Origin: an uncultured bacterium
GTDB taxonomy: Bacteria > Actinomycetota > Actinomycetes > S36-B12 > CAIYMF01
Assembly (NCBI GenBank): GCA_903826575.1
Contig: CAIKEU010000020.1
Coordinates: 1-42,136, forward strand
Reading direction: 5' to 3'
DNA length: 42,136 nucleotides
Shown here: piece by piece, positions 1 to 42,136 of the stretch
Layout of the letters: every line of letters starts with the position of its first letter
Numbering within the stretch: the stretch's first letter is position 1
Translations under genes and position numbers: made by a program
The notes under the pieces: model-generated
What the model was told of the DNA's origin: nothing
The model's database searches: none
Seen by the model: only the letters and a program-made list of their open reading frames with translations

Positions 1-1059
1 CGTCCAATTGCCCAAAGATGCAGCCACGGCCGTCTGCGTCAGCGAAGCGCCCGCAGCGTCTCCGGTCTTACCCGGCACATACACACTCGGGCCTGCGATC
101 AAGATGATGAACGCCGTTGACGAACAAATGATGATGGTGTCGACGAAGACGCCTAGCGATTGCACTAAACCTTGCTTGACGGGGTGGTCGACGGTTGCTG
201 TGGCTGCAGCGTTCGGTGCACTACCCATACCGGCCTCGTTGGAGAACAGGCCCCGCTTGGCACCATTCAACATCGCTGCGGTGATTCCACCAGCCGTTCC
301 AGCGAGCGCTGGATTGAGGCCGAACGCGGAGGCGAAGATATCTGAGAACACTCCCGGCAGGGCACCGATGTTCGTCACGACGATGACCACTGCGAGAAGT
401 ACGTAGAGCAATGCGAAGAACGGCAGCACGAGCTCGGCGACCTTCGCGATGCGGCGCACACCGCCAAAAACCACCGGCGCTGTGAGCGCTGCCAAAATCA
501 GGGCGCTCCACTTTTGGTCGACGGTGTGAGCGCTCTTGAATACGTCGCTGATCGTGTTCGCCTGCACCATATTGAAGGCAACACCGAAGGTGAAGATCAG
601 CAAAACAGCAAAGACCACACCTCCGGCCCGCGATTTGAGTCCGGTTTGGATGTAGTACGCAGGGCCACCGCGGAAACTACCGTCGGGCCACCGCACCTTA
701 TAGAGCTGAGCCAAGGTTGCCTCGATGAACCCTGTTGCCATACCGATCAGACCAACAACCCACATCCAAAAGACTGCGCCAGGACCACCGAGCGTCAATG
801 CAATGGCGACGCCCGCAATATTGCCCGTCCCAACACGCGATGCCAGACCAACGGCAAATGCCTGGAATGACGAAATCCCACCTTCGGAGCCGCCACGTGA
901 TCCCGACATGGTGCGAACCATCTGCGGGAACATTCGCACCTGAACGAATTTGGTACGGATCGTGAACCAGAGCCCCGCGCCGATGAGCAGATACACCAAT
1001 ACGTAGTTCCACAGGATCCGGCTGATTGGATCAATCAACACCTCTTGGATGTAGTCCAT
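1..1059 (-). CDS. alsT: AGCS family sodium:alanine/glycine symporter, C-terminus cut by window edge
   Basis: Inner-membrane Na+-coupled amino acid (alanine/glycine) carrier of the AGCS (AlsT/DagA) family. The visible 353 codons begin MDYIQEVLIDPISR and stay open to base 1, so roughly the last quarter of a typical 450-500 residue protein is missing. Family hallmarks are visible: the conserved RVGTGNIAGVA segment near residue 75, FRGGPAYYIQTGL near residue 130, and FSNEAGMGSAPNAAA near residue 290. Hydrophobic segments alternate throughout. The ATG at 1059 is preceded by AAGGAT about 6 nt upstream. It is divergent from the dienelactone-hydrolase gene, with about 160 nt between them. Family assignment is firm; substrate (Ala, Gly or other) is inferred from the family only. 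Confidence 0.93.
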   Translation of the reverse strand, partial: MDYIQEVLIDPISRILWNYVLVYLLIGAGLWFTIRTKFVQVRMFPQMVRTMSGSRGGSEGGISSFQAFAVGLASRVGTGNIAGVAIALTLGGPGAVFWMWVVGLIGMATGFIEATLAQLYKVRWPDGSFRGGPAYYIQTGLKSRAGGVVFAVLLIFTFGVAFNMVQANTISDVFKSAHTVDQKWSALILAALTAPVVFGGVRRIAKVAELVLPFFALLYVLLAVVIVVTNIGALPGVFSDIFASAFGLNPALAGTAGGITAAMLNGAKRGLFSNEAGMGSAPNAAATATVDHPVKQGLVQSLGVFVDTIIICSSTAFIILIAGPSVYVPGKTGDAAGASLTQTAVAASLGNWT

Positions 1060-1220
1060 CGCAGATCCTTCAACCCTTCATCTGGCGTAGCGCGAACGTC
1101 TCGCTGAGTCAGATTTCCACGCCAGATTCGCTCATGCAACGAGCAACAGATTCGATCATCAGGAACGCCATGCGCCGAATCGCCGCTCGATATACGTTGC
1201 ACAGTGACAAGGAGGCGTCG

Positions 1221-1928
1221 ATGTCGTCTATCAGCATTCCGACCAGCGTCGGACCCGTACAGGGTCACTTAGCCGTGCCCGTTACTCCGGGCCCGTGGCC
1301 TGCCGTCGTCGTCGTCCATCAGGTGTACGGATTGGACGACGATATCCGACATATCGCCGACAAGTTCGCTGGCGACGGATACCTCGCGTTCGCGCCCGAC
1401 TTCCTTGCCACCGGTAACAAACTCGGTTGCCTTGTCAGCCTCGCCAAGGCAATGTCCAGCGGTGAAGGCGAACCAGTTGTTCAGCTCACCGCCATTCGCA
1501 ATTGGCTGGCAGCTCGCGATGACTGCACCGGAAAGGTTGGCATCACAGGCTTCTGCCTTGGTGGCGGCTTCGCAATTGTCATGGCAAACAAAGGTTTTGA
1601 TGCGGCCGCGCCAAACTACGGACAACTACCACGACATCTCAACGCGGCACTTGAAGGCGCTTGCCCCGTTGTGGCTTCCTACGGCGGACTTGATAAGAGC
1701 TTGAAGGGAGCTGCGGCCACGCTTGAGGACGCTCTTACCGCTGCGGGAATCGAGCATGACGTCAAGGAGTATCCCGCTAGCGGGCATTCGTTCATGAACA
1801 TCTCCGAAGGCCCGGCCTGGATGAAGCCAGTTCAGAAACTCGCCGGTCTCAACGTCGGCTATGTCGACACCGACTCTGAGGACGCGTGGCAACGCATTCT
1901 CGCGATGTTTGCCACCGCCTTGCACTAA
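1221..1928 (+). CDS. Dienelactone hydrolase family alpha/beta-hydrolase
   Basis: Predicted cytoplasmic alpha/beta-hydrolase of 235 aa, the usual size for the dienelactone hydrolase family. The nucleophile is a cysteine in GFCLGGG (C112), with D158 in GGLDKS and H189 in SGHSF completing the Cys-Asp-His triad of this family. The glutamate that usually sits in the early EIFG-like motif appears as Gln in HQVYG (Q34), so the cysteine-activation network may differ from that of classical carboxymethylenebutenolidases. The frame is open further upstream, but the ATG at 1221 has a strong AAGGAGG at 1209-1215 and fits the family N-terminus. No aromatic-degradation genes are nearby, so the substrate is unknown. 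Confidence 0.9.
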   Translation: MSSISIPTSVGPVQGHLAVPVTPGPWPAVVVVHQVYGLDDDIRHIADKFAGDGYLAFAPDFLATGNKLGCLVSLAKAMSSGEGEPVVQLTAIRNWLAARDDCTGKVGITGFCLGGGFAIVMANKGFDAAAPNYGQLPRHLNAALEGACPVVASYGGLDKSLKGAAATLEDALTAAGIEHDVKEYPASGHSFMNISEGPAWMKPVQKLAGLNVGYVDTDSEDAWQRILAMFATALH

Positions 1929-1929
1929 C

Positions 1930-2502
1930 TCACGACGACAGTTGTTCCGTTGAGACCTGCGCGCGGCGCCACTCTGGCTCGGTGATGGCGTAGATGATCT
2001 CGTCATTCCATTCACCCTTGACCCATTCGTTCTGGATCAGATGAGCCTCCTTACGCATACCCAAACGCTGTAGAACGCGCTCCGACGCCGCATTGCGTGC
2101 CTCGATGCGACCAACGACTCGATGCACGCCCAATTCCTCGAATGCGAGCTGCATCATGCGGGCAGACGCCTCGGTGGCATAGCCATGGCCATTGGCCGTC
2201 GGATGAAGGATGTATCCGATTTCCGCCTGCCGATGTTCGGCACTGCGAAAGCAAAGGGATGCTTGACCAACAAAAGTCCCGTCATGCTCCATAGCCAGTG
2301 ACAACCATTGGCCATCGACCGGCACGGTGTCGGTGTACCCAGCCAAGCGCGTCGCGATGGCGTCGCGTTCGACAACATCGTCGTACAGATAGCGCACGAC
2401 ATCCGGGTTCCCGTACAACGCGAAGAGGTTGTCGACATCCTCGGCACCGAAGCCGCGCAGGGTCAATCGGTCGGTCATCAGCGGCAGCGCAAATTCGGAC
2501 AT
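1930..2502 (-). CDS. GNAT family N-acetyltransferase, RimJ/RimL type
   Basis: 190-aa acyl-CoA-dependent N-acetyltransferase. The N-terminal TDRLTLRGF strand and the motif A loop NGHGYATEA (residues 104-112), which binds the acetyl-CoA pyrophosphate, are typical of RimJ/RimL-like proteins. These acetylate protein N-termini or small amines; the substrate here cannot be told. It is tail-to-tail with the hydrolase, the stops being one base apart. The ATG at 2502 lies exactly 6 nt after TAGCCT, so it is probably leaderless. A GAGGA string abuts the ATG too closely to act as a normal ribosome site. Confidence 0.88.
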   Translation of the reverse strand: MSEFALPLMTDRLTLRGFGAEDVDNLFALYGNPDVVRYLYDDVVERDAIATRLAGYTDTVPVDGQWLSLAMEHDGTFVGQASLCFRSAEHRQAEIGYILHPTANGHGYATEASARMMQLAFEELGVHRVVGRIEARNAASERVLQRLGMRKEAHLIQNEWVKGEWNDEIIYAITEPEWRRAQVSTEQLSS

Positions 2503-2508
2503 TCCTCA

Positions 2509-2514
2509 AGGCTA
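2509..2514 (-). promoter_or_regulatory. -10 box of leaderless GNAT gene
   Basis: TAGCCT on the minus strand, followed by exactly 6 nt and then the ATG at 2502. This matches the TAnnnT-plus-6/7 pattern seen at about ten other genes in the window. No clear -35 is visible. Confidence 0.5.
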
Positions 2515-2527
2515 TCTCAGGGGCCTA

Positions 2528-2555
2528 TTGCCGCTCGCGCTGTTACATGTACGCT
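2528..2555 (+). promoter_or_regulatory. Promoter of the LacI-family regulator gene
   Basis: TTGCCG at 2528-2533, a 16-nt spacer and TACGCT at 2550-2555 form a plausible sigma-70-type promoter. Transcription would start near 2562, just ahead of the operator-like site at 2569-2583 and the AAGGAG ribosome site at 2584-2589. Confidence 0.5.
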
Positions 2556-2568
2556 ACGCAACAATCTA

Positions 2569-2583
2569 GTAAGCGTTTGCATG
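2569..2583 (+). promoter_or_regulatory. Candidate LacI-family operator (autoregulatory)
   Basis: GTAAGCGTTTGC is an imperfect palindrome centred on CG at 2574/2575. Its right arm CGTTTGCAT matches the CG(T/C)TTnCAT arm found three times upstream of the solute-binding protein gene. It lies about 10 nt downstream of the predicted transcription start, where a bound repressor would block its own gene. Confidence 0.5.
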
Positions 2584-2594
2584 AAGGAGTATCC

Positions 2595-3605
2595 GTGTCA
2601 GCCACAATCCGCGAGGTAGCTGCGGCTGCAGGTGTATCCACGGCGACTGTTTCACGCGCCCTACGGGGGCTTCCGTACGTCGACGAGGTCACCCGAAAGC
2701 GAGTCGTCGAAACAGCACAACGGCTCGACTACGTCGCATCACCCAGTGCCTCTCGCCTCGCCAGCGGACGCACCGGCACAATCGCAGTGTTGACGCCCTA
2801 CGTGGCACGTTGGTTCTTCGCCACCGTAATTTCCGGCGTCGCCATGGCGCTGACCGAGGGGCCTTTGGACCTACTGCTCGTCGAAGTTGGTAATCCAGAT
2901 CGGCCATCAACAGTGCCACTCGAGCAACGCCTGAGGTCGCGAGCAGATGGTGCCGTGGTCGTGGCATTACCTGATACGTACCCCGAGATCTCTCAGCTTA
3001 TCGAACACGACTTTCCGCTAACCCTCGTCGGCAGTCTGAGCGATCGAGTTTCCAGCGTGGCCATTAACGATGCTGAGACGGGTCGCCTTGCCACTCAACA
3101 CCTCATCAACTTGGGCCACCGCGAGATCGGACTGATTTCCGGGGCCACCAGCGACGAATCATTCACTGCACAAGATGACCGCACCAACGGCTACCACGAC
3201 GCATTGACGCGCAGTGGAATTCCAGCGCACCCAGCGCTGACGGCCTATGGCGCCTTCACCAGGGAAGGTGGTGAACGCGCCATGGTTGAGTTGCTGAGCC
3301 GCGAGGTTCAACCTACAGCTGTGTTCTGCCTTTCTGACGAAATGGCATTTGGAGCAATGATTGCGATGCGACGCCAAGGCCTGACCCCAGGAATCGATAT
3401 CGCCCTCGTCGGCGTAGACGGTCATCCGCAAAGTGAACTTGCAAACCTCACAACGGTTGCTCAGCCCGTGGCCGAGATGGGACGCCTTGCGGCTGTTGCA
3501 CTTCAGGACAGGCTCAACAACGCCGAGAAGTACGAACCCCGCCAGACGGCAATGTCAGTCGAACTCGTTGTTCGCAGTTCAAGCGCTCCCCCGAAAGGTA
3601 ACTAA
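2595..3605 (+). CDS. LacI family transcriptional regulator of the alpha-glucoside cluster
   Basis: 336-aa DNA-binding repressor. The N-terminal helix-turn-helix (TIREVAAAAGVSTATVSRAL, about residues 3-22) and hinge (ASPSASRLASGRTGTI) are classic LacI/GalR. The rest is a periplasmic-binding-like sugar-sensing domain, with conserved DDRTNGYHDAL and VFCLSDEMAFGAM segments. The GTG at 2595 follows AAGGAG with 5-nt spacing and gives the family N-terminus; the open frame further upstream is spurious. The alpha-glucosidase gene begins 5 nt after its stop, so the two are probably co-transcribed. It most likely represses itself and the binding-protein/permease operon, with an alpha-glucoside or its breakdown product as inducer (inference). 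Confidence 0.93.
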   Translation: MSATIREVAAAAGVSTATVSRALRGLPYVDEVTRKRVVETAQRLDYVASPSASRLASGRTGTIAVLTPYVARWFFATVISGVAMALTEGPLDLLLVEVGNPDRPSTVPLEQRLRSRADGAVVVALPDTYPEISQLIEHDFPLTLVGSLSDRVSSVAINDAETGRLATQHLINLGHREIGLISGATSDESFTAQDDRTNGYHDALTRSGIPAHPALTAYGAFTREGGERAMVELLSREVQPTAVFCLSDEMAFGAMIAMRRQGLTPGIDIALVGVDGHPQSELANLTTVAQPVAEMGRLAAVALQDRLNNAEKYEPRQTAMSVELVVRSSSAPPKGN

Positions 3606-3610
3606 CTCGG

Positions 3611-5251
3611 ATGTCATCAACCTGGTGGCACGATGCCGTCATTTACCAAATCTATCCTCGCTCGTTCCGCGCCTCGGGGTCACAAACGCAGGGTGATTTA
3701 CAGGGTGTTATCGCAGGCCTTGCATCGATTGCAGCTCTCGGAGTGGACGCCGTTTGGCTATCTCCGTTCTACGCGTCTCCGATGGCCGATTCCGGGTATG
3801 ACATCTCTGATCATCGGAACGTCGATCCGCGGTTTGGCTCACTCGACGACGCCCGCGCTTTGATCAACGCAGCACACGAGTTGGGATTACGCATCATCGT
3901 TGACTACGTACCCAACCACGTGTCGGACCAACATGTGTGGTTCCAAGAAGCATTGAATAGTCCGATCGATTCCATGGAACGCAACCGATTTCACTTTCGC
4001 GATGGCAAGGGATCTGACGGATCAGAACCACCCAACAACTGGATTAGCGTGTTTAACGGCCCGGCGTGGACGCGGACCACGAACGCTGACGGCTCGCCTG
4101 GTCAGTGGTATCTGCATCTGTTCGCTCCCGAGCAACCCGATGTGAATTGGACCAATCCACAGGTACAACAGGACATGCTCGACACGCTGCGTTTTTGGCT
4201 CGATCAAGGTGTCGACGGTTTCCGAGTAGACGTTGCTATGGGCATGGCCAAGGACATGACCTACGCCGATCAAGATGACGCCCAAGGCCTCATCGACGCG
4301 ATACGTCTGGACTTATTTGATGGCAGTCCCGAGTCATTCGAACGACGCGAACTTGTCAACAACTCGCGCATTTTCGACCGCGATGAACTACATGAGTATG
4401 TCCGAATGATGCGCGCAGTACTCGACTCCTATCGCGACGATCTCGTCAGTGTTGCTGAAGCGTGGGTGTACCCGCCAGAGCGAGCTCATCGCTACATTCG
4501 GCCCGACGAGTTCCATCAGATTTTCAACTTCGACTTCCTTGTCGCACCGTGGGATACCCAGCATCTCGGCGATGCCATCAGTCGCACACTCGCCGATATG
4601 ACCGCAGGTACGCCCACCTGGGCTCTCGATAATCACGACACCCCACGTGTTGCCACTCGACTTGGTGGCGGTCCCGAAGGGGTTGCCCGCGCCAGGGCGC
4701 TGATGTGTCTAACCTTGGCGCTGCCAGGTTCGGTCTACATCTACCAAGGCCAGGAACTGGGTCTTGAGGATGTCAATGTGCCGGACTCAGAGCGTGACGA
4801 TCCCGTGTGGCATCGCTCTGGTGGAGCCCAACTCGGTCGCGATGGAGCTCGGGTGCCTCTGCCTTGGGCTGGAGACGCGCCAAGTTTCGGTTTCAGTACG
4901 TCCACGACGACCTGGTTGAGTCAACCGCATCAATGGGCATCGCTAACCCGCGAGGCCCAGCAGGCCGACGAACAGTCGACCCTCAATCTCGTTCGACGCG
5001 CCCTTGATATCCGACACGACCTTCGCGATACGTCACTGGCACAACATCCGACCGTAACGATTGACGGCGAACTTCTGATCCTTCGTCGCGATGACATCAC
5101 CGTCGTAACCAACACCGGGCAGGACCCACGTCCGATCTCCACCACCGGTGACCTGCTGCTTTGCTCCCGCCGGGTCAGCGCAGATCATGCGCAAGGATCG
5201 ATTCCGGGCAACACCACGTGGTGGTTGACGGGTTCCGTTTCTCGTCCGTAA
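3611..5251 (+). CDS. aglA: GH13 alpha-glucosidase (alpha-amylase family)
   Basis: 546-aa cytoplasmic glycoside hydrolase that would release glucose from imported alpha-glucosides. It begins WWHDAVIYQIYPRSF, the standard opening of oligo-1,6-glucosidases and maltases. The conserved regions are intact: DYVPNHVS (about 98-105), GFRVDVAMGM with nucleophile D207, SVAEAW with acid/base E283, and LDNHDTPR with D343. Val two residues after Arg-Val-Asp in region II resembles enzymes with alpha-1,6 or mixed activity rather than strict maltases, but that is only suggestive. There is no signal peptide, which fits hydrolysis after uptake by the adjacent ABC system. It sits 5 nt behind the LacI gene. Confidence 0.94.
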   Translation: MSSTWWHDAVIYQIYPRSFRASGSQTQGDLQGVIAGLASIAALGVDAVWLSPFYASPMADSGYDISDHRNVDPRFGSLDDARALINAAHELGLRIIVDYVPNHVSDQHVWFQEALNSPIDSMERNRFHFRDGKGSDGSEPPNNWISVFNGPAWTRTTNADGSPGQWYLHLFAPEQPDVNWTNPQVQQDMLDTLRFWLDQGVDGFRVDVAMGMAKDMTYADQDDAQGLIDAIRLDLFDGSPESFERRELVNNSRIFDRDELHEYVRMMRAVLDSYRDDLVSVAEAWVYPPERAHRYIRPDEFHQIFNFDFLVAPWDTQHLGDAISRTLADMTAGTPTWALDNHDTPRVATRLGGGPEGVARARALMCLTLALPGSVYIYQGQELGLEDVNVPDSERDDPVWHRSGGAQLGRDGARVPLPWAGDAPSFGFSTSTTTWLSQPHQWASLTREAQQADEQSTLNLVRRALDIRHDLRDTSLAQHPTVTIDGELLILRRDDITVVTNTGQDPRPISTTGDLLLCSRRVSADHAQGSIPGNTTWWLTGSVSRP

Positions 5252-5257
5252 TCAAAT

Positions 5258-5273
5258 CGTAATCGTTTACATG
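5258..5273 (+). promoter_or_regulatory. Candidate LacI-family operator 1 upstream of aglE
   Basis: GTAATCGTTTAC (5259-5270) fits the generic LacI-family palindrome GTAAnCGnTTAC. The right arm continues to CGTTTACATG. It begins seven bases after the alpha-glucosidase stop codon. Confidence 0.6.
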
Positions 5274-5285
5274 CAACATTTCCCC

Positions 5286-5301
5286 TTGAAAACGCTTCCA
5301 T
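5286..5301 (+). promoter_or_regulatory. Candidate LacI-family operator 2 upstream of aglE (weak)
   Basis: GAAAACGCTTCC, centred at 5293/5294, shares the right arm CGCTTCCAT with the other sites, but its left arm pairs only partly. It is probably a weaker or auxiliary site between the two better operators. Confidence 0.4.
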
Positions 5302-5317
5302 CCGCGTGCTTTTGGGT

Positions 5318-5343
5318 GTTGTATGACAGCGCTTACATACAAC
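5318..5343 (+). promoter_or_regulatory. Strong operator palindrome upstream of aglE
   Basis: A 26-bp palindrome centred at 5330/5331 in which 11 of 13 base pairs are symmetric. The core is TGACAGCGCTTACA with flanking GTTGTA and TACAAC arms. Its symmetry, its position 41 nt ahead of the aglE ATG, and the shared CG(T/C)TTnCAT arm mark it as the main candidate binding site of the adjacent LacI regulator. Confidence 0.7.
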
Positions 5344-5383
5344 GCCGAACGGCGGAAGTATCCATGTTCCTAAGGGAGACAGC

Positions 5384-6775
5384 ATGAGTCTGAAGACCCG
5401 GGGCCGCTCAAGCGTCCTCATCGCGGGAGGCGTTGCAGCCGCATTCGCCCTCGCAGCATGTGGTTCATCGTCGGGTGGTGGCGGTACTGCCTCCACGAGC
5501 CCATCCACCTCGGCAAGCGTTAGCGCCGAATGTCAGCCATACGCCGCCTACGGCACGTTCGCGGCCGGCACGACGGTTTCGGTGTTCACCTCGATCCTGC
5601 CGCCAGAGCAGCAGAAGTTCGAAGCTTCGTGGGCACAGTTCGCCAAGTGCACCGGAATCACCGTCAAGTACGAAGGTAGCGACCAGTTCGAAGCTCAGCT
5701 GCCCACTCGTATCGCTGGTGGTAACGCACCTGACATCGCCTTCATCCCGCAGCCGGGTCTGTTGGCCAAGCTCGCACAGGGCCAGAACCCACCGGTTGCT
5801 GCTCCTGCTTCAGTTGCAGCGAACGTCGACAAGTACTGGAACCCAGCGTGGAAGAACTACGGCACCGTTGACGGCACGTTCTACGCCGCACCGCTCGGTT
5901 CGAACATGAAGTCATTCGTGTGGTACTCCCCCAGCGTCTTCAAGGCCAAGGGCTACACCGTCCCAACCACGTGGGAAGAGCTCACCGCTCTGTCCGACAA
6001 GATGGTCAAGGATGGCATCAAGCCATGGTGTGGCGGTATCGAGTCCGGTGGAGCCACCGGCTGGCCAGCCACTGACTGGCTGGAGCAGATCGTTCTGCGC
6101 ACCCAGGGCGGCGACGTCTACGACCAGTGGGTCAACCACACCGTCAAGTTCAACAGCCCACAGATCAAGTCCTCCATGGACCTGCTCGCTGGCTGGATGA
6201 AGAACCCTGCCTACGTCAACGCCGGTTTCGGTGACGTCAAGACCATCGCCACCACCGCCTTCCAGGATGCAGGTAAGCCGATCCTCGCCGGCAAGTGTGG
6301 AATGCTCCAGCAGGCCTCGTTCTACGCCGCTCAGTGGGACACCTTCAAGAAGGGTGCCAAGATCGCTGAGGATGGCGATGTTTACGCCTTCTACCTCCCA
6401 GGTATCAAGACCGACATCCCGACCCCCATCGTCGGTGGTGGCGAGTTCGTGACCGCTTTCTCCGACAAGCCAGAGGTTCAGGCCTTCCAGACCTTCCTCT
6501 CGTCGGCTGAGTTCGCAACCGAGAAGGTAAAGCAGGGTGGTTGGGTGTCCGCAAACAGTGGCGTGCCGCTGGATGCCTACACCGACAACATCAGCAAGCT
6601 CTCGGCCCAGTACCTCACCAAGAGCGATGCAACCTTCCGCTTCGACGCCTCTGACCTGATGCCAGCTGCCGTTGGTGCCGGTGAAGAGTGGAAGCAGTTG
6701 ACCGCATGGTTCGCTGAGGACAAGCCAACCGATCAGGTGCTCAACGCGATCGACGCAGCTTGGCCTGCCTCATAA
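5384..6775 (+). CDS. aglE: Alpha-glucoside ABC transporter substrate-binding lipoprotein
   Basis: 463-aa extracellular sugar-binding protein of the CUT1 family, membrane-anchored by lipid. The signal peptide ends in a lipobox LAAC with Cys26 as lipidation site, followed by a Ser/Gly/Thr-rich linker. The segment VKYEGSDQFEAQLPTRIAGG (about 98-117) and NAPDIAFIPQPGLL resemble AglE-type alpha-glucoside binding proteins. The ATG at 5384 follows AAGGGAG. Codon choice looks more biased toward frequent C-ending codons than in its neighbours, consistent with high expression. A 14-bp hairpin follows the stop, and three LacI-type operator candidates precede the gene. The exact ligand (maltose, trehalose, sucrose or other) cannot be told from sequence. 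Confidence 0.92.
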   Translation: MSLKTRGRSSVLIAGGVAAAFALAACGSSSGGGGTASTSPSTSASVSAECQPYAAYGTFAAGTTVSVFTSILPPEQQKFEASWAQFAKCTGITVKYEGSDQFEAQLPTRIAGGNAPDIAFIPQPGLLAKLAQGQNPPVAAPASVAANVDKYWNPAWKNYGTVDGTFYAAPLGSNMKSFVWYSPSVFKAKGYTVPTTWEELTALSDKMVKDGIKPWCGGIESGGATGWPATDWLEQIVLRTQGGDVYDQWVNHTVKFNSPQIKSSMDLLAGWMKNPAYVNAGFGDVKTIATTAFQDAGKPILAGKCGMLQQASFYAAQWDTFKKGAKIAEDGDVYAFYLPGIKTDIPTPIVGGGEFVTAFSDKPEVQAFQTFLSSAEFATEKVKQGGWVSANSGVPLDAYTDNISKLSAQYLTKSDATFRFDASDLMPAAVGAGEEWKQLTAWFAEDKPTDQVLNAIDAAWPAS

Positions 6776-6822
6776 GCGTCGCCTCCTGCTAGAACCAGTG
6801 CCGACTCGGCACTAAAAATCAA

Positions 6823-6861
6823 CGTGGGGCCCACAGGGTTACAAACTCTGTGGGCCCCACG
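6823..6861 (+). terminator. Hairpin between aglE and aglF (partial terminator or mRNA stabiliser)
   Basis: A perfect 14-bp inverted repeat (6823-6836 with 6848-6861) around an 11-nt loop that can close by two more pairs. No T-run follows, so it is not a classical intrinsic terminator. Hairpins after the binding-protein gene of ABC operons commonly protect the upstream mRNA or reduce read-through, giving much more binding protein than permease. That role is inferred here. Confidence 0.75.
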
Positions 6862-6960
6862 CACAAGAACAATCGTCAAGTACGTGGACGAATCGCTCAA
6901 TTACATCTGAGAATATGCACCGGGCATTGCCCGCTAGTCGACTGAGTGGAAGGGGCGTCT

Positions 6961-7941
6961 GTGAATCCGTTCCTCGCAGAAACTCTGAGCAAGTTTCAGC
7001 AAATGGGCACGGCACTGGCCGTATTTTTTGGCGTCCTCCTACTCATATTTTTCCTCGGTTCCCTCACCCGTGGCCGCGTGCAGACGCCGATGGCCAGATT
7101 GGTGATGCTTGGACCAGCGGTGCTTCTGCTGATCGCCGGTCTCGTCGTCCCGGCCGTCCTGACGACCATTGCAAGTTTCAAGGATGCCAACAACAAAAAG
7201 TTTGTCGGCCTACAAAACTTCAGTTGGGTTTTCACTAACCCCGACAACCTCGTAACCCTGCGCAACACGGTGCTGTGGGTGGTCATCACCCCGCTCGTCT
7301 CGACGGGACTCGGCCTGCTCCTGGCTGTCCTGATCGATCGGATGAAGCGAGAGTCCATTCCAAAATCACTGATCTTCATGCCGATGGCCATCTCATTCGT
7401 CGGCGCCAGCATCATCTGGGGATTGGTATATCAATACAGCGAGCCTGGCTCCGAACAGGTTGGACTCCTGAGCCAACTCGCCGTCCTGTTCCACGTGTCG
7501 GATCCGCCAAACTGGATTCTGATTCCGTTTTGGAACAACTTCCTACTCATGGTGATCTTCATCTGGATTCAAGTTGGATTCGCCATGGTTGTTCTTTCCG
7601 CGGCGATTAAAGCGATCCCTGTGGACGTCGTTGAAGCCGCCATGCTCGACGGTGCCACCGGCGCTCGACTTTTCCGTTCTGTCACGATCCCCATGATCCG
7701 CGGAACGCTCGTTGTGGTGGTTACCACGATCATGATCGGCGTCCTCAAGGTCTTCGACATCGTGCGCACAATGACCAACGGAAACTTTGGTACGCAGGTT
7801 CTCGCCAACGAGATGTACGCGCAATCGTTCGTGCAGTTTGATTCGGGCCGCGGCTCAGCGCTCGCGGTCGTGCTATTCGTCGGAGTTATCCCTGTCGTGA
7901 TCTACAACATCATCCAGTTGAGAAGGGATCACGCCCGATGA
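6961..7941 (+). CDS. aglF: Alpha-glucoside ABC transporter permease, AglF/MalF-like
   Basis: 326-aa CUT1 inner-membrane permease. An extra N-terminal membrane segment (about residues 17-36) precedes the usual six helices, as in AglF-type permeases. The EAA loop that contacts the ATPase is present as EAAMLDGATGARLFRSVTIP near the C-terminal third. The GTG at 6961 is preceded by GGAAGGGG with about 5-nt spacing and is preferred to the in-frame GTG at 6946. The gene overlaps the next permease by 4 nt (ATGA), so the two are translationally coupled. It is separated from aglE by a strong hairpin. No ATP-binding subunit is encoded alongside. Confidence 0.9.
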   Translation: MNPFLAETLSKFQQMGTALAVFFGVLLLIFFLGSLTRGRVQTPMARLVMLGPAVLLLIAGLVVPAVLTTIASFKDANNKKFVGLQNFSWVFTNPDNLVTLRNTVLWVVITPLVSTGLGLLLAVLIDRMKRESIPKSLIFMPMAISFVGASIIWGLVYQYSEPGSEQVGLLSQLAVLFHVSDPPNWILIPFWNNFLLMVIFIWIQVGFAMVVLSAAIKAIPVDVVEAAMLDGATGARLFRSVTIPMIRGTLVVVVTTIMIGVLKVFDIVRTMTNGNFGTQVLANEMYAQSFVQFDSGRGSALAVVLFVGVIPVVIYNIIQLRRDHAR

Positions 7942-8885
7942 GTACAACAACCGCTCCAGCAGAGAAGGCGGCTGCACCTGAGGCTGTCTCATCCGCCGTG
8001 CGCCGAAACCTCAGCAGCCCGTGGGCGAGCTTCGTCGTCATCGTCATCACAATCCTGTGGACCATCCCGACCTTCGGCCTGTTCGTCACCTCACTTCGCC
8101 CGTCAGATAAGGCGAATGAAAATGGTTGGTGGAATGCCTTCATCGACCACACGCTCACCATGTCCAACTACTCGCAGGTGATCACCGGTGGTGATGTGAT
8201 CCCACAGGGCATTGAGCAGTTCTTCATCAACTCATTGATTATTACGATCCCCGCAGTGCTCATTCCGCTAGCCATCGCCACGATGGCCGCCTACGCGCTG
8301 GCATGGATTCCATTTCGGGGCTCGACGTTCATCTTCGTCACCTGCTTCGCGCTACAGGTAGTTCCCCTACAGATGGCACTGCTTCCCCTGCTCCAGCTCT
8401 TCAACAAGGGCTGGAAGGTGGGTGGCCATTCAATAATCCCGCCGATCGGTGGGCATGGAACGTACTACCAGCTCTGGATTGCGCACACGATGTTCGCACT
8501 CCCGCTAGCCATATTCCTGATCCACAACTTCATGTCACAGATCCCCAAGGATCTGATGGAGGCAGCCGTGATGGATGGTGCAGGACATTTCCGCATCTTC
8601 CGCACGATCATCCTGCCCCTGGCTGTTCCGGCGATCGCATCTTTCGCGATCTTTCAGTTCCTGTGGGTATGGAACGATCTGCTGGTAGCCCTCACCTTTG
8701 CCGGTGGCAACGATCAAGTGGCGCCCATGACGGTGTATCTGTCGAACATCAAGGGCACATACGGATCGGCACTGCATTTGGTGACTGCCGGCGCCTTCGT
8801 GTCGATTTTGATGCCGCTGATCGTCTTCTTCGCATTACAGCGATTCTTCGTTCGAGGACTTCTGGCCGGTTCGGTCAAGGGTTAG
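7938..8885 (+). CDS. aglG: Alpha-glucoside ABC transporter permease, AglG/MalG-like
   Basis: 315-aa CUT1 permease, the second membrane subunit of the agl importer. Hydrophilic N-terminus, first helix SFVVIVITILWTIPTFGLFV (about residues 32-51), an external loop with SLRPSD, and the EAA loop EAAVMDGAGHFRIFRTIILP (about 212-231). The C-terminus FVRGLLAGSVKG is the usual MalG-type ending. Its ATG overlaps the stop of aglF. It ends 37 nt from the convergent ClC gene. The energy-coupling ATPase is missing from the cluster; many actinobacteria share one MsiK-type ATPase among several CUT1 systems. Confidence 0.92.
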   Translation: MSTTTAPAEKAAAPEAVSSAVRRNLSSPWASFVVIVITILWTIPTFGLFVTSLRPSDKANENGWWNAFIDHTLTMSNYSQVITGGDVIPQGIEQFFINSLIITIPAVLIPLAIATMAAYALAWIPFRGSTFIFVTCFALQVVPLQMALLPLLQLFNKGWKVGGHSIIPPIGGHGTYYQLWIAHTMFALPLAIFLIHNFMSQIPKDLMEAAVMDGAGHFRIFRTIILPLAVPAIASFAIFQFLWVWNDLLVALTFAGGNDQVAPMTVYLSNIKGTYGSALHLVTAGAFVSILMPLIVFFALQRFFVRGLLAGSVKG

Positions 8886-8922
8886 TCGCTTCGGCGTTGC
8901 GCTCGCTGAACGATCCTGGTTG

Positions 8923-10260
8923 CTAGGCAGGAAGTTCCGCTGGTTCGTCCATCAATGGGTCATTGCTACGGATTGACTCGGGGAACCGCAGGTCGAAACC
9001 AACTCGGATTAAGTAGCCGATCACGGCGCCGTAGATGGCAAAGGGTGCAACTGTCTGGATCGAGCTCATCAGCAAGAGTGTGGCCAGAAGTGCTGAGGTA
9101 GCAGGAAGCTTCATCATCGCGGCTGCGGTGCCAGCAATCCCGGCCGCCGCCATGGCGGTGATCGAAACCCCTAGCGTGAGCGAGGCTAAAACCCCAAGCG
9201 CAACACCGAGAAAGGTCGCCGGGAAGATCGCACCGCCTCGATAGCCACCGCCGAGAGCCACCGAGTAAGCCAGCAGTTTGCAACCGAGCGTCACAAGCAC
9301 AGCCACAACGGAGGTCTGAGTCAACAGATAGGGAATCCCGCTGGAGCCGTTAAACAAGACCTGGTTAGCCGGTAACCCGAATCCCGTATTTGCAATCAAG
9401 AGCGCCATCAACGTAATTGCTGCAACCACGTAGAGAGTCACAATGGGACGCCGCTTCGCTTGAACGTCAACGCGCAGGCCAATGCGCCGCGCAAGCACAC
9501 CAATCAGGCCAGCCCCTGCAGCCACCGTCAAACCAAAAATGAGGTCCTTGGGAAGAATCTGCGGATACGCCGGGATTCCTGGCACTTCAAGATCGTGAAC
9601 ACCCAGCCCCGGCCAGCCCAAGATTCCAACTTGTACAAGGTAACCGCTGGCCAACGCCACGAACGTCGGCAAAATCAGGACGGCCGGCGCCATACCCATG
9701 GCAATGAACTCGAGCACCATGAAGCCGCTGATGAGCGGATTACCGAACACGGAACCAATTGCCGCAATACCGCCCAGGAACATCGCGAGCTTGATTGCGT
9801 CCGGCTCCCGTTTGCGCATCAGAACTGCGCCCACTGCTGAGCCCAGAACAATGAGGGGCGCCTCAGGGCCCAGCGCAAAACCACATGCCAGCGTGGCGAA
9901 TGCAGCGATCAACACCGATGGCGCAAGCCGTGCAGGGTTTGTGAAATGGAATCCAGTGAGCGGCCCCTCACCTGTCTCCCCCGGAAGTCGACGGGCAAGA
10001 GCAACCACCGTGGCCCCTACAAAAAGCACTGCGCCAGCCCACCAGGACGGAATGGAGGTCCAGCCAAAGTGAGCAGGTAGATCTTTGTAGAGGAACTTCT
10101 GGGCTTCTTCGAACGCCCCCGAATAGAACGCTGCGGCGAGGGCCGCAATGATCCCGACGACGAGCGCGAGCCCAAGCGCTTTCAGCGCAGCAGGCCCCGT
10201 GGCACTGGAATTGCCCGCACCCGACGGTGAAACACCTGAAGCGGCCGACATCTCACTCAT
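8923..10260 (-). CDS. ClC family chloride channel / H+:Cl- antiporter-like protein
   Basis: 445-aa inner-membrane ClC protein with about ten hydrophobic stretches. The pore motif that is GREGP in E. coli ClcA appears as GPEAP (131-135), keeping the gating glutamate (E133). GGGYRGGAIFPATFLG matches the GxFxP region. No C-terminal CBS domains. The ATG at 10260 overlaps the end of the VOC gene by 8 nt, indicating translational coupling; an ATG at 10251 is an alternative start. It is last in the minus-strand run that starts with the amine oxidase, though a link between ion transport and the upstream enzymes is not obvious. Ion selectivity and channel-versus-antiporter mode cannot be settled here. 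Confidence 0.88.
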   Translation of the reverse strand: MSEMSAASGVSPSGAGNSSATGPAALKALGLALVVGIIAALAAAFYSGAFEEAQKFLYKDLPAHFGWTSIPSWWAGAVLFVGATVVALARRLPGETGEGPLTGFHFTNPARLAPSVLIAAFATLACGFALGPEAPLIVLGSAVGAVLMRKREPDAIKLAMFLGGIAAIGSVFGNPLISGFMVLEFIAMGMAPAVLILPTFVALASGYLVQVGILGWPGLGVHDLEVPGIPAYPQILPKDLIFGLTVAAGAGLIGVLARRIGLRVDVQAKRRPIVTLYVVAAITLMALLIANTGFGLPANQVLFNGSSGIPYLLTQTSVVAVLVTLGCKLLAYSVALGGGYRGGAIFPATFLGVALGVLASLTLGVSITAMAAAGIAGTAAAMMKLPATSALLATLLLMSSIQTVAPFAIYGAVIGYLIRVGFDLRFPESIRSNDPLMDEPAELPA

Positions 10261-10618
10261 TGATGAGACAGAACGGGTGCCCGGCGGGATCTAGGTAGAC
10301 CCGGAAGGAGTCAGGTGCGGGCTGGAGTTCGTGTTTGATCGCACCGAGAGCGAGAACCTGTTGTTCTGCAGCATCGAGATCGCCTACCTCGAAATCGAGG
10401 TGCATCTGCTGCGGATGCTCCCCACCGGGCCAGGTCGGGGCGACATAGTCGTCGATCTGCTGAAATGCGATCCCTGCGCCCGTTTCCGCGACGAGCATCA
10501 CCCAATCGTCTGAGCCTCCGTCCTGGATCTTGAGACCGGACACATCAGAGTAGAACTGAGCAAGACCGCGCGCGTCGGCACAGTCGATGGCGGTGTATGC
10601 AAATTGAGCAATAGGCAT
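10253..10618 (-). CDS. VOC superfamily protein (glyoxalase/bleomycin-resistance fold)
   Basis: 121-aa single vicinal-oxygen-chelate module of paired beta-alpha-beta-beta-beta units: FAYTAIDCADARGLAQFYSD at the N-terminus, MHLDFEVGDLDAAEQQVLALG in the middle, and the typical ending VYLDPAGHPFCLINE. This is the actinobacterial glyoxalase-like subgroup, whose members often lack a proven activity. The first-strand metal ligand is not obvious, so catalysis is uncertain; ligand binding or drug sequestration is possible. The ATG at 10618 follows TAGGCT by exactly 6 nt, suggesting its own leaderless promoter in addition to any read-through from the decarboxylase. Its stop overlaps the ClC start. Confidence 0.88.
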   Translation of the reverse strand: MPIAQFAYTAIDCADARGLAQFYSDVSGLKIQDGGSDDWVMLVAETGAGIAFQQIDDYVAPTWPGGEHPQQMHLDFEVGDLDAAEQQVLALGAIKHELQPAPDSFRVYLDPAGHPFCLINE

Positions 10619-10624
10619 GTACGC

Positions 10625-10630
10625 AGCCTA
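10625..10630 (-). promoter_or_regulatory. -10 box of leaderless VOC gene
   Basis: TAGGCT on the minus strand, then 6 nt (GCGTAC), then the ATG at 10618. The identical hexamer occurs at the same distance before the thioesterase and one base further out before the GT4 fusion and the second DMT transporter. Confidence 0.55.
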
Positions 10631-10677
10631 GCGCTGTCACAGGTGCGAATCTGGAAGACGGACGCTTACGTTCACCG

Positions 10678-12042
10678 TTAAAGAGATCGGACGATACTGC
10701 TCAGACGCGCGTGAATATCATCGATGACTTCGCTCGACTCGGGTTTCATCACCACACTGCGCAGAATGCGGCCCGCATCGCGATCCACATGGACATCGTG
10801 ACCCCGCCGAACGAGATCTGCACCTTTAACGTTGTAGGTCGCAAGGTGTATTTGCTCTCGCGGATCACCGCCTGCCGCGTTCACAAACACAGCAGCACTC
10901 ACTCGGTCTATCTCGCTTAACGAGCCACGCTGCGGCAGATAGGTGACTATGTCGATCTCGGGCCGCTGGTATGCGGCGAATTCTTTCGAGTCGTTGAGTA
11001 GTTCTTCCCAATGAAGGGCGGCGCGACGATTAGCTCGCAAAACCTGACCAAGCCCAGCATCGGAAAGCGGGATCACTTCGAGAGTGAGCCATAGTGCCGC
11101 GGCCGCCGCACCCGCGCGGGAACACTCAAGTGAGATCTCACCGAGGTGCAACTCATCTGAACTGAAGTATGTATACGGCGAATCATGGACATAAAACCGA
11201 CCGACACTTGGATCAGCGAACAGCACAGCGCCACACCCGTACGGCTGCAAACCATGCTTGTGCGGATCCACAACGACACTGTCAGCGTGCGCGATGGCCG
11301 CATATGGAGCGGATGCAACGCCGTCAACTGAGTCATCAGCAATCAACGTAAAGAAGCCGCCATATGCACTGTCGACATGGACTCGGACGCCATACGACTT
11401 GGCCAAAGTCACGATGTCGTGAAGCGGATCAAGGGCACCGAGACCAGTCGTACCAAGTGTCGCGACGACCGTGCCAATCCGACCAGTGTCAAGTAGGTGT
11501 TCAAGTTCGACAAGGTCGATCTGGCCACACGCATCGGTAGAGACGGCAATCCCTTCCACGCCAATGACCTCACACATCCGACTATGCGTGTAATGAGCGT
11601 CAGCACTGTAGGCGATCGCCTTATGCGGATGGAGTTCGCGTGCGACCCAGAGCGCTTCGAGATTCGCCGTCGTGCCACTTGAGGTGAGATGACCCAGGTG
11701 ATCGGCGAACCCAAACATGGTGGAGAGTCGATCTACTACCTCTTTCTCCATCTGCGCAGTAGCTGGGCCGCCGTCTAGCGCATGGTTGTTTGGGTTGATG
11801 AGCATCGCCGTGACATAGCCCAGAGTTGCTACCGGGTGAGGTGGCTTGAGCATCTGACCTACGTAACGAGGGTGCCCGAAGGGGTAGTTCTCCCGAAGGC
11901 GTTCGGTCAATCGATCGAAAGCCACCGCCAGCACCTCATCGCTGACGCGCAGGCTCGGATGGATGTCAAAGGCGCCGAACTCGTTCTGCCATTCGCCGAT
12001 CGCATCGACGCTGCGTGGTAGCCATGCTCGTAAGTCAGTCAC
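10678..12042 (-). CDS. Group II PLP-dependent amino acid decarboxylase-like enzyme
   Basis: 454-aa cytoplasmic fold-type I PLP enzyme of the glutamate/tyrosine/aromatic decarboxylase group. It shows LTSSGTTANLEAL (PLP phosphate site), a histidine in SADAHYTHSR that should stack on the cofactor ring, HVDSAYGG with the Asp that contacts the pyridine nitrogen, and DPHKHG with the Schiff-base lysine (K262). DPHKHG rather than HKW resembles MfnA-like or less characterised members, so the amino acid substrate is open. The GTG at 12042 is chosen because GAGGAT lies 7 nt upstream; GTG at 12060 is the longer alternative. It is 37 nt downstream of a DMT transporter and in the same run as an amine oxidase, suggesting linked amine metabolism (inference). 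Confidence 0.88.
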   Translation of the reverse strand: MTDLRAWLPRSVDAIGEWQNEFGAFDIHPSLRVSDEVLAVAFDRLTERLRENYPFGHPRYVGQMLKPPHPVATLGYVTAMLINPNNHALDGGPATAQMEKEVVDRLSTMFGFADHLGHLTSSGTTANLEALWVARELHPHKAIAYSADAHYTHSRMCEVIGVEGIAVSTDACGQIDLVELEHLLDTGRIGTVVATLGTTGLGALDPLHDIVTLAKSYGVRVHVDSAYGGFFTLIADDSVDGVASAPYAAIAHADSVVVDPHKHGLQPYGCGAVLFADPSVGRFYVHDSPYTYFSSDELHLGEISLECSRAGAAAAALWLTLEVIPLSDAGLGQVLRANRRAALHWEELLNDSKEFAAYQRPEIDIVTYLPQRGSLSEIDRVSAAVFVNAAGGDPREQIHLATYNVKGADLVRRGHDVHVDRDAGRILRSVVMKPESSEVIDDIHARLSSIVRSL

Positions 12043-12079
12043 AACCAGATCCTCGCGCACACCATGGGCTCACGACACT

Positions 12080-13033
12080 TCATTCGGTCGAAACATGTGA
12101 CGATTTCAGCGAGATGATTCCCTGAGCGATCGCTGCCCCGAGAACGACCAACACTCCCCCAACGGGTTCATTCCACGTGACGTGTTCTCCCAACAGCACT
12201 GCGCCAGCGATCACCGCGATCACGGGCGGCAGGTATGTCACGGTGCTGGCCGTTGTCGCATCTGAATTCTTAACCGTGGTGAAACTCAGAATGTAGGCGA
12301 TACCGCTTCCCAGCACTCCGAGACCCAGGATTCCCCACACGGCCCCCGTCGTTAGCGGCGCTTGCACAACACCGGTGAATGGAACCACACACAGAATCTG
12401 CGCGGCGCCGAACGCAAGCAGCCCCAGCGACAACGAGATCGGGTGCACGTTCGGACCACCCGGCTTCGCGGTGAGATGGCGACGGTTGAACGGATACGAA
12501 ACTCCGTAACAGGTAATCGCACCCAGACAGCACAGAATCCCCAGGAGATTCGACTGGCCGAGCGGCATCCATATTCCGATGACGATGAGTACGCCGATGA
12601 AACCCAGCAGGAGTCCGAGGATTCGTTGACGAGTGGGCCGCTCTTCGGGAAAAGCCAACAGAATCATCACCAGGGTCATCAGTGGCGTAGCCCCATTGAT
12701 AACCCCAGCGAGCGCGGACGTTACGTAGGTTTCGCCGAGGCTGAATAGTGTCCACGGGATCGACGTCGCCAAGGCCGCATAGACAAATAATGCGCGCCAG
12801 GTTGAGCGTGGCGGAAAGGGACTACGTGTGAGTCCCGCGATCACCACCATCGTGATGAGGCCAAGGCTGATCCGTCCGAACGCAACTCCGATAGGTGTGA
12901 ACGAGTCGAGACACAACTTAATGAAGTAGAACGAGAACCCCCAGATCGTGCCCAGCAGCAAGTACGCCGGTAGCCACGCGCGGACATGGCTCGTCGAGGA
13001 AGTCACACCTCTAACGTAGCGGCTGCCCGACAC
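12080..13033 (-). CDS. EamA/DMT superfamily transporter (first copy)
   Basis: 317-aa inner-membrane protein with about ten predicted helices in two EamA repeats. The first repeat opens LPAYLLLGTIWGFSFYFIK; the second ends AVLLGEHVTWNEPVGGVLVVLGAAI, the usual closing helix pair. DMT proteins of this type export or import amino acids and related metabolites. The gene begins 12 nt after the amine oxidase stop. The start is uncertain: GTG at 13033 or GTG at 13006. It is only distantly similar to the second DMT protein at 14464 and is not a recent tandem copy. Placement between an amine oxidase and a decarboxylase suggests an amine or amino acid as cargo (inference). Confidence 0.88.
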   Translation of the reverse strand: MSGSRYVRGVTSSTSHVRAWLPAYLLLGTIWGFSFYFIKLCLDSFTPIGVAFGRISLGLITMVVIAGLTRSPFPPRSTWRALFVYAALATSIPWTLFSLGETYVTSALAGVINGATPLMTLVMILLAFPEERPTRQRILGLLLGFIGVLIVIGIWMPLGQSNLLGILCCLGAITCYGVSYPFNRRHLTAKPGGPNVHPISLSLGLLAFGAAQILCVVPFTGVVQAPLTTGAVWGILGLGVLGSGIAYILSFTTVKNSDATTASTVTYLPPVIAVIAGAVLLGEHVTWNEPVGGVLVVLGAAIAQGIISLKSSHVSTE

Positions 13034-13045
13034 GACCCGACATCT

Positions 13046-14386
13046 TTAGTCGCGAGATTCAGACGAGTACCGCGCGGGGTACAGGTCGAAGTCGCGGCCA
13101 AGAATCGACGCAGCGGCGTGCCTTCCGGTGAGGACCGCACCTTCCATATAGCCGGCTACCCAGTGGTCGGAGCCAGCAAGGTAGAACGGAGGCTCATGAG
13201 ATCCGTGCAGCGGTCCAACGGCCGCCAGATCGCCCGGAGCCCAGTGCGACACATACCCCTGCGTCCACGGATCGGTGCCCCAGTAACGCCAGAGCACCGT
13301 TGGATCACCAATGTCACCACAAACTCGGCGCAGGGTGCCAAGTAGTTGCTCATCGGCGACTCCTGGCGGTGCATTGCGGATCTGCCCAATGAGTTCGGGA
13401 CCATTCAGGCTCGACAGCACAGAGCCCCCCTGCACCCAGAAGCCACCGGTATCGCGTTCAGAGGGGATCAACCCATTGCAGCCAACTCGCTCCCAGATCG
13501 GCTCGTCAAGCGGGACAACAGCCTTGAATGCGGGAATCTCTCGCTGACGATGAAGTGATCGAAGTCGTTCCGCCGAGACTCCCACGATCTCAATGTCGCG
13601 CAGTGGACCGACCGGAACCGCACACAAAATGTTCGTTGCCGAAAGAACCTCACCGCTGTGCAGAGTCACCGTGCACGTTGAGCCGATCTCGATTCGGCTC
13701 ACAGGTGATCCAAGTCGGATGCGGTCGGCCAAAAGGGCAGTCAAGGTATCGGCAAGGACGCTCGAGCCACCTTCAACCTTGAGGTTTTCCCACATCCCGT
13801 AATCACGCATCGAGTGATAGCCGACCGCAGCCATCGCTCGAGCTTCGCCCAGCATGGAGAGTCGTTCGATAGACCCGCCACCGGTGTAGACCCACGACAA
13901 CCGCAGGCTTCGCAGTGCACACTGCGTCGCACCATTGGCCCGTGCGAAGTCCGCGATGGACATGGCGTCCAACGAGCGCCCCGTCTCAGTGTTTAACGGG
14001 TCGGCAGGATCGATCAGTTTGGCCAGACGGACCAGCTCTGCGTCCATCGACTCCAGGCAAGCCTGGTCTTCAGCGGTGAGCCAGTCCTCGCCCAACACCA
14101 CCCCGTCAACAAGGTCGTAGCCGGTGAGTCCTTCGGCCTCGGTGTAGCTCGGAACAATGTTCAGACCCAGTTCCGCGGCCAACTGTCGGTAGCCGTAGTG
14201 GATGGTTCCCACAATCTCGCCGCCCAGCTGGACGACCCGCCCATCGGACAAAGTTTCAGACTCAACGCGACCACCCGTGCGGTCGCGAGCCTCAACCACC
14301 AGCACGTCCAGCCCTGCGTCAACAAGATCACGAGCCGAGGCGAGTCCGGCTAGACCGGCGCCGATAACAATCACGTCATGAGTCAT
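13046..14386 (-). CDS. Flavin-containing amine oxidase (monoamine oxidase family)
   Basis: 446-aa FAD enzyme expected to oxidise primary or secondary amines to imines/aldehydes with H2O2 release. The N-terminal Rossmann motif GAGLAGLASARDL (9-21), VVEARDRTGGRVES for ribose binding, and the C-terminal YLAGSDHWVAGYMEGAVLTGRHAA (about 405-428) are diagnostic. There is no evident cysteine in the C-terminal flavin region where animal MAO attaches FAD, so the cofactor is probably non-covalent, as in many bacterial members. No signal peptide or C-terminal anchor. It is the first gene of the minus-strand run and 77 nt from the divergent DMT-cupin pair. The substrate is unknown; the adjacent decarboxylase could supply an amine. 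Confidence 0.9.
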   Translation of the reverse strand: MTHDVIVIGAGLAGLASARDLVDAGLDVLVVEARDRTGGRVESETLSDGRVVQLGGEIVGTIHYGYRQLAAELGLNIVPSYTEAEGLTGYDLVDGVVLGEDWLTAEDQACLESMDAELVRLAKLIDPADPLNTETGRSLDAMSIADFARANGATQCALRSLRLSWVYTGGGSIERLSMLGEARAMAAVGYHSMRDYGMWENLKVEGGSSVLADTLTALLADRIRLGSPVSRIEIGSTCTVTLHSGEVLSATNILCAVPVGPLRDIEIVGVSAERLRSLHRQREIPAFKAVVPLDEPIWERVGCNGLIPSERDTGGFWVQGGSVLSSLNGPELIGQIRNAPPGVADEQLLGTLRRVCGDIGDPTVLWRYWGTDPWTQGYVSHWAPGDLAAVGPLHGSHEPPFYLAGSDHWVAGYMEGAVLTGRHAAASILGRDFDLYPARYSSESRD

Positions 14387-14425
14387 GACCCTGATCCTGC
14401 CCCATCGAGCCCCGATGCCGCGCCT

Positions 14426-14456
14426 TTGACGGCACGAGCCTTGTTCGGTCTAGGCT
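14426..14456 (+). promoter_or_regulatory. Promoter of the DMT-cupin operon
   Basis: TTGACG at 14426-14431 and TAGGCT at 14451-14456, separated by 19 nt. The GTG start at 14464 follows the -10 box by 7 nt, so the mRNA is probably leaderless. It lies within the 77-nt divergent region shared with the amine oxidase gene. Confidence 0.6.
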
Positions 14457-14463
14457 CGGCTCC

Positions 14464-15405
14464 GTGACCACACCGCCCACGTCCAATGCTGATGCGGTTC
14501 TTGAGCGATCGTCAGCGGCGATGACTAATCAGGCTTATGCGCTATTCCTCGCCATGGGATTTCTCTGGGGTTTGCCGTACCTGTTTATCAAGATCGCGAT
14601 TGTGGAGATCAATCCATTCGCATTGGCCGGGCTCAGGACCTTGATTGCCTCATGCGTTTTGGTGCCCTTGGCGATCCGCGCCGGCGCCCTCAAACCCACG
14701 TTGAAGCGGTGGCCCTGGGCGGTGGCCTTCGGCGTCATGGAAGTAGCTATCCCATGGGTCTTGGTTGGGCACGCAGAATCCCGCATCTCGAGCGGGTTCG
14801 CCGGACTCATGATTGCAACGGTGCCGATCATCGGCGCAGTCACTGCCTACATCGTTGGAGATCACCACGCACTGACTCGAGTGCGACTGATCGGCCTCGG
14901 CCTCGGCGTCCTCGGCGTGACCGCCCTCGTTGGGCTTGATTCACTTGCCGGTCAGGTTGACGTCCTCAGCGTGATCGAATTGCTGGCCGTCGCCACCTGT
15001 TATGCGGTGGCCCCCATGGTGATCAGTCGCAAGATGGGTGATGTGCCGAGCATCGGAGTCATCTCCGTCGCCATCGTGTCCGTCACGATCCTGTATCTGC
15101 CGGCGACCTTCAGTCAGGTTGGTCACGGATGGCCATCGCTGAACGTTATCGCCTCCGTTCTGATTCTCGGCCTCGTTTGCACTGTGCTGGGATTCATCTT
15201 TTTCTTCAAGCTTCTCGAGACAGTAGGCCCATCACGCTCTACGGTCATCACCTTCTTGAACCCAGCTGTGGCAGTCGCGCTGGGCATAATCGTGCTCGGT
15301 GAACCGCTCACCCTCGGCACCGCGATCGGTTTCCCACTTGTGCTTCTCGGCTCCTACTTCGCAACGAAAACACCCAAACCCACCAGCTACGAGGTTGCAC
15401 CATGA
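14464..15405 (+). CDS. EamA/DMT superfamily transporter (second copy)
   Basis: 313-aa inner-membrane transporter with two EamA repeats. The first opens YALFLAMGFLWGLPYLFIKIAI; the second ends NPAVAVALGIIVLGEPLTLG with the conserved Pro/Glu helix ends. The GTG at 14464 lies 7 nt after TAGGCT and would be leaderless; an internal ATG at 14521, just before the first helix, is an alternative start. The last 4 nt overlap the start of the cupin gene (ATGA). It is divergent from a run that itself contains a DMT transporter, so two exporters flank the amine oxidase gene. Substrate unknown. Confidence 0.88.
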   Translation: MTTPPTSNADAVLERSSAAMTNQAYALFLAMGFLWGLPYLFIKIAIVEINPFALAGLRTLIASCVLVPLAIRAGALKPTLKRWPWAVAFGVMEVAIPWVLVGHAESRISSGFAGLMIATVPIIGAVTAYIVGDHHALTRVRLIGLGLGVLGVTALVGLDSLAGQVDVLSVIELLAVATCYAVAPMVISRKMGDVPSIGVISVAIVSVTILYLPATFSQVGHGWPSLNVIASVLILGLVCTVLGFIFFFKLLETVGPSRSTVITFLNPAVAVALGIIVLGEPLTLGTAIGFPLVLLGSYFATKTPKPTSYEVAP

Positions 15406-15809
15406 CGAATGAATCACTCGTCTTTCACCCACGCGTGGACCTGCCGCTAGATGAGCGTGGATTGCGAGCAAGTTGCAAGGTCATGCCCGGATTCACCGGC
15501 AAGGCGTGGACAGGCATCATGATCACGGAGTGGGAGATGGAACGTGAGGGTTGGGAAGACTTTCACCCACACGACGAAACCACCTACATGCTGGCCGGCG
15601 AGATGATCGTCGAGTGCGACGGAGTATCACTCACTTTGGGCGCCGGCGACGCCGCGACTGTACGAGCTGGTCATCTTGGTCGGTACATCGTTAAGGACTA
15701 CGCGCGCATGCTGGCCATCTACGGACCAAATCCCGATGGTGCAAAGAGTTCAGGATTTCGATCGTTCACCATCGACGAGTATCTCGCCGAGTCAACGTCC
15801 ACAGACTGA
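15402..15809 (+). CDS. Small single-domain cupin protein
   Basis: 135-aa protein with one cupin barrel. Motif 1 is HPHDETTYMLAGEMIVECDG (55-74), with candidate metal ligands H55, H57 and E59; the second motif gives GDAATVRAGHLGRY with H91. It could be a small metal-dependent enzyme (isomerase, dioxygenase) or a ligand-binding protein. It is translationally coupled to the DMT transporter, and a strong terminator follows at 15827-15864. Coupling suggests it acts on, or senses, the molecule moved by the transporter (inference). Confidence 0.82.
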   Translation: MTNESLVFHPRVDLPLDERGLRASCKVMPGFTGKAWTGIMITEWEMEREGWEDFHPHDETTYMLAGEMIVECDGVSLTLGAGDAATVRAGHLGRYIVKDYARMLAIYGPNPDGAKSSGFRSFTIDEYLAESTSTD

Positions 15810-15826
15810 TTTTCAACGCGACGTAG

Positions 15827-15864
15827 CGATGGGTGGGTACGCGCCATTGCGCACCCACCCATCG
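15827..15864. terminator. Bidirectional intrinsic terminator
   Basis: A perfect 12-bp stem (CGATGGGTGGGT with its complement at 15853-15864) capped, after a 2-nt bulge, by GCGC pairing around a CATT loop. TTTGTCT follows on the plus strand. It lies between the convergent cupin and mtkB genes and can serve both. Confidence 0.85.
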
Positions 15865-15901
15865 TTTGTCTACGCAAACGCGTAAACGGACTTGGTTTCG
15901 G

Positions 15902-16816
15902 TTAGATCGAGACGTACTTCTTCTTGGCCGGCTTGTTCGCTAACGCCTCGGCGACAGCTTCACCCAAATGTGCCGGTGACTTTGCAACGGTCAGACCGAG
16001 CGATCGCATAATCTCCGCCTTCTCCGCGGCGGTATCGCCGAATGCAGAGATGATGGCCCCTGCGTGGCCCATGCGACGCCCCGGAGGGGCCGTCAAGCCA
16101 GCCACATATCCGACGACCGGCTTGGTCATATTCTCCTTGACCCACAGGGCCGCTTCAGCTTCCTGCGGCCCGCCGATCTCACCGATCATCATGACGGCAT
16201 CGGTTTCAGGATCCTCTTCAAACATTGCCAGGATGTCCAGGAAGCTTGATCCGTTGATCGGATCTCCGCCGATTCCAACACTCGTAGACACGCCAATTCC
16301 CAGATCTTTCATCTGACTCGCCGCTTCGTAGCCGAGGGTTCCAGAGCGAGTCACCAGACCAACATTGCCGGGCAGGTAAATGTGCCCGGGCATCAAACCA
16401 AGCATTGACTTGCCTGGGCTGATCAATCCGGCGCAGTTCGGGCCAATGAGTCGGGTGCGCTTGTCCTTGGGATAGCGACGCAGGTAGCGCTTGACCATCA
16501 TCATGTCCTGCGCTGGAATGCCATCAGTAATGCAGCAGGCGAGCTTGATGCCGGCATCAGCAGCCTCCATGATTGCGTCGGCCGAGAACGGAGCTGGCAC
16601 GAACACCAGGCTTGCGTCGGGATACACCGCATCGACGGCTTCCTTCACCGTGTCGAACACCGGTAGACCCATGTGCATGGTGCCACCCTTGCCGGGTGTC
16701 ACGCCGCCAACGACCTTGGCGCCAAACTCCATCATCTTCTGCGTATGGAAACTGGCCTTATCGCCGGTAAACCCTTGGACGATGATGCGCGTTAACTCGT
16801 TGATAAGGATCGCCAT
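15902..16816 (-). CDS. mtkB: Malate-CoA ligase (malate thiokinase) alpha subunit
   Basis: 304-aa CoA-binding and phosphohistidine subunit. With MtkA it converts malate, ATP and CoA to malyl-CoA. It shows an N-terminal CoA-binding Rossmann domain (VQGFTGDKASFHTQKM), the GPNCAG motif (125-130), and the phosphohistidine in GRRMGHAGAI (H251). VKRYLRRYPKDKRTRLIGPNCAG and SVGIGGDPINGSSFLD resemble Methylobacterium MtkB as I recall it. The alternative is succinyl-CoA synthetase alpha (SucD); the adjacent mcl gene and the MtkA features favour malate. The ATG at 16816 is one base after the mtkA stop. The longer frame reaching 16969 is a read-back into mtkA and is not the start. Confidence 0.87.
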   Translation of the reverse strand: MAILINELTRIIVQGFTGDKASFHTQKMMEFGAKVVGGVTPGKGGTMHMGLPVFDTVKEAVDAVYPDASLVFVPAPFSADAIMEAADAGIKLACCITDGIPAQDMMMVKRYLRRYPKDKRTRLIGPNCAGLISPGKSMLGLMPGHIYLPGNVGLVTRSGTLGYEAASQMKDLGIGVSTSVGIGGDPINGSSFLDILAMFEEDPETDAVMMIGEIGGPQEAEAALWVKENMTKPVVGYVAGLTAPPGRRMGHAGAIISAFGDTAAEKAEIMRSLGLTVAKSPAHLGEAVAEALANKPAKKKYVSI

Positions 16817-16817
16817 C

Positions 16818-17993
16818 TCAGGCCACCTTCCCGTTCTTCGACGCAGCAACAACCTTGTGTGCGGCATCAGCCAGTGAATCTGCGGTGATGATGTCGAGCC
16901 CGGAGGCATCGATGATCGCTCGGCCTTCGTCAACATTTGTGCCGGCGAGTCGAACCACGAGCGGGACATTCACGCCAACTTCCTTGACGGCTTGAACCAC
17001 ACCTTCAGCGATCCAGTCGCATCGGTTGATACCCGCAAAAATGTTTACCAACATCGCGCTGACCTTCTGGTCCTGCAGAACAAGTTTGAAGGCCATCGCG
17101 ACGCGCTCCGGTGAGGCGCCGCCGCCTACGTCCAGGAAGTTTGCCGGTGTCCCACCTGCATGTTCGATCATGTCCATGGTTGCCATCGCGAGGCCCGCAC
17201 CGTTGATGATGCAGCCGATCTCTCCGTCGAGGGCAACGTAGTTCAAGCCATGCTCGGCAGCCTGCGACTCACGTGGATCCTCTTCGTTCTGATCGCGAAG
17301 TTCGCTCACATTAGGACGACGGAATAGTGCATTGTCGTCAAAGGCCATCTTTGCGTCGAGTGCTAATAGCTGACCGTCTGAAGTCAAGACCAACGGGTTG
17401 ATTTCAACCATCGTTGCGTCTAGTTCTCGAAATGCCCGGTGGCAGCCCATAAGGAGGTTCACCATTCGGTTAACGGCGGCCGGCGGAAGATCAAGAGCGA
17501 AGGCGATCTCGCGGGCCTGGAACGCCTGCATTCCTACCGCCGGCTCCATCGTCTGACGAATAATCGTCTCCGGTTCACTGACCGCAATCTCCTCGATCTC
17601 CATGCCGCCATGCGGATGGGCAACGAGCATGATCCGTTCGCTCTTACGATCTAGAACGAAACCGATGTACATCTCTCGCTCGATCGGAACCGCTTCTTCG
17701 ATGTAGAGACGGTGAACGACCTTGCCCTCTGGCCCCGTCTGGTGGGTGACAAGAGTCATGCCGAGCAAATCAGCGGCTGCATCGCGTACCGCGTCCTCGC
17801 TTTCACACAGTTTGATACCGCCGGCTTTACCGCGCGCACCCGAATGAATTTGTGCCTTCACGGCGAAGCGAGTTCCACCAATCTCGGTGGCCCGATAAAC
17901 GGCCTGCTCAGGGTTGTACGCGATCCCACCTTTGGGGACGGGTACACCGAAGTTGGCCAAAAGTTCCTTGGCCTGATACTCGTGAATATCCAT
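16818..17993 (-). CDS. mtkA: Malate-CoA ligase (malate thiokinase) beta subunit
   Basis: 391-aa ATP-grasp subunit of malate thiokinase. It opens [22 protein letters not shown], has [20 protein letters not shown] in the ATP-grasp region, VEINPLVL and [11 protein letters not shown] for metal/nucleotide, and [18 protein letters not shown] plus [16 protein letters not shown] in the C-terminal domain. The segment [19 protein letters not shown] and [17 protein letters not shown] match serine-cycle MtkA better than the shorter actinobacterial SucC opening MDLFEYQA (from memory of families). It lies 52 nt after mcl and 1 nt before mtkB, a compact operon. If it were SucC, the operon would still be odd, because sucCD is not normally joined to a malyl-CoA lyase gene. 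Confidence 0.87.
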
Positions 17994-18045
17994 GTCCTAC
18001 CTTTACTTTCGTTCGACGACGAGTCTTGGTTGCGCGGTGCGCTGA

Positions 18046-18987
18046 TCAGGCTTTCGCGGAGATTGCCGCGGCCATATCGACGACGTTCTGCGCCATCCGC
18101 GCACTTGCGGCATCGATCAGGCGGCCGTCCAAGGACGCAGCACCCTTGCCCTCTGCCGCAGCCTGCTCGAGAGCTTCAAGGACACGAACCGCACGATTGA
18201 CTTCAGCCTCAGGCGGGCTGAACACATCGTTCGCCATATCGATTTGGCTCGGATGAATCGCCCACTTACCTTCGATCCCCATTGCGGCACCACGCTTTGC
18301 GGCATCGATGTAGCCCTGAGGATCGTTGAAGTCGCCGAATGGCCCGTCGATGGGACGCAGGCCATATGCGCGGCACGCGACGATCATGCGCGTCAGTGAC
18401 GCGTGCCACTGATCGCCGGGGTAATCCGGATTCAACCCGCCGATCACAACGGTGCGCGCTCGCATGCTGGCCGCATAATCGGCAACACCGAAGTGCATCG
18501 CCTCTAGTCGGGGCGAACTCGTCGCGATTGCTTCGACATTGGCCATGCCGAGCGCCGTCTCAATCAGGACGTCCAGGCCGATTCGGTTTGGCAACTTCAT
18601 GGCCGTCTCGATCTGAGTTAACAGGGCATCTGTCATGTACACATCCCCAGGAGTTCCAACCTTGGGGATGAGTACGACGTCTAGGTTTGCTCCCGCCTGC
18701 TCTACTACGTCGACGATGTCTCGGTAGAAGTAGTGCGTATCCAATCCGTTCACGCGCACGGAGATGGTCTTGCCATGCCCACGCCAATTCATTGTGTTTA
18801 GAGCCTCGATGACGTTGAGTCGCGCTTGCTCTTTATCGGCCGGGGCTACGGCATCTTCGAGATCGAGGAACACGTAATCGGCGTTGGATTGCAGGGCCTT
18901 TTCGAACATTTCCGGATTCGAGCCCGGAACGGCTAGTTCACTTCGCTGCAGTCGGGCATGTGCTGGTTCGTAACGGGTAAAACTCAT
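18046..18987 (-). CDS. mcl: L-malyl-CoA/beta-methylmalyl-CoA lyase
   Basis: 313-aa HpcH/HpaI-CitE superfamily lyase that splits malyl-CoA to acetyl-CoA and glyoxylate. Visible features: RSELAVPGSNPEMFEKAL, FLDLEDAVAP, the catalytic arginine in SVRVNG (R78), and Mg2+ ligands E143 (LIETALGM) and D170 (FGVADYAASM). IHPSQIDMANDVFSP is the usual C-terminal segment. Length fits Mcl (about 310-325). The ATG at 18987 has GAGGAGG six bases upstream; the frame open to 19203 is low-complexity and not coding. First gene of mcl-mtkA-mtkB. Close relatives also use beta-methylmalyl-CoA, so propionyl-CoA may be a second substrate. A large palindrome lies 83-109 nt upstream. Confidence 0.92.
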   Translation of the reverse strand: MSFTRYEPAHARLQRSELAVPGSNPEMFEKALQSNADYVFLDLEDAVAPADKEQARLNVIEALNTMNWRGHGKTISVRVNGLDTHYFYRDIVDVVEQAGANLDVVLIPKVGTPGDVYMTDALLTQIETAMKLPNRIGLDVLIETALGMANVEAIATSSPRLEAMHFGVADYAASMRARTVVIGGLNPDYPGDQWHASLTRMIVACRAYGLRPIDGPFGDFNDPQGYIDAAKRGAAMGIEGKWAIHPSQIDMANDVFSPPEAEVNRAVRVLEALEQAAAEGKGAASLDGRLIDAASARMAQNVVDMAAAISAKA

Positions 18988-19069
18988 CGGTGCCTCCTCG
19001 GGCGCGGTTTCAGGTATGCCGCAAAGCACCATCGCCCGCCGCGATAGACGAGGTGATGGTGTGCGAAAT

Positions 19070-19096
19070 CGCGGCCAGATCTGTGATCTGGTCGCG
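19070..19096. promoter_or_regulatory. Palindrome upstream of mcl (candidate operator or leader hairpin)
   Basis: CGCGGCCAGATC, a 3-nt TGT loop, then GATCTGGTCGCG: 11 of 12 positions pair, and the odd one is G opposite T. One more T-A pair flanks it. With such a short centre it can be a dimeric repressor/activator site in DNA or a stable hairpin in the mcl leader. No regulator gene is adjacent. Confidence 0.5.
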
Positions 19097-19264
19097 AAGG
19101 TTGGTGTGGTGGCAGGCGGGGCTGTCGCTGCGCTGTTGAGCAGGGCCCCTCGACGTGGTCTACGCCCAGAACCTGATCCGCCGTGCGTGAGGCATCCTGT
19201 CAACGCCCACTGTCGCCATGAGTTGTGGCGGCACCGCTTGAGCAGACGTTAGCGCACTCCAGAG

Positions 19265-19290
19265 AAAAATGCGAGGTGCGTCACATTTTT
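19265..19290. repeat. A/T-stem inverted repeat
   Basis: AAAAATG (19265-19271) and CATTTTT (19284-19290) flank a 12-nt GC-rich centre. It lies 60-90 nt upstream of the META-domain gene. Function unknown; it may be an operator. Confidence 0.35.
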
Positions 19291-19352
19291 TGATTGCTAT
19301 GCGTGCCGTGAGCGGCAGGACGAACTGCCACCGGCCTGACAGAATTCCAAAC

Positions 19353-20051
19353 ATGACCTCCGCATCAGACCTCCTTTCGGGTAAAAGATTTGTAGTTACA
19401 GAACTTGGCGGCGTTGAGCTTTCCAATTTCCGACCCACAATCACGTTCAACGCTGATGGCTCGATAAGCGGCCAGTCGGTGAACAATTTCCACGGGACCT
19501 ACATGGTCGACGGTGGCAGTGTGAGTGTCGGCCCCCTGGCTACTACCCGCATGATGGGCGTTCCTGAGGCACAGGACATCGAAAATGCCCTTTTGAGCAC
19601 GCTGGCATTGCCGCTGAACGTCTCTGTTCGCCCCAATGGCGTGATTCGTCTAGCCGGAAACGCGGCGTCACTATCCCTACTCGAGGGATCTGGTGATGAC
19701 ATGGATTCCGAGCCAGGCGAGGTTATCACCGTCACTGGCAACGTGGTTTACCGTCAACGGATTGCGCTACCCGACAACGCCGAGATCACGGTGTCGATCA
19801 TCGACGCGTCGTTGGCCGATGCCCCTGCCCCGGTGCTTGCCAGTCAGGTCATTCACGGCGGTCAAGTTCCGATTCCGTTCGAACTCGATCTCGATCTCGG
19901 TTCGGTCCGCCCAAATGCCATGTTGTCCATCGGGGCCCGCATTGAAGCTGACGGTCAACTGATCTGGATCACCGACATGGTCACCCCAATCGACCCGTCC
20001 AACGAGGTCCAGAACGTCACGCTCACCGTCATTCAGGTCGGCGGCGAGTAG
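19353..20051 (+). CDS. META-domain (HslJ-like) plus YbaY-like two-domain protein
   Basis: 232-aa protein with two domains usually found in bacterial envelope stress proteins. Residues about 8-110 form a META/HslJ-like domain (SGKRFVVTELGG, ITFNADGSISGQ, NNFHGTYMVDGG, then a helix PEAQDIENALLSTL). Residues about 123-232 form a YbaY-like beta-sandwich (ITVTGNVVYRQRIALPDNAEITVSI, ASQVIHGGQVPIPFELDL, ending VQNVTLTVIQVGGE). In proteobacteria these are secreted lipoproteins, but no signal peptide is seen at this start, so the protein is either cytoplasmic or the start is misplaced. The ATG at 19353 is preferred over the upstream in-frame ATG at 19269, whose extra residues look non-coding. Role unknown. 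Confidence 0.8.
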   Translation: MTSASDLLSGKRFVVTELGGVELSNFRPTITFNADGSISGQSVNNFHGTYMVDGGSVSVGPLATTRMMGVPEAQDIENALLSTLALPLNVSVRPNGVIRLAGNAASLSLLEGSGDDMDSEPGEVITVTGNVVYRQRIALPDNAEITVSIIDASLADAPAPVLASQVIHGGQVPIPFELDLDLGSVRPNAMLSIGARIEADGQLIWITDMVTPIDPSNEVQNVTLTVIQVGGE

Positions 20052-20092
20052 AACTTCGCTTACTTTGACGTCGGTCAGGACACATCGGCCGA

Positions 20093-20098
20093 TACGCT
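20093..20098 (+). promoter_or_regulatory. -10 box of leaderless membrane-protein gene
   Basis: TACGCT followed by exactly 6 nt and the ATG at 20105. A TTGACG lies upstream at 20065-20070, but the 22-nt spacing is long. Confidence 0.5.
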
Positions 20099-20104
20099 GC
20101 GGGC

Positions 20105-20740
20105 ATGTTCACCAAGCTCACGCTCTTTCCCTCGCTGCCGTCCGCACGCAGGCAGCAGATCACACGCGATCTACTATCGCTGGCTCTCATCGCCTTCTTC
20201 GTGTGGTGTGGGATCAAAGTGCACGACGTCGTCGCGGCCCTTTCGGTGATTGGTACCGCCGTTTATGACGCGGGCTCGAATGTTCAAGGGTCGTTCGATT
20301 CCGTTGCGGGAGCAGTGCAGGGGATTCCCGTGGTCGGTGGCGCCCTGTCCGACGCATTTCATAACGCTGGCCAAGGAACAGGTGGGAACGTTGCCCAATC
20401 AGCGCAGGACAGTGTTGATGCCATAAACAAGCTGGCAACCGTGCTCGGCGTTGTTACTGCGCTCCTACCTATATCGGTTCTCGCCGCGTCGGCACTTCCT
20501 CGACGGATCCGCGGAATTCGCGAGATGACCGCCGCCAACACCATGGCCAACCTTGACCTCGACGATCCAGAGCGTCGGCGTCTGGTGGCCATGCGAGCCG
20601 CGTTTGGTCTTCCGTTCCGCGAACTCCTCCCCTACACCAACGATCCGTTCGGAGACTTGGCCGCAGGACGTTACGACGCACTCATCTGCGCAGCGCTTGC
20701 CGATGCGGGGTTAATGCCAACAACCCCAATAAAACGCTGA
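20105..20740 (+). CDS. Two-TM conserved hypothetical membrane protein
   Basis: 211-aa protein not assigned to a named family. Hydrophobic segments lie at about residues 22-40 (LLSLALIAFFVWCGIKV) and 111-131 (LATVLGVVTALLPISVLAAS), separated by a Gly/Ala/Ser-rich stretch of about 70 residues that is probably extracytoplasmic (GSNVQGSFDSVAGAVQGIPVVGGAL). The C-terminal about 75 residues are charged and probably cytoplasmic, with LPRRIRGIREM and DPERRRLVAMRAAFGLPF. I recognise this layout as common in actinobacteria but know no function. The ATG at 20105 follows TACGCT by 6 nt (leaderless). An ABC-2 exporter operon follows after 33 nt. Confidence 0.75.
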   Translation: MFTKLTLFPSLPSARRQQITRDLLSLALIAFFVWCGIKVHDVVAALSVIGTAVYDAGSNVQGSFDSVAGAVQGIPVVGGALSDAFHNAGQGTGGNVAQSAQDSVDAINKLATVLGVVTALLPISVLAASALPRRIRGIREMTAANTMANLDLDDPERRRLVAMRAAFGLPFRELLPYTNDPFGDLAAGRYDALICAALADAGLMPTTPIKR

Positions 20741-20750
20741 GTTGAGCGCA

Positions 20751-20770
20751 TAGGATTAACACCAAGGGGG
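20751..20770 (+). promoter_or_regulatory. -10 box and ribosome site of the ABC-2 exporter operon
   Basis: TAGGAT at 20751-20756 and AAGGGGG at 20764-20770. This gene therefore has a short leader with a ribosome site, unlike its leaderless upstream neighbour. Spacing suits GTG at 20777 slightly better than GTG at 20774. Confidence 0.45.
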
Positions 20771-20773
20771 TAC

Positions 20774-21490
20774 GTGGTGAACGATCATGCGGTACAGCTG
20801 ACGAACGTCGTTGTTAATCGCAATGGCATCCTCGCCCTCGACGACGTCTCGGTCGGCATTGGCTTCGGTCGCATCACCGGACTGCTCGGCCCTTCCGGCT
20901 CTGGCAAATCAACACTCATGCGAGCCATCGTCGGGGTTCAAATTGTGGCATCAGGTTCCGTCACCGTGCTGGGACTACCCGCGGGCGCGCCCGAACTGCG
21001 ATCACGTGTTGGCTATGTAACTCAAGCGCCCTCGGTATATCGGGACCTGACCGTTCGCGAGAATCTCAGTTACTTCCGGAACATCCTTGGCACCCGAAAT
21101 GCTGACGTTGATCGCGTCCTTGAAGCAGTGGATCTAACGTCCGTTCAAAGCCAAATGGTCAAGACACTTTCCGGTGGACAGGAAGGCCGAGTGTCTCTTG
21201 CCACCGCACTTCTCGGAAAGCCAGAACTACTGATTTTGGACGAGCCAACCGTCGGCCTTGATCCTGTTTTGCGCCGAGATCTATGGGCGTTGTTTCATAC
21301 TCTCGCAGATTCCGGAATCACCATATTGATATCAAGTCACGTGATGGACGAAGCGTCGCGCTGCCACGACCTCATCTTGATGCGTGACGGAAAACTCCTT
21401 GCCCAAGGCACTGAGCGAGAACTTCTATTGCAAACGTCCACCGACGATATCGAGTCAGCCTTTCTGCACCTCGTTGACGGACACACCTGA
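20774..21490 (+). CDS. ABC-2 type transporter ATP-binding protein
   Basis: 238-aa ATPase of an exporter of the drug/lipid/DrrA type. Walker A GPSGSGKST (39-47), Q-loop in VGYVTQAPSVYRDLTVRENL, signature TLSGGQEGRVSLATAL, Walker B LLILDEPTVGLDP and the switch histidine in ISSHVMDEA are all intact. The signature has Glu-Gly (GGQEG) in place of the common GGQQR/GGMKR. GTG at 20774 or 20777 serves as start. The stop overlaps the permease ATG by one base (TGATG), so the two are coupled. Together they make one half-transporter pair that would act as a dimer; the cargo is unknown. Confidence 0.92.
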   Translation: MVNDHAVQLTNVVVNRNGILALDDVSVGIGFGRITGLLGPSGSGKSTLMRAIVGVQIVASGSVTVLGLPAGAPELRSRVGYVTQAPSVYRDLTVRENLSYFRNILGTRNADVDRVLEAVDLTSVQSQMVKTLSGGQEGRVSLATALLGKPELLILDEPTVGLDPVLRRDLWALFHTLADSGITILISSHVMDEASRCHDLILMRDGKLLAQGTERELLLQTSTDDIESAFLHLVDGHT

Positions 21491-22221
21491 TGAGCGCCCA
21501 CCGCACTGTTGCCACCGCTCGACGAGTACTCGCACAGTTGCGTCACGACCCACGCACCATCGCACTACTGCTCGTCGTGCCAGCAATGCTCATGACGCTC
21601 CTGGCATGGATCCTCGATGACGCCAACTGGCAGCGATACGCACCTGGCCTGCTTGGGATCTTCCCCATGCTCGTCATGTTCCTGGTCACCAGCGTGGCCA
21701 CCTTACGAGAACGCACCAGCGGCACACTTGAACGTCTACTCTCAATGCCGATGTCGAAGGCGGACTTCGTTTTCGGATACGCGCTGGCTTTTGGACTCTT
21801 GGCTATCGTTCAGGCCATCATCGTTGGCGGACTGTGCTTCGTAGCGCTCGGATTGACGATGCGTGGGCCCACGTCACTGGTTCTCATGGTCGCTGTTCTT
21901 GACGGTCTACTCGGTACCGCGCTGGGATTATTCGTTTCAGCATTTGCACAGACCGAGTTTCAGGCCGTGCAGTTCATGCCCGTGGCGCTACTTCCACAGT
22001 TTCTGCTGTGCGGACTTATCGTGCCGACCGATGATTTACCATCCGTCCTTAGATTCCTGTCGGCACTGCTCCCCCTGACGTATGCCTTTGACGCAATGCA
22101 GAAACTTGCCCAGAACGAGGTCGTGTCGTCAGGCTTCTGGGTCGATGTGGCGATCCTCGTGGCTATGGCCCTGGCCCTACTAACCGCCGGTACGGCCACG
22201 CTACGTCGTCGTACGAGATGA
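21490..22221 (+). CDS. ABC-2 type transporter permease
   Basis: 243-aa permease with six predicted helices. Typical ABC-2 features: N-terminal amphipathic stretch RRVLAQLRHDPRTIALLLVVPA, RERTSGTLERLLSMPMSKADFVFGYAL after helix 2, and the DrrB-like C-terminal LLPQFLLCGLIVPTDDLPSVLRFLSALLPLTYAFDAM. The start codon overlaps the ATPase stop by one base. These pairs export drugs, lipids or polysaccharide precursors; the cargo is not predictable here. It ends 10 nt from the convergent GNAT gene. Confidence 0.92.
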   Translation: MSAHRTVATARRVLAQLRHDPRTIALLLVVPAMLMTLLAWILDDANWQRYAPGLLGIFPMLVMFLVTSVATLRERTSGTLERLLSMPMSKADFVFGYALAFGLLAIVQAIIVGGLCFVALGLTMRGPTSLVLMVAVLDGLLGTALGLFVSAFAQTEFQAVQFMPVALLPQFLLCGLIVPTDDLPSVLRFLSALLPLTYAFDAMQKLAQNEVVSSGFWVDVAILVAMALALLTAGTATLRRRTR

Positions 22222-22231
22222 CGGCTCACGA

Positions 22232-22741
22232 TTACTCGCCTAGTCTGCGCTCCCAGCGCTGCATGATCCCGTCGTGTTCAGTTTCGATCATCCCAACGAA
22301 ACTAAGTCCCGCCGCGGTCGCCAGACGAAGCGATGGATGGTTGTCCGGCGATATGACAGCGACCACCGTTCGAACCCCCATGGTGGGCAACGTCGCAATG
22401 AAAGCTGTGACGGCTTCAAGCGCTAACCCCTTGCCACGCATGGACTCCGCGATGCCGTACCCGATCTCCACTGAACCCATCGAATCCGGTGCGTGGATGG
22501 CACCGACGCCGCCAATGGCTGTTGCATCAGCGTCAGTCAGGCAAATCTGGAAGGGTCCCCACGGCGTTGATGGGTCATAGTGCTCACCAGCCTCTATCGC
22601 GATTGACGCAACTACGACGTCACCATCTGTGGGGTAGCCGTCCGCCCACGCATTCGAGCCACGCTCCCCCCCGACAATCGCCGCGCACACCTCCAGTGGC
22701 AGCGAACGCAAAACGAGACGTTCCGTGACGATCTCAACCAT
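22232..22741 (-). CDS. GNAT family N-acetyltransferase
   Basis: 169-aa acetyltransferase. It opens MVEIVTERLVLRSLPLEV, as in RimJ-like enzymes, and carries the motif A region VEIGYGIAESMRGKGLALEAVTAF with the R-G-K-G-L acetyl-CoA loop, followed by NHPSLRLATAAGLSFVGM. The ATG at 22741 is 4 nt after the DUF4916 stop, so the two form an operon; an upstream in-frame start at 22762 would overlap that gene and add an atypical N-terminus. Substrate unknown; it is not a close copy of the GNAT at 1930-2502. Confidence 0.87.
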   Translation of the reverse strand: MVEIVTERLVLRSLPLEVCAAIVGGERGSNAWADGYPTDGDVVVASIAIEAGEHYDPSTPWGPFQICLTDADATAIGGVGAIHAPDSMGSVEIGYGIAESMRGKGLALEAVTAFIATLPTMGVRTVVAVISPDNHPSLRLATAAGLSFVGMIETEHDGIMQRWERRLGE

Positions 22742-22745
22742 ATGA

Positions 22746-23291
22746 CTAGGGCAGAACACCAACGTGCGCTAATGCCAACCGTAAGAGGCGATCCTGCCCA
22801 CCGGTCATCTCCTGCGAGACGACATCCGAGGCAGCATCCTGCGGGGTCATCCACACCAGATCCAATGCCGAAGTTGACGGCGTGCAGTCACCCGACACGG
22901 GGACGACGAAAGCCAACGACACGGCGTGCTGACGCGGGTCATGGAAGCCGGACACTTCTTGAGTCGGGAAGTATTCGATAACCGTGAACGGCTGAGGTGA
23001 ACTGGGGATGCGTGGTAACGCCATCGGTCCCAGATCCTTTTCAAGATGCCGAATCAGCGCATCTCGGATCCGTTCACCATAAAGAACGCGGCCTGAAACC
23101 GGAGCCCGACTAATGCTGCCATCGGGCATCGCTCGCAAAAGCAGACCGACAGAAGTCACGACCCCTCGTTCGTCCACCCGCACCGGTACGGCGTCGATGT
23201 AGACAATCGGGAGACGTTCACGTGCTCCTTCAAGCTCATCGTGGGACATCCACCCAGGTACCACCTGGGTCACGTCTGTCATGTCCGTCAT
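22746..23291 (-). CDS. DUF4916 NUDIX-fold protein with degenerate Nudix box
   Basis: 181-aa actinobacterial protein of the DUF4916/NUDIX group. It starts with GWMSHDELEGARERLPIVYIDAVPVRV and has YFPTQEVSGFHDPRQHAVSLAFVVPV in the core. The Nudix box aligns with GRVLYGERIRDALIRHL followed by EKDLG, but the REUXEE metal-binding core reads RHLEKD, so at least two catalytic glutamates are replaced by His and Lys. Pyrophosphohydrolase activity is therefore doubtful, and a binding or regulatory role is possible. The ATG at 23291 lies exactly 6 nt after TAACCT (leaderless). Operon with the downstream GNAT. Confidence 0.83.
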   Translation of the reverse strand: MTDMTDVTQVVPGWMSHDELEGARERLPIVYIDAVPVRVDERGVVTSVGLLLRAMPDGSISRAPVSGRVLYGERIRDALIRHLEKDLGPMALPRIPSSPQPFTVIEYFPTQEVSGFHDPRQHAVSLAFVVPVSGDCTPSTSALDLVWMTPQDAASDVVSQEMTGGQDRLLRLALAHVGVLP

Positions 23292-23297
23292 GATCAG

Positions 23298-23303
23298 AGG
23301 TTA
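23298..23303 (-). promoter_or_regulatory. -10 box of leaderless DUF4916 gene
   Basis: TAACCT on the minus strand, then 6 nt (CTGATC), then the ATG at 23291. Confidence 0.5.
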
Positions 23304-23422
23304 CGACCTCACCCGCCTAACGTCGCGTAGACCCGCCTACCTACAGATTCAAAAGACATTCACAGGTGTGCAGACGGTACCCGGTGCAGCGGCAGGTGCC
23401 CAAACCGTGGAAGATAGCCCCC

Positions 23423-23824
23423 ATGCGTTTAACTCTGCGCGCCGACGGCGAGGCGGCGATCGCCCTAGTTTGGGATCGCTGCCTCTACCCAGAGCAGTGG
23501 TCACAATGGGCACCGCAGATCCGTCGCGTCGACTGCGAATCGACCACCCTCGACGCGGGGGTGACGGGAACTGTCTTTGGCGTTGTGCCAAATCTGGGCG
23601 CAACTTTCGAGGTCGTGGAATTCGATCCAGGGAATCATCGCTGGATGTGGGATGTCGTAGCCGGACCGGTGAAGATGCGCCTGGAACATTCAAGTGTCGA
23701 ACGTCTGGGCGGCGGTACATCAACGACCCTGCTCGCAGACGGCCCGGTGGCGGCTGTGCTTACGTACGCCCCAGTTGCCCGTATTTCTCTTGAGTCGCTC
23801 GTTCGGCCAACGAGCTTGCGCTAG
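23423..23824 (+). CDS. SRPBCC superfamily (polyketide cyclase/START-like) protein
   Basis: 133-aa single-domain protein. The opening helix region (RADGEAAIALVWDRCLYPEQWSQWAPQIRRVDC) and the strands TTLDAGVTGTVFG, ATFEVVEFDPGNHRWMWDV and GPVKMRLEHSSVERL follow the START/Bet v1-like helix-grip fold, which binds hydrophobic ligands. It resembles small polyketide_cyc2-type proteins of actinobacteria. The in-frame extension to 23366 looks non-coding; the ATG at 23423 is chosen on fold grounds and lacks a good ribosome site. It stands alone, 6 nt from the convergent thioesterase gene. Ligand unknown. Confidence 0.8.
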   Translation: MRLTLRADGEAAIALVWDRCLYPEQWSQWAPQIRRVDCESTTLDAGVTGTVFGVVPNLGATFEVVEFDPGNHRWMWDVVAGPVKMRLEHSSVERLGGGTSTTLLADGPVAAVLTYAPVARISLESLVRPTSLR

Positions 23825-23830
23825 CGCTTT

Positions 23831-24307
23831 CTACGCGTCGGAGTCGCGTCGCACTAATCGCAGCGTCCACAGCACCGACATCGCACCTGTGACAAGACGA
23901 TCTGTGCCATCACCCGTCGACAGTTCGATGGCGATAGTGAACTCAGGACGACGACCCGCCGCTACCGTCTGCAGAATCTCATCGCGTGGCGTCTCCATCG
24001 TCGCGACGGCCGTCACCGGACCCATAGCCACCTTGAGGTAACGAATCGTCGCCTCCACAGCCAGTGGCGTCACAACGTCGGGGATGTCGCCGAAATTGGC
24101 GAAAATGATCGCTGCCGTCGCAGACTCCGCCAGCGTGAACATTGCGCCAGCATGTAAGCCACCAATGTGATTGTGATACTCAGCCGCATCCGGGAGCACC
24201 AGAACCGCGCGATCGTAACTCAAGTCCTCGAACGTGATCCCAAGTGTCGCAATCATGGGAACGGTGGTGGATAGGCCCTCACGAACGTCAGTTAAGTCGA
24301 TTGGCAT
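23831..24307 (-). CDS. Hotdog-fold thioesterase, PaaI/DUF4442-like
   Basis: 158-aa acyl-CoA thioesterase-like protein. The hotdog signature is NHIGGLHAGAMFTLAESA (46-63), followed by TPLAVEATIRYLKVAMGPVTA, typical of PaaI/DUF4442 proteins. These enzymes hydrolyse acyl- or aryl-CoA. The ATG at 24307 lies exactly 6 nt after TAGGCT, so it should be leaderless. It is divergent from the HAD gene with only 28 nt between start codons. The physiological acyl group is unknown. Confidence 0.87.
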   Translation of the reverse strand: MPIDLTDVREGLSTTVPMIATLGITFEDLSYDRAVLVLPDAAEYHNHIGGLHAGAMFTLAESATAAIIFANFGDIPDVVTPLAVEATIRYLKVAMGPVTAVATMETPRDEILQTVAAGRRPEFTIAIELSTGDGTDRLVTGAMSVLWTLRLVRRDSDA

Positions 24308-24322
24308 AGCGTGAGCCTATGC
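24304..24322. promoter_or_regulatory. Overlapping divergent -10 boxes of thioesterase and HAD genes
   Basis: On the minus strand TAGGCT (24319-24314) precedes the thioesterase ATG by 6 nt. On the plus strand TAGCGT (24307-24312) could serve the HAD gene, whose ATG at 24336 has GGAA 5 nt upstream. The same bases form GCATAG/CTATGC, a perfect 6-bp inverted repeat around 7 nt that includes the thioesterase start codon. Confidence 0.45.
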
Positions 24323-24335
24323 GTTTGGAACCATC

Positions 24336-24878
24336 ATGACGAGCGATTCGGTTGAGCATTCGCCTAGAAGTACCGGTGATGCCCCGGTCATCAGGATTGC
24401 CGTCTTCGACATTGACGGCGTCCTGGCTGACGTTCGTCACCGCCTCCATCACGTCGAGCGCTCGCCCAAAAATTGGGATGGGTTCTTCGCTGAGATGGTC
24501 GACGATGCGCCGCTTGAGGCGGGTATTGCGATGGTTCACGATCAGGTCGCAGCGGGTTGCGATATCGCTTATCTCACCGGACGTAACGAGTCGTATCGAG
24601 ATGTCACCGCCGCGTGGTTGACGAATCAGGGCTTGCCCACCGGCCGGTTGGTGATGCGACGCGATATGGATCGACGCCCGGCAAAGCTATACAAACCCGA
24701 GGCACTCACCCGGCTTGCTCGACACGGATCGATCGAGATCATCGTTGATGACGATGTGGTTGTCGTCGACGTACTCCGTGGCAACGGATGGCCGGTTCTG
24801 CACGCATCGTGGATGGGTGCAGATAAAGCCGAGCAACAAAGCCTTTTCGATACGCAAGAAGTGGATGGTCGGAACTAA
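24336..24878 (+). CDS. HAD superfamily phosphatase, polynucleotide 3'-phosphatase-like
   Basis: 180-aa HAD hydrolase of the short-cap type. Motif I is FDIDGVLAD with nucleophile D25 and acid/base D27; motif II threonine is in YLTGRNE (T81); the motif III lysine is in KLYKPEAL (K117 or K120); motif IV is VDDDVVVV (D138-D140). The layout resembles the phosphatase domain of T4 polynucleotide kinase and acid-phosphatase-like HAD proteins, so a nucleotide or RNA/DNA 3'-phosphate is a possible substrate (inference). Only 28 nt separate its start from the divergent thioesterase. An 8-bp hairpin overlaps its stop. Confidence 0.85.
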   Translation: MTSDSVEHSPRSTGDAPVIRIAVFDIDGVLADVRHRLHHVERSPKNWDGFFAEMVDDAPLEAGIAMVHDQVAAGCDIAYLTGRNESYRDVTAAWLTNQGLPTGRLVMRRDMDRRPAKLYKPEALTRLARHGSIEIIVDDDVVVVDVLRGNGWPVLHASWMGADKAEQQSLFDTQEVDGRN

Positions 24879-24890
24879 CCACTCCGACCA
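24866..24890. terminator. Hairpin at the HAD / gcvP convergent ends
   Basis: TGGTCGGA (24866-24873) pairs with TCCGACCA (24883-24890) around a 9-nt loop that contains the HAD stop codon. No T-run follows. Probably a transcription end signal for the HAD gene. Confidence 0.5.
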
Positions 24891-24909
24891 CCCACCCCTG
24901 ATGAGTTGA

Positions 24910-27876
24910 CTACTCTTCAAAGGCCGACGGCTCGGGACACGCACAAACAAGGTTGCGATCGCCGTAGGCTCCATCGATTCGACGCACCGGAGGCCAGTAC
25001 TTCGCCGACCTTTCCGATTCGAGCGGATAGGCGGCGAGCTCACGGCTGTAGGACTTGTCCCATTCGCCGAGCAGACACTCGGCAGTGTGTGGCGCATTTC
25101 TCAGCGGTGAATCATCCACCGGCCAAACCCCCTGTGCCACAGCATCTATCTCACCTCGGATCGCGATCATGGCGTCGCAGAAGCGATCAATTTCAGTGAG
25201 ATCTTCACTCTCAGTCGGCTCAATCATCAGCGTTCCCGCCACCGGGAAAGACATCGTCGGGGCGTGGAATCCGTAGTCGATGAGACGCTTTGCGACGTCA
25301 TCCACCGTCACTCCCGTTTCCTTGGTGATGTCACGAACATCGACGATGCACTCGTGCGCGACCAACCCGTCACGCCCGGTGTAGAGCACCGGGTAGTGAT
25401 CGCGGAGTCGACGGGCGATGTAGTTTGCGTTGAGCACCGCGGTTTGCGTGGCCCGCTGAAGTCCGTCCGCACCCATGAGCCTGATGTATGCCCACGGAAT
25501 CGGAAGAATCCCAGCACTTCCCCACGGTGCACCGCTGATCGCACCGGTGCCGCCATCGTCGTACCCACGTGCGGTCGGACCCGCTTCCGGACGCATTGGA
25601 TGCGACGGCAGGAAAGCCGCCAGATGAGCGCGTACAGCAACTGGACCAACGCCAGGACCACCGCCACCATGTGGAATGCAGAAGGTCTTGTGAAGATTCA
25701 AGTGCGAGACGTCGGCGCCGAACTTGCCCGGCTTGGCCAGCCCAACTAGGGCATTGAGATTGGCGCCGTCAACGTACACCTGCCCACCGGCCTGGTGAAT
25801 CAATGCGCAGATCTCGGTAATCGTCTCTTCGTAGACACCAAAGGTGGACGGGTATGTCACCATGAGTGCGGCGAGGTGCGCAGCATGTTCGTCGATCTTT
25901 ACTCGCAGGTCGTCGAGGTCAACTTCACCACTTTCCTTGCACGCCACGACAACAACCCGCATACCCGCCATCACAGCGCTGGCCGCATTCGTGCCATGCG
26001 CACTTGATGGGATCAGACACACTGTGCGCTCAAGATCACCACGCGAACGGTGATAGCCCCGGATCGCCATCAGGCCGGCGAACTCACCTTGGCTTCCCGC
26101 ATTGGGTTGGACGGACACCGCGTCGTATCCGGTGATCTCAACGAGATAGTCCTCCAGGCTGCGAATAAGTTCCACGTATCCGGCGGCCTGATGCAGTGGG
26201 GCGAACGGGTGGATGGACGCCCAGCCTGGCTGAGTGATGGGCTCCATTTCCGTGGTCGCGTTCAATTTCATCGTGCACGATCCGAGTGGAATCATCGCGC
26301 GATCAAGGGCGATGTCCTTGTCTGAAAGCTTGCGCAAGTATCGGAGCATGGCCGTCTCGCTGCGGTACGCGTTGAACGTCTCGTGCGTCAAAAATGCACT
26401 GGTGCGCATCAGATCTGAGGGTAGGGACGAGTGCGCCGCGACCGCCAGATCATCGATGGCTGATTCGTCGATCAGATCGTGATCGAGCACATCGGCGAAG
26501 GCTGCCCATACTTTAAGGAGGTCTTCTCGGCAGGTGGTTTCATCTGTCGCAATACCAACGAGATCATCATCAACGAGACGAAGGTTTATCCCGAGCCGCT
26601 CGGCTGACGTCACCACGTCACGTGCCTGACCCGCGACACGAGCCGTGATGGTGTCGAAAAAGCCGTTGGTGGGAATCTCAACACCTAGCTGTTCAAGACC
26701 AGCACCCAGCGTCACGGCATACCGATGTATGCGGCTTGCGATCTGATGCAACCCATCGGGGCCGTGATAGGCCGCGTACAGCGCAGAGGTCACGGCTAGC
26801 AGCACTTGAGCCGTACAGATGTTGCTGGTGGCTTTTTCGCGTCGGATATGTTGCTCACGGGTCTGCAACGCTAAGCGGAAGGCCGGCGCTGCGTCAGCGT
26901 CAACGCTAACTCCGACTAGTCGTCCGGGCATCGCGCGCTCAAGACCTTCGCGCACCGCCATAAATCCAGCATGAGGGCCACCGAATCCCAAGGGCACTCC
27001 GAAACGCTGTGCGGACCCAACGACGATGTCAGCACCCATCTCGCCTGGCGGGGTGATCAAGGTGAGAGCCATCAGGTCAGAAGCAACAGCCACCACGGCG
27101 CCATGAGCATGAGCCGCCTCGATAACCGCACCAATCTGACGAACAGTTCCGGTCGAGCCCGGATACGACAGCAGCGCGCCGAAATAATGTCCAACGGACA
27201 CCTCATGTTGAGCCTCATCAGAATCAAGGTCGATCTCGACGAGTTTGATCCCCAGTGGCTCTGCTCTGGTCTGCATGACGGCGATCGTCTGCGGATGGGT
27301 GTCGCGGTCGATCAAGAATCTGTGGGAGTGCGACTTATTTGCGCGGCGAGCCAACGTCATCGCCTCGGCTGCGGCCGTTGGCTCGTCCAGCAGACTTGAC
27401 CCAGCAATCGGCAGTGCGGTGAGGTCACTTATCACCGTCTGGAACGCAAGCAGAGCTTCAAGTCGACCCTGACTGATCTCAGGCTGATACGGCGTATAGG
27501 CGGTGTACCACGCCGGATTTTCCAGAACGTTGCGTCGAATCACCGGCGGCGTCGCGTTGTCGTGGTAACCCAAGCCAATCATCGAGCGCGCAACCGTGTT
27601 GTGGGAGGCAAGCCGGCGCAGCTCGGCAGCCACCTCGACCTCGGTACCGGCCGCCGGCAGGTCGAGTCCACCAAGCCAACGGATCGCTTGTGGCACCGCT
27701 GCATCGGCAAGTTCAGTCAGTGATGCGTAGCCGACGACGGACAGCATGTGATCGATATCCGCGCGGCGAGGACCGATGTGGCGGTCGACGAAGGGAACGG
27801 CACTATCGAGTGGTGACTCGATATGACCCGGACCATCATTTCGGGGGGAACGCTGGGTTGCAGCAACAGGGTTCAC
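24910..27876 (-). CDS. gcvP: Glycine dehydrogenase (decarboxylating), P-protein of the glycine cleavage system
   Basis: 988-aa single-chain P-protein, somewhat longer than the usual about 950. It decarboxylates glycine with PLP and passes the aminomethyl group to lipoyl-GcvH. The N-terminal half shows [18 protein letters not shown] and [20 protein letters not shown]; the C-terminal half has [16 protein letters not shown], the glycine-rich [12 protein letters not shown] and the PLP lysine in LNLHKTF (K730). The GTG start follows GGAG by 6 nt. A tandem glycine riboswitch lies in the leader, so expression should rise with glycine. gcvT is not in the window; gcvH is 3 kb upstream on the same strand. 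Confidence 0.97.
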
Positions 27877-27899
27877 AGGTACTCCAAAGGTCGGACGAT

Positions 27900-27919
27900 C
27901 ACCACGTCAATACGTGGTG
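27900..27919 (-). promoter_or_regulatory. Expression-platform hairpin of the glycine riboswitch
   Basis: CACCACGT and ACGTGGTG form a perfect 8-bp stem around a 4-nt loop, between the second aptamer and the GGAG ribosome site of gcvP. There is no U-run, so a translational rather than an intrinsic-terminator mechanism seems more likely (inference). Confidence 0.6.
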
Positions 27920-28115
27920 CTGCGTCCCCCTCTGTTTTCGCGCGAACCCGCGCGCCTGAGAGCTTCACCGCTTGTGGCGGCTTTCACCGTCGGCGGGGAT
28001 CGGAACGATCCCACTTTCCAGAGACGCCATCCCGGACGGTCCGTTGTGCCTGAGAGGTTGGCGGGGAGTTGCTCCTTCGGCGTCCATCGCTGGCTGCGAT
28101 AGAACTCTCCCGACC
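27920..28115 (-). promoter_or_regulatory. Tandem glycine riboswitch in the gcvP leader
   Basis: Two glycine aptamers in series, read on the minus strand. Aptamer 1 (about 28112-28013) has GGGAGAG, GACGCCGAAGGAGCAA, the conserved CTCTCAGGC at 28056-28048 and ends in CTCTGGAAAG. Aptamer 2 (about 28012-27924) has GACGGTGAAAGCCGCC, CTCTCAGGC again at 27962-27954, a GCGCGC hairpin and ends AAAACAGAGGG. These are the hallmark conserved segments of the gcvT-motif riboswitch, which turns expression on when glycine is bound cooperatively. It directly precedes gcvP. Confidence 0.95.
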
Positions 28116-28134
28116 GGGTTGCTGGCGCACTTTT

Positions 28135-28140
28135 AGATTA
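28135..28140 (-). promoter_or_regulatory. -10 box of the riboswitch-gcvP transcript
   Basis: TAATCT on the minus strand; transcription would start about 7 nt downstream, just ahead of the first aptamer. The -35 region has no good match. Confidence 0.45.
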
Positions 28141-28219
28141 CGTCACTACGACGGGGAAGTCTCGCCTATCTGGCTTGGGCTGCTCCTGTCGAGGTGATCT
28201 GTGTCACCGTGAAGCCGTC

Positions 28220-28843
28220 TTAGGCCAGCGCGCGGGCGGCGCGACGAGCGGAAAGCTCGTCCATGACCTCTGACGAGACCTCAGTAACCTCGTCGACGCT
28301 TTCGCTGGGCAGGTCAGCCAGGCTGCCCTCTACCTCACGCCACACTCGTCCGACAGCGATGCCAAAGACACCCTGTCCACCCTGCACAAGGTCGATGACC
28401 TCATCCTGACTGCGACATTCATAAACACTCGCCCCATCACTCATCAACGTGACTTGGGCCAGATCGTCGACACCGCTATCGCGAAGATGCTCGACTGCGG
28501 TTCGAATGCTCTGAAGGGAGACACCGGTTTCAAGGAGCCGTTTGATGACCTTCAGCACGAGAATGTCGCGGAAGCTGTAAAGACGTTGGCTGCCTGAGCC
28601 CACGGCGTTGCGGACAGATGGCTCGAGGAGCCCCGTTCGGGCCCAGTAATCGAGTTGGCGGTAGGTGATACCGGCGGCGGAGCAGGCGATTGGTCCGCGG
28701 AATCCAACATTCTCAGTGCGCGCTTGAACATCGTCACCAAACAGCAGGCCCTGCTGGCCGGCTCGGCGCGCTGCCTCGATGCGACCCGCGGCTGACTCCA
28801 CCTGGGACTCAGGGAGTCCGCGACCCTCGTCTACACCACTCAC
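28220..28843 (-). CDS. MerR family regulator, Rv1830/McdR-like
   Basis: 207-aa MerR-type DNA-binding protein. The winged helix-turn-helix is at about residues 54-125 (ITYRQLDYWARTGLLEP, RLYSFRDILVLKVIKRLLETGVSLQSIR), preceded by an unusual about 50-residue N-terminal extension ending in a LLFGDDV patch, and followed by a domain with VYECRSQDEVIDLVQGGQGVFGIAVG. This layout and the gcvP/DUF151/FtsR/GarA setting match mycobacterial Rv1830, reported to affect cell division. The GTG at 28843 follows GGAGGT by 6 nt. It has its own good promoter at 28923-28951. No metal-binding cysteines of classic MerR sensors; the signal is unknown. Confidence 0.9.
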   Translation of the reverse strand: MSGVDEGRGLPESQVESAAGRIEAARRAGQQGLLFGDDVQARTENVGFRGPIACSAAGITYRQLDYWARTGLLEPSVRNAVGSGSQRLYSFRDILVLKVIKRLLETGVSLQSIRTAVEHLRDSGVDDLAQVTLMSDGASVYECRSQDEVIDLVQGGQGVFGIAVGRVWREVEGSLADLPSESVDEVTEVSSEVMDELSARRAARALA

Positions 28844-28922
28844 AGTGCTACCTCCGGCTGTCGTGATGCCGCGGATTGGGGGAACAACACCGCAGGAGTT
28901 ACATCAACGACATTCACTATGA

Positions 28923-28951
28923 AAGGTAAGGGGAACCGCTGCCGTGGTCAA
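28923..28951 (-). promoter_or_regulatory. Promoter of the Rv1830-like merR gene
   Basis: On the minus strand TTGACC (28951-28946), a 17-nt spacer and TACCTT (28928-28923): a well-formed sigma-70-type promoter. Transcription would start near 28916, about 70 nt before the GTG. Confidence 0.65.
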
Positions 28952-28983
28952 CGCCAATAGGGCCGACACGCCGAACGAATAGG

Positions 28984-28999
28984 TAACTCTCAAGTAACT
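28984..28999 (-). promoter_or_regulatory. Shared TTAnTTGAGnGTTACC motif, copy upstream of merR
   Basis: On the minus strand the stretch ending GTTACC reads TTACTTGAGAGTTACC, matching the element upstream of garA at 14 of 16 positions. It lies about 33 nt upstream of the -35 box. Likely binding site of a regulator common to this cluster, perhaps one of its MerR proteins (inference). Confidence 0.45.
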
Positions 29000-29017
29000 A
29001 TCGAGACTTGAAGTGTG

Positions 29018-29515
29018 CTACGAAGTCGCGCCGGTGTCACCCTCAGGTGTACCCCCGAGGAAATCATCGGGGGAAATCTGGTCGAGGAACTCGCGGAACT
29101 TCTCGACCTCATCCTCTTGCTCATCCGGGACGTCGATACCGGCCTCTTCAAGCACACTTTCTGCGCCAAAAATCGGAGTGCCTGTGCGTAGCGCCAACGC
29201 AATCGCGTCAGACGGACGCGCACTGACCTGCGTCCCGCCTTGAAACGCCAAAACCGCGTAAAAGATGCCGTCGCTGAGTTCCGTGATCTGAACTTGCTCG
29301 AGATGTGCTCCCAATGCATCCACCACATCGCGCAGCAGATCGTGGGTCAATGGGCGTGCGGGTACAACCCCTTGCTGAGCAAATGCGATTGCCGAGGCTT
29401 CATTGGCCCCGATCCAAATAGGCAGGAAGCGCTCTCCGTCGATCTCCCGGAGCAGCACGATGGGTTGATTCGAGGGCATTTCTACCCGCACTCCGACGAC
29501 GTCCAATTGGCGCAT
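29018..29515 (-). CDS. DUF151 bifunctional nuclease family protein
   Basis: 165-aa protein of the BFN/DUF151 family (Rv1829 equivalent by position). Core motifs: VGVRVEMPSNQPIVLLRE, FLPIWIGANEASAIAFAQQG, RPLTHDLLRDVVDALGAHLEQVQI and VSARPSDAIALALRTGTPIF, followed by an acidic C-terminal tail that varies in the family. Some members are reported to have DNase/RNase activity; whether this one does is unknown. The ATG at 29515 is 6 nt after TAGGGT, which suggests a leaderless transcript, though GGAG sits very close to the ATG. Part of the conserved actinobacterial gcv/garA block. Confidence 0.93.
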   Translation of the reverse strand: MRQLDVVGVRVEMPSNQPIVLLREIDGERFLPIWIGANEASAIAFAQQGVVPARPLTHDLLRDVVDALGAHLEQVQITELSDGIFYAVLAFQGGTQVSARPSDAIALALRTGTPIFGAESVLEEAGIDVPDEQEDEVEKFREFLDQISPDDFLGGTPEGDTGATS

Positions 29516-29521
29516 AACTCC

Positions 29522-29527
29522 ACCCTA
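29522..29527 (-). promoter_or_regulatory. -10 box of leaderless DUF151 gene
   Basis: TAGGGT on the minus strand, then 6 nt (GGAGTT), then the ATG at 29515. Confidence 0.5.
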
Positions 29528-29617
29528 ACCGTGTTGCGCGGGCCAAGCATCCGTAACGGGCGACCTGATGTTCCAGACGGGTTGGGAACAATCACCCCGG
29601 CGCCGCGGCTGCGCCAA

Positions 29618-30349
29618 TCACCGGCTAAGTTCAGCTGCTAATCCAGCCTTAACCAGAGACGAATGCAGCCGAACGCTTAACGCCGCCAACTGACGAATCG
29701 CATCGTCGGCACGTTGCTGACTTTCCGGATCACGCTGGCGCAGCATGGGATTCACGACTTGCTCCACGAGACCAACTTCACGGTCCGCGGCAATCTTGAA
29801 GGTGCGCATGTGGCGTGGTTCGATCCCGAAGGCAGCCATCTCGGCGATCGTGACAGCGATCGCAAGTGCATCTGCGTCGTAGTGGGACCCACGTTTAGCG
29901 ATCAGGCCGTAACCCTCAACTTGGGTGAGCAGCTCGTCATCAAGTTGAGCTTCATCAAGTAATTCCTTGCGCGAGAGGCGAACATCGGCCGACGAAGGCC
30001 GAAACGACTCCGATGATGGCAGCCCGTCTGTCGACGCCAGCGCACGTGGAACGCGTGGCCCACCTCCGGAAGCGCTCGGTTCTAGTCCGCGGTCGATGGC
30101 GTCAAGATTGTCTCGAATCACCTTCAGCGGCAGGTACTGATCACGCTGGCAGGCCAAGATGTAACGCAACCGCTCAAGGTCAGCATGGCTGAACTTGCGG
30201 TAGCCGCTAGCCGTGCGCTGCGGATTGATCAGGCCTTCGGACTCCAAGAACCGGATCTTGGAAATCGTGACGTCGTCAAAATCCGGTCGCAGATAGGCCA
30301 AGACATCACCGATGCCCATCAATCCTCGCGACGTGGCAACTGCGGTCAT
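29618..30349 (-). CDS. ftsR: MerR family regulator FtsR (Rv1828-like)
   Basis: 243-aa MerR-type transcription factor. The helix-turn-helix starts at once (GIGDVLAYLRPDFDDVTISKIRFLESEGL, about 12-40), then INPQRTASGYRKFSHADLERLRYILACQRDQYLPLKVIRDNLD. A linker with Ser/Arg follows, then a C-terminal domain (LLDEAQLDDELLTQVEGYGLIAKRGSHYDADALAIA). Same architecture as Corynebacterium FtsR and mycobacterial Rv1828, regulators linked to division genes. Its ATG overlaps the garA stop by one base (ATGA), so it is translationally coupled to garA. Confidence 0.93.
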   Translation of the reverse strand: MTAVATSRGLMGIGDVLAYLRPDFDDVTISKIRFLESEGLINPQRTASGYRKFSHADLERLRYILACQRDQYLPLKVIRDNLDAIDRGLEPSASGGGPRVPRALASTDGLPSSESFRPSSADVRLSRKELLDEAQLDDELLTQVEGYGLIAKRGSHYDADALAIAVTIAEMAAFGIEPRHMRTFKIAADREVGLVEQVVNPMLRQRDPESQQRADDAIRQLAALSVRLHSSLVKAGLAAELSR

Positions 30350-30861
30350 CAGTTCTGCCCTCCCTCGTTAGCGGCGGACTCGAGATAAACGAATCTGTAC
30401 TTCCCGATCTGCACCTCATCACCGCCAAAGAGCGCCTGACGCTCGATGCGGTGCCGGTTTACGTAACTGCCGTTGAGGCTTCCCGCATCGGCTATTTCCC
30501 AACCACCCGACGTGGCGTGCAACTCGGCGTGATGGCGCGAGACGGTGACATCGTCGAGGAACAGTTCGCATTCGGGCGTGCGGCCAATGACGATCACCGG
30601 GTCTGCAGGGTCAAGGACGTATCGGGCTCCCTCTTGCGGACCACGCAACACGACGAGCATCGCTTGACCCGAGTCGAGCTGGCCGACAGTCGTTTCGGTC
30701 ACAGGCGGCATCGGGGCTGAATCGCCCTCATGCGCAACGCGAAGACCAAGAACTCCGGTGCTGTAAGCCGGGTCCTCACCTGGCAGCGAAGTTCCACACA
30801 GTGAGCAGTACAGGGCAACGTCTTCTGCCGCTGCACCGCATCGTGTACATGTCTGACTCAT
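30349..30861 (-). CDS. garA: FHA-domain protein GarA with N-terminal zinc ribbon
   Basis: 170-aa signalling protein that, in mycobacteria, controls 2-oxoglutarate and glutamate metabolism after phosphorylation by PknB/PknG. The N-terminus carries a zinc ribbon (CTRCG at 5-9, CSLCG at 19-23), absent from mycobacterial GarA. The phospho-acceptor motif TETTVGQLD holds T57/T58. The FHA domain (about 68-160) has GRTPECELFLDDVTVSRHHAEL and SLNGSYVNRHRI, with the usual Arg, Ser-Arg-His and Asn for phosphothreonine binding. The ATG follows AGGAGGGG. Its own promoter is at 30888-30916. It is coupled to ftsR by a one-base overlap. Confidence 0.95.
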   Translation of the reverse strand: MSQTCTRCGAAAEDVALYCSLCGTSLPGEDPAYSTGVLGLRVAHEGDSAPMPPVTETTVGQLDSGQAMLVVLRGPQEGARYVLDPADPVIVIGRTPECELFLDDVTVSRHHAELHATSGGWEIADAGSLNGSYVNRHRIERQALFGGDEVQIGKYRFVYLESAANEGGQN

Positions 30862-30887
30862 GGACCCCTCCTACATCTGTACTGATG

Positions 30888-30916
30888 AGCGTACGGGGGG
30901 TCCTCGCGCAGCACAA
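30888..30916 (-). promoter_or_regulatory. Promoter of the garA-ftsR operon
   Basis: On the minus strand TTGTGC (30916-30911), a 17-nt spacer and TACGCT (30893-30888). An inverted repeat sits directly upstream of the -35 box. Confidence 0.65.
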
Positions 30917-30920
30917 GGGG

Positions 30921-30957
30921 TAACCCTCAACTAATGGTTTACATTTGCTGAGAGTTA
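30921..30957. promoter_or_regulatory. Inverted repeat upstream of the garA promoter
   Basis: TAACCCTCA (30921-30929) and TGAGAGTTA (30949-30957) pair at 8 of 9 positions around a 19-nt centre. It lies from 4 nt upstream of the -35 box, a position suited to an activator. The arm nearer the promoter matches the element upstream of the other merR gene. Confidence 0.5.
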
Positions 30958-30981
30958 CTTCTGTTTACTGGACGGTCCTGG

Positions 30982-31368
30982 CTAGACGCTGATGGTGCTT
31001 TCATATGCGGCGGCGGTCAGGAGCTCGTCAACGAGCGCTACATCGGCCTCGATTTCCACCAACCAGCCAGCACCATACGGATCGGAATTGATCGTCTCAG
31101 GGCTCGTTTCGACGGCGTCGTTGCGAGCGACGACGGTGCCAGACAGTGGCGAATAGATATCAGAGACACTCTTGGTTGACTCGACCTCACCACACGGCTC
31201 CCCCGCCGTGATGGTGGCCCCCAACGCGGGCAAGGTCACGTAGACGATGTCACCCAAGGCGTCCTGCGCGTGATCGGTGATCCCGAAGCGAATTCGCCCG
31301 TCCGCGGTGACCTGGACCCACTCATGCTCAGCGGTGTAACGCAGTTCCGTTGGGATGCTTCCAGACAT
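30982..31368 (-). CDS. gcvH: Glycine cleavage system H protein
   Basis: 128-aa lipoyl carrier protein that shuttles the aminomethyl group between P-, T- and L-proteins. It shows YTAEHEWVQV, ITDHAQDALGDIVYVTLP, the lipoylation site EVESTKSVSD with K66, and PYGAGWLVEIE near the end; length is standard. The ATG at 31368 follows AAGGAG. It is placed beside garA as in mycobacteria and is not next to gcvP, so only gcvP is under the riboswitch. It could be co-transcribed with the upstream phosphatidyltransferase (87-nt gap). Confidence 0.97.
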   Translation of the reverse strand: MSGSIPTELRYTAEHEWVQVTADGRIRFGITDHAQDALGDIVYVTLPALGATITAGEPCGEVESTKSVSDIYSPLSGTVVARNDAVETSPETINSDPYGAGWLVEIEADVALVDELLTAAAYESTISV

Positions 31369-31455
31369 ATCTACTCCTTCATCGGTCGTTCGTCTGCCGT
31401 CACAGTATCGCGAGAAGACTGGGTATCTCGAGGGGCTTCAGAATGTTGAGAGGGT

Positions 31456-32067
31456 TCACGATCCGGCGCCCGATTGAGGGGCTTTGAGAATTCGACGGGC
31501 CTGCTCTACGTACACCAGGCCAGCCCACCAGTAGAGCCCTGTCCCCCAGATGGCGAAAGCCCAGCCAAGAATTCGGGCTGCGTCCCCCAGCGTCAGCCCC
31601 GTTCCCGTTGCGGAATCACCGAGGAGCAGGAATGGGAACCCCCAGAGCAGGCAGAAGGTTGCGGCTTTGCCGAGAAAGTGAACCGGTAGTCCGGTGATGC
31701 CGTGGCGCTTGAGCACGGCCAGGACGCCCGCCAGTATGAGGTCACGAAGTAAGAGCACTCCGACAAGCCACCAGGGAATGATCCCCCGGATTGCAAGGCC
31801 CAGTAGGGTCGCGGCGATGTAGAGCCGATCAGCAAGCGGATCTAACAGTTGGCCTAGGCGGCTGATTTGCCCCGTCGCGCGCGCAATTTTGCCGTCGAGC
31901 CAATCGGTAATACCGCTAATCGTGAGCAGCACGATTGCCCAACCGTCGGCATGTGGGCCGAGGATCAACCACAAAAACAGTGGGACACCGAGCAGTCTTG
32001 CGAATGAGAGCACATTTGGGATGGTCAGAATCCGGTCCGTCTGAACTTCGGTTTCCTGCACGTCCAC
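31456..32067 (-). CDS. CDP-alcohol phosphatidyltransferase (PgsA2-like)
   Basis: 203-aa integral-membrane enzyme that transfers a phosphatidyl group from CDP-diacylglycerol to an alcohol. The full signature D-x2-DG-x2-AR-x8-G-x3-D-x3-D is present from D55 to D80 (DWLDGKIAR, GQLLDPLAD), with about five or six hydrophobic helices. By position it corresponds to mycobacterial pgsA2 (Rv1822), close to gcvH. The acceptor could be glycerol-3-phosphate (PGP synthase) or phosphatidylglycerol (cardiolipin); sequence alone does not decide. The GTG at 32067 lies 8 nt after TAGGGT, which overlaps the stop codon of the upstream gene. Confidence 0.88.
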   Translation of the reverse strand: MDVQETEVQTDRILTIPNVLSFARLLGVPLFLWLILGPHADGWAIVLLTISGITDWLDGKIARATGQISRLGQLLDPLADRLYIAATLLGLAIRGIIPWWLVGVLLLRDLILAGVLAVLKRHGITGLPVHFLGKAATFCLLWGFPFLLLGDSATGTGLTLGDAARILGWAFAIWGTGLYWWAGLVYVEQARRILKAPQSGAGS

Positions 32068-32078
32068 GGCTCGAGACC

Positions 32079-33125
32079 CTACTCGGCTTCCGAGACTGGA
32101 GCGGATGCTGGATCAATCGTCGTCGCCGGAGCAATCCACTCAGGCGATTCCCAAACCGCCGGTTCTGACAAGCCTGATTCAGCCTCGGGCGTGACATCCT
32201 CGGATGCGGTAGCCGCGCTAGGTGAGGTGGCCTGTTCGACGTGCGTCCATGGAGCAATGAGCATCGGATCCAGCGCGGTAGGCACGGCCGGAGGATTGAC
32301 GGTAGGCGCGTCCAGAGCCGGCGCTGGCAGATCCGGAGCAGGCGCATACGGAGCAGGAACAACCGACGCATCCAGAGCCGGTTCTGGCGCACCAACTACC
32401 TCGGGGGCCCCCTGCATGGACACCGGATTCGTCACCGGCACACCAGACACATCAGCGGACGTGACGTTCGCAGCGTGCGCGGAATGCTTACCGTGACGCC
32501 GCGCCACAACCGACCGCCAGATAGCAACGCCGCCAACAATCATGCTCAGGAGTCCGAGCCCTAGACCAATCCACCCGGCCCGCCAGATTCCCGGCATCGT
32601 GAGAGAAACACCCAGATCCGCTGTGATACCCGTTGACGCATCTGAGTTCATAATCACGATGGTGTCGTGATTGCCTGCGGTCGTTGGAATTGAAGCCTGA
32701 GCGCCGCTGGCCTTCTGAGTCCATATCGATTGGCTCTCAGGTGGTGACGGAGTCTGACTACCTGGAACCGAACGGGTTGTGACCTTGCCCCCCGTGGTGA
32801 GGTCGAAAACGACGTCATAGGGAGCGCCGGTGAGATAGGTATCGACACTGCTAGCTGGCGCTGAACCTATAAACATCGAGGCCGCGTTGGGTGAAGACAC
32901 CGTCAGGCGAAGGGTGCCAAGCCCATGGGGAACAGGAATGCTGCTCGCGTCGATCCTGATGTTTTCCACCAGAAGGGCAGCTCCGATGGCGTGCACGGTA
33001 GCTGTGGGAGTGGACACTGATTCGTCCGAGCCGAACAATGCCAACGCGCTACCAGAAACGGACGCGGCAGAAATACCTAGGAGGATCAACACAATCCCCA
33101 GAAGTAAAAGTAGCCACCGCTTCAC
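32079..33125 (-). CDS. Two-TM membrane protein with Pro/Ala-rich C-terminal tail, unknown function
   Basis: 348-aa protein I do not recognise. A helix at about residues 2-24 (KRWLLLLLGIVLILLGISAA), an extracytoplasmic part of about 165 residues (IGAALLVENIRIDASSIPVPHGLGTLRLTV and a Ser/Thr/Pro stretch), a second helix at about 185-206 (WIGLGLGLLSMIVGGVAIWRSV), then a basic patch and a cytoplasmic tail of about 140 residues very rich in Pro, Ala and Val with degenerate PAPxLDAP repeats. The GTG at 33125 is chosen because TAACGT lies 7 nt upstream (leaderless). It ends 11 nt before the phosphatidyltransferase start, so the two may be co-transcribed. The envelope setting suggests a cell-wall or lipid role (weak inference). 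Confidence 0.75.
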   Translation of the reverse strand: MKRWLLLLLGIVLILLGISAASVSGSALALFGSDESVSTPTATVHAIGAALLVENIRIDASSIPVPHGLGTLRLTVSSPNAASMFIGSAPASSVDTYLTGAPYDVVFDLTTGGKVTTRSVPGSQTPSPPESQSIWTQKASGAQASIPTTAGNHDTIVIMNSDASTGITADLGVSLTMPGIWRAGWIGLGLGLLSMIVGGVAIWRSVVARRHGKHSAHAANVTSADVSGVPVTNPVSMQGAPEVVGAPEPALDASVVPAPYAPAPDLPAPALDAPTVNPPAVPTALDPMLIAPWTHVEQATSPSAATASEDVTPEAESGLSEPAVWESPEWIAPATTIDPASAPVSEAE

Positions 33126-33132
33126 ATACCCC

Positions 33133-33138
33133 ACGTTA
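33133..33138 (-). promoter_or_regulatory. -10 box of leaderless two-TM protein gene
   Basis: TAACGT on the minus strand, then 7 nt, then GTG at 33125. This placement decides the start against the longer reading from 33182. Confidence 0.45.
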
Positions 33139-33182
33139 GTCGCGCATGAAGGGCAACGCTGCGCGCGACCCGCCCAGCGCAC

Positions 33183-33188
33183 TACGGT
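33183..33188 (+). promoter_or_regulatory. -10 box of leaderless DnaX-C-like gene
   Basis: TACGGT, then 6 nt (TACACC), then the GTG at 33195. Together with the divergent box at 33133-33138 it makes a compact 69-nt divergent promoter region. Confidence 0.5.
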
Positions 33189-33194
33189 TACACC

Positions 33195-33539
33195 GTGATC
33201 GACTCAACAACCCTCAAATCGCGATGGGTCGAGATTCTCGACGAACTCGAATCTGTTTCCCGTGCGGCGTGGCTTGCCATGTTCGACGGTCGTATCGCGC
33301 GGGTCGATAACGGCGTCTTGGAATTGGACTTCTCTGACGCAACAAAGTTCGCGGGCGTTCACGGCTACGAACGTGATAGCCGCAGCGAACAATTCATCAG
33401 CGCTCTCGAGTCATGCATCACTCAAGTGACCGGGGAATCCCTGACGGTCGTTCTCATGACGACCAACCCTGACAGCGCCGAGCGTTTCGCACTTGACTCT
33501 GGGGCGGGCTTCGACACGTCGGATAGTCGTAGTGAGTGA
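33195..33539 (+). CDS. Orphan protein resembling the C-terminal domain of DnaX (tau/gamma)
   Basis: 114-aa protein. The pattern LKSRWVEILDELESVSRAAWLAMFDGRIARVDNGVLELDFSD, then FISALESCITQVTGESLTVVLM, resembles the C-terminal region of actinobacterial DNA polymerase III gamma/tau, which reads W..VL.....RRFTWILL..A.V....G..L.L.F (from memory). The AAA+ clamp-loader part is absent, so it cannot load clamps alone. It might compete with or modulate DnaX, or be an unrelated reuse of the fold. The GTG start is leaderless. The gene overlaps the flippase start by 8 nt. Assignment rests on pattern similarity. Confidence 0.65.
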   Translation: MIDSTTLKSRWVEILDELESVSRAAWLAMFDGRIARVDNGVLELDFSDATKFAGVHGYERDSRSEQFISALESCITQVTGESLTVVLMTTNPDSAERFALDSGAGFDTSDSRSE

Positions 33540-34758
33540 GCCGTCCCGTCGTCTGACCAAGGCGACACGTTGGTCGTCTATCAGCCAGGCGGCATCGGCT
33601 GGCAGCAATGTCGTCATCGAACTTGCGATCACAGTTTTCATTGGACTCAGCGGCCTAGGCCAATGGACCGTCCGGTACGCCGCGCTCGTGACGGTGATGT
33701 ACCTCGTGCGAGCCGCGCTTAGTGATGTGTTGGTGGCTGATCCTGCGCCTCGAGGCCAGATTCGCGAGGATCCACGCGCCACCTCCCTGGTGGGGCTCGT
33801 ACTGGCCATCGCGCTGGCAGCACTATGCGTGTTCGCCATCGTTGCCGGCGTGACACGCGATCTGAGTTGGCTGGTTGTCGCACTCGCACTACCGGCGGTG
33901 CTTACGCAAGATCTGTTGCGATACATGGGATTCTGGGCGCTAGAACCACAGCTGTCTGCGAGTTTAGATCTGATCTGGCTTGGCGTTTCGTCGCTCGGGG
34001 TACTCGCCATCGCCAGCACTCGTTCGGTCACAATCGCGATTGCGGTGTGGGCGCTCGGTGCACTCCTGAGCGCGTTGTGGGGTCTGCACCAGACCGGGCT
34101 GAGACCACGTTCACCCTCCACTGCCCTTAGGTGGTGGCGGGCTAACCGGGCAATGGGCATCCCAACTCTGGTAGACACCTCCCTCTACCTGCTTGGCAAC
34201 CAAGGCCTGTGGTTCTTTGTGGCAGCCGTTGCCGGTAGTCAAACCCTCGGGGTGCTCCGTCTGGCACTCCTGCTGGCCAATCCTGCGCTGTTGATTTACT
34301 TAGCGGCACAGACAATTCTGGTTCCAACAATCACCCGAGATGGCGCACACGGGAAAAACCTCGTCACCTACGTCGGCATCGCTCTCGTCGCTGGCCTAGC
34401 TTTGTTTGCGGGCGCGACCGTGATCGTGCTGCCAATATTGCGTCACGTCGGCGCGGTTACTGCACCGATCTCGTCTGCATTGATGTGGCTGACTGTCGGC
34501 TTTGTCGCCGCCAGCGCCCCGTACGTGATTACCGCATCCCTACTTCGCGCTAAGCGACATGGCCAGGGATTCCTGACGATGCGAGCCATTGCCACCTTTG
34601 TAACCTTGGTGATTGCAGTGGCGGGGATCGAGTCGTGGGGTGCGAGTGCGGCCATGGCCGGCTTATTCATGGGCACCGCCTGCGCGGCTGTACTTGGACT
34701 ATGGCTATCAACGAGGTGGTTATCGCTTCTGGGCGATGGCGACGAACGTGGGCGCTAG
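33532..34758 (+). CDS. Polysaccharide flippase-like multi-spanning membrane protein
   Basis: 408-aa protein with about 12 predicted helices (for example NVVIELAITVFIGL, ATSLVGLVLAIALAALCVF, YLLGNQGLWFFVAAVAG, YVGIALVAGLALFAGATVIVL). The overall layout and STALRWWRANRAMGIPTLVDTSLYLLGNQ in the middle resemble MATE/Wzx-type lipid-linked oligosaccharide flippases of actinobacterial glycan loci. The GTG at 33532 overlaps the end of the DnaX-C-like gene by 8 nt and implies coupling. Its last 39 nt overlap the convergent GT4-methyltransferase gene. Substrate: probably an undecaprenyl-linked or phospholipid-linked glycan (inference from neighbours). Confidence 0.78.
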   Translation: MSEPSRRLTKATRWSSISQAASAGSNVVIELAITVFIGLSGLGQWTVRYAALVTVMYLVRAALSDVLVADPAPRGQIREDPRATSLVGLVLAIALAALCVFAIVAGVTRDLSWLVVALALPAVLTQDLLRYMGFWALEPQLSASLDLIWLGVSSLGVLAIASTRSVTIAIAVWALGALLSALWGLHQTGLRPRSPSTALRWWRANRAMGIPTLVDTSLYLLGNQGLWFFVAAVAGSQTLGVLRLALLLANPALLIYLAAQTILVPTITRDGAHGKNLVTYVGIALVAGLALFAGATVIVLPILRHVGAVTAPISSALMWLTVGFVAASAPYVITASLLRAKRHGQGFLTMRAIATFVTLVIAVAGIESWGASAAMAGLFMGTACAAVLGLWLSTRWLSLLGDGDERGR

Positions 34759-36573
34759 CTGCAGAGCTGGTTCAAGAATCTGTTGGGGAATGTTCGTCAA
34801 ACGCCCGATGCGGCGTGGGAGTTTGGCTAATTCACGTCGAGCGACCTCGGAGGTCACATCCGTTGGTGTGAGAGCGGCAAGTTCGAGGGAACGGCGCAAA
34901 GAAGCCCTGCTGAGGGGTTCGACGTCGTACCACTGCCCTTTACCCGTCACCCGAACCAACCGATCTGCCATCCCCTGCGGCAGCCAACTCAGCAGCGGGA
35001 GCCCGTAGTGGGCTTCGACCAGACGGAACTTGTTGGGAACCGCGAGGTACAGCCAACCGCCCGGCTTCAAGACGCGGTGAATCTCGCGTAGGTACTCAAG
35101 CTGCTGCTCGTATTCGCCAACGTGTTCCAAAACATGATTGGAGACAACCAGATCGAAGGATTCGTCGTCGAGAGGCAGCTGGCTGCTCTCAAGGAGCACG
35201 AACTCAAACCCATCAGTTGTTTGACGCTCGTCGACTCGATCAACACCAACCACGGAGCCAGCAGGACCAACTAAGCGAGCGAGTTCACGCGCGATGTATC
35301 CCGAGCCACAGCCGTCGTCGAGAATTACCGCACCCTTAAGTGGGGCGACAGCCGCGATGACTGCGGCGATTGCCTCAGCCTTGGCAACTCTGCTCGCTGG
35401 ATCGGAGATCACGTGCGCTTGGCGGGTTTTCTGGTCGGTGGGTGTCGACGAGGCGGCGACGATGGGAGTGGTCACAGCATCAATGTATGTCGACCACGAC
35501 TCATCTGCATCGACGGCAGTCACCTGCGCAGACCACCGGTTGATGTCCGTCCGATTCAACGTTTCGAGTGCTCGACGCCATGCTGCAGGATCTCCGGGTG
35601 CGACGACTAATCCGTTGACATCATCGATCACGCCCTGTGTCAAAGCTGGGAGATCACTTACGATCACAGGTGAGCCATATGCCTGAGCAAGTGCAGTGTT
35701 TTGCGATCCCGTTGCTTCCAAGTACGGCAGGACGGCCGCGTCATGTGTGGCAAACAGACTGTCGATCTCAGCAGCCGGAACATAGCCGCTGCGATAGTCG
35801 ACTCGACCACGCAGGGATGCACGCGACGCCATCTGCCGTAACTGCGCGTCGAGTTCGTCATCCCAACACTCACCTCGAATGGTCACCCGAATGTCCGGAG
35901 TCGATTCAACGGCGTCAAGCAGTAGCGGCAAGCCTTTGTACGGTCGAATAAAACCAAATGCCAACAGGCTGATCGAATCGTCGTCTTGGCTTATCGATGT
36001 TCGATCAGATACACGCCCCGCCAACATCGCTGGCCCATGTGGGGCGAGTGGAACCATTCGAACCTGAGCATCTGGGAAATGCGCGCGAGCTTCGAGACGC
36101 TCGTCCTCACTATGGACAACAACGCCATCGACGACCCCGCGGAACGCATCGATCGCCCGCTGTTGCCACGGCGCCGATTCATGCGGTGTGACGTTATGGG
36201 CGATCAAGATCCGGGTCGGCGTGTGATCTCCACCCGACGCACTCGTCAGAAATGATCGATACGCGGGCACCTGAAAGGGATTTGAATGCGCTAGGACGAT
36301 AACGTCCGCCCCCCGGGCCCGAGCACCAGCTTTCCACCACGACGCAGGGTCGTACCAATCCATGATCCGATGAACCCGTGCATCGAGAGGAACCTCGGGA
36401 GCCCCATTAGGTACAACCAGCTCGCCCGGGTATAGCCGGGTTGGATACTGAGATTTCCACGAAATCACCGACACTTCATGGCCAGCCGCGGTCAGTTGCC
36501 GGGCTAGTTCCGTGGTGTGCTGGGCGATTCCACCCTTAAACGGATGAGTGGGGCCCACAACGACGATGCGCAT
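34720..36573 (-). CDS. Fused GT4 glycosyltransferase and SAM-dependent methyltransferase
   Basis: 617-aa two-domain cytoplasmic enzyme. Residues about 1-370 are a GT4/GT-B glycosyltransferase: VVVGPTHPFKGGIAQHTTELARQL at the N-terminus, LLAFGFIRPYKGLPLLLDA in the nucleotide-sugar domain and PYLEATGSQNTALAQAYGSPVI where GT4 proteins carry the E-x7-E-like motif. Residues about 400-617 are a class I methyltransferase with ILDDGCGSGYIARELA (D417), then DLVVSNHVLEHVGEYEQQLEYLREIHRVLKPGG. One chain could add a sugar and methylate the glycan or its lipid. ATG at 36573 is 7 nt after TAGGCT; ATG at 36576 is the alternative. The 3' end overlaps the flippase gene. Confidence 0.9.
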   Translation of the reverse strand: MRIVVVGPTHPFKGGIAQHTTELARQLTAAGHEVSVISWKSQYPTRLYPGELVVPNGAPEVPLDARVHRIMDWYDPASWWKAGARARGADVIVLAHSNPFQVPAYRSFLTSASGGDHTPTRILIAHNVTPHESAPWQQRAIDAFRGVVDGVVVHSEDERLEARAHFPDAQVRMVPLAPHGPAMLAGRVSDRTSISQDDDSISLLAFGFIRPYKGLPLLLDAVESTPDIRVTIRGECWDDELDAQLRQMASRASLRGRVDYRSGYVPAAEIDSLFATHDAAVLPYLEATGSQNTALAQAYGSPVIVSDLPALTQGVIDDVNGLVVAPGDPAAWRRALETLNRTDINRWSAQVTAVDADESWSTYIDAVTTPIVAASSTPTDQKTRQAHVISDPASRVAKAEAIAAVIAAVAPLKGAVILDDGCGSGYIARELARLVGPAGSVVGVDRVDERQTTDGFEFVLLESSQLPLDDESFDLVVSNHVLEHVGEYEQQLEYLREIHRVLKPGGWLYLAVPNKFRLVEAHYGLPLLSWLPQGMADRLVRVTGKGQWYDVEPLSRASLRRSLELAALTPTDVTSEVARRELAKLPRRIGRLTNIPQQILEPALQLAPTFVAIAQKR

Positions 36574-36580
36574 CATCCGA

Positions 36581-36586
36581 AGCCTA
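36581..36586 (-). promoter_or_regulatory. -10 box of leaderless GT4-methyltransferase gene
   Basis: TAGGCT on the minus strand, then 7 nt, then ATG at 36573 (or 4 nt to ATG at 36576). Confidence 0.45.
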
Positions 36587-36703
36587 TCCTGCGCCAATCG
36601 GATGTGCAGTTAGCGCAAGGTTGGCTGCGTAAAACGACGATCAACTGTGATCAGGACGCTCTCATGACCTACTCTGAACCAAGTCTTGGCTTTGGAGATA
36701 TGC

Positions 36704-37756
36704 GTGACCACATTGATCATCCAGATTCCGTGTCTGAATGAAGAAGAGCAACTCCCGACACTGCTGTCGCAGTTGCCTCGTCATCTCGACGGATTCGACA
36801 CAGTTGAATGGCTCGTCATCGACGACGGGTCGACCGACCGAACCCTCGATGTCGCGCGCGAGTACGGCGTCGATCACATTGTTCGCCTGACGCACAATAA
36901 GGGTCTCGCGAGTGCGTTCCAGGCCGGTCTCGACGCGTGCCTAAAACTCGGCGCGGACGTCATCGTGAACACCGATGCGGATAATCAGTACGACTCGTCA
37001 GCGATTCCTGCGCTCGTCGCTCCGATTCTTTCCGGCGAAGCTGACATGGTTGTTGGAGATCGCGACGTGAGTAACGTTGCGGAGTTCAGCGCAATCAAGA
37101 AATTCCTGCAAAAGGCTGGCACGCGGGTCGTTCAGTGGGCGTCAGGCACGGACGTTCAGGACGCGACGAGCGGATTCCGTGCATACAACCGCGAGGCAGC
37201 ACTCCAACTCGTTGTCGTCACGAAATTCACGTACACGTTGGAAAGTCTGATTCAGGCAGGTAAAAATCTGGTCGCGATCAGTAATGTTTCGGTACCACGA
37301 AATGACGTAGCTCGACCATCACGTCTGTTCAACTCAACTGGCTCGTATGTGCGGCGAAACTCTTTATCGATCTTTCGGGTCTGGGCTGGGTACGAACCGC
37401 TCAGACTCTTTTGGGGTGCTGCTCTTGCCCTTGTGATCTTGGCGGCAATCTGCTGGCTTCCCTACCTCATTTCGGCGATCACCAACTCAGGCGGCGCGCA
37501 TCTACAATCCGTCATCCTTGGATCGGTCTTCCTGATTGCTGCTGTCCAGATGTTCAGCTTGGGCGTACTCGCCGATTTGATGGCATCCACACGCGTTGTG
37601 TCGCAACGAACCTTAGAGCGGGTACGTCGCATCGAGCTCACCTTAGGAGTCGAGCCGTCGCACTACGAGCGGGTAGACCCGTCGTTGCATCGCGACGATC
37701 ACGCTCGGGGAACTACGGTCGGTCAAGGCGAAAGCGCCTCGACCGTTACTAGGTAG
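36704..37756 (+). CDS. Family 2 glycosyltransferase with C-terminal membrane helices
   Basis: 350-aa GT-A glycosyltransferase of the polyprenyl-phosphate sugar synthase (DPM/ArnC-like) type. IIQIPCLNEEEQLPTLLSQLP at the N-terminus, VIDDGSTDRT with D40/D41, and NTDADNQYD with the metal-binding D91-x-D93. VVGDRDVSN and QDATSGFRAYNREAA follow, as in dolichyl-phosphate mannose synthases. Two C-terminal helices (LRLFWGAALALVILAAICWLPYL and VILGSVFLIAAVQMFSLGVLADL) anchor it. It probably makes a lipid-linked sugar donor for the GT-C-like protein encoded opposite. The GTG at 36704 follows GGAG by 6 nt. The 3' end overlaps the next gene by 34 nt. Confidence 0.9.
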   Translation: MTTLIIQIPCLNEEEQLPTLLSQLPRHLDGFDTVEWLVIDDGSTDRTLDVAREYGVDHIVRLTHNKGLASAFQAGLDACLKLGADVIVNTDADNQYDSSAIPALVAPILSGEADMVVGDRDVSNVAEFSAIKKFLQKAGTRVVQWASGTDVQDATSGFRAYNREAALQLVVVTKFTYTLESLIQAGKNLVAISNVSVPRNDVARPSRLFNSTGSYVRRNSLSIFRVWAGYEPLRLFWGAALALVILAAICWLPYLISAITNSGGAHLQSVILGSVFLIAAVQMFSLGVLADLMASTRVVSQRTLERVRRIELTLGVEPSHYERVDPSLHRDDHARGTTVGQGESASTVTR

Positions 37757-39813
37757 GAACGCTCGAACGTCTTGCTTGGTGCCGAATCCAACGTTCGCCA
37801 GTAAAGAGTTGCCGTTTGTCTAACCTGCGACGCGGTGACGTTTTCCGAGCCGATCGCAGGATCGACTTCGACGTTGACGATGCGCCAGTTGTTGGTCGCG
37901 GCCCATTGCTTGAGATCCACGATTGCCTGGGTAGCCTTCGGCCCTGCGAATTGTTCAGTGCGAACGACAGGAACATCGCAGAAAATGCGAAGCGGGGTTT
38001 GCAATGCGCCTGCGTATCCACCGGTAATGAGAACAACGGTTCGTTCGGCATCAACTGTCTTGTTCGCGATGAGATCACACGTCTTACCGATCATCGTGCC
38101 CACTCCGTCGTATTGACGCACCAGCGCAACGGGTTTCGTCGTCGACATAGTTGGTACGAGGAACAACGCTACAAGGACGGCAGCTGCAACGACGCGGATG
38201 GCGCACAGCCCCCCCACCCTCGGAATTAAGCCGGTCAATCGAGCCGCTGCAAACGTGGCCAACAAAATCAAAACGGGATAGCCGAGCATCACCAGATGCC
38301 GAGACGCCCATAGTTGATCGGGTGTGATGTGCCACGCCCAAAAGTACAGCGGTAGGAGCACTCCGAAGCTACCGAGAATCGGTGCCCATGCGTCCCTATC
38401 TTCCGTGCGACTTCGCAGTGCAAACCAGATCAAACCAACAACAGCTAATCCGAGCACGAACCATCCGAAATACCAGGCCGTGGAGACAGTCGTGAGTTCG
38501 TCGTACGTTCTGGCCTGATCAGGAACTTGTCCGTTCATCATTTGCACGATAGCGACTTCGTGTTGGTAACCATCTTTGAGATCAAGGGTGAGACGAACTT
38601 TCTCCCACAGCGGACGTGACGTGAGGAAAACAAAGACGACGATGCATAGCCAGGCGAGCACTCGATAAAGGACGTCTTGATGAGTCGACGACCGCGACGA
38701 AATCCATCCACGGATAGGCATGATGTTGTTCGCGAGTCTGGAGACAGCAAAAGCGCCGAGCACGAGGCCGATAAATTCAGAGGCCGTTTCCCATCGCAAT
38801 CGATAGAGATACTCAGGTGTGGTGATGGCATAAACGGAGATTGCGATGAACGGCACAACCACTGCGGGGATTACCGCACGGTAAGCGACTTCTCGTGCCC
38901 GCCACGGCTCACGTTCTGAGCCAAGCACCCAAATACCCACCGCGGCCACGGCAACTAATCCCCCGACCGCCACCCCATCGAGCCGACAAAACGTCGTAGC
39001 GCCCATTGTTGCCGTGGCAATCCATGCGAGTCGGGAATCGGCCTGTTGAAGGGCGCGGGTGAGTATGGCAAGTCCACCAAACAGCATCACCATCGTTGCC
39101 CCTTCGCTGAAGGCGCTTCGCGCAACGTACAAAGTTGGCAACCCCACGGCCATCGTCAGCGAGGGGAGTACGGCCCACCAACCTGGCAGGAAGCGACGAG
39201 CCCAAGCGAATAGAGCGACGAGGGCCAGACCAGTGAGGATCGCATTCCCCCACATGAGTCCTGACGGACCGAGCACACGTTGAAAGTGGCCCAGCAGGAT
39301 GGGTAGTAGTGGGCCGCCCTGGGACAATATGTTGCCGGAGGGAAGCTGCACATAGGCGTAACTAGCGGCCGTCAATCCGGAGACGGCTGAAGTGATAGCC
39401 GTCGTTCCAGATTCAAGTGGAAAGGAATTGTGATCGGCGAACCATCGACCCGTGGTGGAGTAGAAGCCAGGATCACGTTCGATGATGAACCACTGCCCGG
39501 CCGTCACACAGCAGAAGATGACGAAGCCGACTACGCCAGCCCACACCGTCGCAACCATCGTCACGTCACCGCGCGTTGGTGTCTCTGCTGTGTCGGTAGC
39601 CATCAATCGACGCACGGTGAACACAGCGGCGATTGTCGCGGCCACGATCGCAAGCCAACCGGGCGTCCGCGCGAGCGCACATAGAAGCGCTACGACTCCA
39701 TACACCGCGAGCATTGGAGCAACAAGATCAACCGATGCAAATAGCCAACGACTCAGCCGTGACGCAGTGGTCATGTGACCCGCCGCGTCGTCGAGCGCTG
39801 GGTTCGCAGACAT
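37723..39813 (-). CDS. Large membrane glycosyltransferase-like protein (GT-C/ArnT-PMT type)
   Basis: 696-aa protein with about 12 hydrophobic segments and a C-terminal extracytoplasmic domain (about 540-696). The first large external loop contains ERDPGFYSTTGRWFADHNSF; the acidic pair before PGFY fits the catalytic loop of GT-C enzymes that use polyprenyl-phosphate sugars. GPSGLMWGNAILTGLALVALF and LYVARSAFSEGATMVMLFGGLAILTRAL are typical of this actinobacterial family. The adjacent GT2 could supply its donor. ATG at 39813 is 6 nt after TAGTCT; GTG at 39819 is the longer alternative. It is convergent and overlapping with the GT2 gene. Confidence 0.82.
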   Translation of the reverse strand: MSANPALDDAAGHMTTASRLSRWLFASVDLVAPMLAVYGVVALLCALARTPGWLAIVAATIAAVFTVRRLMATDTAETPTRGDVTMVATVWAGVVGFVIFCCVTAGQWFIIERDPGFYSTTGRWFADHNSFPLESGTTAITSAVSGLTAASYAYVQLPSGNILSQGGPLLPILLGHFQRVLGPSGLMWGNAILTGLALVALFAWARRFLPGWWAVLPSLTMAVGLPTLYVARSAFSEGATMVMLFGGLAILTRALQQADSRLAWIATATMGATTFCRLDGVAVGGLVAVAAVGIWVLGSEREPWRAREVAYRAVIPAVVVPFIAISVYAITTPEYLYRLRWETASEFIGLVLGAFAVSRLANNIMPIRGWISSRSSTHQDVLYRVLAWLCIVVFVFLTSRPLWEKVRLTLDLKDGYQHEVAIVQMMNGQVPDQARTYDELTTVSTAWYFGWFVLGLAVVGLIWFALRSRTEDRDAWAPILGSFGVLLPLYFWAWHITPDQLWASRHLVMLGYPVLILLATFAAARLTGLIPRVGGLCAIRVVAAAVLVALFLVPTMSTTKPVALVRQYDGVGTMIGKTCDLIANKTVDAERTVVLITGGYAGALQTPLRIFCDVPVVRTEQFAGPKATQAIVDLKQWAATNNWRIVNVEVDPAIGSENVTASQVRQTATLYWRTLDSAPSKTFERSYLVTVEALSP

Positions 39814-39819
39814 TGCCAC

Positions 39820-39825
39820 AGACTA
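39820..39825 (-). promoter_or_regulatory. -10 box of leaderless GT-C-like gene
   Basis: TAGTCT on the minus strand, then 6 nt (GTGGCA), then ATG at 39813. It favours this ATG over the GTG at 39819. Confidence 0.5.
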
Positions 39826-40124
39826 ATGCGTACACGAGGTGGTCGCGTGCGCGCGTGCCGCCTATTTTCACTCCAAACTGCGCCACTATCGGCCCGTTTC
39901 AGGGGTCACGAACCAGCCATCGCAGGTCTGACCGTCCAGTTTCGATCAATCATAGTTTTCAAATGTTGAAACGGCGGCTCGAGACAATCTGGCACCAGCG
40001 ACGAAATCCCTGTTGCGCATGTCTTTTGCCCTCCAGGGGTGAAATATTCCACAACAGCTTCGTAACCGACGTGATGGCAACTGAAAACGGTTTGCGCACA
40101 CTCCCACACTTTGACCCCGGCAGA

Positions 40125-40162
40125 TGCCATACTGATCGACACCGTGAGTCGACCACGACTCA
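40125..40162 (+). promoter_or_regulatory. Extended -10 element and leader palindrome of the DUF1097 gene
   Basis: TGCCATACT (40125-40133) is an extended -10 element with transcription expected near 40140. TGAGTCG-ACCA-CGACTCA (40145-40162) is a perfect 7-bp inverted repeat right after that start and ahead of the AGAGAGGG ribosome site. It can be an operator or a 5'-end hairpin. Confidence 0.45.
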
Positions 40163-40182
40163 AACGAGAGAGAGGGTCCCCA

Positions 40183-40698
40183 ATGGCCGAGAAAATCAAA
40201 GGACTTCTGCCGCTAGCACTCGTAGCGGCTGTCTTGGTTTTCGTGTGGATTATGTTCGCATCGAACGTCAACCTAGGTATTAAGGACTTCGTGTGGGTAA
40301 CTCCCGCAGCGTTCGTCACCTGGGGTTTCTACTTCGCGGCTGGCACCGGAACACCCGGCTTCGTCAAGTCGGCCGCAGGCGCTGTCATTGGCAGCGTGTT
40401 CGGTTTAGCTCTGATGTGGATTGCACCCAACTTCTCGAGCATGCCGAGCTCGAGCGGTCTGTCGCTCACCGCCGCCGTTCTGGCCTTCTTCTTGGTTTGC
40501 GGCATTGCCCTCGGCGATTGGTGGTACGTACCTGCCGCCTTCGGCGGATTCGCCTGCACCGTTTTTGCTTGGGCGCTCAGCGGTTACGTCGGCCCCCCAA
40601 TCATGGTGTGGCTCTCGGCCGCTGTAGCGCTCGTCCTGGGCAGCGTCTTCGGTCTCTTGCACACCAAGATCACCGGAGCGATCTCGCCGAAGTCGTAA
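40183..40698 (+). CDS. DUF1097 family inner-membrane protein
   Basis: 171-aa protein with about six hydrophobic segments: LLPLALVAAVLVFVWIMFA, FVWVTPAAFVTWGFYFAAGTG, AAGAVIGSVFGLALMWIA, LTAAVLAFFLVCGIALGDWW, FGGFACTVFAWAL and MVWLSAAVALVLGSVFGLLH. Internal Gly/Ala-rich helices and the overall length match DUF1097, whose function is unknown. The ATG at 40183 has AGAGAGGG about 6 nt upstream; the in-frame ATG at 40111 is not used because the extra residues are non-hydrophobic and overlap the predicted promoter. A strong terminator follows, so the gene is monocistronic. Confidence 0.83.
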   Translation: MAEKIKGLLPLALVAAVLVFVWIMFASNVNLGIKDFVWVTPAAFVTWGFYFAAGTGTPGFVKSAAGAVIGSVFGLALMWIAPNFSSMPSSSGLSLTAAVLAFFLVCGIALGDWWYVPAAFGGFACTVFAWALSGYVGPPIMVWLSAAVALVLGSVFGLLHTKITGAISPKS

Positions 40699-40771
40699 CT
40701 GCTTTCCACGATCCTTGGGTCATCCCCAGCAGGAGCGTGGATTCGGTTCTGGATGTTAGAAACAGATAGTC

Positions 40772-40812
40772 AAGGGTGGGGCCTCCCGACTGATCTCGGG
40801 GGCCCCACCCTT
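40772..40812 (+). terminator. Intrinsic terminator after the DUF1097 gene
   Basis: A perfect 12-bp stem (AAGGGTGGGGCC with GGCCCCACCCTT) extended, after one bulged T, by CCCGA/TCGGG around a 6-nt loop. A short CGTTT follows. It can also act on the convergent VOC gene that ends at 40845. Confidence 0.88.
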
Positions 40813-40844
40813 CGTTTAAGTCATGTCGACCCTGAGACAACGCT

Positions 40845-41357
40845 TTAGCCGATATCGAGGCCGTACATCGTCATCAGTGGGTCGCTGATGAGTTCGAGCC
40901 GCTCGCCATCGGGTCCACGGAAATAAAGCGACGAACCCGATTCGTGCATGTAGTCCAGGCCGGCCTCATCGAATCGCGCTCGAGCAGCGTCCCACTGCTC
41001 CGGGGCGATCGAGATTGCCATGTGGTGAATGCCACCAAGCACCTCTTGATACTCACCCAATGGCACACCAGGTAGATCGAAGTAGGCGAGAGTATTGCCA
41101 TTGCCCAGGTCGAAGAAGAAATGTGACGAGCCGCGGTAATCGCGATTTTCGTATATCTCAAGCAAGGGAAACCCCAGCAGTCCGTCGTAGAACTGAATCG
41201 TGCGCTCGACATCTGAACTGATGAGGGCAACGTGATGAACCCCACGACTCGTGCTCGCGGGCCGTACGGCACGTGGCTTGACGTAGCGAGCGATGAGAAC
41301 CTCTCGACGCGCCGTTAATGCTTCGAGCTCTTCGCCCTGCATTCCATGTTCGGTCAT
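40845..41357 (-). CDS. VOC superfamily, extradiol-dioxygenase-like protein
   Basis: 170-aa two-module VOC protein. A 35-residue N-terminal helix precedes VHHVALISSDVERTIQFYDGLLGFPLLEI. Candidate metal ligands of the His-His-Glu set are H42 (or H41), H112 in GIHHMAISI and E155 in GERLELISDP. FRGPDGERLELIS is the typical closing strand of catechol 2,3-dioxygenase-like and glyoxalase-like proteins. The ATG at 41357 follows GAGGAG with 6-nt spacing; the upstream in-frame ATG at 41384 lacks a ribosome site. Substrate unknown; no aromatic-pathway partner genes are adjacent. Confidence 0.88.
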   Translation of the reverse strand: MTEHGMQGEELEALTARREVLIARYVKPRAVRPASTSRGVHHVALISSDVERTIQFYDGLLGFPLLEIYENRDYRGSSHFFFDLGNGNTLAYFDLPGVPLGEYQEVLGGIHHMAISIAPEQWDAARARFDEAGLDYMHESGSSLYFRGPDGERLELISDPLMTMYGLDIG

Positions 41358-41451
41358 CACGTACTCCTCATCTCGGCCGTACAAACAGCTGTTGGCGTCG
41401 TCTTGGTGACGTTACCCGCATGGCAGTCACCTGTAGGAGAAACCCTGAACC

Positions 41452-41895
41452 TCACATGCGCGGGCTGTAATCCCACGAAGACACTCGCAGATCAGCGATG
41501 CGCACCGCGATCTCGCTATCTATACGGCTTCCCAACCACTCGGCGAGTGGCGTGCCCGCCTGCCCGTATCGGTCAACGAGCCGGTTCAGTACCGTTTCTA
41601 CGCGCGCTCTATCGTCGATTAACTCGGCCCGACCCTTACCTCGCACTCCCCTGTAGGGCGGCATGTCGGGGGAAACCTCCCAGCCCACCTTGCTATCACG
41701 CCGAATTCTCTTGGCTAGCACCGAGTGTTCCTGCGTCGCGCACCAAAGCGAGCCGTCGCTGTAGTCAAACCACACCGACTGTACGAGTGGGCCGCTGTTG
41801 CCCGAGGTCGCTAAACGCAACGGCACAACGGTCTGCTCGAGCCACGCTTCAATGTCCGCGGTGGCCCATGGGCCGGAGTGCACGTCCAAGGTCAT
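41452..41895 (-). CDS. Pyridoxamine 5'-phosphate oxidase family (PPOX-like) protein
   Basis: 147-aa split-barrel flavin/F420-binding-fold protein. It has IEAWLEQTVVPLRLATSGNSGPLVQSVWFDYSDGSLWCATQEHSVLAKRIRRDSKVGWEVSPDMPPYRGVRGKGRAEL in outline, the order of strands common to PPOX-class F420- or FMN-dependent proteins. Which cofactor it uses cannot be read off. ATG at 41895 is preferred; CAGGCT lies 6 nt upstream, a near match to the leaderless pattern. The in-frame start at 41967 adds an unusual N-terminus. It stands between a VOC and a DinB-family gene, all on the minus strand. Confidence 0.8.
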   Translation of the reverse strand: MTLDVHSGPWATADIEAWLEQTVVPLRLATSGNSGPLVQSVWFDYSDGSLWCATQEHSVLAKRIRRDSKVGWEVSPDMPPYRGVRGKGRAELIDDRARVETVLNRLVDRYGQAGTPLAEWLGSRIDSEIAVRIADLRVSSWDYSPRM

Positions 41896-41980
41896 AGGAC
41901 GAGCCTGCCAGACTCGCTGTGTTTCAACACCACCAGACACTTGGGTTCGCAAAAATGTCTGAACCAACGGCTGTTCCAGA

Positions 41981-42136
41981 TCAGCTCAGACGTGCCAGAT
42001 CGCGACGGATATAGCGCAAGTGCGCCCACTCCTCTTCCAAGATCACGCGAATGCAATCCCCGACGGTGGGGCGCCAGTCACTGCCCCAAGGGTCCTGGCG
42101 CTCCTCGGCGAGCAGTTCCTGCGTCGCGGTGGCCAG
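41981..42136 (-). CDS. DinB-family protein, C-terminal fragment at window edge
   Basis: The last 51 codons and stop of a gene that continues past the right edge. The visible end (LLAEERQDPWGSDWRPTVGD, then CIRVILEEEWAHLRYIRRDL) matches the C-terminal helix of DinB/DinB_2 four-helix-bundle proteins in actinobacteria, which include thiol- and metal-dependent transferases. The His of EEEWAHLRY is the position that often binds metal. The N-terminal domain, which would tell the subfamily, is not in the window. Confidence 0.7.
   Translation of the reverse strand: MATATQELLAEERQDPWGSDWRPTVGDCIRVILEEEWAHLRYIRRDLARLS

Follow-up and report, generated by a model that had tools for sequence, protein, structure and literature searches.

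A candidate FtsR operator shared by the garA-ftsR, mcdR and ftsZ promoters of many actinobacteria

A short element that is repeated upstream of two promoters in a 42,136-nucleotide contig of an uncultured actinobacterium (this whole stretch of DNA is called the window below) is most likely one arm, that is one half, of an operator for the regulator FtsR, with a consensus near AACYCTCRA-N7-TYGAGRGTT. We consider it highly probable that FtsR binds a shared 25-bp dyad at three places, namely at garA in its own gene block, at the second merR gene (merR2, called mcdR below) and at ftsZ; FtsR is named as the binding protein because of the published Corynebacterium glutamicum box and because ftsR and the ftsZ box are absent together in one family of genomes. 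FtsR and its box were known already, as was the control of ftsZ by FtsR, and what is likely to be new is the addition of garA-ftsR and mcdR as candidate targets of this known regulator. Comparison of the sequences suggests that the FtsR box is present at its own operon and at mcdR in many actinobacteria, a link between two division controls that would be previously unreported. The predicted core of ftsZ, garA-ftsR and mcdR would join Z-ring synthesis, a 2-oxoglutarate switch protein and a second regulator of division and DNA repair, and it is open to test in culturable relatives.

The genes concerned lie on the minus strand in the order gcvH, garA, ftsR, a bifunctional-nuclease gene and merR2, followed by gcvP. 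The garA/odhI-like gene (30349..30861, minus strand), which precedes ftsR, encodes an FHA domain (Pfam FHA, 1.5e-17); its product has OdhI as top NCBIfam match at 133.6 bits, under the family cut-off of 200, and we therefore use the name garA on the basis of the FHA domain and the position in the block. The likely regulator gene ftsR (29618..30349, minus strand) matches the NCBIfam FtsR equivalog NF050798 at 279.6 bits against a cut-off of 150, so the genome does carry an FtsR ortholog. The C-terminal part of this protein matches the Rv1828 structure 5ydc (E 7e-23), residues of its N-terminal domain such as I13, G14, R33, R45, Y50 and R51 are nearly invariant across 60 genomes, and its closest public matches are actinobacterial metagenome-assembled genomes, one of them from Candidatus Nanopelagicales. 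The nuclease gene (bfn, 29018..29515, minus strand) has a bifunctional nuclease domain (Pfam BFN_dom, 5e-41) and merR2 (28220..28843, minus strand) encodes a MerR-family regulator (Pfam MerR_1, 8e-15). The gene order is that of the strongly conserved four-gene cluster of garA/odhI, ftsR, nuclease and merR described in PMC6683498 (cited here and below from its available portion), and merR2 is called Rv1830/McdR-like from this correspondence in gene order rather than from a family model.

A reading of the window from its sequence alone (the sequence-only reading) had pointed out an element common to two promoter regions of this block. The element is real: TTACTTGAGAGTTACC runs from 28997 to 28982 and TTAGTTGAGGGTTACC from 30934 to 30919, both on the minus strand, and they are identical at 14 of 16 positions. 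Both promoters are also found as they had been given, TTGACC-N17-TACCTT for merR2 (28923..28951, minus strand; -35 at 28951-28946 and -10 at 28928-28923) and TTGTGC-N17-TACGCT for garA (30888..30916, minus strand; -35 at 30916-30911 and -10 at 30893-30888). No other exact match to the pattern of the two 16-mers exists in the window or anywhere in the genome of 3,010,238 bp; when up to three mismatches are allowed the window contains 5 matches against 1.14 expected, and the maximum in 100 shuffles was 4. At garA the element had been taken as one arm of an inverted repeat with 19 nt between the arms. Such a repeat is present (GTAACTCTCA at 30958-30949, with TGAGGGTTAC 19 nt away), but it is not the conserved unit; its outer arm, an extra half-site-like AACTCTCAG (30948..30956, minus strand), is not conserved, and we rejected the 19-nt repeat as the functional unit since this far arm is missing in the closest relative (L011). 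What is conserved at garA is AAATGTAAA-N7-TTGAGGGTT (30946-30922), of which TTAGTTGAGGGTTACC (30919..30934) supplies the right arm. An inverted repeat had been seen at garA only, but the merR2 copy too belongs to a dyad, as one of its arms: TTACTTGAGAGTTACC (28982..28997) consists of the right arm and a trailing ACC that is not conserved across the genus.

The merR2 dyad, AAGTCTCGA-tagttac-TTGAGAGTT (28985..29009, minus strand), lies 33 nt before the -35 hexamer with its centre at about -81 from the inferred start, and the garA dyad, AAATGTAAA-ccattag-TTGAGGGTT (30922..30946, minus strand), lies upstream of the garA -35 at a distance of 5 nt, with its centre at about -53, as counted by hand from the coordinates. 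Both share their 9+N7+9 layout with the FtsR box of C. glutamicum ftsZ, AACCCTAAAGTAAAGGTTGAGGGTA, a 25-bp imperfect inverted repeat, with similar arms and the same 7-bp spacer, and a motif like this box occurs in all other actinobacterial ftsZ promoters analysed in that study (PMC6683498). Each window dyad has the spacer of 7 bp and 9-bp arms like AACCCTnAA / TTGAGGGTT that are expected of an FtsR operator; merR2 agrees perfectly with the consensus and garA has a weak left arm. In order to avoid circularity, we scored the dyads with a symmetric matrix that was trained on ftsZ upstream regions only, using 31 of 33 regions, those outside the window's family. With the window's own family left out of training, the merR2 dyad scores 23.6 and the garA dyad 21.2 (p 0.002 for each), and a box is found at the genome's own ftsZ as well (L150, score 16.7, p 0.002); this last box is degenerate and is not among the genome's matches to the strict consensus at three or fewer mismatches. 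The dyads do not have the form of a classical MerR operator, in which the dyad lies between -35 and -10 hexamers separated by 19-20 bp; the two window promoters have 17-bp spacers and their dyads lie upstream.

The position of the box relative to the promoter differs between the two genes. Sigma-70-like promoters (TTGAC with at most one mismatch, a 16-19 bp spacer, TANNNT) were called in 158 garA and 157 merR2 regions that were left after duplicates and regions shorter than 150 nt had been dropped, and a box was counted where the best score was at least 12, which gave 41 garA and 63 merR2 regions. At merR2, 49 of the 63 boxes are upstream of the -35, none is downstream of the -10, one is inside the spacer and 13 are in regions without a promoter call, whereas 21 of the 41 garA boxes are downstream of the -10, 9 are upstream, one is inside the spacer and 10 are in regions without a call; the position-class control with shuffled flanks gave at most 1.2. 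The window's garA is among these ten on account of its -35, TTGTGC. The window's genus accounts for six of the nine garA boxes on the upstream side. Of the 11 genomes of this genus, 8 have the garA box centred at -54 to -58 and 8 have a second garA dyad at +10 to +14; no second garA dyad with a score of at least 8 was found in the window species or in two further genomes (G004 and G008). Helical phasing of the mcdR box was considered and dropped. Its gaps to the -35 within the genus are 32-33 and 43-44, which hinted at steps of one helical turn, and a Rayleigh test at a period of 10.5 gave p 0.0007 over 50 loci, but significance was lost once related genomes were collapsed by family (p 0.09 for 31 family-by-gap values and p 0.75 for 24 events).

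These positions suggest a positive effect at mcdR and a negative one at garA-ftsR. FtsR would activate mcdR from sites upstream of the -35 and would repress its own garA-ftsR unit in those lineages where the box lies just downstream of the start, so that the contrast in box position predicts opposite signs of control at the two promoters. A general rule that upstream sites activate and downstream sites repress is not borne out at ftsZ, since none of 45 ftsZ boxes is upstream of a called promoter (5 are downstream and the rest have no call) even though ftsZ of C. glutamicum is activated by FtsR through a site whose centre is at -73; in Mycobacterium tuberculosis the ftsZ motif is reported to lie between -10 and -35 (PMC6683498). 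In the window species, whose only garA site is the one at about -53, control might be positive, or it might be repressive by hindering polymerase, and we lean slightly towards activation. We tentatively propose, at rather less than an even chance for the scheme as a whole, that FtsR is a hub widespread among Actinomycetes and that the place of its box decides what it does: besides acting at ftsZ it would restrain garA-ftsR and activate mcdR, thereby feeding the McdR-WhiB2 loop and fixing the dose of GarA. In some lineages, this species being one, a shift of the garA box would have switched self-control from one sign to the other. The feedback circuit proposed in the sequence-only reading is in keeping with the gene order, in which ftsR follows garA within one block; the link that it drew from division to GarA and nitrogen would rest on a presumed co-transcription of garA and ftsR.

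There is close to an even chance that in this species FtsR simply activates both promoters, which would give positive feedback on its own operon together with activation of mcdR. Both window boxes are upstream of the -35 (about -53 and -81), and the C. glutamicum ftsZ promoter is activated from -73 (PMC6683498), but the garA box of other lineages is more often downstream (21 of 41) and the second dyad of 8 of the 11 genus members is at +10 to +14, a usual place for a repressor. A different reading of that second dyad, that it is an mRNA hairpin in the garA leaders of the relatives and not a protein site, appears unlikely. Judged by eye, CTCGAC...GTCGAG could pair as a short leader stem, but this dyad has the 9+N7+9 layout of the FtsR box and the leader position is occupied by a higher-scoring box in other lineages. 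Covariation does not tell a DNA dyad and an RNA stem apart.

One regulator had been proposed for both units, either FtsR or the Rv1830-like protein. The part of this proposal that concerns FtsR is supported by the likeness of the dyad to the FtsR box and by its recurrence, and the Rv1830-like protein has a different motif. Loss of ftsR gives a separate view of the matter. In one family (f20) there are five genomes in which nothing scores above the FtsR cut-off, and garA and the nuclease gene are close together in four of the five; these were compared with the seven f20 genomes that have an ftsR match. All 7 genomes with ftsR have an ftsZ box of 25-28 bits, and all 5 that lack ftsR are without a strong one, their ftsZ regions scoring between -7.2 and 6.7; two of these 5 reach p 0.02-0.03 with weak ftsZ sites far from the start. 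The five genomes may share a single loss. At garA and merR2, even the f20 genomes that have ftsR show no box or a weak one (scores of 5.9 or less), and thus the comparison speaks for ftsZ only. One genome with a merR2 box and no ftsR match (G071) was left out of the comparison; its contig ends just past the bfn gene, and its ftsR is probably only unassembled. Four other genomes with no ftsR match over the cut-off were also outside it, of which G065 and G103 have weak merR2 matches only, G155 has none and G100 meets a contig start.

The finding that ftsR and the ftsZ box go missing together also bears on the idea that these sites serve a third regulator whose operator is alike, HspR or some other member of the MerR family for instance, an idea that we hold to be quite improbable. 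The HspR box, CTTGAGT-N7-ACTCAAG, has a 7-nt spacer as the dyads do, and the genome encodes another protein with a weak FtsR match (the second match in G000); however, the arms of the HspR box are in the reverse order to those of the dyads, the matrix trained on ftsZ fits the window dyads, and the ftsZ box is gone from the genomes that have no ftsR. More improbable still is the idea that the element is a binding site of McdR, the Rv1830-like protein, and that McdR governs the two promoters, one of them its own. McdR is a MerR-family protein encoded beside the sites, and the merR2 leader contains a weak match to its motif (three mismatches, 28897-28914), but that motif, AATnACAnnnnTGTnATT, is unlike the element (PMC9040748, cited here and below from its available portion), the dyads do not have the makings of McdR operators, and matches to the McdR motif occur in the window at chance frequency (6 seen against 8.0 expected). 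Moreover, this genome has three McdR sites with one mismatch, and one of them precedes a WhiB-type gene, an arrangement also seen in mycobacteria.

That gene was recognised as WhiB-type by its cysteine and GxWGG pattern. WhiB2, whose motif cGACACGc is present at the mcdR promoter, activates mcdR in mycobacteria (PMC9040748). A match to this site, GGCGTGTCG (reverse complement CGACACGCC; 28964..28972, minus strand), lies in the window between the merR2 dyad and the -35. More generally, CGACACGC is present on either strand in 59 of 157 merR2 regions against 2.8 in shuffles, in 4 of 158 garA regions, and in 6 of 49 ftsZ regions against 0.65 in shuffles; it is 11-13 nt before the -35 in 34 of the 41 cases that could be placed. 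The genome is therefore like the mycobacterial system (PMC9040748) in having both a cGACACGc-type site at the mcdR promoter and an McdR-type site at a WhiB-type gene, and by this likeness of sites the McdR-WhiB2 loop seems to exist here. The available text of that study (PMC9040748) contains no Rv1828 and does not name FtsR, and the FtsR input is proposed here. FtsR would be a second input to the McdR-WhiB2 division loop, acting through the mcdR promoter.

Rv1828, the FtsR ortholog of M. tuberculosis, is said (FEBS J, 2018) to bind its own promoter region, and we know of no report of mcdR as an Rv1828 target. That system and the window are alike in having an FtsR ortholog and a reported or predicted site at its own promoter, and differ in part in the motif, the one proposed for Rv1828 overlapping only partly with the FtsR box (PMC6683498). 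In C. glutamicum, nine FtsR peaks were obtained by ChAP-Seq, none of which is at odhI/garA or cg1633 according to the available portion of PMC6683498. The ftsZ box is thus common to C. glutamicum and the window, whereas the garA-ftsR and mcdR boxes fall outside the C. glutamicum peaks, and garA and mcdR are accordingly not universal targets. A search of the open-licence literature found no paper on a link between FtsR and mcdR. An FtsR ligand has been sought without success (PMC6683498), and the available part of a review table gives fatty acids for Rv1828 with the target unknown (PMC9909328).

Recurrence of the element in related genomes, on which the sequence-only reading had made its proposal depend, is found at garA, merR2 and ftsZ throughout the genus and in many genomes of the class. 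The merR2 dyad is the only match without mismatch to AASYCTCRAN7TYGAGRSTT in the 3.0 Mb genome. At up to three mismatches to the strict consensus this genome contains 25 sites where the reversed control gives 20, and the garA dyad, with three mismatches, belongs to a class that is near background genome-wide. A looser consensus at no more than one mismatch gave 12 sites in 8 of the 11 genomes of the genus and none in the reversed control, and 8 of the 12 are at garA or merR2. Within the genus the ftsZ-trained matrix found the box at garA in 11 of 11 genomes (p<=0.008; in L016 the top garA site is the downstream dyad), at merR2 in 10 of 10 (p=0.002; the eleventh contig ends before merR2) and at ftsZ in 11 of 11 (p=0.002), with control regions reaching p<=0.05 in 1 of 11 genomes for gcvH and in 0 of 11 for both bfn and ftsR. 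Pairwise identity of the arms, a value inflated by the choice of best-scoring boxes, is 0.65 at garA and 0.73 at merR2, compared with 0.51 and 0.57 in the spacers and 0.27-0.34 in the flanks. It is hardly credible that two short sequences are merely alike by chance: the window has only two exact copies of the 16-mer, and the garA dyad, with its weak left arm, would not stand out genome-wide by itself, but the dyads recur at the same places in relatives and were set against matched controls.

Across the class we used 60 genomes, mostly one per genus, picked by hand from a class search of 148. At p<=0.05 the box is present at garA in 33 of 60 and at merR2 in 39 of 58, and in the control regions of bfn and ftsR, which are mostly coding sequence, in 1 of 58 and 1 of 60. 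With the score set at 12 or more, 14 of 58 genomes have both boxes, 5 have the garA box only, 16 have the merR2 box only and 23 have neither (Fisher p 0.026). In a wider locus set of up to 110 regions per gene, which counts some genomes twice as whole-genome and contig copies, p<=0.05 is reached at garA in 41/108, merR2 in 51/108, gcvH in 5/95, bfn in 1/107 and ftsR in 5/110; the gcvP control exceeds chance in this set (16/74 at p<=0.05, 7 of them at p<=0.01). Of five named Nocardioides loci, L130, L133, L134 and L140 have a box at each of the two genes, and L136 does not. No strong garA or merR2 box was found in many small-genome relatives, such as the Nanopelagicaceae or Planktophila loci L082, L083 and L096, or in two genomes of 1.2-1.4 Mb (L197 and L198). 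Finally, strong dyads are present within parA-like genes of three genomes (G000, G001 and G006; loci L172, L253 and L254). They lie within the coding sequence of a peptide that, by eye, seems conserved, and because they are probably constrained by the protein we did not count them as targets.

On the minus strand, the -35 element of the promoter of merR2, the Rv1830/McdR-like MerR-family gene, is preceded by a putative WhiB2-type site (CGACACGCC, 28964-28972), and the core of this site is present in 59 of 157 merR2 upstream regions. A 1-mismatch McdR motif lies 5' of a WhiB-type gene elsewhere in the window's own genome (locus L291, contig C47 of G000, around 70445). Within the merR2 leader is a second element, TGTAACTC (28896-28903, minus strand), which may be an McdR half-site or part of a leader structure; GTAACTC occurs in 25 of 157 merR2 regions versus 1 of 158 garA regions.

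In four genomes (loci L269-L272) garA, the nuclease gene and merR2 lie near one another and ftsR is absent, and a strong ftsZ box was not found in these genomes.

FtsR-like dyads, inverted repeats resembling the C. glutamicum ftsZ box, were also seen at other places. They lie 5' of gcvP in relatives (L080, L082, L084, L085, L107, L121 and L147) that either lack the boxes at garA and merR2 or have them in weak form. Strong dyads within a parA-like gene in three genomes (L172, L253 and L254) appear to fall in a conserved peptide. In the window, a tandem glycine riboswitch (27925-28122, minus strand), whose two aptamers match RF00504 with scores of 56.8 and 39.4 bits, is located 3' of merR2 and 5' of gcvP.
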